A stretch of 33,539 bases of DNA from a virus, in IMG/VR virus record IMGVR_UViG_3300023181_000374, positions 1 through 33,539 of that record; one strand, written 5' to 3'. The position numbers and the translations under genes were made by a program. Numbering within the stretch: the first letter of the stretch is position 1; every line of letters starts with the position of its first letter. Under the pieces are notes generated by a model. It had not been told where the DNA came from. It searched no databases and worked only from the letters and a program-made list of their open reading frames with translations. Positions 1 to 33,539 of this stretch are shown piece after piece.

Positions 1-3000
1 TTACCAGCTCATTCCTACACCTTGCCCCATATAGATACCGTTTACATATTTTCGTGTCTCTGGGTTTCCTGATGATATATATTCATATCCGGTCATAGGA
101 GTCATACCATTAACTTTTATACCACCTGTGACTGATAATGCGCCAGTAACCTGTAATTCTTTGAGTTTAGTCATGCCATTGACTTCCAAAGCTGTTCCTG
201 AAGCAGGAGCAGATAAGTAAGCTGCATGTGTGGCATTGCCCAAAGCTTCAATATGCATTACCGCCTGAACGCCATCAACGCCACGATATCTGCCATCAGA
301 TGCAATGTAAAGTCCTTTAGGGTCTATTTTGCTACCAACAAGCCTTGTAAGTGGAATCCCTTCCCAGCTTTGAGTCACAGGGTTCCAGTAACTACCGCTG
401 TTAAACACGTTATTAAGACTAATAGAAGCATCTGAAGACTTGAAAGCCATTGGAGCAACAACACCAGCACCTGGGTACTCAAAAGAATTAGGACTTAAAA
501 GACCATCAGAGGTGATCAGCCAGCCTCCAATATTTCCATTCACTGCTTTCAGATTGGTTACAGAAATATTTAAAGCTTCTATCTGTGCAGCAGTGATGTA
601 CCCAGCATTGATGATATTAGCCCATATACCCGCTGCATTCAATAACGTTGTCCTAATCATACCCTTATCAATAATCGTGTCTCCCAGCTGAGAAAACAAC
701 ACGAATTCCTGATAAGCAAGCGGTTTTAAAGCAGCCGTTAAGTTGTCATATATTAGTTTTGCATTGGCAACCGCATCTTGATAGGCTTGTGCCGCCTTAT
801 TGCTTGCATCAGCTGCTGCTGCTAGTTGCGCCTCCGTCGATGCTGCGTTAGCTTTGATCACAGCATATGCATTTGAAGCCTCAACCGCACTGTTGTAAGC
901 AGATGTTGCCCTACTTTCAGCATCTGTCTGTGCTGCACTAATAGCACTAGCCTTTGCGATATTGGCTTCACTCTTAGCTATGGCCTCAGCAAATTCGTTA
1001 GCTGCAACAACCCCCGCTAAAGCATCATTTGATTGATTTAAGCCAGTGTCTGCTGTGATCTGGGCTGCAAGTGCATTCGCATTAGCTAAAGCTGCTTGAT
1101 TATCGGTATCTGCCACATCTTTGACCACACCACCAGACCCTTTGAATGTGAGTTTTCCAAATATTTCGCCAGTGTCTAAATTCCAGGATGATTGATAACC
1201 TTCGATTATTCCGGTTTTTATCCTGCGTCCACTGATTGATGTTATCCCATAAGTCATAGCAACATCCCTTACCCCGTTTTTAGCAGGGGAAACAACACCC
1301 AGCAAGAAACTATATTGCCCTGGCACGTCTTCCAGCTTCACCTGATCAGGGGTGATAATGAACTCTCCAACCAGGGCAATCTTTGAACACCTGGCATAAA
1401 TGTAGTAAAGCGTATTGCTCAGCAAGTCGGATTTTGTAACTCCTTGCATATTCCAAATTGATCCTAACCCAGCAATCTCAATTTCCAGGTGGATCAACTG
1501 ACCCCCTGTAATATTGATACTGTTGCTATTGTTAAGAAAGTTATCAGTTACTACAACTTCATTCAACAGCAGATTTTGAGACTTGATACCAAATATACCC
1601 AGAGCAGCTGTGATGACTCCAACATTAATTTTAGTGCTATCGAATAGCCCATCAGTATCGAAAATACTATTTTCCAGAACCCGCAGAACAAACGTCGCTC
1701 TCCTTGCTGCTGCGACGTTCATTTTTGAAATGGCACTAAACTGCTTGGTGCTTTCAATTGCATTCGCTACTAGTCTTTCCTGTAGGTTGTAAGGCACAAA
1801 AGTTGAAATTACCGCCACCACATCCCCAGGATTTACCCGTGGATATGTTAAGCCCGTAATCCTTAATGAATCATGGATAAGATTATTATCAGGATTAACG
1901 ACATTCACCTTATCTCCGATTTTCAAAATCAAACCATTATCCCTAATGTACTTCTGATCAATTTCAAGCGTATATAAGACCTTTGGCAGGTTGTTCTGCA
2001 TAAGAAACTCTAATGTCTTAGCCTTCAATAGTGCTTCATTAGCGGTGACATACGAAGCAGGCATCCTGAAATCCAACAGCACATAAGTATCTCCAACTTC
2101 AGGAACACTATTTGCATTAGGTAAGACATATCCATCAGAATCCTTGGATTCCAAAAAGAAAATGGTCTTGGTGACGTGATCATAGCTTTTAATATCAAAC
2201 TCCTGGTTCATCAGTGCACCTGACGTAAACATGATCTTAGCGGTTACACCTTCTTGATAATGCTCAGCCAAATTAAAATCTATCGTTGTATCAACTACAG
2301 AATGTGCATTTACCGTAGTTGTAACTGCTGTGATCGAACTTGTCCGTTTGGGAAAAATATCTGCGTTTTCATATTTACCTGCCCGAACTTTGAATCTATC
2401 AACATTACTTTCCAAGAATCTTTCTTCAAAAACGAGCTTTTTAGAGCCGTTCCGATAGGTGTAATCAATGTTTCTTGTGCCACCATAACCGTAAGCCCTG
2501 GTGATTACTTCGCTATTGTCTGATCCTTCCAACGTTAGTTTATACAACCCTTTCTGTTCACCCACTTCAAAGGTAAGCCCCGTATCACGCCCCATTGTTT
2601 TAACCAGGTTAAGCTCCTTGCCTTTCAAATAATATTCAAAGGAGCATTTCTGCGCAATCTTAGTTAACGCTGAAAGATGGGTATCACCAGCATATTCAAT
2701 TAATACGGGTTCACTTACATCAACAATACCTACAGTGTAACCAGGATCATCTACATTCAAAGATTCCACCAGCAATGCTATATGACGATCTGCTGTAGCA
2801 TAGAGAGGGAACTCATCCGCCCCCTCAAATTTCATGAACTCATGTTTTAATGATTCTGCCTGTGAATCAAACTTTATTTGATAGCTGTAATTAACTCCAT
2901 CAAAATCCTTTTTAGGTATTGAATTGATTTTGTAAACTTCGCCATCTTGCAAAATGTAGTCTTCATACTGAAGGTTTAAAGAACGGCTGACCTTAACAGA

Positions 3001-3111
3001 GCAGAGCACGTACTGATCAGACATCATTGCCAGCGTGACTTTGGTGTCTTCATCTATCTGCAATGCTTCAATTACCTGACCAGCTCTATATATATTTAGT
3101 ACATCTGACAT
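1..3111 (-). CDS. Tal-like tail tip / baseplate hub protein
   Basis: A 1036-aa tail protein at the end of the minus-strand tail operon. The N-terminal ~400 residues are beta-rich and resemble the tail-associated (gp27/Tal, 'prophage endopeptidase tail') hub of siphoviruses. Residues ~660-800 are a long Ala/Asn-rich stretch with heptad character, likely a trimeric coiled coil. The C-terminus is beta-rich with Gly/Ser-rich turns, as in a fibre tip. It starts at ATG 5 bp after the stop of the hydrolase-domain tail gene and ends with TAA at base 1, so it is complete. Family knowledge places such a protein after Dit, forming the tip that contacts the cell. No peptidase catalytic residues could be assigned. 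Further tail-fibre genes may lie outside the window on the left. Confidence 0.75.
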   Translation of the reverse strand: MSDVLNIYRAGQVIEALQIDEDTKVTLAMMSDQYVLCSVKVSRSLNLQYEDYILQDGEVYKINSIPKKDFDGVNYSYQIKFDSQAESLKHEFMKFEGADEFPLYATADRHIALLVESLNVDDPGYTVGIVDVSEPVLIEYAGDTHLSALTKIAQKCSFEYYLKGKELNLVKTMGRDTGLTFEVGEQKGLYKLTLEGSDNSEVITRAYGYGGTRNIDYTYRNGSKKLVFEERFLESNVDRFKVRAGKYENADIFPKRTSSITAVTTTVNAHSVVDTTIDFNLAEHYQEGVTAKIMFTSGALMNQEFDIKSYDHVTKTIFFLESKDSDGYVLPNANSVPEVGDTYVLLDFRMPASYVTANEALLKAKTLEFLMQNNLPKVLYTLEIDQKYIRDNGLILKIGDKVNVVNPDNNLIHDSLRITGLTYPRVNPGDVVAVISTFVPYNLQERLVANAIESTKQFSAISKMNVAAARRATFVLRVLENSIFDTDGLFDSTKINVGVITAALGIFGIKSQNLLLNEVVVTDNFLNNSNSINITGGQLIHLEIEIAGLGSIWNMQGVTKSDLLSNTLYYIYARCSKIALVGEFIITPDQVKLEDVPGQYSFLLGVVSPAKNGVRDVAMTYGITSISGRRIKTGIIEGYQSSWNLDTGEIFGKLTFKGSGGVVKDVADTDNQAALANANALAAQITADTGLNQSNDALAGVVAANEFAEAIAKSEANIAKASAISAAQTDAESRATSAYNSAVEASNAYAVIKANAASTEAQLAAAADASNKAAQAYQDAVANAKLIYDNLTAALKPLAYQEFVLFSQLGDTIIDKGMIRTTLLNAAGIWANIINAGYITAAQIEALNISVTNLKAVNGNIGGWLITSDGLLSPNSFEYPGAGVVAPMAFKSSDASISLNNVFNSGSYWNPVTQSWEGIPLTRLVGSKIDPKGLYIASDGRYRGVDGVQAVMHIEALGNATHAAYLSAPASGTALEVNGMTKLKELQVTGALSVTGGIKVNGMTPMTGYEYISSGNPETRKYVNGIYMGQGVGMSW

Positions 3112-3115
3112 TAGA

Positions 3116-5302
3116 CTATGAATTTTTAGAGTTGAAAAAGGCTAACGTAGCAGCAGGATCGAAAATACTTGCACCAAGGTGCCCCCCAGTTGGCAACAGT
3201 GTTAGCGATAAACTTCCTCCAGCGGATTCAAAAGCTTGCTTAAACGCCTTTACCTGAAGAGATGGAACTAGCGTATCGTCTTCTGTCTGAATAACCATCA
3301 TATCTATTCCTAGAAAAACAAAAACGTTTCTCACAGGATCAACAAAATAAAATGATTTCAAAGTACTAGTACTGGGCTTTGTTACAATATCATTAACGAA
3401 ATAAGCGGTAGCCCCTACATAAGTATCTTTCCAAATGTAAGGAGCAGAGTAGTAAGCTTCATCCGGCTGACCGAATCCATAAGTGAGCTTAGTCCAATAC
3501 GCTGAAGCACCATATGTAGCCCCAGTATTCATTGTGGCTATAGTAGCTTGTACAGATAATGTTGTGGCATTAACTGCTGCTGCTGCTGTAGTTACTACAG
3601 CAGTTTGTAGAGCTGTACCAGTGTCAAGTATCAGCGTCGTTCCTGCTGGTATAGCTGAAGTCAGTGCGCCAATTGGCAGACTGGTGACACCTGCTATTTG
3701 CGAAGCTGTTACCCTAACTGATAAAGCAGGATCAACCCCCGTAGAGTTAGCAGCAGAAACATAAAAATCACCAAATGCCTTTTGAATCGTGCCACTAAAA
3801 CCGCGATTAGTATAACAGTCCGAAAGGTCGCAGACACCGCTTACTGCGCAAATACTTCTCACTGAATTTGGATATTGTATTGCATAACGTAATGACACAA
3901 GGAACCCCATTGAAAACCCCAAGAGATTTAAATATCTAGTTGCAGGTATATTTGCCCTTACATACTCTAACAACGCCTTACGATATTTCATTCCGGTTGG
4001 TGCTCCCCAGTTAGAAACTGTTGCCTCAGTTGCTGTTGCAGTAGGAGCATTATATCCTCCATCAATTCCAAAAGCACAGTAACCACCTTCCCACAGTTTC
4101 ATTATAGTTGGCGCCGTTCCTGTCCCAAATGTGCAGTTTGACAAATTCCCATATGCATTTTGGTGATTCAGCATAACCAAGTCCACTGGCCTCGATCCTT
4201 GAACTTTCGGAATAAAAATGATCGCACTATTATCCTGGAGAATACTTGTCCTAAAAAAGCCTGGAGGGTTTAATTTACCATCAGATGGATTGCCCAATCC
4301 CTGGTTAATAAATACGCCAATGATTCTGTTTTGCGTGGACTGGGTTGCGATTGACAAACGTGTCAATTTGTATCGTGCAAGGGTTCCAGCTCCACCAAAA
4401 ATAGCAATACCACTATTGAGCGCATTAATAGGATTGATCTTATATAACACACGCTGATCCCACACAATACTGGATGTGCTAATATATAAACCCATCGGAT
4501 TAACATCGGGGATAATAGCCGATGTAACATTTTTACCGTCCCCAGTCATCATGAACCAAACTTTGGTTCCTGCTGGGATAGCTGTTAAGGCTGCCAGAAC
4601 GTCACCTCCAACTGTTGCACCGATACCGCTGGTACGAAGGTTAGTTCCTCTTATCCCTGTTCTAAAATCATCAGAGGCATCACCGAAATGCAATTGGGTT
4701 ATAGGAAGATCATCGTTAATTTCTATCAAAATCGCTACCCTGAAAGGCTTACTTGCATCTATTGGTTTAGGCAGATAAATATTTCCAGATCCTGCTGTCC
4801 CAGCAACGGCAGCAACCACCCCTCCACTTGGATGATTTGCCAGGCCATTGGTTGCATTTGCCGTAGGATTGTCTAGTCCTTCAGCAGTTAGAACTGGATA
4901 ATACATTCCGTTGATGCTTTCAAAGAAAGGACTGTTTGCAAACTGAGTAGGATCGAAATTGCTCAACTCGCTCATAGCTTGTTTTTCAGCATTTGTATAA
5001 TCATTTGTAGAAAGACCCTTACCATCAACCTTAGGCTGTAACCCATTTACAGTCGCATTGTATGTAGATACAAAAGTGTCAAAAGCAGATTGTGCCACCT
5101 TACCGCCAACGGCTAAATTATTAGCTATCACATAATCATTAAAAGCTTGTGACAATCCCGGATCGGTGCCTGCTCCTATATAAGTTTTTAATTGAGCTGG
5201 AGTCAACTCCAGCATAGCACCATCACCTGCCCTTACGGCTAAAATCTTTTCTGTTCCTATAATTGAAGGTATGGAGATTGCATCTTCTGGAAAATTTGAC
5301 AT
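3116..5302 (-). CDS. Tail protein with alpha/beta-hydrolase (esterase-like) domain
   Basis: A 728-aa protein between Dit and the tip protein. Residues 1-130 resemble a tail-fibre linker. Residues ~180-330 look like a beta-sandwich (carbohydrate-binding type) module. Residues ~350-728 form an alpha/beta hydrolase: a nucleophile elbow GFSMG with Ser464, an acid in EDDTLVP (Asp675 or Asp676) and a base in GGHLG (His708). Between nucleophile and acid, residues ~530-592 are a Gly/Ala/Thr-rich beta insertion with the 'AGVTSL...IPAGT' look of phage decoration modules. The context suggests a virion-borne enzyme that removes acyl groups from a surface polysaccharide during adsorption. The substrate cannot be told from sequence. 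The hydrolase call is strong; the depolymerase/deacetylase role is inference. Confidence 0.72.
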   Translation of the reverse strand: MSNFPEDAISIPSIIGTEKILAVRAGDGAMLELTPAQLKTYIGAGTDPGLSQAFNDYVIANNLAVGGKVAQSAFDTFVSTYNATVNGLQPKVDGKGLSTNDYTNAEKQAMSELSNFDPTQFANSPFFESINGMYYPVLTAEGLDNPTANATNGLANHPSGGVVAAVAGTAGSGNIYLPKPIDASKPFRVAILIEINDDLPITQLHFGDASDDFRTGIRGTNLRTSGIGATVGGDVLAALTAIPAGTKVWFMMTGDGKNVTSAIIPDVNPMGLYISTSSIVWDQRVLYKINPINALNSGIAIFGGAGTLARYKLTRLSIATQSTQNRIIGVFINQGLGNPSDGKLNPPGFFRTSILQDNSAIIFIPKVQGSRPVDLVMLNHQNAYGNLSNCTFGTGTAPTIMKLWEGGYCAFGIDGGYNAPTATATEATVSNWGAPTGMKYRKALLEYVRANIPATRYLNLLGFSMGFLVSLRYAIQYPNSVRSICAVSGVCDLSDCYTNRGFSGTIQKAFGDFYVSAANSTGVDPALSVRVTASQIAGVTSLPIGALTSAIPAGTTLILDTGTALQTAVVTTAAAAVNATTLSVQATIATMNTGATYGASAYWTKLTYGFGQPDEAYYSAPYIWKDTYVGATAYFVNDIVTKPSTSTLKSFYFVDPVRNVFVFLGIDMMVIQTEDDTLVPSLQVKAFKQAFESAGGSLSLTLLPTGGHLGASIFDPAATLAFFNSKNS

Positions 5303-5303
5303 A

Positions 5304-6299
5304 TTATATTTCTTTAATTGTTTTTATTTGAATCCTGTTATTTTGTATTATCACTGTACTACCATTAACTTTTAAATCAGCCAATTCCACTGGGGGTGCA
5401 GTTCCTACCTTTATTTGCACTATACTGCCATTTATAGACACCAGACTTCCTTTAATGACTAAACCTGGCACATCCATTAGCACACCTGTTTGAACTAGTT
5501 TAAATTCGACTAAACCAGCAAATGAACTTCCTTGATCATGCAGCGTATGCACCTCAAAACCATCCTTTATAAAGAATGAGATACTAATGTCATTTACTGC
5601 TTTCAGCCTCCTTAATCCTGGTGCATTCAGTAATGCATATAGGCCCTTGATCTTATCCTGAAAGGCTGAATAATCAGGCTGCTCAATGAATAATTTAATA
5701 TTGAGTTCACGAGCCTGAGTCTTTGTAACTTGATAGCCTTCTTTGGAATAGGAAGTAAATTGGGGCTGCTTTGTTGAGGGTCTATTTCTTACTTCTCCAG
5801 CAATTTCAATAAGAAAACCACCCAGAGCAGAAAAGCTAATATCACTTATACCGTATTGCGCTTCATCCGACTCTGGCATTATCCCTGATAAATCTGGCAT
5901 AGGTTCCCGAAAAACTATTGTAATCTTCAGCCCCTGATCCGTGATGTATTCAGGCGAAATGGTGTCTTTCACATAAACCTGAAAAACTCCAAAGTCCGTG
6001 ATCAATGGCACCAAACCCGTAAACCCGTCTATTAGAGAATATAAAGCAGACAAATGGTTTTTGCACTCCAGATCAGTATCAGCAAGGATATACCCTGTTA
6101 GATAAATATCCCGACCACCTAACCTGATTTCACTGGCAGCGACATAAGGCTGTATGCCCTCCCTTCCAGGCCACTCATGAAATGTTTTACCCAATCTGGA
6201 GGGATTATCAAGATGTCCCTTCAAATATATATTGCTGCCGGAGTGCTTACCGGGGAACCATTCAAATACTGAAAGGTCAGTCCCACCTAAGCTTACCAT
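5304..6299 (-). CDS. Distal tail (Dit)-like protein
   Basis: A 331-aa beta-rich protein directly after the tape measure, with its ATG overlapping the tape measure stop by one base (TAATG). In siphoviruses this place is held by Dit, the hexameric ring joining tail tube to tip. The protein appears to hold two related halves, each with a beta-sandwich pattern, followed by a C-terminal Ser/Val/Ile-rich beta segment (~residues 280-331). No enzymatic motif is seen. The role rests mainly on gene order (tape measure, Dit, fibre/enzyme, Tal) and size. Confidence 0.6.
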   Translation of the reverse strand: MVSLGGTDLSVFEWFPGKHSGSNIYLKGHLDNPSRLGKTFHEWPGREGIQPYVAASEIRLGGRDIYLTGYILADTDLECKNHLSALYSLIDGFTGLVPLITDFGVFQVYVKDTISPEYITDQGLKITIVFREPMPDLSGIMPESDEAQYGISDISFSALGGFLIEIAGEVRNRPSTKQPQFTSYSKEGYQVTKTQARELNIKLFIEQPDYSAFQDKIKGLYALLNAPGLRRLKAVNDISISFFIKDGFEVHTLHDQGSSFAGLVEFKLVQTGVLMDVPGLVIKGSLVSINGSIVQIKVGTAPPVELADLKVNGSTVIIQNNRIQIKTIKEI

Positions 6300-9200
6300 T
6301 AGAATTTAGCACCAAATGAGCCCTTGGTGTTGGCTTTAATTTCCTTAAGCTCTACTACAACTTTTTCCAGTTCGACAACGGTATTGAAGGTGTTTATTTC
6401 AATCGCCTGGATACCACGAAGCTGATCAACGAATACTTGATGTGAACTTTTCTGAAGGGTTACTAACTGCTTACCATTATCATATACTCCATTTAATCGA
6501 CCAACAACGGCGCTTCCAGTTTCTTCAGTTAAAGCAGCACGGACAACGCCAGCAGCACCTGAATCATTTGTATTGGTTTTACCACTAAGACTGATCCCTG
6601 TAGCTTTCTCCACTGCATCAGCAGCTTTTAAAAAGGTATCGGTAGTTGTATTCAAACCATCCTTAAAATTATTGATCTCACTACTATCCAGCCCATCCTG
6701 AGCATCTTTACCAAACTGTTCTACGATCTTCTTTAAAGGCTCAGAAAGCAACTGGTAAGACAAGGCGCTCAACATCGCATTAGCAACCATTTCTTCAGCA
6801 TCATCTGCGAAATCTGCAAACGCCCGTTTACCATTTTTAACACCATTGATAATGGCACTTGAAATGCTATCAGCAGTAAGACCGCCAGTAAGCTTGTTGG
6901 TGATGATCTCTGCTGTATCTTCAGCAGCATCGCCAATCGCCTCCATTTCATCGTGCGAGTTCTTCAGGTTTTGAAATAGCTTTTCTGTAGCCTCATCTAA
7001 CTTACCAGCAATGGATAAAGCTTCAAGCTGCTCATAGGTCTGTCCCTTCAGATCACCATAGTCATATACTGTCCTGGTCTTTTTACCAACACCCAGAAAT
7101 CCACCATATTTTTCAGTCCTGATGTTCGTGATCTGCTGACCTGACTGCACCTGAGCAAGCAGCTTGTCGTAATCTGACTTTGACTGATCAGCCTGGGTAG
7201 CAAGCATTTTTTTTCTTGCCTCCAGTTCAAAGTTAGTCAGATCATTAATATCCTGCTGAGTCCTGGCACGATCCCTCATTTCAACATTCAGGTTAATTTC
7301 TCCCTGAAGTAATCCAGCTTTGTAGGTCTTTATCTCTTCAAGAGCCTTCAGCTCGCTCGCCCTTGCCTTAGCACCAATTGAAAACACCCCAGCAACTGCA
7401 CCTATAGCTCCCTGAATACCACCAACGATATCACCACTTGCAAAACTAGCTACAGCCCCTGCTGCATTTGCTGCCACTCCAGCAATATCACCCAGAGTCT
7501 CCAACGTGTCTGCTGTATCAGGAGCAACTTCCCTAAGCGCATCAGCCATTTCGTGAAAACTACCAGCAGCTGCATTTGCAAATTCTGAAATTTGCCTGGC
7601 TTGTTTAACGCCCTTTGCAGTCTCCTGAATGGTTTGCCCGAACTTATCCTGAGTAAAACCCTGATCACCCAGAGCAGCCTGAGCCTTGCCAAGCTTTCCT
7701 TTAATAGCTGCTCTCTGGTCTGGAGTAAGTTTTGAGTTTTCAAGTTCCTTTTCTGCATCCCTGATCCGCTGTTTAAGTTCCGCCAATGAAGCGTTCGTCA
7801 CATCTTTCATTGCATCCTTATAAAACTGAGATTCTTGGTTAGCAATGGCTTTATTGGCTTTCAGCTCTAAATCCTTAGTCTCATTAAGCTTGGCAATCCT
7901 TGCTGAACGTTCACCATCGCTCATAGTCTTGTCAGCATTCAATGCTGCTACGTCCTTGTCATATTGGCTTTCAATTTCCAGCCTTTGAACAGCAGCATTT
8001 TGGGTTGCGTCAAGAATCCTTTTTAAGTTCTTGGTAACAGCATCAAATGTGGCATTGCTCTGTTCCTTCTCGGCTTCAACAATAGCAGTCTTCAGATAGT
8101 CCCGCATGGAATTGGCACCAGCGCTCTGATCAGCAGCTTTAGGCATCAATGAATTTAGGTAGGACACATAATTTTCATACCCCTTTAGTTCACCTGAAAA
8201 ACGCTCTTTTGCCTTTCTTACACCTACATCAAGCTTATAAGACTCAAACTGATCAAAGAGCTGCTTTTGCTGGTCTATTGTTATTTTTGAGGCCTCAAAG
8301 GCTCTTTGAGAGACGATATCTTCTTTAGCTCTGTCCTGAATTGCTTTAAGCCCAGCAGTGTCAATAGCATTTTTTGGATTCTTAGCATTGTAAGCAGTGA
8401 TGATATCATTTGCTTTTTTGAACTTATCGGACAGCGCCTTTAGTTCCTCATCGTCCTGTGTGTAGCTTTTGCGAGCATATTCATTATCAAGGTCTGTGAT
8501 CTTTTGCAGCAGACCTTTCCGGGTATTCAAAACCTTGTTTAACGCATTAGCTGCCTTGCTATCAGCTTTACCGTCAGCTGAAGCATCATAAGCTCGCAAG
8601 TTTTCTTTAGCATCAATAATAGCAGCCTTATATACTGCTGAACGAGCTTTAAAATCAACCGCAGATTTATCCAGGTCATTTAAAGCAGCCTGATTAACCC
8701 TGATGATATTATCATAGAAATCTTTATTCCGTTTGGCAACAGTAGTATCAGCGGACATATCGGAATTTGCCAGTATCTGCTGCTGGGTGAAGGCATCAAG
8801 TTTGTTCAGCTGATCTACTAAAAGTTTATCAGCATCAGCAACTTTTTTAAACTCCAACTCCGCTGTTTTTCTATAATCAACAGTAGTCGTTGTACCTCCA
8901 GTAGTACCCTGGTTAGCGTACGAATATGTACCCTTTCTCTTTCCAGTCCTAAATTCCTCAACATTAGATTTCGCTTCCTGGTATTGCTCTGACAGCTCCA
9001 GACGCTTAGTATATAACTCAGTTCTTTTTGATGCTGTAACCTCTTCAATGGCTTTGCGTTTCAGGGACAAAATATATTTGTCCAGGGCTGCTGTGCCTTC
9101 ATCGGTTTTTAGCTTCTCCAGCGTTAAACCATTCAGATATGTTGGAGATAACTGGTTTAACTTTTTAATCGCCTCCATCCGGCTCTCTTTACTCAGCAGT

Positions 9201-10099
9201 TCGTTTTTAGCAGTAATTAACAGGCTGTCGAGCGAAGATTTCTCCTTTGCAAAGTTTCCGATGTAGGCTTTATTAATGTCCTGTAAAGATTGTTCAAATT
9301 CCTTTGCAGCAGCATTGGCACCAAATAAACTTGTCACCCAGTCACCGATCTCTTTACCATAAATGGTTAGTAGTGTAACGCCAATTGACATAAGGGTATT
9401 GACGGAGAAGAAAGAGGAACCAATTGCTTTTAAAATGCCGATCCCCTTTTTACCTTCAGCTGCCGACAACGCCTGTTCTTTGGCTAATTCACCGATTTGA
9501 CTTGCTGCCTCTTCGGACGCTCCGCCAGCTACAGCAGTTGCAGCAGCCTGCTCACCTGCAACGACTGCACTATTTTTTGATGCTTCATCAAGTGCTGCAC
9601 TGGTACGCTGCACCTCATCAAAGAAAATAGGTAAGTTATTTGATATCGCTAGAAATCCTGTTTGCGCAGAAAAAGTAAAAGCTGGTAATTCCCTTGAAAT
9701 TTGGTTAATTGAATTTGACAGACCATTAAAAGAACCCGCTGCTTTATCGATAGGTTCATGTAAACCATCAAGCCCAACTTTCTTCAGCTTGGAAAGTTCA
9801 ACACCGATACCTTTAATCTTTTGGTTGTATTGCTCCAGCTGTCCAACATCGGTGGTTTTCTTGGCTAAGTCCCGATAATCCTTTAATTCCTTTTCTAACG
9901 ACTCCCAAGACTTTGCGACTTGATTAATTCCCGCTCTTTGAGTCTCGGTTAAGGCTTCAAAACTTTGTTCGATACGTTCCACAGCAACAGCAGCATCTTC
10001 GCCTACACCCAGAATATTGTTTCGGATTTGATCAGTAGCCGTACGCACCTCAGCAGGGTTGAGTACAAAATCAACATGTTGTTCTAAATTATCCTCCAT
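6299..10099 (-). CDS. Tail tape measure protein
   Basis: The longest gene in the window, 1266 aa. It is almost wholly helical, with long Lys/Glu/Ala/Gln-rich coiled coils, broken by a hydrophobic segment near residues 225-255 (the FFSVNTLMSIGVTLLTIYG area) and a Gly/Ala-rich hydrophobic stretch near residues 870-910. This is typical of tape measure proteins, which set tail length and help DNA enter the cell. At about 1.5 angstrom per residue it would give a tail of roughly 190 nm. Its ATG lies inside the 3' end of the small upstream chaperone gene (11-bp overlap). No lysozyme or peptidase domain was recognised. Confidence 0.9.
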   Translation of the reverse strand: MEDNLEQHVDFVLNPAEVRTATDQIRNNILGVGEDAAVAVERIEQSFEALTETQRAGINQVAKSWESLEKELKDYRDLAKKTTDVGQLEQYNQKIKGIGVELSKLKKVGLDGLHEPIDKAAGSFNGLSNSINQISRELPAFTFSAQTGFLAISNNLPIFFDEVQRTSAALDEASKNSAVVAGEQAAATAVAGGASEEAASQIGELAKEQALSAAEGKKGIGILKAIGSSFFSVNTLMSIGVTLLTIYGKEIGDWVTSLFGANAAAKEFEQSLQDINKAYIGNFAKEKSSLDSLLITAKNELLSKESRMEAIKKLNQLSPTYLNGLTLEKLKTDEGTAALDKYILSLKRKAIEEVTASKRTELYTKRLELSEQYQEAKSNVEEFRTGKRKGTYSYANQGTTGGTTTTVDYRKTAELEFKKVADADKLLVDQLNKLDAFTQQQILANSDMSADTTVAKRNKDFYDNIIRVNQAALNDLDKSAVDFKARSAVYKAAIIDAKENLRAYDASADGKADSKAANALNKVLNTRKGLLQKITDLDNEYARKSYTQDDEELKALSDKFKKANDIITAYNAKNPKNAIDTAGLKAIQDRAKEDIVSQRAFEASKITIDQQKQLFDQFESYKLDVGVRKAKERFSGELKGYENYVSYLNSLMPKAADQSAGANSMRDYLKTAIVEAEKEQSNATFDAVTKNLKRILDATQNAAVQRLEIESQYDKDVAALNADKTMSDGERSARIAKLNETKDLELKANKAIANQESQFYKDAMKDVTNASLAELKQRIRDAEKELENSKLTPDQRAAIKGKLGKAQAALGDQGFTQDKFGQTIQETAKGVKQARQISEFANAAAGSFHEMADALREVAPDTADTLETLGDIAGVAANAAGAVASFASGDIVGGIQGAIGAVAGVFSIGAKARASELKALEEIKTYKAGLLQGEINLNVEMRDRARTQQDINDLTNFELEARKKMLATQADQSKSDYDKLLAQVQSGQQITNIRTEKYGGFLGVGKKTRTVYDYGDLKGQTYEQLEALSIAGKLDEATEKLFQNLKNSHDEMEAIGDAAEDTAEIITNKLTGGLTADSISSAIINGVKNGKRAFADFADDAEEMVANAMLSALSYQLLSEPLKKIVEQFGKDAQDGLDSSEINNFKDGLNTTTDTFLKAADAVEKATGISLSGKTNTNDSGAAGVVRAALTEETGSAVVGRLNGVYDNGKQLVTLQKSSHQVFVDQLRGIQAIEINTFNTVVELEKVVVELKEIKANTKGSFGAKF

Positions 10100-10316
10100 T
10101 GGTCTTTTTGCTTTTTAATCGTGCAGCGTAATCCTTGCCGGACATTTTTATTACTTTCTTGTTTCCTTTTTTGATGGACTTGATACCTGGAGCATCCGAC
10201 ATGATCATGATAATTGTGCTCCAGTTTACTTTCCAAAGAATATGATGTATAGACCAACCCGTTTTAGTAATAATGGGTTCAAGCCTACCGAAAGGGCTAT
10301 GCATACCATAAGGCAC
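10089..10316 (-). CDS. Tail assembly chaperone, downstream (T-like) frame
   Basis: A 75-aa product if it starts at the GTG overlapping the TAG stop of the upstream gene by one base; an ATG at codon 5 (10304) is an alternative. The protein has the pattern W-x3-HILW-x3-W followed by a Met/Ile-rich stretch and SDAPG, then a Lys-rich tail, as in the T portion of tail assembly chaperones. It sits just before the tape measure, as expected. The same frame remains open upstream to base 10454, so it may also be made as a -1 frameshift extension of the upstream gene (see findings). Confidence 0.6.
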   Translation of the reverse strand: MPYGMHSPFGRLEPIITKTGWSIHHILWKVNWSTIIMIMSDAPGIKSIKKGNKKVIKMSGKDYAARLKSKKTNGG

Positions 10317-10798
10317 TAACTCCCTTCCGTCATCTGTTGGCTCAGTGTCGGAGCCGTCACCGTCATCTGGTGCGCCCGTCTGATAGTAGTGATGAAATGC
10401 TGTGTGTCTCCACTCAGAAGCAGCCAGTTTACTGTTGCCACCTGATAGAGCTGATCACAATTCCACCTGATGTAAAAGGCTAGCAGTGGGGTAAGCAGGT
10501 AATGCCATGCATAACTATTGATAATCGCACAGGCAATCATTTTAGAGACTGCAACCCCTTTGTAAGCATGGAGCTTCAAAGCAGCATCAACAGTGATATT
10601 ATCCAGAAACTCCTGACTAACTCCAAGACCAGCATAATAGCTGCTCACCCTCAAACTTGTGCCTGCCTTATTGGATTTCACCCATAGGCTAATCTCTTTT
10701 TTGCCAAACCATTTTAAAAAGAAAGGCGCAGCTATGGGTAACCGTCTGCGCCTATCTAATAAAATATCAGCAGCATCTTTTTCGACCTGCATGCTCAT
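10316..10798 (-). CDS. Tail assembly chaperone (G-like)
   Basis: A 160-aa protein between tail tube and tape measure. Gene order (tube, chaperone G, chaperone GT, tape measure) is the main evidence. The N-terminus is basic (DRRRRLP); the C-terminal half is helical and hydrophobic (residues ~85-125). A tail assembly chaperone binds tape measure protein before tube polymerisation and is absent from the mature virion. The start ATG is 2 bp after the tail tube stop. The last ~45 codons overlap an open -1 frame continuing into the next gene. Confidence 0.6.
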   Translation of the reverse strand: MSMQVEKDAADILLDRRRRLPIAAPFFLKWFGKKEISLWVKSNKAGTSLRVSSYYAGLGVSQEFLDNITVDAALKLHAYKGVAVSKMIACAIINSYAWHYLLTPLLAFYIRWNCDQLYQVATVNWLLLSGDTQHFITTIRRAHQMTVTAPTLSQQMTEGS

Positions 10799-10800
10799 CG

Positions 10801-11319
10801 TTAAGCAGCTACAGGGTCAGAGATTGAGAAATCTGAGATCAGAGGTATACCTGTATCTGTTGGTGTGATCTTCACTACCAAAAAGAAAACATCGTTATCT
10901 CTACCTTTGAAATCCTTTTTAGCTACTGATGTACCACGAGGAATTAGCATAATTGAACCGTCATCCATTGTAGCCTCCAGGTATACGATTTTTTCCGGAA
11001 CATTACCTTTAGGCTTGTGATAGGTATCAACCAGGTCTACTGTCGTAGTTGTACCGCCCAACCAGAAAGCTAGGGACTTTGCAGAGGTATCTGCGACATT
11101 GAATGTTACTTCCTCAATGTTATCTCCAGAACGCAAGGTTTTTGCAGGGCTCTTTTTTCCGTAAACGTAAATCGGAGTTGTGGTCTCATCACTTTCAACC
11201 AGGTCTAAAGTGTTCTTGATAACTTTGATCTCAACGGGATCAACGATTGCACCTGTAGTAGCATTAAAACCACCGATACGCAGTTTTGTAATATTGAATC
11301 TGATAACTTCACCAGCCAT
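10801..11319 (-). CDS. Major tail tube protein
   Basis: A 172-aa, beta-rich, Thr/Val-rich protein without Cys, of the right size and place for a siphovirus tail tube subunit just before the chaperone genes. The family is divergent and no signature motif is certain, so the call rests on position, length and composition. The gene has an 86-bp leader holding a strong hairpin (11359-11385) and short AGTGTTTAA direct repeats. That layout would allow it to be transcribed or processed apart from the lysis genes, useful for a protein needed in high copy. Confidence 0.6.
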   Translation of the reverse strand: MAGEVIRFNITKLRIGGFNATTGAIVDPVEIKVIKNTLDLVESDETTTPIYVYGKKSPAKTLRSGDNIEEVTFNVADTSAKSLAFWLGGTTTTVDLVDTYHKPKGNVPEKIVYLEATMDDGSIMLIPRGTSVAKKDFKGRDNDVFFLVVKITPTDTGIPLISDFSISDPVAA

Positions 11320-11358
11320 AATAAATAAAGATTTAATAGTGTTTAAAGAGTGTTTAAT

Positions 11359-11385
11359 AAGGCTTTCAAATTCGATGAAAGCCTT
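11359..11385. terminator. Hairpin upstream of the tail tube gene
   Basis: A perfect 10-bp stem (AAGGCTTTCA / TGAAAGCCTT) with a 7-base loop between the 143-aa gene and the tail tube gene. On the minus strand it is followed by an A/T-rich run without a clean U-tract, so it may be a weak terminator, attenuator or mRNA-stabilising stem. AGTGTTTAA occurs twice on its left at about 11338-11357, and a degenerate copy (AGTGTTAAA) follows on its right. Confidence 0.5.
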
Positions 11386-11405
11386 TAGAGAGTGTTAAAT
11401 GATAA

Positions 11406-11837
11406 CTATGCAGGGTTTTCTTCTGATGCAGTTTGTTTGGCAACTTCAGCTAGTCTCAACTCTTCAGCTTTGATCAATTCCTGAATTTTAGCTAAATCAT
11501 ATTGCGGAGCTGCATGTTTAGCGAACAACTCGAAATAGCGAGGTGCCAATAATTTTTTAGCTTCCTTTTCCGCTTCTTTTGCGTCCTTCTCTGCCTGCTG
11601 ATCAGCAGGCAGAGAAGGTTTATCCTGTTTGACGATTGGCAAAATAGGTTGCTGCTTAACGTCATCGATTACTACATCCTTATCTACCCATTCGTAGGTT
11701 TTATCTGTAAGGCTACTGGCGTGAGCTGTACACAACTGCTCATCGGTAAACGCTTGGTTATCGCTTGTAAAAAAGTACCCTGGGGTTTCAGGATAGTTGG
11801 CGATTAATAATGCTAAAACTTCTTTTCTGTCTTTCAT
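11406..11837 (-). CDS. Unknown charged late protein
   Basis: I chose the ATG at 11837 because it overlaps the stop of the upstream spanin gene as ATGA; this gives 143 aa starting MKDRKEVLALL. A longer frame to 11921 would overlap the spanin gene heavily and begins with unconvincing residues. Residues ~1-60 hold a YFFTSDNQAF segment that I associate with small proteins in Bacteroidota phages. Residues ~80-130 are a Lys/Glu/Ala-rich helix. No function is known to me. Its place between the lysis cassette and tail tube suggests a virion or assembly role. Confidence 0.65.
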   Translation of the reverse strand: MKDRKEVLALLIANYPETPGYFFTSDNQAFTDEQLCTAHASSLTDKTYEWVDKDVVIDDVKQQPILPIVKQDKPSLPADQQAEKDAKEAEKEAKKLLAPRYFELFAKHAAPQYDLAKIQELIKAEELRLAEVAKQTASEENPA

Positions 11838-12379
11838 GCTGTCAATTTTTTGAATATTCTTTTTAGCCAGGGGAATAAAAACAAGAGGGCAATTACTGAC
11901 AGTGCAGCAATGATAAGCCATGATTTTAAACTGAGGCGGTTAGTTGATTTGTTAATATTTTCTTCTACAACTGCTTTTGACCCTTCCTTTTGATCAGTTG
12001 TTTTTCCTCCGGTAACGGTCAAGGTTGAACGGGCAACAGCATCAGCCTGGGCTTGCACATCAATTTTTTGCTTTCCCTTTTTACCATTCTTATCAGTTTT
12101 ACCAGGACTCACCTTTACTTTCACCTTCAGACCGTTGCTTTCAAACTGGGAACTGTCAGCCTCTCCAGTGTCATTGACAAAAAAGCTACCGTTCAATGTG
12201 CCCCCAAACTGCTCAGTGATCAGCTGGGCATTATAATGCTCCTGACTAAGCTGGTTTTTAAAGCTTGATGCTTCCAGTGTTCGATGTTCCTGAACTTTTT
12301 TGACACCGCAAGCAGAACAGAGCAGTGCCAGGGCAAACAGCGAACTAGGGCGACAGTAGCCCATGATCAGCGCCCTCAT
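11834..12379 (-). CDS. Candidate unimolecular spanin (lysis)
   Basis: A 181-aa protein with a lipoprotein-type N-terminus (basic start, hydrophobic run, relaxed lipobox CSAC with Cys24), a hydrophilic Gln/Asn/Lys-rich middle (~residues 25-148), and a strong C-terminal membrane segment (~residues 150-170, SWLIIAALSVIALLFLF) followed by a Lys/Arg-rich cytoplasmic tail. This is the architecture of unimolecular spanins such as T1 gp11, which tie outer to inner membrane and fuse them in the last step of lysis. It directly follows holin and endolysin, with ATGA coupling to the endolysin. A second ATG at codon 6 is possible. The lipobox is imperfect, so acylation is inferred. Confidence 0.6.
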   Translation of the reverse strand: MRALIMGYCRPSSLFALALLCSACGVKKVQEHRTLEASSFKNQLSQEHYNAQLITEQFGGTLNGSFFVNDTGEADSSQFESNGLKVKVKVSPGKTDKNGKKGKQKIDVQAQADAVARSTLTVTGGKTTDQKEGSKAVVEENINKSTNRLSLKSWLIIAALSVIALLFLFPWLKRIFKKLTA

Positions 12380-12897
12380 CAGATTTCAAAAGGATAGATG
12401 TAACCTTCGACATTTAAGCCTGCTGCCTGGTATGGTCTGGTAATTGTCCTGAGTTTCTTAGCAACACATACACCCTCACGGCTACCTTTTGCATTGGTAT
12501 TTCCTTCAATGGTGGTCATTGTGTTGGTTGCTTTGTCAACGCTCACAACTATCCCAGCGTGCCCACTTGTGCCGTGCCCCAATCTCCAGATGACAATTGC
12601 TCCTGGCCTGGGCTCTTCGCCAACGCTAAAGGTTCCATTGTGCTCATGATTTTGAAGGGTCAATAAAGCCCCACCACTGCAACATTTTGCAACAGCGGCA
12701 TGTAACATCTTATTATCGTAGTAGGTCTCACCGTACACCAGTTTGGTAAAAAAAGCGCACCAGGGAGCTTTCATGTAGAAGCCTACTTCAATCATTTTTT
12801 TCTGGAAGGTTTTATCCATCCAACCCATATTACCTGGGATTTCCGTTTGTCCGATATAGCTCTCAGCGATAGCGATAATTCTTAGTGCCCTTGTCAT
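12379..12897 (-). CDS. CHAP/NlpC-P60-type endolysin
   Basis: A 172-aa cysteine peptidase of the CHAP type. A catalytic Cys47 sits in APWCAFF, His113 in SGHAGIVV, and a polar third residue in EGNTN (Glu131/Asn133), in the usual order and spacing. Such enzymes cut peptidoglycan peptide bonds. There is no clear export signal, so release through the adjacent holin is expected. The ATG overlaps the holin stop by 4 bp (ATGA) and the stop overlaps the spanin start, making a compact holin-endolysin-spanin cassette. A virion-associated role is less likely given these neighbours. Confidence 0.8.
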   Translation of the reverse strand: MTRALRIIAIAESYIGQTEIPGNMGWMDKTFQKKMIEVGFYMKAPWCAFFTKLVYGETYYDNKMLHAAVAKCCSGGALLTLQNHEHNGTFSVGEEPRPGAIVIWRLGHGTSGHAGIVVSVDKATNTMTTIEGNTNAKGSREGVCVAKKLRTITRPYQAAGLNVEGYIYPFEI

Positions 12898-13406
12898 GAT
12901 CCGAATAGCGTGTTTACTTTTGCTTGAATTTTAGCAATCCAATGAGTTTTATCTTTTCCGTCGATGACAGCCACATTTTCCAGGATGCTTACAATGTTCT
13001 CCAGCACGATCTGCGACAAAAGGAATAAGTGCAACCAGTCGAACATGGTAGAAGCGAAAGTCTTATTATGAGCAAGGAAACTTTGAGCCAGCACATAAGG
13101 CATAGAAATCAGCACCAGGTAATAAAAGACCTTGAAACTAAACCTCGAAAGCTTCATGCTGCTCAGTGTCTCTTTACGAATATGAGCAGCCAAGATCCCG
13201 CTGCTTAATTCCGCTGTAAAGACCATCAGCAATAGTGCAAAGGCATAGCCATCTAAACCGAAGACACGATCTAACGCTGGTAAAGCGACACTGATAAAAA
13301 GACTTGCTATGGTTAAATTGTATTTGGTACTGGGGGCTAAACTTTGACCGAGTGCTAACAAGCTTTCATAGTCAAATGTGGCTAGCAACTTATATAGATA
13401 TTTCAT
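12894..13406 (-). CDS. Phage holin
   Basis: A 170-aa membrane protein with about four hydrophobic segments (near residues 29-50, 52-72, 91-112 and 122-142) and charged ends. The stretch LDGYAFALLLMVFTAELSSGI resembles the phage_holin_4 family. It would form the inner membrane hole that lets the endolysin out. It is coupled to the endolysin by ATGA overlap and separated from the capsid gene by a 60-bp gap holding a hairpin, so its level can differ from that of the capsid. Confidence 0.72.
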   Translation of the reverse strand: MKYLYKLLATFDYESLLALGQSLAPSTKYNLTIASLFISVALPALDRVFGLDGYAFALLLMVFTAELSSGILAAHIRKETLSSMKLSRFSFKVFYYLVLISMPYVLAQSFLAHNKTFASTMFDWLHLFLLSQIVLENIVSILENVAVIDGKDKTHWIAKIQAKVNTLFGS

Positions 13407-13425
13407 TGGATTGAATGATTTGATT

Positions 13426-13452
13426 AGCGGGCAGGGTTAATCCTTACCCGCT
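13426..13452 (-). terminator. Hairpin after the major capsid gene
   Basis: An interrupted inverted repeat (AGCGGG...CCCGCT with an inner AGG...CCT pair) in the 60-bp gap between the capsid stop and the holin start. On the minus strand it is followed by an A/T-rich stretch without a long U-run. A partial terminator or processing site would give more capsid than lysis mRNA. Confidence 0.45.
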
Positions 13453-13466
13453 TGATTATTTGATTT

Positions 13467-14567
13467 CTATGCTGCTCCTTGGATCAAAGCCACAACGCCC
13501 AGATCATCCGCTCTACGTCTTCGGGCACCACTTCTTTGAGATGTTGAAATGATATCTCCAAAATATAGAGGGTTGTCAGTGTCATCGAAAATTTTGATTT
13601 CACCTAACGCGAAGGCTACACAGCCTTTTTGCCAGAATATTGAGGCTGCATTATCTGTAGGTAAAATCGCAGCTCCAAAAGCTCTGATCGCATCTGCATT
13701 GGTAGCAGCAGCAACAGAACTACGGGTCATGATATCGAAACCGTAAAGACGACCTAAGACACCCGTTTCAGCATTGGCATACTGGGTGAAGTTTCTGTTT
13801 TCAGTATCGGACAAACTACCGAAAATCTGATCTGCCATGTTTTCCTCCAGCAAACCAACACGGTCATTTTTAGGAACGTTAGTAGTATTCATTCGCAGGT
13901 TAACCTTCCTTATATCCTGGTGAACAGATAGTTTTCTCATACCAGTAGCTCCAATCAATGTCGCCTCTGTTGTGTCTCCTGTTTTACCACCTGAAGTGTG
14001 AACGATATTGGGAGCAGTAATACCAGTCATAATCTTAATAATGGTATCTTCAGCAATAGCATCATTCAACACACCCAACTGATCACCATAGACATCATTA
14101 AGTTTATCATAAGACAGCTCAACCTTTTCAAGTTCATGGATATGAATAGGATCGATAGAGTATTCGTCAAGCAGATAAGAGATATCGCTGTCTGTTCTGC
14201 GTACTGCTACAGCAGGAAATACACTTCTATTTTTAACAGCTGTTGGTTTTGCACCAGGATTAGGGATGTGCACAACACGCCCATTGAGCACCTTATTACT
14301 TTCGGATGCAAACTTGGTTAAGAAACCGTTGTCCTTCCAAAACCTTTTAATGATGTAGTCAACCCAGGCTTCTTTCTCCACACCAGCAGTGTGAACGTTT
14401 AAAAGCGAAGGTTTTGAAGCAGCTGTGACTGCAAATACAGCCAGAGCAAAACCAATTTCTACCAGGACAGGTGAAGTGTGAACCTGAGCAGCTAAAGCAT
14501 TAGCTGCTGGAGCAGTAAATAAAATAAATCCGACAAAGGATAATAAAGCAATAAATAGACTTTTCAT
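13467..14567 (-). CDS. Major capsid protein with hydrophobic N-terminal extension
   Basis: A 366-aa protein right after the protease/scaffold gene. From about residue 62 (GVEKEAWVDYIIKRFWKDNGF onward) it reads like the HK97-fold major head subunit of Bacteroidota Mu-like phages, including GRVVHIPNPG and the AVRRTDSDISY segment. Residues 1-60 are unusual: a signal-peptide-like run (MKSLFIALLSFVGFILF, then an ANALA-type site) and a second hydrophobic segment near 38-50. No ATG exists between residue 1 and the capsid core. The only alternative I see is a GTG at Val62 without a convincing leader. The N-terminal part is probably a delta-like segment removed by the maturation protease. Confidence 0.8.
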   Translation of the reverse strand: MKSLFIALLSFVGFILFTAPAANALAAQVHTSPVLVEIGFALAVFAVTAASKPSLLNVHTAGVEKEAWVDYIIKRFWKDNGFLTKFASESNKVLNGRVVHIPNPGAKPTAVKNRSVFPAVAVRRTDSDISYLLDEYSIDPIHIHELEKVELSYDKLNDVYGDQLGVLNDAIAEDTIIKIMTGITAPNIVHTSGGKTGDTTEATLIGATGMRKLSVHQDIRKVNLRMNTTNVPKNDRVGLLEENMADQIFGSLSDTENRNFTQYANAETGVLGRLYGFDIMTRSSVAAATNADAIRAFGAAILPTDNAASIFWQKGCVAFALGEIKIFDDTDNPLYFGDIISTSQRSGARRRRADDLGVVALIQGAA

Positions 14568-14625
14568 TTCTGTTATTTGTTAAAATTTGATTTGAGGTAT
14601 TGTGTGGATATTGGAATATTTGAGG

Positions 14626-15168
14626 CTAGACGTTATTAGGCTCCCTGTTAAATTTCGCCTTGAAGATTCTTTTATAGTTATCTGGAGAAGCCAGCTTAAC
14701 CTGATTCAGCTCTCCACTCTCGAAAAGCTCATCATAAGACTTATCACAAAGTTTTGCCAGATCGTCTTTCTTCTCATCGCCAGAATTTTTCAAGCGATCA
14801 TTAACCGTCGGACTGCCTGTTTTAGCTCCCAGAATTTTTTCAACCTGCTCGTAGTTGGATGTTGCCAGGGTGATGTATCCGTCTTTTTCGTCCTTGGTGA
14901 TCTTACGATCATCAACAGCTCCTTGCACAAGACTTTCAACCTTGTCAGTTAGCATCACAGTCGCCTGATCAGCAAGCTTTGTTTCCAACTCGGTTTTCTC
15001 ACTTTCAATTGCCAGCTTATCTGATTTGAGCTGTTCAATGGTTGTTCCCTGTGTAGCGGAAAGAGTTACTAAATTTTGAATTGCTGATACTGCTTCGGTT
15101 TCAGAAGCGGTATCACCTAGTTTTAGCAATGTTAAAATTGCTGGTGCTGATAACGTGACTAGTTTCAT
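14626..15168 (-). other. Possible nested scaffold start
   Basis: An internal in-frame ATG at 15168 would give a 180-aa product beginning MKLVTLSAPAILTLLKLG. The bases just upstream (AACAATTCACAAATCTTTAAT) are AT-rich like the leaders of other genes here, and the residues they encode (LTNNSQIFN) look like an unstructured link. Mu makes its scaffold Z as the C-terminal part of I. This is a suggestion only. Confidence 0.35.
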
Positions 15169-15687
15169 ATTAAAGATTTGTGAATTGTTTGTAAGTGCTT
15201 CCAGACTTTTATCTGATAGCGTAATGATTTTCCCAGACGCATCATACAGAGCGACTCCAACAGCCTCGGAATTGGCACCGATATCTACACAGCTGATTTC
15301 TTTAGCAATTGACTTGGTGATGGTAGCATACAATTGCCCAGGTTCCATAACTGATGGGTCATCACTGAGCTCTATCGGCTCGACCCCAATGGATAGCATA
15401 TTGTAAGTTCCATTTTCGTATCCCTCATACATTTCGACCGCAAAGGGATACTTGTCATTAAAGTAAAGTCGTCCTGTGACCACACCTTCATCATCGATTT
15501 CGATCTCTCTTACATTCCCCAATGCCTTGACTTCTTTTTCATGTTGACCTGTCGCCCTGAAGTGCATGTAGAGCATTATGGGATTATTGTAATAGAGACT
15601 CCAATCAATGCCAGCTGTGGCGACACGGAATCGATAAGCGTTCTGCTTGTTGGTCGTAATTACATAGCGTTTAGTTGATATTAACAT
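14626..15687 (-). CDS. Prohead protease with C-terminal scaffold (Mu I-like)
   Basis: I place the start at the ATG at 15687 (MLISTKRYVITT), giving 353 aa; the frame runs on to a TTG at 15714 that overlaps the putative promoter. The N-terminal ~170 residues resemble S78-type phage prohead proteases: a candidate His42 in YMHFRA and a Ser99 in MLSIGVEP. The C-terminal half is a Glu/Lys/Thr-rich coiled coil and ends in a basic segment, as in Mu protein I, where the same gene also supplies the scaffold. An in-frame ATG at 15168 could start the scaffold alone. It is the first gene of the minus late operon, followed by the capsid. Confidence 0.75.
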   Translation of the reverse strand: MLISTKRYVITTNKQNAYRFRVATAGIDWSLYYNNPIMLYMHFRATGQHEKEVKALGNVREIEIDDEGVVTGRLYFNDKYPFAVEMYEGYENGTYNMLSIGVEPIELSDDPSVMEPGQLYATITKSIAKEISCVDIGANSEAVGVALYDASGKIITLSDKSLEALTNNSQIFNMKLVTLSAPAILTLLKLGDTASETEAVSAIQNLVTLSATQGTTIEQLKSDKLAIESEKTELETKLADQATVMLTDKVESLVQGAVDDRKITKDEKDGYITLATSNYEQVEKILGAKTGSPTVNDRLKNSGDEKKDDLAKLCDKSYDELFESGELNQVKLASPDNYKRIFKAKFNREPNNV

Positions 15688-15711
15688 TGGATTTATCTGC
15701 GATTGTTGATG

Positions 15712-15719
15712 CAAACGTA
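15712..15719 (-). promoter_or_regulatory. Candidate late promoter -7 box (minus)
   Basis: On the minus strand TACGTTTG matches the Bacteroidota -7 element TAnnTTTG and lies 25 bp upstream of the chosen protease ATG. No TTTG -33 box is seen at 17-23 bp upstream, as expected of an activator-dependent late promoter. The divergent gap also holds TTGCTAAC (15756) and TTGCTAGC (15791), 35 bp apart, and the palindrome TGCTAGCA: possible activator sites. Confidence 0.4.
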
Positions 15720-15850
15720 ACCCGACTTTTCACCCTAAAAAAATTAGCTTTTCGCTTGCTAACACACTGATTACTTTATGCTTGCAATGATTGCTAGCAT
15801 ACCAGAACCCAGTTTTTTAAGCGCACTTATATGCAGCATTTTTGAGCGTT

Positions 15851-16315
15851 ATGAAGGAAAAAAGGCTGAATAAAGAAGAGCTGGCACGGGCAAAGAACCA
15901 TGCTAAACTGCTGTATACCAGGGATGGAATTACAACGCAGAAAGAGCTGGCGCAGAAAGTTGGTATTTCTGAACAAACCATGGGAAAATGGATAAGGGAT
16001 GAAGGCTGGGAAAAGCTAAAAGCAAATTTTGTTTTGACTCGCCAGGAGCAAATGGCAAATCTGCTTAATGAGTTATCCGAGCTTAATGCATTCATTTTAA
16101 AGAAACCCGCTGGGCTCAGGTTTGCTGACGCAAAAGAAGGTGATGTTAGGCGCAAGCTGGTTAAAGACATTAAGGAGCTGGAAACGAAAGCACTGTTACC
16201 AGACGTGATCCATGCCTGCGTAGGATTGTTAGAATTTGTAAGGAAGATTAACCTGAGCACAGCTCAGGAACTTTCAAAGTATGTTGATGGGTATGTTAAA
16301 TCTCAGCTACGATGA
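15851..16315 (+). CDS. Terminase small subunit-like protein
   Basis: I use the ATG at 15851 (MKEKRLNKEELARAK), 154 aa; a TTG at 15842 would add three residues. Residues ~15-50 hold a helix-turn-helix (TTQKELAQKVGISEQTMGKW) followed by charged helices, the layout of small terminases that recognise phage DNA and hand it to the large subunit. It is immediately followed by the large terminase with ATGA coupling. It opens the plus-strand late operon, diverging from the protease/capsid operon. Mu-like phages package by headful from a pac end, so this protein would recognise the left prophage end, which is not in the window. Confidence 0.7.
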   Translation: MKEKRLNKEELARAKNHAKLLYTRDGITTQKELAQKVGISEQTMGKWIRDEGWEKLKANFVLTRQEQMANLLNELSELNAFILKKPAGLRFADAKEGDVRRKLVKDIKELETKALLPDVIHACVGLLEFVRKINLSTAQELSKYVDGYVKSQLR

Positions 16316-17811
16316 GTCAGGCTGAGGATAAAAAAGCCCTCCAGTATTGGGTAGACTATGAGAAATCGCTGATCAAAGCTACCGTAGTTGACACCTCGGA
16401 AACTGAAGATCAGAAATTAGCCAGGATCAGCAGGCTGGAGACTAACCACGAAGAGTGGTTTGCCTATATGTTCCCTAACTATTACTATGCTGCTCCTGCT
16501 CAATTTCACATCAAAAGCTCAAACAGGGTAATCAAAAACCCAGAGTGGTATGAGGTAAGGGCATGGAGCAGGGAGCTGGCAAAGTCAGCCAGGACAATGA
16601 TGGAAATTATTTTTCTGGCAATGACTGGTCAAAAGAAGTCTGTGCTGATGATCAGCAGCAGTGAGGGTGCTGCGATCAGGCTACTAAAGCCGTACAAGAT
16701 TAATTTCGAAAAGAATCAGAGACTGATCAATGATTACGGTAAGCAGGAAACTTATGGGGAATGGAAAGAAGATTCCTTCATTATCGCTAAGGGCTGTTCA
16801 TTTTTAGCCATTGGAGCTGGGCAGTCGCCCAGGGGATCACGTAACGAAGAAGCCAGACCGGATGTAGTGTTGATGGATGATTTCGACACTGATGAGGATT
16901 GCAGGAACCCTGAAACTATCCAAAAGAAATGGGACTGGTTTGAACAGGCTGTTTATGCAACCAGGTCGATTTCAAATCCTATGCTGGTCATCTTTTGCGG
17001 TAACATTATTGGTGACGTGTGCTGTATCAAAAACGCCATTAAAATGGCTGATTACCACGAAATCATCAACATCAGGGATGAAAAAGACAAGTCTACTTGG
17101 CCAAACAAGAACACTGAAGAATTGATAGACCGTGTACTGAGCAAGATCAGTTATGCATCCCAGCAAAAGGAATATTTCAACAACCCGATTGTGCTGGGTA
17201 AAGTATTCAAGGTGATACACTATGGCAAAATGAGACCGCTCAGGGAATACAAGTTTCTTGTAAGCTACACCGATCCCTCTTATAAAAAGACTGGGGATAC
17301 CAAAGCAACTGCTTTGATCGGAAAGTGGAAACAGGAATATCATGTAATCAAGATGTTTTGCGGTAAAGTCACCACATCGGCAATGCTGGACTGGAATTAC
17401 GAGATCATGAAATATGTGAACGGTCAAGTACCAGTATTGATCTACGTTGAATGGCCTTGGATTGATGAACCTCTAAAAAAGGAAATCATATCTGCCAACG
17501 AAAGGCATGGAGTGACCATACATCCTAAACCTGATGAGAGAGATAAGCCAGACAAATATTTCAGAATCGAAAGTGCACTGGAACCGCTAAACAGGAGTGC
17601 TCTTTTAATCTTCAATGAAGAACTAAAAAAGACCGAAGACATGAAAACAACCGAAGGGCAGTTCCTTGCTTTATCTCCGACTAGTAAGGCACATGATGAT
17701 GCACCGGATGCTGTTGAGGGCGGCAAATGGATACTTGATAACAAGTCTACCAATAACATTGGAAATGTACAAACCGTAAACCGCACCAGGGGCGGTTCAA
17801 AAAAATACTAA
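16312..17811 (+). CDS. terL: Terminase large subunit
   Basis: A 499-aa packaging motor. The ATPase half has an atypical Walker A-like segment SRELAKSA (residues 86-93, Lys91) and a clear Walker B PDVVLMDDFDTDED (183-196). The C-terminal RNase H-like nuclease has candidate acidic residues in YTDPSYKKTGD (Asp321), the EWPWIDEP segment (Glu380/Asp386) and HDDAPDAVEGG (Asp462/463 and Asp466). The protein pumps DNA into proheads through the portal and cuts at the end. The absence of a canonical GxxGxGKS loop is common in terminases of this group. The start overlaps the small subunit stop (ATGA). Confidence 0.9.
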   Translation: MSQAEDKKALQYWVDYEKSLIKATVVDTSETEDQKLARISRLETNHEEWFAYMFPNYYYAAPAQFHIKSSNRVIKNPEWYEVRAWSRELAKSARTMMEIIFLAMTGQKKSVLMISSSEGAAIRLLKPYKINFEKNQRLINDYGKQETYGEWKEDSFIIAKGCSFLAIGAGQSPRGSRNEEARPDVVLMDDFDTDEDCRNPETIQKKWDWFEQAVYATRSISNPMLVIFCGNIIGDVCCIKNAIKMADYHEIINIRDEKDKSTWPNKNTEELIDRVLSKISYASQQKEYFNNPIVLGKVFKVIHYGKMRPLREYKFLVSYTDPSYKKTGDTKATALIGKWKQEYHVIKMFCGKVTTSAMLDWNYEIMKYVNGQVPVLIYVEWPWIDEPLKKEIISANERHGVTIHPKPDERDKPDKYFRIESALEPLNRSALLIFNEELKKTEDMKTTEGQFLALSPTSKAHDDAPDAVEGGKWILDNKSTNNIGNVQTVNRTRGGSKKY

Positions 17812-17812
17812 C

Positions 17813-18235
17813 ATGAGTTTTATAACAGAACAAGAATTAACGTCACATATCAGGGCAGAGAATATATCTGCAATCAGTAGAGGTGATGAAACCAAAGCAC
17901 CCGCTGCTATTGATGCTGCTATCCAAGAAGCAAAGAGCCTGTTAAGCAAGTATGACTGTGACACACTATTTAGCAGGACTGGAGACGACCGTGATCCCAT
18001 CCTGATGCTGTATGTAAAAGACATTGGCAAGTGGCATTTCCTTGCAGTATGTAATGCCGGAGTTGATTACGAAGCAGCTGAAAGCAGGTACGACAAAGCA
18101 GTGTCCTGGCTAACCAAAGTGCAGAACTCAAAAGCGATAATGCGAGACTGGCCTCTGTATGTGGAACCAGGGCAAACGGAACCTATAAATACTTTTCTTA
18201 TCAACAGCAATCCTAAAAGGGGCAATCATTATTAA
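17813..18235 (+). CDS. Mu gp36-like (DUF1320) head-tail connector
   Basis: A 140-aa helical protein starting one base after the terminase stop. It has the pattern of the DUF1320 (Mu gp36-like) family: an N-terminal 'FITEQEL' start, a helix of paired Ala/Asp residues (AIDAAIQEAKSLLSKYD), a central DPILMLYVKDIGKWHFL and a C-terminal amphipathic helix around AESRYDKAVSWL. Members are thought to be adaptor or head-completion proteins. Mu itself encodes gp36 after the head genes; here it lies between terminase and portal. The function is by family and context. Confidence 0.6.
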   Translation: MSFITEQELTSHIRAENISAISRGDETKAPAAIDAAIQEAKSLLSKYDCDTLFSRTGDDRDPILMLYVKDIGKWHFLAVCNAGVDYEAAESRYDKAVSWLTKVQNSKAIMRDWPLYVEPGQTEPINTFLINSNPKRGNHY

Positions 18236-18238
18236 GCT

Positions 18239-18682
18239 ATGACAAAAGTTAAAATCGCAAGAGGTGGTGAAACCTCAGAAAAACCTATAACTGTCCAAAA
18301 CATTACGGTTCGCCCGATCAGCAGACAAAAAACAGACATCACCAATTGGAGGAATGCCACCAGATCAGCAGAGGCTCATGTTCCAAGGCGTGTCACCCTG
18401 TACGATCTTTATGAAGATATCACCACTACTGATGCCCAGGTGATTTCGGTCTGGAGCAAAAGAGTGGATGCCGTTACTTCTGCTGACTGGCTGTTTACAG
18501 ACCGGGAAGGCAATCCTGTTGATGAAATAAATCAGTTGATAGATTGTATTGGCTTTAATACCCTAGTTACTGAAATATTAAATTCAAAATCATGGGGATA
18601 CAGCATGCTTGAACCTGCCTTCTTTCTGAATGCAAATGAAATGTATGAGGTTAAGCCTAATCTGGTGCCTCGAAACACATGA
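18239..18682 (+). CDS. Portal (DUF935), N-terminal fragment
   Basis: A 147-aa frame holding the N-terminal part of a DUF935 (Mu gp29-like) portal, including the LYDLYEDITTTDAQVISVWSKR segment and SWGYSMLEP. It stops at TGA immediately after LVPRN, where the family continues with a PRKH-x-RP motif. The next frame starts ATGRP-like (MRPNTGII) from an ATG overlapping the stop (ATGA). Adding a single A to the run in CGAAACAC would join both parts as PRKHMRP. I read this as a one-base deletion (mutation or sequencing error) in a single portal gene. Translational restart cannot be excluded. Confidence 0.8.
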   Translation: MTKVKIARGGETSEKPITVQNITVRPISRQKTDITNWRNATRSAEAHVPRRVTLYDLYEDITTTDAQVISVWSKRVDAVTSADWLFTDREGNPVDEINQLIDCIGFNTLVTEILNSKSWGYSMLEPAFFLNANEMYEVKPNLVPRNT

Positions 18683-20826
18683 GACCGAATACGGGCATTA
18701 TTGCAGATGAGCAGACAGGCGATACAGGGTTAAATATTCGTGAGGGTATTTATGCCAGGACAGTAATGGAAGTTGGAGAGCCTAAAGATTTGGGACTATT
18801 ATTATCAGCTGCGATGTATGCCATTTACAAGCGTGGTGATATTGGGGACTGGGCTGAGTTTATTGAGATTTTTGGAAGGGGTATCATTGATGCCACCTGG
18901 GATGGATTTGACGAGAGTCAAAGAGTTCAACTATCCGAAGCATTGCACAGCATGGGCGGTGGTGGTATCATTATTCGTCCTGATGGAACCAATATCGATA
19001 TTAAGCAAAATACAGGCAGCGCAAACGGAGCTCTACAGGAAGGCTTCGCAAGGATTCTTGATGAATGGATCGCTAAAGTTTTGCTAGGTTCCACAGAGAC
19101 ATCTGGAGCCAGCAAGAGCAGTGGTTACGCTCAGGGCGTGGTGCACCAGGAAGAGGATGTTAAAAAAAATGAAAGTGACATCAATTTTGTCCGCAGATAT
19201 CTGAATAGCCAATTTATCAAATGCCTGATTGCAGCAGGCTTCCCTGTTCATGGCGGTACTTTTATTATAAAGTCCGTAAAGAAAGTTAATAAAGAAAAAT
19301 ACGAGATACACAAATCAATGGCGCTGGATTTAAAGCTGCCTATTGATGATGATTTCTTTTATGAAGAGTATGGAATGCCAAAACCTAAGAACTATGACGC
19401 TTTAAAGGCTGAAATCAAGCAAAAAGAAGAGCTTGTAAATGCACATACCCCCAATGCTACAGAGGAAAAAGAACCTGATAACCTAGAGAAAAAGAGCAAA
19501 AAAGACCAGGATACAGAGGTAAAAATGTCCGATAGGTCTTGGATCAAACGTGCAATCACTGCGCTAACGACCTTAAGTTTTTTCGTAGCAGCCCCGACAG
19601 CGAGCGGGGCGATGATCAACACGGGCTGCTGTGGAAATCACCACACCACACTGAGCCTGCCAGCGAGCAACCTTAACGATGAGCAGCTGATCCAAAGATA
19701 CTGGGATGCTGGAGGTAACCTTGCTTTTGATATCGGATCATTCAATAACACGTCTACTGTGCTATTGTCGGGGCTGAAGAAAGGCTGGAACACTGGAGAT
19801 GTTAACCTGGTGGATTTAGGCTTTGATTATGGGTACAATGATCCGGCTGTAATGACAGCTTTTGAAATGAACCTATTTAGGTTTTCTGCTGCAAAAACTT
19901 TAGCTGAAGCTCAAAAGCTAAACCAGCTATTTCGCAGTGCTCCAGATTTTGCGACTTACTATATTAATGCGAAAAATGCGCTTGATGTATTTAACAGGCA
20001 ATGGCTGGAAACAGAATACACCACCGCTCAGCTCACTGGAGAGTCAGCAGCAACATATACCAGGTTAAAGTCAAAGCTTGACAAGTTCCCTTACTGGATG
20101 TATAAAACAGTAGGCGACATGAAAGTGAGGGAGGCGCATGTAGAACTAAATGGGCTTATTCTACCTGCCAACCATCCGGCATGGAAAAAGCTTTTTCCTC
20201 CTAATGGGTGGAGGTGTAGGTGCTACGTTGTAGGACGTTTAGAATTTGAGGTATCTGGAGTAGACTTTGCAGAAATGGAAACCAGGGCAAACAACTATTT
20301 TATGTCTGCTGATTTTAAGAATAGCGAAAAGCACGGTTTCGGAATCAATCGGGCTGAGACAGGCGAGGTCTTCACAAAAAACCAGATGTACATCCAAGAG
20401 CTGGAAGGAAAGGCAGCAGCTGCCCTAAATCAACTGACTCATAAGATGTACCAGCTAAAGGATTTTGAACAGGCTAAACTAGTAGCGAAAGATGATATCC
20501 CTGAAGGTGGTGAGGTTTCACCTGGTGAAATACTTAAAGATTACCATAACCGTACCTTCATCATTCCAGAAGAGGTATTGAACAATTCGGTAAACAAGTA
20601 TTTAACAGCTGTTAAACGCTCGTTAAATAGCCCAGATGAAGTTTGGATCAATGGCGCTAAATACGATTCTTTTATTACTATTAAGTATTTCAAAGATTCC
20701 ACAGTCATTATAAAAAGCAACATTCGCAACGGACAGATATACCAGGTTGAAAATTGGACAACTACAAACAAAGGTGCAGACGTTGATAAATACCGGATCG
20801 GGCTTTTAATCTATTCTAAGTCATGA
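18679..20826 (+). CDS. Portal C-terminal part fused to F (MuF) head protein with C-terminal nuclease-like domain
   Basis: A 715-aa frame. Residues ~1-245 are the rest of the DUF935 portal (REGIYARTVMEVGEPKDLGLLL, DWAEFIEIFG). A charged Glu/Lys linker follows (~245-290), then a short hydrophobic stretch and CCGNHH (~300-320). From ~325 (LNDEQLIQRYWDAG) it reads as a Mu F / SPP1 gp7-like minor head protein, with NGWRCRCYV at 509-517. The last ~115 residues (from ~600) carry DEVWIN (653-658), an IKYF strand, VENW, and a final YRIGLLIY. That pattern recalls the phage Barnase-EndoU-RelE-like (PBECR) nuclease domains that end many MuF proteins. Portal and F are separate genes in Mu, so this is a fusion. 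The nuclease call is tentative. The 3' end is ATGA-coupled to the next gene. Confidence 0.75.
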   Translation: MRPNTGIIADEQTGDTGLNIREGIYARTVMEVGEPKDLGLLLSAAMYAIYKRGDIGDWAEFIEIFGRGIIDATWDGFDESQRVQLSEALHSMGGGGIIIRPDGTNIDIKQNTGSANGALQEGFARILDEWIAKVLLGSTETSGASKSSGYAQGVVHQEEDVKKNESDINFVRRYLNSQFIKCLIAAGFPVHGGTFIIKSVKKVNKEKYEIHKSMALDLKLPIDDDFFYEEYGMPKPKNYDALKAEIKQKEELVNAHTPNATEEKEPDNLEKKSKKDQDTEVKMSDRSWIKRAITALTTLSFFVAAPTASGAMINTGCCGNHHTTLSLPASNLNDEQLIQRYWDAGGNLAFDIGSFNNTSTVLLSGLKKGWNTGDVNLVDLGFDYGYNDPAVMTAFEMNLFRFSAAKTLAEAQKLNQLFRSAPDFATYYINAKNALDVFNRQWLETEYTTAQLTGESAATYTRLKSKLDKFPYWMYKTVGDMKVREAHVELNGLILPANHPAWKKLFPPNGWRCRCYVVGRLEFEVSGVDFAEMETRANNYFMSADFKNSEKHGFGINRAETGEVFTKNQMYIQELEGKAAAALNQLTHKMYQLKDFEQAKLVAKDDIPEGGEVSPGEILKDYHNRTFIIPEEVLNNSVNKYLTAVKRSLNSPDEVWINGAKYDSFITIKYFKDSTVIIKSNIRNGQIYQVENWTTTNKGADVDKYRIGLLIYSKS

Positions 20827-21338
20827 ACCAAAACGGGCAAAAGCTAACAGCCTGGTTTGATAGATTTGAGCACAGGATGCATGATATAGTGCCTGATATC
20901 ATTGCAGAAACAGCTACAGAATATTACAAAGAAAGCTTTACCAGAAAGAGTTTTGCAGGGAAAGCATGGGACAAGGTCAAGAAGCCAGTGAAAAAAGGGT
21001 CGTTAATGGTGCGATCTGCTGCCCTAATGGGTTCGATCAGACCTTCCCTGGTAACGAGCAACCAGATCAGGATCAGTGCAGGTAACAGCAGAGTAAGATA
21101 TGCCAAAATCCATAATGAAGGCGGTACGATCACCAGGGCTTCAAGATCGGAGACCTTTAAGCGTAACAGGGTGAAGGCAGGAAAAAGAAAGGGGCGCTTT
21201 AAAAAAGGAACGACCAACGGCAAGGGCTTCACCTTCAAGGAATATTCCTACAAGATGCCTCAGCGCCAATTTATGGGGCATGCAGCAGAACTGAATAAAA
21301 GAATTATTAAACGGCTTAAAGGCGTATTTAACAGGTAA
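20823..21338 (+). CDS. Phage virion morphogenesis protein (Mu gpG / tail-completion type)
   Basis: A 171-aa strongly basic protein matching the 'phage virion morphogenesis' family (Mu G, P2 S). Visible features are an N-terminal amphipathic helix, a GKAWDKVKKPVKKGSLMVRSAALMGSIR segment in pieces, NSRVRYAKIHNEGGTI, and a C-terminal MPQRQFMGHAAELNKRI. The 'YAKIHNEGG' and 'PxRxFMG' motifs are the family hallmarks. Members act at the head-tail joint or in tail completion. It starts inside the stop of the portal-F gene (ATGA), in the order F-G as in Mu. Confidence 0.8.
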   Translation: MNQNGQKLTAWFDRFEHRMHDIVPDIIAETATEYYKESFTRKSFAGKAWDKVKKPVKKGSLMVRSAALMGSIRPSLVTSNQIRISAGNSRVRYAKIHNEGGTITRASRSETFKRNRVKAGKRKGRFKKGTTNGKGFTFKEYSYKMPQRQFMGHAAELNKRIIKRLKGVFNR

Positions 21339-21341
21339 ATC

Positions 21342-21782
21342 ATGAAAGAAGAATATTTAAGAACAATGGAGCTGCTTAAGACCGTACCCAGCTTAAGGTG
21401 GATTGATAGAGACAAAGGGCAAATTGATATGTATGAAAACCCTCCGGTAGATTTTCCCTGTGCGTTGATCACCACTGAGATCACCAGCTCCAGGGAAATT
21501 ACTCCTGGAGTGCAGCAATGCTATGGCAAGGTCGTGATCCGTTTAGCTCATGCTTTTATTGACGAGACTTCCAGCGTCACACCAGACGAGGTGCAGCAGA
21601 TCAGTCTGGAGTATTACGATATTTCCCAGGAGGTGTATTTAGCAATCCAGGGCAAAGCAGGTGCAAGAGGCGGAAACTATAGCAGGACAAGCTGGAGGCA
21701 GGAATCCACCAGAGGCGATAACTTGGCAGTGGTAAAGTTTGAATTTCAGCTTAATTACATCGACCGAAGCGCAATGCAATAA
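21342..21782 (+). CDS. Tail completion / gp37-like candidate
   Basis: A 146-aa protein 3 bp after the morphogenesis gene and last in the plus late operon, just before a strong bidirectional terminator. It is beta-rich with helices and has the pattern 'P-ALI-TTEITSSREITPGVQQCYGKVVIRLAH', consistent with a tail terminator or Mu gp37-like protein that caps the tail tube. No certain motif exists, so position and size drive the call. Confidence 0.5.
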   Translation: MKEEYLRTMELLKTVPSLRWIDRDKGQIDMYENPPVDFPCALITTEITSSREITPGVQQCYGKVVIRLAHAFIDETSSVTPDEVQQISLEYYDISQEVYLAIQGKAGARGGNYSRTSWRQESTRGDNLAVVKFEFQLNYIDRSAMQ

Positions 21783-21784
21783 TA

Positions 21785-21818
21785 ATAGAAAAGCCCCTTA
21801 ATTAAGGGGCTTTTCTAT
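21785..21818. terminator. Bidirectional terminator (34-bp perfect palindrome)
   Basis: A perfect inverted repeat with 17-base arms, core GAAAAGCCCCTTAA / TTAAGGGGCTTTTC, flanked by A and T runs on the two sides. It lies between the plus late operon and the convergent 106-aa gene and can stop transcripts from both sides. It overlaps the stop codon region of the 106-aa gene. Confidence 0.9.
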
Positions 21819-22135
21819 GCTGCCCACGTCCAATGTGGGTATTTCCGTTTCAATGCTGATAGTTTAGTGTTTTTGTGAATGAGTTCCTTCAGAAAGTCTG
21901 TGTATGGGGTCAATCTCTGCCCGATCACATCAGCGGTGATAAAGAACTCTTTTTCCAGATCAACCAGGGTATCATCATAACGCTGCCTCCTGATATGAAT
22001 ATAATAGTAATACCGATGGGCGATAGCGATGTCCCTGTCTTCAATAAAAACATTGCGTGTGCCCTTTCTATCAGAATCACGTTTGACTGAAGAAGGAAAA
22101 ATGTTCGTAAAAAGCGTTTGTTGACCTCGGAGCAT
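21815..22135 (-). CDS. Lone small basic protein, candidate late regulator
   Basis: A 106-aa protein, rich in Arg/Tyr, with the segment HRYYYYIHIRRQRYDDTLVDLEKEFFI followed by TADVIGQRL (each shown in part), which could be two helices and a helix-turn-helix. I associate this type of protein with Bacteroidota Mu-like prophages, but know no assigned function. It sits alone between two terminators with its own near-consensus promoter (22152-22182), exactly between early and late regions, where Mu has its Mor/C activators. A role in switching on the two late promoters is inference from position and fold impression. Confidence 0.6.
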   Translation of the reverse strand: MLRGQQTLFTNIFPSSVKRDSDRKGTRNVFIEDRDIAIAHRYYYYIHIRRQRYDDTLVDLEKEFFITADVIGQRLTPYTDFLKELIHKNTKLSALKRKYPHWTWAA

Positions 22136-22151
22136 TGAATGGATTGGAACC

Positions 22152-22182
22152 CAAAAATAACAGTAAGAATTTGTTTATACAA
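22152..22182 (-). promoter_or_regulatory. Promoter of the 106-aa gene
   Basis: On the minus strand TTG (complement of 22180-22182) is followed by a 20-bp spacer and TATTTTTG (complement of 22152-22159), an excellent match to the Bacteroidota TTTG / TAnnTTTG promoter. The predicted start of transcription is ~10 bases before the ATG at 22135. A 10-bp palindrome AATGATCATT (22181-22190) overlaps the -33 box and may be an operator. Confidence 0.65.
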
Positions 22183-22204
22183 TGATCATTATTGAACATA
22201 AAAA

Positions 22205-22226
22205 AACCCCGTATTCCTACGGGGTT
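22205..22226 (-). terminator. Terminator of the early operon end
   Basis: A 9-bp perfect stem (AACCCCGTA / TACGGGGTT) with a TTCC loop, followed on the minus strand by seven U residues. It contains the stop codon of the 122-aa gene and separates it from the independently transcribed 106-aa gene. Confidence 0.9.
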
Positions 22227-22585
22227 GTGTGTTTGTCTACCTCTTCGCAATTTAAAATCACGGCAATGATATAATCTTCTAAAAGCTTTGCCATCCTACG
22301 CACGTGCCATATTGAGCAAAATATTCGCATATCTCTAAAGATGATATTGTTCGCTGCTGTAAATTGAAATATATACCTAGCTATCACGACTTGCACAGTA
22401 TCTTTTTTCAACTGTTTTTTTATATATCTTCTATCTCTGGCTGTTAGTATAAACTCTATCATTTGATTTCTGTATAACACTCTGAAATCTTTATTTGCAG
22501 AGTGTTCTGGCTTTTCCAGAAATAACCGTATTCCTGTCGCCCGCCCTTGTTGGAACTCTTCTTTTGTAATTCGATACTCAGTCAT
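22217..22585 (-). CDS. Unknown 122-aa protein
   Basis: A helical protein of 122 aa, basic and aromatic, with an ARDRRYIKKQLKKDTVQVVIARYIF-type stretch in its centre. I do not recognise it. It is the last gene of a two-gene unit with the 90-aa gene 18 bp upstream, and its stop lies inside a strong terminator. Clean gene borders support real coding. A regulatory role is possible but unsupported. Confidence 0.6.
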   Translation of the reverse strand: MTEYRITKEEFQQGRATGIRLFLEKPEHSANKDFRVLYRNQMIEFILTARDRRYIKKQLKKDTVQVVIARYIFQFTAANNIIFRDMRIFCSIWHVRRMAKLLEDYIIAVILNCEEVDKHTTP

Positions 22586-22603
22586 AACTTAAATCTGGTT
22601 ACG

Positions 22604-22876
22604 CTATTCACGATCTGACGGAGCATCAGCATAGATGGGCAGAGTGAGAACAGCATCAACCGAAGCAATAATTGCCGGATCGTCCACATACCACCACCTT
22701 ACAACGCCCGACCACATATCGAACCAGTCTACATCAGACACGTGTATTAACTCATCAGCGACGACATACCTGCCGTAATGTGGATTTTGTCCTTCTTCAC
22801 AGACTGCCTCAAAACCTACATACCTTAAGTTCTCAGGGAGAGTTGATTGGTCAAGTTTAATTTCTATTTTTTCCAT
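22604..22876 (-). CDS. Unknown acidic 90-aa protein
   Basis: An acidic 90-aa protein with several Trp residues (DVDWFDMWSGVVRWWYVDD in the middle). I recognise no family. It starts at the ATG after a ~100-bp divergent control region shared with the XRE gene on the plus strand, and leads a two-gene unit with the 122-aa gene. Small size and low pI fit phage inhibitors of host proteins, but that is speculation. Confidence 0.6.
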   Translation of the reverse strand: MEKIEIKLDQSTLPENLRYVGFEAVCEEGQNPHYGRYVVADELIHVSDVDWFDMWSGVVRWWYVDDPAIIASVDAVLTLPIYADAPSDRE

Positions 22877-22917
22877 AATTGTTGATTTAGTATATTAAAG
22901 CTAAACACTTTTTTTTA

Positions 22918-22948
22918 CAAATACTACCGAAAAGTAGTAGACAATCAA
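22918..22948 (-). promoter_or_regulatory. Divergent control region with inverted repeat
   Basis: On the minus strand TTG (complement of 22946-22948), a 19-bp spacer and TAGTATTTG (complement of 22918-22926) approximate a Bacteroidota promoter for the 90-aa gene. TACTAC (22922-22927) and GTAGTA (22934-22939) form an inverted repeat lying in the spacer and -7 box, a plausible operator for the XRE protein encoded 38 bp away. Confidence 0.45.
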
Positions 22949-22976
22949 TTTTTATTTAACTTCTTTAGTAGCCTCA

Positions 22977-23231
22977 ATGGGCGAAACAGGAAAGAAAATA
23001 AGGAGAGATGATGAAATGATCATGACGGTTGCCCGTAATTTACGTAAGCATCGTATCCTAAAAGGATTAACCCAATTTGACGTGTATTATTCTTCTGGTA
23101 TAGCACCGAAACAACTTAGCGACTACGAGCTGGGTAAAGTTGACACGAACATTTCTACTCTTTCTGCGTTAGCAAAAGCATACGGCATCACCATGAGCCA
23201 GTTATTTGAAGAAGAAATAGACAAGCAATAA
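22977..23231 (+). CDS. XRE-family HTH regulator
   Basis: An 84-aa protein that is nearly all a Cro/CI-type helix-turn-helix: ARNLRKHRILKGLTQFDVYYSSGIAPKQLSDYELG then a helix ending in AKAYGITMSQLFEEE. It is the only plus-strand gene within the early region and splits the minus-strand early genes. Its promoter region is shared with the 90/122-aa pair and carries an inverted repeat, suggesting that it represses them, itself, or both. It could be a second switch for middle genes or an accessory 'moron'. The HTH call is firm; the target is inferred. Confidence 0.85.
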   Translation: MGETGKKIRRDDEMIMTVARNLRKHRILKGLTQFDVYYSSGIAPKQLSDYELGKVDTNISTLSALAKAYGITMSQLFEEEIDKQ

Positions 23232-23234
23232 AAA

Positions 23235-23256
23235 AGCCCCACATTTCTGCGAGGCT
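23235..23256 (-). terminator. Terminator after the GemA-like gene
   Basis: On the minus strand AGCCTC, a 10-base loop and GGGGCT form a 6-bp stem with one G-U pair, followed by TTTTTATT. It lies about 33 bases past the stop of the GemA-like gene and would end the early transcript before the XRE gene. It lies directly behind the XRE stop codon. Confidence 0.55.
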
Positions 23257-23288
23257 CCGTAACAAACTCTGGTAAAAATATCTTAGCG

Positions 23289-23699
23289 TTAAACACTTGT
23301 TAAATGGTATTCATAAGCGTTCACAAATTGAGTAACTAATATCGGCAACTCAGTCTTATAATTATGATCATCCAATCTCTTTTTAAAGGAACCATATTTC
23401 AAACACCAGGAATTGACCCTCTTCATATCTATCTTACCGCCTGGAAGCTCCCAGCCCATTTCATGAGCCATACTTAATATCTTATTAGTCATCCTATCTT
23501 TTGCACTCTCTTCTATCTTTAATTCCTTTTTAAGATGCTGTATAAGCTCACTAGCCTGATGAAAGTATAATTCTTTAGTCGTTGTAGTTCTTTCATCACT
23601 AAAGCTCCATATAAGGGCTGCTTTAGCGTCTACTGAATAATTCAGTTTGGCGACCATTGCTCCAATGGCTCCGTTTTGTGCAGTCGTGCTGAATGTCAT
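23289..23699 (-). CDS. GemA-like (Mu gp16) early regulatory protein candidate
   Basis: I use the ATG at 23699 (136 aa); a TTG two codons upstream is less likely. The protein has a pattern I associate with GemA / DUF1018-type proteins of Bacteroidota Mu-like phages: an ALIWSFSDERTTTTKEL helix-turn, an 'ASELIQHLKKEL' helix, and a C-terminal half with MAHEMGWEL, MKRVNSWCLKYGSFKK and LPILVTQFVNAYEYHL. GemA in Mu modulates host gene expression and DNA relaxation. It is the last gene of the early operon before a terminator and probably shares the promoter ahead of the LuxR-type gene. Similarity to GemA is by position and local pattern only. Confidence 0.55.
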   Translation of the reverse strand: MTFSTTAQNGAIGAMVAKLNYSVDAKAALIWSFSDERTTTTKELYFHQASELIQHLKKELKIEESAKDRMTNKILSMAHEMGWELPGGKIDMKRVNSWCLKYGSFKKRLDDHNYKTELPILVTQFVNAYEYHLTSV

Positions 23700-23708
23700 A
23701 TCCAAAAA

Positions 23709-23915
23709 TTATTTAATTGATTTCTTTTTCTTTTGCTTCGCCAGGATAACGGCAAGGTGAAACATTGTGTTAGCGTTATATTTTTCTCTTATTCTCTTTA
23801 ATGCTTTTTCTACGGAACTAAGGCTGTTTGGCTTAATGCCCTCTGATTGTAGCAGTTCAGCTATTTCTATTTGGTTCTTACCCTCAAAGAGGTATTTAAT
23901 CAATAATTCTTCCAT
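23709..23915 (-). CDS. LuxR-type HTH protein (DNA-binding domain only)
   Basis: A 68-aa protein that is little more than a GerE/LuxR-type helix-turn-helix: a Glu-rich helix, KNQIEIAELLQSEGIKP, then the recognition part SSVEKALKRIREKYNANTMFHLAV and a Lys-rich tail. A stand-alone LuxR DNA-binding domain needs no signal domain. The ATG lies 4 bp from a TATATTTG -7 box that overlaps a copy of the prophage repressor operator (23925-23940), so it seems to be directly repressed in the lysogen. It may activate middle or late genes. Confidence 0.75.
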   Translation of the reverse strand: MEELLIKYLFEGKNQIEIAELLQSEGIKPNSLSSVEKALKRIREKYNANTMFHLAVILAKQKKKKSIK

Positions 23916-23919
23916 GCTT

Positions 23920-23940
23920 CAAATATAGATACGTGTCTAA
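23920..23940 (-). promoter_or_regulatory. Repressor-type operator and -7 box upstream of the LuxR-type gene
   Basis: ATAGAT-ACGT-GTCTAA (23925-23940) has the same 6-4-6 layout as the sites at the switch, and the 12 bases CAAATATAGATA (23920-23931) are identical to those at 32558-32569. On the minus strand they contain TATATTTG, a consensus -7 box, overlapped by one operator arm. No good -33 box is seen. Transcription would start almost at the ATG (near-leaderless mRNA). Confidence 0.6.
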
Positions 23941-23949
23941 TTTATACTT

Positions 23950-23963
23950 TACGGTTTTCCGTA
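23950..23963. promoter_or_regulatory. Inverted repeat, possible regulator site
   Basis: TACGG-TTTT-CCGTA forms a perfect 5-4-5 inverted repeat 10 bp upstream of the repressor-type operator, within the gap between the O-like and LuxR-type genes. It lies at the distance where a -33 box should be, so an activator could bind here. It has no U-run and is too short for a clear terminator. Confidence 0.35.
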
Positions 23964-23976
23964 TAATATTGAATTT

Positions 23977-24402
23977 TTATAAACCTCTCCAGTCAGTTTC
24001 AAAAAACGAAGACCTGATGTATTTTTCAGGATCGGCAATCGCCCTGTTGTTATTTTTACAATAGCGCAAATAAGGTTTGATAGCTACCATTGCCAGCAAT
24101 TTTTCTTCCTGGCTGAGCTTGTTGTACAAAGGCTCTGCACGCTTCCTGTTAATCTTCTTACCGTAAGCCACCCAAAAGGCATCAAAGCTTACATCCATCG
24201 GCACCTCTTCCAGGGGAACCTTAGCCTTATGTGCAATCGCTTTCAATTCTGCCAGATTATAGGGCATATGTGCAATTTGCCACTGTAGGGCACGGGTATC
24301 TAATTCCATCTCGTTATGGTAATATATCAGTACATCATCGTCGTTAAATCCGAATATTGTACTGCCACCAACCGTGTGAGAGGTAAGTATGTATTTTCTC
24401 AT
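23977..24402 (-). CDS. Replication protein O C-terminal-like protein
   Basis: A 141-aa protein. Residues ~70-141 have the pattern FDAFWVAYGKKINRKRAEPLYNKLSQEE, then 'AMVAIKPYLRYC', and a closing PEKYIRSSFFETDWRGL. This 'FW-x-YGKK-x-RA-x-W/Y-x-KL ... P-x-x-YL-x-x-x-x-W' motif is common at the C-terminus of phage replication initiators and helicase-loader-like proteins. The N-terminal 70 residues are unfamiliar. It lies one base after the RecA-like ATPase gene, so the two likely work together. Its role in a transposing phage is unclear. Confidence 0.55.
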   Translation of the reverse strand: MRKYILTSHTVGGSTIFGFNDDDVLIYYHNEMELDTRALQWQIAHMPYNLAELKAIAHKAKVPLEEVPMDVSFDAFWVAYGKKINRKRAEPLYNKLSQEEKLLAMVAIKPYLRYCKNNNRAIADPEKYIRSSFFETDWRGL

Positions 24403-24403
24403 A

Positions 24404-25075
24404 TTAATCTTCTTTAAAAAATGCGGGGTTTAATTCTCTGGCTTTTTCATCCCAGATGATGTAAGGTTCATTCCCGCCAAACCTATTTTTTACAGGATAC
24501 ATAATGTATTTTTTTACCAGCAGGGTTAAACCCCCGTCAAAGCCGATAGCCTTTGTTATGGCAAGTTTGGGTTTTGACCCTTCAGTGTGGGCTATGAATA
24601 TTATAGCTTTCTTTTTGCCATATTTATTTTTCAAGTAGGTGTACTCTTCCCATGTTAACCTGAGATAATCAAGGCTATCTATGAACCAAGCCCAAGGGCT
24701 ATTCCTTGCGCCCATTGCTGCGTCCAACTCTTTAAAGTATGACATTGGCAGGCCTGTTAAAGGGTCAATTTTTCGCTTATCGTTTGGATCAAGCCAAACC
24801 ACCTTACCAGACACCTCTTCCATTTTATTCCTGTTTATCGCCATTTGCAAATCAAAACCATGCCCCTGCTCATAGCTTACCCAGGCTACTTTCCCGAACT
24901 GGGTTAAATACTTTAGCACCTGGATTGTTCCTTCTGTTTTACCGTTCCCACTTTCACCCTGGATAACCATAACAAAGCCTACAGGAAGATTACCATAGGT
25001 AGCCCTGAATTTACCCTCCAAACCTAAAAGCTTGAATTTCTTTTGCTGAACCTGAACAGTACCTAATCCTTTCAT
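24404..25075 (-). CDS. RecA-like P-loop ATPase
   Basis: A 223-aa NTPase with Walker A GESGNGKT (residues 40-47, Lys46), a strand with VAWVSYEQG, and a Walker B-like WAWFIDSLDYL with Asp133 (128-138). A downstream IIFIAHTEG could be the sensor strand with a polar tip. The fold looks like phage nucleotide-binding/RecA-like ATPases used in recombination or helicase loading. Mu has no obvious counterpart besides MuB, which is present separately here. It is followed directly by the O-like gene, together suggesting a replisome-recruiting pair for replicative transposition. No single-strand-binding partner was recognised. Confidence 0.75.
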   Translation of the reverse strand: MKGLGTVQVQQKKFKLLGLEGKFRATYGNLPVGFVMVIQGESGNGKTEGTIQVLKYLTQFGKVAWVSYEQGHGFDLQMAINRNKMEEVSGKVVWLDPNDKRKIDPLTGLPMSYFKELDAAMGARNSPWAWFIDSLDYLRLTWEEYTYLKNKYGKKKAIIFIAHTEGSKPKLAITKAIGFDGGLTLLVKKYIMYPVKNRFGGNEPYIIWDEKARELNPAFFKED

Positions 25076-25088
25076 CTATTATTTTCCC

Positions 25089-25238
25089 TTATTTTCTTTT
25101 AGCTATTTTATGAGCGTCTAACCATCTTTCAAAGCTGGCTGTATCGACACCACGATCATTTTTACACGGTTCTATTACTTCTTTCTTGCAGCTTGAAAAC
25201 ATGATCAATGCTAAGAGTATCAATGCTAAATATTTCAT
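25089..25238 (-). CDS. Small lipoprotein
   Basis: A 49-aa protein with a classic lipoprotein signal: MKYLALILLALIMFSSCKKE, where FSSC gives Cys17, followed by a short polar tail holding one more Cys. Lys-Lys after the lipidated Cys is not the typical surface-export signal of Bacteroidota, so a periplasm-facing location is likelier. Expressed from an early phage operon, it could act in superinfection exclusion, as small phage lipoproteins do elsewhere; that is inference. It ends 14 bp before the ATPase gene. Confidence 0.7.
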   Translation of the reverse strand: MKYLALILLALIMFSSCKKEVIEPCKNDRGVDTASFERWLDAHKIAKRK

Positions 25239-25259
25239 TTTATCTGTTATTAGTGATGG

Positions 25260-25484
25260 TTAATTATTATGCCTGAGAAATACTACCGCTGTATTACATG
25301 CTATGGGCTTTGTGTTACTTCCCTCATGTTTTTCACCTACAAATCTGTCAGGACAGCTCAGGCACTTGTTGTGCTGCCCCTTGTTTTCTATTTTCTGAAG
25401 TACAGCCTTTGTCTTGTCTGCCTTCTTGTAGAACCTGTCACCATTGGACAGGCTCCCCACAGTTGTTACCTCATTCCTGATCAC
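25260..25484 (-). CDS. Small Cys-containing unknown protein
   Basis: A 74-aa product from a GTG start (MIRNEV...), overlapping the 3' end of the membrane/coil gene by 14 bp. It holds SLSNGDRFYKKADKTKAV near the start and a CLSCPDRF motif and a further Cys near the end. The GDRFYK pattern recalls small 'phage-related' proteins of Bacteroidota. The function is unknown. Three Cys, two as CxxC, might bind metal. The non-ATG start lowers certainty, but no ATG lies in frame. Confidence 0.55.
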   Translation of the reverse strand: MIRNEVTTVGSLSNGDRFYKKADKTKAVLQKIENKGQHNKCLSCPDRFVGEKHEGSNTKPIACNTAVVFLRHNN

Positions 25485-25722
25485 GCTCTGTTTCGTTGAC
25501 TTCCTTATAAATTAACCGCTGGATATCTTCCTGGCAAAGACGTTGTGAATGCATGTGATGACTTAAAGCTTTGCGCTCAATCTCCTTTGATTCTAAGTAC
25601 ATATTAAAAAACTTGCTGTTACTCTTTTCAGCCCACTGGAAGAACTTTGAAACACAGAACCATGATGTGCAGCACACAATAATTACCATTATTAAAAACG
25701 CTGCTATTTCGTAGATACTCAT
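25471..25722 (-). CDS. Small membrane-anchored coiled-coil protein
   Basis: I use the ATG at 25722, one base before the stop of the DUF4406 gene; this gives 83 aa. A longer frame extends into the DUF4406 gene and looks spurious. Residues ~4-24 form a membrane segment (IAAFLIMVIIVCCTSWFCV) followed by a charged, helical tail with Glu/Lys/Gln/Arg pattern. The topology resembles small single-pass proteins, such as Rz-like or exclusion proteins, but the early position makes a lysis role unlikely. The function is not known. Confidence 0.6.
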   Translation of the reverse strand: MSIYEIAAFLIMVIIVCCTSWFCVSKFFQWAEKSNSKFFNMYLESKEIERKALSHHMHSQRLCQEDIQRLIYKEVNETERDQE

Positions 25723-25723
25723 A

Positions 25724-26140
25724 TTACACTGACAAGATTTGAATGCCCAGCTTTTCAGCATATTCCTTTTCCATAGTAGCACCTTTGCTATCCTGCCAAT
25801 CATCACATAAGCAGATGTAATGCGCATAAGGCAGCAGCTCAAAGCAGATGATCATTGCCGTTCTCCAGTCTTCCTTTTCGTCGATCAGTAAACAAGGATT
25901 GATTACCTGGTAACCTGCCTTTTCCAGCATCTTATGCTTAGCAGAAAATTTTGCTACAACCTCTTCATAGGGTAAGCCAGTTACCTTACCAGCTATATAT
26001 ACTACCTTATAGTCAAGCCTGTCATTTTCCTTATTATACTGCTCCAGAGATTTTTTCTTATCCTTCACCATCAAGCTAAGTGCAAGGTGATTGATAATTG
26101 AAAGCCACGAAGCTTCTGAAACTAAATGTTTATCTATCAT
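25724..26140 (-). CDS. DUF4406-like protein
   Basis: A 138-aa protein. From about residue 45 it follows the DUF4406 pattern: VVYIAGKVTGLPYEE, a middle LEKAGYQVINP, then a DWRTAMIICFELLPYA helix and CDDWQDSKGATMEKEYAEKLG. DUF4406 is related to nucleoside 2-deoxyribosyltransferases and is common in phage early regions. The 'W-x-x-S-x-G-A' segment matches the family active-site area. A nucleotide-modifying role is possible but unproven. A later ATG (residue 24) may be the true start. Confidence 0.7.
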   Translation of the reverse strand: MIDKHLVSEASWLSIINHLALSLMVKDKKKSLEQYNKENDRLDYKVVYIAGKVTGLPYEEVVAKFSAKHKMLEKAGYQVINPCLLIDEKEDWRTAMIICFELLPYAHYICLCDDWQDSKGATMEKEYAEKLGIQILSV

Positions 26141-26164
26141 GATAATTTAATTAATGGGTGATGA

Positions 26165-26662
26165 TTACTTTTTGATTAGGCTAACGAACTCAGGATAATC
26201 ACTTAATTCAATACCAGTCTGTTGTTCGAAGCGATCTTTAGCAGCTTCCACTAACTCAGCCTCCGTAGGCGCTGGAAATTGTATAATTACATTCGCTCTA
26301 AAGTCCTGTTCGTCAGCAAATATTTCAGACTCCAGGTAATCTTCATCATCCGTATCAAGATCATCCACAATCATGTAAGATGGGTTATAATGAGCAAATG
26401 ATCTTTCTGAACGAACTGCACGACCGTTAGAAATAAACTGTACAGAAGGCGACCCGAAGTATTCACGTGTCCATGCGTGATCCATTCTATCAACAATACT
26501 ACGCCCGGTTACGACGTTTTTCTTTTTCTCTACAGGCTTATTTTTCAGCCCGTAGCTAATTTCTTCACCTTCACCGTCAATTGTTGCAACTGTTTTTTGT
26601 ACGATTTTACGATCAGCAATTACGATTACGTTCTGACCAATACTATACTTATTTGTTTTCAT
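26165..26662 (-). CDS. Unknown acidic 165-aa early protein
   Basis: A 165-aa protein with a small beta-barrel-like N-terminus (IGQNVIVIADRKIVQKTVATIDGEGE in part, resembling a KOW/SH3 layout), a middle basic segment (residues ~60-90) and an acidic C-terminal third (DDLDTDDEDYLESE). I do not recognise a family. It sits in the operon of small early genes. Binding to nucleic acid or to a host protein is possible; the sequence gives no proof. Confidence 0.6.
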   Translation of the reverse strand: MKTNKYSIGQNVIVIADRKIVQKTVATIDGEGEEISYGLKNKPVEKKKNVVTGRSIVDRMDHAWTREYFGSPSVQFISNGRAVRSERSFAHYNPSYMIVDDLDTDDEDYLESEIFADEQDFRANVIIQFPAPTEAELVEAAKDRFEQQTGIELSDYPEFVSLIKK

Positions 26663-26686
26663 TTTACTATTATTTGAGGTTACCGA

Positions 26687-26860
26687 TTAATTAAAAAAAA
26701 CATTAAAGAATCCGCCCCAGTAGAGCAGAGAGAAGTTTATGGCTGTAAAGAAAATGTACTGCCAGACGCTGTATGTGCCTACTTTGGGCTTACCGTGCAT
26801 GTATGAATTTATCATCAGACCTATAATTACTAATGCAATGACTATTATTTGAGGTATCAT
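26687..26860 (-). CDS. Small two-pass membrane protein
   Basis: A 57-aa protein with two hydrophobic segments: residues 3-19 (PQIIVIALVIIGLMINS) and 34-56 (QYIFFTAINFSLLYWGGFF), joined by a short basic loop (HGKPKVG). It fills the otherwise empty 207-bp gap between neighbours, keeps the operon direction, and starts 8 bp after the stop of the 80-aa gene. The function is unknown; small early membrane proteins of phages often block superinfection or alter the membrane. Confidence 0.6.
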   Translation of the reverse strand: MIPQIIVIALVIIGLMINSYMHGKPKVGTYSVWQYIFFTAINFSLLYWGGFFNVFFN

Positions 26861-26868
26861 AATTGATT

Positions 26869-27111
26869 TTAAAAGGGTAAAAAATATTGTTCTTGGTTAT
26901 CGTAATACTCCTGTGCTCTGGTGTGGTCAAAGGTGATGGGAGCAAGTATCACAGCGTTCTGATCAGAGCGAGTATCAACATCAATGATTTGCGGTTTTAA
27001 ACCACCTTCCTGAATGCGGTATATTGCATCAAGAACCTCATTCCAACTAGGGGTTGTTTTCCAATCCCATTCAAGCATTGTAATATCACCTTGTTTAGTT
27101 TGTCTTTCCAT
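26869..27111 (-). CDS. Unknown 80-aa early protein
   Basis: An 80-aa acidic protein (or 69 aa from an internal ATG at codon 12, MLEWDWKTTP). The end holds a 'DHTRAQEYYDNQEQYFLPF' segment in the last twenty residues. I do not recognise it. It belongs to the same close-packed operon and is followed by the membrane protein 8 bp later. Confidence 0.5.
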   Translation of the reverse strand: MERQTKQGDITMLEWDWKTTPSWNEVLDAIYRIQEGGLKPQIIDVDTRSDQNAVILAPITFDHTRAQEYYDNQEQYFLPF

Positions 27112-27121
27112 AACTTGATTA

Positions 27122-27280
27122 TTAGGGGGTTTCGTTCATTGTCTGGTAACGATCCTCCAAATACATATCTACCATCTGATAAGTATTTTGCAGGACTTCG
27201 ATTTTATCCTTTTCAGACAGCTGTTCGCAGATACTATCTATGAAGCTCATGACTGCTGTTTTACCTTCCTTCGCATCCAT
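27122..27280 (-). CDS. Unknown 52-aa helical protein
   Basis: A 52-aa acidic protein starting MDAKEGKTAVMSFIDSICEQ, predicted as two helices. It sits 2 bp after the stop of the DUF3164 gene and 10 bp before the next start, so it fits the operon exactly. No family is known to me. It may be a small partner of the DUF3164 protein or a host-factor inhibitor. Confidence 0.55.
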   Translation of the reverse strand: MDAKEGKTAVMSFIDSICEQLSEKDKIEVLQNTYQMVDMYLEDRYQTMNETP

Positions 27281-27282
27281 AA

Positions 27283-27954
27283 CTATTGAGCAGTGACACT
27301 GAATTGAACCTTCGTTTCTTTGCCTTTATCGTCAACAAATCGGTGCCAGCCACGAACATAAGAGCTTGTCCGAGTTTTATGCTGTGCCTTAATAATGATA
27401 TCAATACCATCAGAAAAAAGCTCGTTATTGATTTCAGCTCGCAGATTAGCCAACTCTGTCACCCTTGCAGGGTTTAAGCTGCCATTTTTGTCGGGCTTCA
27501 TGAGCACCGTAAGAATTTTGCTAATGATTGCACGTTTGCTATCCTGCTCAGAGAGTGAGGACAGGTATTCTTTAACCTTTTCGATACCAGCAGAGCCCGT
27601 GCCATCAAAACCAATTATAGTATTAAACCCTACTAAAATAGAACTCATACCGTCTCTGGAGGTAAAGGTGTGGGAATCTTGCTTGTCTGACGGAACATCA
27701 TAAAGAGCAGCTTTTATTGCAATCAGGGGAGCTGTATCAGCAAAGACAGCATCAACAATGTTAGCCTGTTCGTTCCCAAACGCTACAAGCTGCTGAGCCC
27801 ACTTACCACACAGTTCATCCTGAAGACCTTTGAGAGCTTCCCGATCTGCTGCTTTCCTGCTTTTTTCAGCTTTCTGCTCAGCTGAAAACTGTTTCATTAA
27901 AAGTGCTTTTTCTGCTGATGAAAGGTTGTTGATGTCTAATTGTTTAGTTTCCAT
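27283..27954 (-). CDS. DUF3164 family protein
   Basis: I use the ATG at 27954 (METKQLD..., 223 aa); a TTG six codons upstream is less likely. The N-terminal helix with AEQKAEKSRKAADREALKGLQDEL and the later GIDIIIKAQHKTRTSSYVRG match DUF3164, a family found in the early regions of Mu-like phages near the Gam gene. Its function is not established; the family name and the neighbourhood are the evidence. No Gam homologue was seen next to it. Confidence 0.75.
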   Translation of the reverse strand: METKQLDINNLSSAEKALLMKQFSAEQKAEKSRKAADREALKGLQDELCGKWAQQLVAFGNEQANIVDAVFADTAPLIAIKAALYDVPSDKQDSHTFTSRDGMSSILVGFNTIIGFDGTGSAGIEKVKEYLSSLSEQDSKRAIISKILTVLMKPDKNGSLNPARVTELANLRAEINNELFSDGIDIIIKAQHKTRTSSYVRGWHRFVDDKGKETKVQFSVTAQ

Positions 27955-28165
27955 TGTTACGTAATTTTTCAAGTTTTTGAGTATATATGTTATTTTTTTC
28001 TGTTAGGATATCGACCAGGTGACGATACATAATTGATTTCACCCTGTCTGATTTTTCATTGTTAATTACTGCATGTACGGCCTCTTCAGCCATATCTAAC
28101 TGCCTCAGTCTATCCATGTATTGCATGTATTGAATCGGAAATTGACTGAACCTGTATCGACTCAT
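27944..28165 (-). CDS. Unknown small helical protein
   Basis: A 73-aa product if it starts at the ATG at 28165 (MSRYRFSQFPIQYMQ); an upstream ATG at 28195 would give 83 aa and a longer overlap with the previous gene. The protein is helical and charged, with an AEEAVHAVINNEKSDRVKS stretch. It overlaps the DUF3164 start by 11 bp. I recognise no family. Because it overlaps both neighbours its exact start is uncertain. Confidence 0.5.
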   Translation of the reverse strand: MSRYRFSQFPIQYMQYMDRLRQLDMAEEAVHAVINNEKSDRVKSIMYRHLVDILTEKNNIYTQKLEKLRNNGN

Positions 28166-28430
28166 AATGATATCTTTCAGCAGGTATATGGACATTTTGC
28201 AGAAAAAGACAAAGACACATTGCCTCCTGGTCAGTAAGACTTATGCTATAGCCCGCTTTACTAGAAGCAAGTCTTTCACTTTTGATCCGCATTTTATTAA
28301 AGGCGGTCTGCACGTGAAAAAAAACAACCTTTGCGCCCATATCATGTTTAGCAGGCTGGTTTAGGTTAATGATTTCGTTTAGTATAAGTACAAGTCCGTC
28401 AAGCTGGGATTTAGTAGTCGGTATCGTCAT
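28110..28430 (-). CDS. Unknown 106-aa early protein
   Basis: A 106-aa protein, mostly helical, with the segment 'AFNKMRIKSERLASSKAGYSISLTDQEAMCLCLFL' in the middle (parts only shown). It starts 20 bp inside the DnaA-domain gene and ends inside the next gene. The overlaps and the lack of gaps fit a translationally coupled early operon. No family is recognised. Confidence 0.55.
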   Translation of the reverse strand: MTIPTTKSQLDGLVLILNEIINLNQPAKHDMGAKVVFFHVQTAFNKMRIKSERLASSKAGYSISLTDQEAMCLCLFLQNVHIPAERYHYESIQVQSISDSIHAIHG

Positions 28431-28716
28431 TGCTATTGATTATTATGTTATCTAATTTGATTTTTGCAGCAGCATATAACTGCTGTAAGTTTTTATCATA
28501 GGTCAGCAGATCAGTGATCCTGCCTTCTCCGTAGATTATGGTAGCGTGTGTCTTATTGAAGTATTTCACCAGGTCTCTGCACTTTATCTGATTCTGCCTG
28601 GAAAGAAGGTAAGTCATGTACACAATGTCATTTGTCTTGAACTGCTGACCTGTTTTCCTGCTGTACGCCCTGAACACTTGTTGGGTTGTAATCAGCACCT
28701 TCTTTATTGGCATCAT
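28411..28716 (-). CDS. Stand-alone DnaA domain IV-like DNA-binding protein
   Basis: A 101-aa protein whose residues ~8-70 follow DnaA domain IV: an Arg-containing first helix, 'NDIVYMTYLLSRQNQIKC' as the long helix, then DLVKYFNKTHATIIYGEGRI, where 'HATIIYGEGRI' matches the DnaA signature that reads the DnaA box. There is no AAA+ domain. Such a protein could bind host DnaA boxes, recruit or block replication initiation, or guide phage replication. It begins two codons (MM) inside the 3' end of the 121-aa gene. The domain match is convincing; the function is inferred. Confidence 0.7.
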   Translation of the reverse strand: MMPIKKVLITTQQVFRAYSRKTGQQFKTNDIVYMTYLLSRQNQIKCRDLVKYFNKTHATIIYGEGRITDLLTYDKNLQQLYAAAKIKLDNIIINSNDDTDY

Positions 28717-29078
28717 ACACTTACCTCAGTTCGCTCCAGTATCTCTTTCTGAAGTATTGCATAGCTTTGCTCCATGATGATCCGGTGAGGGTAGAACTCA
28801 AACCCCTCATGTGCATTCATACTATGATACAAGCTAAGCGAAGGGTTAGAAAAGCTCAGGAACTCCTGGTCTCTTTTGTTCCAATGGTTGATCCACCAGC
28901 TCCAAAAAATGGGGGTTTTCTTCAAGTGATCTAGTCCCCAGTCATCAGCACCGACAACAGACTGTAGGTAATCAAGTCCTGTCTGCTCCTGGTAACTCTT
29001 ATACTGGAGATCAGACCACCCCAGGGCTTTGCACACCTGGTGAATATTTGCTTCCGTGATAAATTTTTGTGCATTCAT
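28713..29078 (-). CDS. Unknown Trp-rich 121-aa early protein
   Basis: A 121-aa protein with a helix-rich N-terminus (ANIHQVCKALGWSDLQYKSYQEQTG) and an aromatic middle (PIFWSWWINHWNKRDQEF). Members with this aromatic pattern occur, to my memory, in Bacteroidota phages, but no function is known to me. It is coupled to the neighbours: its ATG overlaps the stop of the 112-aa gene by 1 bp and its end overlaps the DnaA-domain gene start. Confidence 0.55.
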   Translation of the reverse strand: MNAQKFITEANIHQVCKALGWSDLQYKSYQEQTGLDYLQSVVGADDWGLDHLKKTPIFWSWWINHWNKRDQEFLSFSNPSLSLYHSMNAHEGFEFYPHRIIMEQSYAILQKEILERTEVSV

Positions 29079-29416
29079 TATAAACCTCCTTGTTGACTTT
29101 TTGCTATTTTCCTATTAAGCTGTTGACCTCTTTTTCTGCGTGCCCTAAGTGCCTCCACAATCATTTTAAAACCGTCACCCTGCTGAATCCACATCAGAAG
29201 ATCATTGATTAGAAACTGATCTTGAATCAGCATATCCAACATTTCAGGAGCAGCAGCGATCAGGCGAGCATTAGACCATTCTTTTTCAGTCAGTAAATCC
29301 TGATCGTTATCTGCAACTACTTCACAGATATATGCTTTACCTGGAGCCTGAATAATCAGGGAAGAAGGTGATTCAGGAACTATTTCCCAGTCACCGTGTG
29401 TGTGCGTAAATTCCAT
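29078..29416 (-). CDS. Unknown 112-aa early protein
   Basis: A 112-aa protein with a beta-rich first half and an NARLIAAAPEMLDMLI helix in the second, a motif seen in many small phage early proteins of unknown function. The C-terminal ~25 residues are strongly basic. It is the first gene after MuB (ATG overlapping the MuB stop by one base) and thus always co-expressed with the transposition genes. No biochemical role is known. Confidence 0.6.
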   Translation of the reverse strand: MEFTHTHGDWEIVPESPSSLIIQAPGKAYICEVVADNDQDLLTEKEWSNARLIAAAPEMLDMLIQDQFLINDLLMWIQQGDGFKMIVEALRARRKRGQQLNRKIAKSQQGGL

Positions 29417-30255
29417 TATGCTGCTGATTTAAGTTTTTTAGCATGAACCAGACGCTTAACCCTACGTACATCACCATCACTATCATTGTGAATCTCAGTG
29501 CACATTAATTGCTCAGTAATGCCATTTGCATTGATGATAGAGAATATTGATTTCTTGCTGTATTTAGGCAGGTGTATGAATCTTCGCCCCAACCTGCTAT
29601 AGATTTCAGCATATCCCTTTTTACCTTGTGCTATCCCTTTCAGAATGCGTTTTTCAAGTTGCTCAGTTGCAATCAGGATAATTCCAGATTTATCCTGGAG
29701 CTTATTATATAAGGTAATAAAGAAGTACAAAACAGAATCGGAAAGCTTATCGGCCTCGTCAAAGACTAATAACGGCTTATCGGCTTTATTAACGATTGTT
29801 GTAATGGTGGTCATCATCTGGGAGAGTGAGACACCACCGCTATCCTTACCCATCATAGTCAGCAGCTCCGCTAAAAACGTTGTCCGGTTAAAATAGTCCG
29901 CACATGATACTACGAATACATTTTCCTCATTACTGAACATGCTTGTAACCTCAGTTTTGCCATATCCAGCCTCGGCACAGATACCATATACATTGGCATT
30001 TTCCTTAGCATCTACTAAAAAGTTGTTTAGTAGCTTTGATTCTGGTGTCTCAACAAACACCCATTCATGATTCACTTTTAGCTTTTTTTCAACAGTCCTA
30101 AATAGGTCATCACTAATCTTTTCCCACTTTCCAGCAAGCATATGGCTGATTGTGGCTGATGAAATACCGATTTTGTGAGCTGCTTTGTTTCCGCTTGTTG
30201 CATCAACTTCTTTGCGTAGTTGGGTTACAATGTGTTCTTTTGTGATGTTTTCCAT
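29416..30255 (-). CDS. MuB-like transposition target-selection ATPase
   Basis: A 279-aa MuB homologue. The N-terminal ~55 residues are a helix-turn-helix of the XRE type (KAAHKIGISSATISHMLAG). The AAA+ core follows: Walker A in AEAGYGKTE (Lys100), Walker B LLVFDEAD (162-169), then ILIATEQLEKR with a sensor-like Thr and an arginine-rich RLGRRFIHL that may hold an arginine finger. MuB forms ATP-dependent filaments on target DNA, activates MuA and gives target immunity. It directly follows MuA (56-bp gap with a hairpin). Confidence 0.88.
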   Translation of the reverse strand: MENITKEHIVTQLRKEVDATSGNKAAHKIGISSATISHMLAGKWEKISDDLFRTVEKKLKVNHEWVFVETPESKLLNNFLVDAKENANVYGICAEAGYGKTEVTSMFSNEENVFVVSCADYFNRTTFLAELLTMMGKDSGGVSLSQMMTTITTIVNKADKPLLVFDEADKLSDSVLYFFITLYNKLQDKSGIILIATEQLEKRILKGIAQGKKGYAEIYSRLGRRFIHLPKYSKKSIFSIINANGITEQLMCTEIHNDSDGDVRRVKRLVHAKKLKSAA

Positions 30256-30282
30256 TTTCTTTGAGTTATAGTGGTGAATAGG

Positions 30283-30309
30283 GGTGCAGGTCGTAACTGC
30301 ACCTTTTTT
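30283..30309 (+). terminator. Plus-strand terminator-like hairpin in the A-B gap
   Basis: GGTGCAG, a 7-base loop and CTGCACC (30283-30303) form a perfect 7-bp stem, followed on the plus strand by six T's. On the minus strand there is no U-run, so the MuA-MuB mRNA should read through while an antisense transcript from the plus strand would stop here. Confidence 0.5.
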
Positions 30310-30311
30310 GT

Positions 30312-32294
30312 TTACATATAGTTTGATATATCATCATCAGGCTCCGGCTCGTCGTATCCACCAGCAGCAATATTACCTGCAAAGTGTGAAAGCTCTTTAG
30401 GCACTGCGACACCAGCCTGGAGCCAACTAGCAGCATCAATCCTGCTACGGGAAAGTAGGTCAACCCTATCTTTCATCTTGGTAGTTATGCCCAGCATCAT
30501 TTTCGTTTTGTCTTCAAGCAGGTTATTTAAGCGCTCCCCATCACCAGCCTTGCGGTCTGCAAGTGCAGCAGGGACATTCTGATATTTATCAGCAATAAAA
30601 TTGATTGCGTTACCATCAGTGACTAGCACCTGATCCATGTTGCCAGGCAAATAAACTACCTGGAAGGATTTACCCACATTTTGCAGGTATTGTGCATCTG
30701 GAACGTCATAAACAAACTTGTGCTTGTTGATTTCAAACGACATACCTTCAGCAGTGATCCGTACAGGGTTCTTATGAGTAAGACCGAAAAGCTGTATTCT
30801 CTTCTCTGTACTGATTTGTCTTTTTTTGCTTAGCTCAGAGGCATTAAAAGCAGTAATCCATTCTTGTTGGCGGGGAATGCCAGTTTTTGCGTTCACTGTT
30901 TGACGCATGTTGTGAACGAAATGTTCAACAACGTTCAGAGCCTGGTCAGCGGAGGGATAATTTTTCTTAAGTGCCAGGATCATATCAGGATTTGTCTTCT
31001 CCTTAGCTGTCACGTTGTGACCAGCATAGTTATCGTATGGAAGTAGCTTTAATTCTTGATGCCAGATAGTTCCGAAAGACTGTTCAATACGTTTTGTCTG
31101 TGAAGCCTTAACGGTACCAGGGGTGAAGTGAGCAAGTGATTTAAAATAGCTCGCAAGCTCACCTTTCAATTGTTTATCAATTGCCCAGCGGTCTGATTGT
31201 ATCTGATTAAACAGGTAATTACCGCCAGTTATTTCGATAATATGCTCCATTGCATTGCGGAATGCAGCGTATATAAGGTCTTTAGTAACAGTTTCGGCAA
31301 TTGCGTAACCTAGTATATAATCATTGTAATAATCCTTAACAACGTACATAGCAACCCTATACTGCTCATTTACGACCTTATTTCCCTTTTTATCGGTGGT
31401 TTCCTTGCGGAAATATAAATCCAGAATATTATCATCACACATAGCCATTAAAAGGGGCGCTGATGGACGATCACTATGAATTTGCTTACTGTATTTCGTG
31501 TAATTAGCGCCTACGCCATTGCGTTGCATAGTGATTAAATGTTCATTCTGCTTTCTGCGATAGCCTACAGTAGCAGGGCTGATAGTTAGACGACCGTTAG
31601 CAGTTGCCCATTTATTGTATTGGATAGCTATAATGGTGTCATCATGCTGATTGTGGTGTCCAATCATTTCCAGAAGCAAAGCTTCCGCAACATCATCTTT
31701 TACCTTTTTGCGGTTATCGTTACCAAAGCGCCAGGCTTCGATTAAGCTGGAGTATTTACACTCAGCAGTATTATATTTAGTCAGCTTGTTTTTCAGTGAC
31801 CTGGTATTTATAGGTAAGGCAACGTTTTTTGCCCTGATAACGGCAGTTGCAGCTTCCCAAAACTCTGTGATTGTTATGTTTAATTGGCGTTTAAGCGCCC
31901 TTTTATCAGTTGTAAAGACATTTAAAGTCTTTAGCCAGCTAGCAGCCTCAGTATATTTCTTTCTGTACTCTTCAGGAAGGCTCAGACTGGCATCATGGGG
32001 TAAAGTATAAGTGTCGTAGAATGATTCAGCAACATAATCCCAGTTAATTAGTACTTGCTCCAAAATTGGCTCTTTAGCTAAGTACTCATACGGATTACCG
32101 TATTCTTTAACTACTAATTCTTTATATTTTGGCGGCATGCTTTCAAATGAAATTAAAATTTCACGACCGTTACCGCCTACACCAAAGACCTTAAAGTTAC
32201 CCCGCTGTCTATTTTTACTATATGTCTCTTTTGACATAAGCTTTGGGACAACTTCATCAAATTCAAGACAAATCAAATTTTCGTGGAATCGCAT
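30312..32294 (-). CDS. MuA-like DDE transposase
   Basis: A 660-aa transposase. The N-terminal ~150 residues are winged-helix/HTH-type end- and enhancer-binding modules (MRFHENLICLEFDEVV ...). The catalytic core holds the DDE triad: Asp287 (or 288) in MCDDNILDLYF, Asp368 in QSDRWAID, and Glu404 in RIEQSFG, spaced ~80 and 35 residues. A beta-barrel domain follows (~490-560), and a basic C-terminal tail (~590-660) that in Mu contacts MuB and ClpX. It cuts and joins the prophage ends for integration and replication. Length and order next to MuB agree with Mu (663 aa). It starts 2 bp after the Ner-like stop. Confidence 0.92.
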   Translation of the reverse strand: MRFHENLICLEFDEVVPKLMSKETYSKNRQRGNFKVFGVGGNGREILISFESMPPKYKELVVKEYGNPYEYLAKEPILEQVLINWDYVAESFYDTYTLPHDASLSLPEEYRKKYTEAASWLKTLNVFTTDKRALKRQLNITITEFWEAATAVIRAKNVALPINTRSLKNKLTKYNTAECKYSSLIEAWRFGNDNRKKVKDDVAEALLLEMIGHHNQHDDTIIAIQYNKWATANGRLTISPATVGYRRKQNEHLITMQRNGVGANYTKYSKQIHSDRPSAPLLMAMCDDNILDLYFRKETTDKKGNKVVNEQYRVAMYVVKDYYNDYILGYAIAETVTKDLIYAAFRNAMEHIIEITGGNYLFNQIQSDRWAIDKQLKGELASYFKSLAHFTPGTVKASQTKRIEQSFGTIWHQELKLLPYDNYAGHNVTAKEKTNPDMILALKKNYPSADQALNVVEHFVHNMRQTVNAKTGIPRQQEWITAFNASELSKKRQISTEKRIQLFGLTHKNPVRITAEGMSFEINKHKFVYDVPDAQYLQNVGKSFQVVYLPGNMDQVLVTDGNAINFIADKYQNVPAALADRKAGDGERLNNLLEDKTKMMLGITTKMKDRVDLLSRSRIDAASWLQAGVAVPKELSHFAGNIAAGGYDEPEPDDDISNYM

Positions 32295-32296
32295 AC

Positions 32297-32539
32297 TTAA
32301 AATTTAATATGTTTAACTAATTCTTGAATGAGCACACTTGACCCAGCTTCATACATCTCGTCAAACAGCTTGACTTTTTGTCCTAATAGTGTTGCGTCTG
32401 TCCTGTTGCCAGTCCTTACTTTTTTAACCGAGCTTTCAGAACATCCTAAGACAGTTGCTACATGTTTTGCAGCTACTGGCGGAACCTCAATATTATTTTT
32501 GGTACAAATGGTTTTATTATTATTATTTTTGATTCTCAT
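32297..32539 (-). CDS. Ner/Cro-like early HTH regulator
   Basis: An 80-aa basic protein with a central helix-turn-helix (VAAKHVATVLGCSESSVKKVRTG) and a C-terminal helix. It begins with a low-complexity Asn run (NNNN, from AAT repeats). Divergent from the repressor and first in the transposase operon, it occupies the place of Mu ner, which turns down early and repressor transcription. The promoter at 32558-32588 with an overlapping operator drives it. Alternatively, it may be part of the enhancer-binding apparatus. The HTH is clear, the exact role inferred. Confidence 0.75.
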   Translation of the reverse strand: MRIKNNNNKTICTKNNIEVPPVAAKHVATVLGCSESSVKKVRTGNRTDATLLGQKVKLFDEMYEAGSSVLIQELVKHIKF

Positions 32540-32557
32540 AGTGTTCCTTTGCGTTCA

Positions 32558-32588
32558 CAAATATAGATATATGTCTATAAAAAACAAA
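32558..32588 (-). promoter_or_regulatory. Early (ner-A-B) promoter
   Basis: Minus strand: TTTG (complement of 32585-32588), a 19-bp spacer, and TATATTTG (complement of 32558-32565). Both boxes match the Bacteroidota TTTG / TAnnTTTG consensus exactly. The predicted transcript would start ~12 bases before the ner-like ATG (32539). The operator at 32563-32578 covers the -7 box and spacer, so its occupation should shut the promoter. Confidence 0.75.
32563..32578. promoter_or_regulatory. Candidate repressor operator O1
   Basis: ATAGAT-ATAT-GTCTAT, an inverted repeat with 6-base arms and 4-base spacer, overlapping the early promoter -7 box. It shares its layout with O2 (32594), O3 (32796) and the distant site at 23925. 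Confidence 0.6.
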
Positions 32589-32593
32589 TAAAT

Positions 32594-32609
32594 TTAGATA
32601 AATGTCGAA
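32594..32609. promoter_or_regulatory. Candidate repressor operator O2
   Basis: TTAGAT-AAAT-GTCGAA: same 6-4-6 layout as O1, 31 bp (about three helical turns) from it, and 10 bp upstream of the repressor ATG. It overlaps a weak TAAATTTA (32589-32596) that might serve as the repressor's own -7 box, so it would allow autoregulation. Confidence 0.5.
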
Positions 32610-32618
32610 ATTAATAAA

Positions 32619-33539
32619 ATGAGCGAAACCAGGGCAATAGACAGGCTAGTTATATATCTGAGACACAAGGGTATAAGCAACTCAGGAGCAGAAAAGCAAC
32701 TAGGTTTAGCGAATAGCTATATCCAAAATTCGTCTAAAGAAGGTCGTACGGGCGCTATTAATAGTGATATTTTGTCTAAAATTGAGGAAACATATTTAGA
32801 CTTATGTCTAATGTGGTTAATAAAAGAAAAGGGACAAATGATTCAAATCGGTGAAGAAATTAACGCATTTACCCCCCTAGCTACAGACACTAAACAACAC
32901 ACAAACCTACCCCTTAACCTACAAAATACATACAATAAAGACACTAGTTATGTCCACCCAACTGTCCACCCAACTGTCCACCCAACTTATAATTTAGGCA
33001 CTCCTCACGTAGTTACAATTGATACAAGCGGCATGAATACAATACCATTAGTGGGCATCAAAGCAGCAGCTGGATACCTGAATGGTTACGCTGATCCAGA
33101 GTTTATCGGTGAACTGCCGACTTACTGTATACCAGGGTTAAATAGCAGAACTTTTAGAGCGTTTGAAGTGGATGGAGATAGCATGACTCCCACTGTTAGA
33201 AGAGGAGATATATTATTTTGTCAGTGGCTGGAAAATGTAAGTGACATACGAGATGGAAGAGTGTATGTAATAGTTACTAAAACGCTCGGAATCGTGGTTA
33301 AAAGGCTTTTAAACCGTATTAACGAATATGGTTTTATCATCGCTAAATCTGACTCTACAGATAACAGAATCGAATATCCAAACATCAATGTACCATTAGA
33401 AGAAGTTGTTGAAATATGGTATCCAAGGCTCTATATGAGTGCCAGTTTCCAAGCACCAACAGACATGTATAAAAGGATTAACGATCTTGAAGCAGGATTA
33501 GAATACCTGTTAATGAAAGACAAAAAAGCAATCCAGTAA
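32619..33539 (+). CDS. S24-family self-cleaving phage repressor
   Basis: A 306-aa CI/LexA-type repressor. The N-terminal ~75 residues hold a helix-turn-helix-like region (SNSGAEKQLGLANSYIQNSS). A Thr/His/Pro-rich hinge (~80-135) contains VHPT three times. The C-terminal S24 peptidase domain has the Ala151-Gly152 cleavage site (AAAGYL), nucleophile Ser188 (GDSMTP) and Lys228 (GIVVKRL). The RecA-stimulated cut should induce the prophage on DNA damage, unlike the Mu repressor c, which is not S24. The gene diverges from the ner-A-B operon and carries candidate operators upstream (O1, O2) and inside its coding region (O3). The start ATG follows an AT-rich leader. Confidence 0.88.
   Translation: MSETRAIDRLVIYLRHKGISNSGAEKQLGLANSYIQNSSKEGRTGAINSDILSKIEETYLDLCLMWLIKEKGQMIQIGEEINAFTPLATDTKQHTNLPLNLQNTYNKDTSYVHPTVHPTVHPTYNLGTPHVVTIDTSGMNTIPLVGIKAAAGYLNGYADPEFIGELPTYCIPGLNSRTFRAFEVDGDSMTPTVRRGDILFCQWLENVSDIRDGRVYVIVTKTLGIVVKRLLNRINEYGFIIAKSDSTDNRIEYPNINVPLEEVVEIWYPRLYMSASFQAPTDMYKRINDLEAGLEYLLMKDKKAIQ
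32796..32811. promoter_or_regulatory. Candidate repressor operator O3 (inside the repressor gene)
   Basis: TTAGAC-TTAT-GTCTAA, a perfect 6-4-6 inverted repeat within the repressor coding region (codons ~60-65). It has the same layout as O1, O2 and the distant site. A loop between O3 and O1/O2 is possible (~190-220 bp apart). Confidence 0.5.
32952..32987 (+). repeat. Three perfect 12-bp tandem repeats in the repressor hinge
   Basis: GTCCACCCAACT occurs three times in a row without mismatch, encoding VHPT x3 between the DNA-binding and peptidase domains. The unit is a multiple of three, so gain or loss of copies keeps the frame and changes only the hinge length. Confidence 0.9.

Follow-up and report, generated by a model that had tools for sequence, protein, structure and literature searches.

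The window is the whole stretch of DNA that was analysed, a 33,539-base IMG/VR virus record, and it holds a Mu-like phage of Bacteroidota. MuA- and MuB-type genes lie beside a repressor gene and a ner-like gene, in an order that is conserved in relatives, as expected of a Mu-like transposable phage (Table 1). The record ends at position 33539, exactly where the stop codon that closes the repressor gene ends. Therefore, the end of the phage either lies just beyond this point or was trimmed. The closest relatives found are Sphingobacteriaceae prophages. The best of these is L038, whose genus group also includes the Pedobacter borealis genome G012. With the MuA protein as query, a search of viral contigs returned no match, and a search of viral contigs for the exact operator plus box described below found 31 contigs, none of which encodes a related ner, A, B, or repressor protein. 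Far from the repressor, a gene for a small helix-turn-helix (HTH) protein is followed by a gene that had been called GemA-like. That name reflected position only, because the gene matched no Pfam or PHROG gem family, and we refer to it here as the gem-position gene.

Table 1. Genes and predicted control elements of the window
Feature	Position	Strand	Remark
HTH_3 protein gene	22977-23231		0.7 kb from the distal palindrome
gem-position gene	23289-23705	-	behind the HTH gene; kept in relatives
HTH gene	23709-23915	-	68-aa free-standing LuxR/NarL-type HTH protein; phrog_6776
-7 box of HTH-gene promoter, TATATTTG	23920-23927	-	predicted +1 = 23915
Putative distal (fourth) operator, TAGATACGTGTCTA	23926-23939		predicted to span -11 to -24 relative to the HTH-gene start
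Activator-type site, perfect palindrome TACGGTTTTCCGTA	23950-23963		separated from the -7 box by exactly 22 bp
Upstream early gene (p141)	23977-24402	-	141 aa; phrog_35156; ends just short of the HTH-gene promoter
MuB-type protein	29416-30255	-	phrog_296
MuA-type transposase	30312-32294	-	phrog_310
ner-like gene	32297-32539	-	first gene of the early operon; from position and tblastn in relatives
-7 box of early (ner-A-B) promoter, TATATTTG	32558-32565	-	
Operator O1	32564-32577		over the early promoter; exact palindrome copy
Operator O2	32595-32608		one mismatch; between O1 and the repressor gene
CI/LexA-like repressor gene	32619-33539	+	S24 peptidase domain; divergent from the ner-like gene
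Operator O3	32797-32810		one mismatch; within the repressor gene

The first-pass annotation had proposed that a fourth copy of the switch operator precedes the HTH gene, and the alignment agrees with this. Positions 23920 to 23940 (CAAATATAGATACGTGTCTAA) and 32558 to 32578 (CAAATATAGATATATGTCTAT) are identical at 18 of 21 bases, and the mismatches fall at the two central positions and at the final base, as had been described. The shared element is a 14-bp inverted repeat, TAGAYA-N2-TRTCTA, which sits in equal register over the TATATTTG -7 box at both sites. At the HTH gene this box is 4 nt before the ATG, so the claimed overlap of operator and box also holds. The sequence TAGAYANNTRTCTA occurs without mismatch only at 23926 to 23939 and 32564 to 32577 in the 33.5 kb, and both copies are on promoters. 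Two further copies carry one mismatch each, one of them inside the repressor gene, which makes four in all. Under a first-order Markov model, the window is expected to have 0.01 palindromes per strand, and about 1.5e-4 occurrences of the register TAGAYANNTRTCTANNTTTG over both strands. We conclude that the S24 repressor of the phage most likely uses 23926 to 23939 as an operator.

The HTH-gene promoter differs from the early promoter. In Flavobacterium psychrophilum, the -7 box occupies -12 to -5 relative to the transcription start (PMC9723704). By this box-to-start rule TACGGTTTTCCGTA is centred at -41.5, which is the class II activator position. The predicted +1 falls on the A of the ATG, so the mRNA is predicted to be leaderless; the start had been placed close by, at about 23914. 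The early promoter has a -33 TTTG at 32585 to 32588 on the minus strand, whereas the HTH-gene promoter lacks this element and has AAAG there instead. The locus had been read as a second promoter guarded by the repressor. A promoter does appear to be present, but that reading was incomplete, because it overlooked the perfect TACGG palindrome. Its location, 22 bp ahead of the box, suggests an activator-dependent promoter, not merely a second early promoter. The palindrome, the spacing, and the box are all perfect, at 16 of 16 positions of the TACGG class, and only about 4e-6 such promoters are expected in the window. Versions of the palindrome are also found at equal distance before several related HTH genes.

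The pattern TACGG-N4-CCGTA-N22-TAnnTTTG is a distinct promoter class. Among 121 TACGG-type palindromes in the fetched loci, whose genes were unselected, 24 had TAnnTTT at 22 bp (binomial p ~1e-37), and each other spacing from 10 to 39 bp was found for at most 2 of the 121. The full pattern gave 38 listed sites in 11 whole genomes versus none for the reversed pattern, and 108 stretches of viral contigs versus 7 for a pattern with a 25-bp gap. The box-to-ATG distance among the phage promoters of the class peaks at 4 nt, as in the window, so leaderless starts look common. Class sites precede host response-regulator genes, neighbours of these, and prophage gem-position genes. No mention of TACGG palindromes or of this promoter class in this context was found in the literature searched. 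In the viral contigs L121-L228 and in G010-G015, G103, G348, G435, and G454, promoters of the class are often leaderless and commonly stand in front of small accessory genes of phages and of a host two-component operon. In L133 and L150, a class promoter identified by eye lies about 100 to 120 nt upstream of an S24 repressor-like gene, so in some phages the activator may also set repressor synthesis.

Two other candidate class sites were set aside. A lambda P_RE-like antisense promoter in the transposase gene, directed toward the repressor, was considered at 32089 to 32132, where a TACGG palindrome is followed at 22 bp by a near -7 box. This site likely reflects coding constraint, because it encodes a conserved YGNPY and relatives keep the amino acids, not the bases. 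A class site seen by eye before a ComF-like gene in L017 was unconfirmed and was left out.

Genomes of Pedobacter, Chryseobacterium, and Sphingobacterium have a TPR-kinase/response-regulator operon in which a class promoter stands before the response-regulator gene. The class also precedes a few neighbours of this operon, encoding a DUF1508 protein, a DUF6232 protein, an HSDR_N-domain protein, and a PLD-like protein. Class sites before response-regulator genes were found in L015 to L018 and in the hosts of the L038, L076, and L077 prophages. In these three prophages, which have neither the HTH gene nor the operator, a class promoter is located at the gem position or shortly ahead of it. The host regulator could therefore plausibly be the activator there. 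The window is a virus record, and the regulator is known from other hosts; the likely activator for the HTH-gene promoter is such a host response regulator, the phage HTH protein, or both. The class is precisely defined, by a fixed 22-bp spacing and a leaderless start, and it connects numerous phage genes with a single candidate regulator of the host.

The HTH gene had been called LuxR-type, and the predicted fold bears this out. The model (pLDDT 87.5) has a four-helix GerE fold, and Foldseek matched it to LuxR/NarL domains with a probability of 1.00 and a TM of up to 0.75, but with E-values above 0.02. No Pfam GerE match above the cut-off was obtained for the protein, and its relative in L056 (E 0.042) also misses the cut-off. 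A PDB sequence search with the family returned mostly spurious PPR matches, and DesR only at E 0.09. The 68 residues comprise the HTH only, with no N-terminal ligand or receiver domain. Compared with the C-terminal domain of the host response regulator, the match is 34% overall, and the recognition-helix segment IKPNSLSSxEK is nearly identical. The phage locus thus shares this segment and the promoter class with the NarL/LuxR response regulators of the TPR-kinase operon in Pedobacter and Chryseobacterium. It differs from them in that the protein has no receiver and in that the promoter is predicted to be leaderless and carries the repressor operator. The HTH protein looks like the DNA-binding domain of the host regulator without its receiver, and it could act as an activator rather than a blocker. 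A candidate target of both the HTH protein and the C-terminal domain of the regulator is TACGGAAAACCGTA. A relative of the HTH protein, 54% identical, is encoded in Flavobacterium columnare phages (L004:5974-6183; 69 records), where the stretch read has no TACGG palindrome.

Mu carries mor beside its gem position. The HTH gene, which adjoins the gem position behind the early genes, occupies the same place, and the HTH protein might be a Mor-like activator of the phage's later genes that works independently of a host regulator. In L009 and L010, a second class site just behind the HTH gene would fit such a role. However, the window has no other convincing class site before a phage gene, and prophages without the HTH gene keep the class promoter. 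In addition, the HTH protein differs from Mor in having a LuxR-type fold, no match to the Mor family profile, and its own, apparently leaderless, promoter of the Bacteroidota class. We consider this role unlikely.

The comparison covered some 18 related prophages (among L038-L055, L076-L078, and L019), in stretches that reach about 12 kb beyond the transposase and, for most relatives, stop short of the late region. In these prophages, a palindrome overlaps the TAnnTTTG box of the early promoter and differs from phage to phage; examples are TAGATATATATCTA, TTACAGAATACTGTA, and TATACTTTTTTTGTATA. Each phage's own version recurs two to three times near its own repressor gene, both in the gap that separates the promoter from this gene and within the gene itself. 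This is as expected of an operator that follows its own repressor. Lysis-lysogeny control of Bacteroidota phages is little described, and the literature searched gave no account of a Mu-like repressor and its operator in Bacteroidota.

The palindrome might instead be bound by the ner-like protein, given that Mu Ner binds near the early promoter, or by the HTH_3 protein, whose gene is close to the distal copy. However, the operator differs strongly among prophages with related ner genes, and its copies lie around and inside each repressor gene. Moreover, L038 and the window have nearly the same operator with repressors that are 50% identical. Binding by either of these other proteins is therefore quite unlikely.

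None of the approximately 18 related prophages has an operator copy at the HTH/gem locus, including those that carry the same TACGG-type promoter, so the distal operator is known in one phage only. In the whole host genome of L038, the early-promoter copy is the only operator that adjoins a -7 box. Distal operators in other TACGG-class phages were also sought as spacer repeats within the same locus, and these candidates were rejected because most were AT-rich repeats of the kind expected by chance; the window pair alone was recognised on a second promoter. Of the earlier proposal that the repressor guards two promoters, one part stands, in that an operator very probably lies over a real -7 box. 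The expectation that related prophages would have a second operator before the same gene did not hold, and no relative shares the design.

An operator inside the repressor gene is found in nearly all relatives (L038-L055 and L019), about 184 to 233 bp from the early-promoter operator (290 in L050). It is written in each phage's own operator sequence despite the differing coding. Such a pattern points to DNA looping or to a roadblock on that gene.

The reading that we prefer, and hold to be probable, is that the operator of the S24 repressor covers the -7 box in a class promoter that is separate and leaderless and would drive the HTH and gem-position genes under AND-NOT control with a host-type activator. 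The sequence itself shows the copy of the operator and its register, the promoter class with its spacing, and the protein relationship; from these we infer binding, repression, activation, and autoregulation. In the lysogen, repressor bound over -11 to -24 would hold the HTH-gene promoter off. An activator bound at -41.5 would replace the missing -33 contact, and once the repressor was cleaved with the activator present, the promoter could fire. The HTH protein may then sustain its own promoter. In this scenario, the HTH gene probably needs release of the switch and the host-type activator simultaneously, and one added operator can bring a class promoter under prophage control. During lytic growth, transcripts that run on from the early operon probably contribute to HTH-gene expression. 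Repression at the HTH-gene promoter may matter little after induction, because the early operon, being on the same strand, could read through.

Read-through might even be the only source of HTH-gene expression, with the promoter-like elements as inactive relics. The HTH gene is on the strand of the early genes and closely packed with them, and in L041, L042, L044, and L045 the gem-position gene directly follows p141 with no promoter between. However, a perfect match in palindrome, 22-bp spacing, and box, at the low expectation given above, makes relics quite unlikely. Chance similarity, or a by-product of the shared -7 box consensus, is very improbable: 8 of the 18 matches are due to TATATTTG alone, but the palindrome in this register is hardly expected, its two exact copies in 33.5 kb are both promoter-borne, and TAGACA-N2-TATCTA is in the spacer of none of the other class promoters listed.

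A wider proposal is more tentative, and we put it at slightly less than even. A Bacteroidota host two-component regulon may have been colonised by phages, many of whose accessory genes carry the -41.5 site and a leaderless promoter, while some phages carry the regulator's DNA-binding domain as a free gene. In the window, a repressor operator on top would form an AND-NOT gate of host state and lysogeny.

Phage repressors with operators scattered over the genome are known from P1 (C1) and mycobacteriophage L5 (Gp71). The window resembles them in having a prophage repressor site far from the immunity region. It differs in that there is a single distal site, absent in relatives, over a host-type, activator-dependent promoter. 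Phage LuxR-type regulators are also known from phage induction modules, in VP882 (VqmA) and in the XRE-LuxR-smORF modules of ARM81ld and Apop (PMC10432266). Like these, the window combines a temperate phage, a CI-like repressor of the autoproteolytic type, and a host-related LuxR-type regulator. However, its protein is a bare 68-aa DNA-binding domain with no ligand or receiver domain. In contrast to ARM81ld and Apop, no anti-repressor smORF was identified in the window, and the HTH gene itself is apparently repressor-controlled. Distant operators and phage LuxR-type regulators are thus already known; new here is the placement of a predicted repressor operator within a leaderless promoter of host type that depends on an activator. 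In a separate arrangement (L010:9992-10706, and likewise in L013), a second class site comes after the HTH gene, together with a gene whose product looks by eye like an amidase effector.
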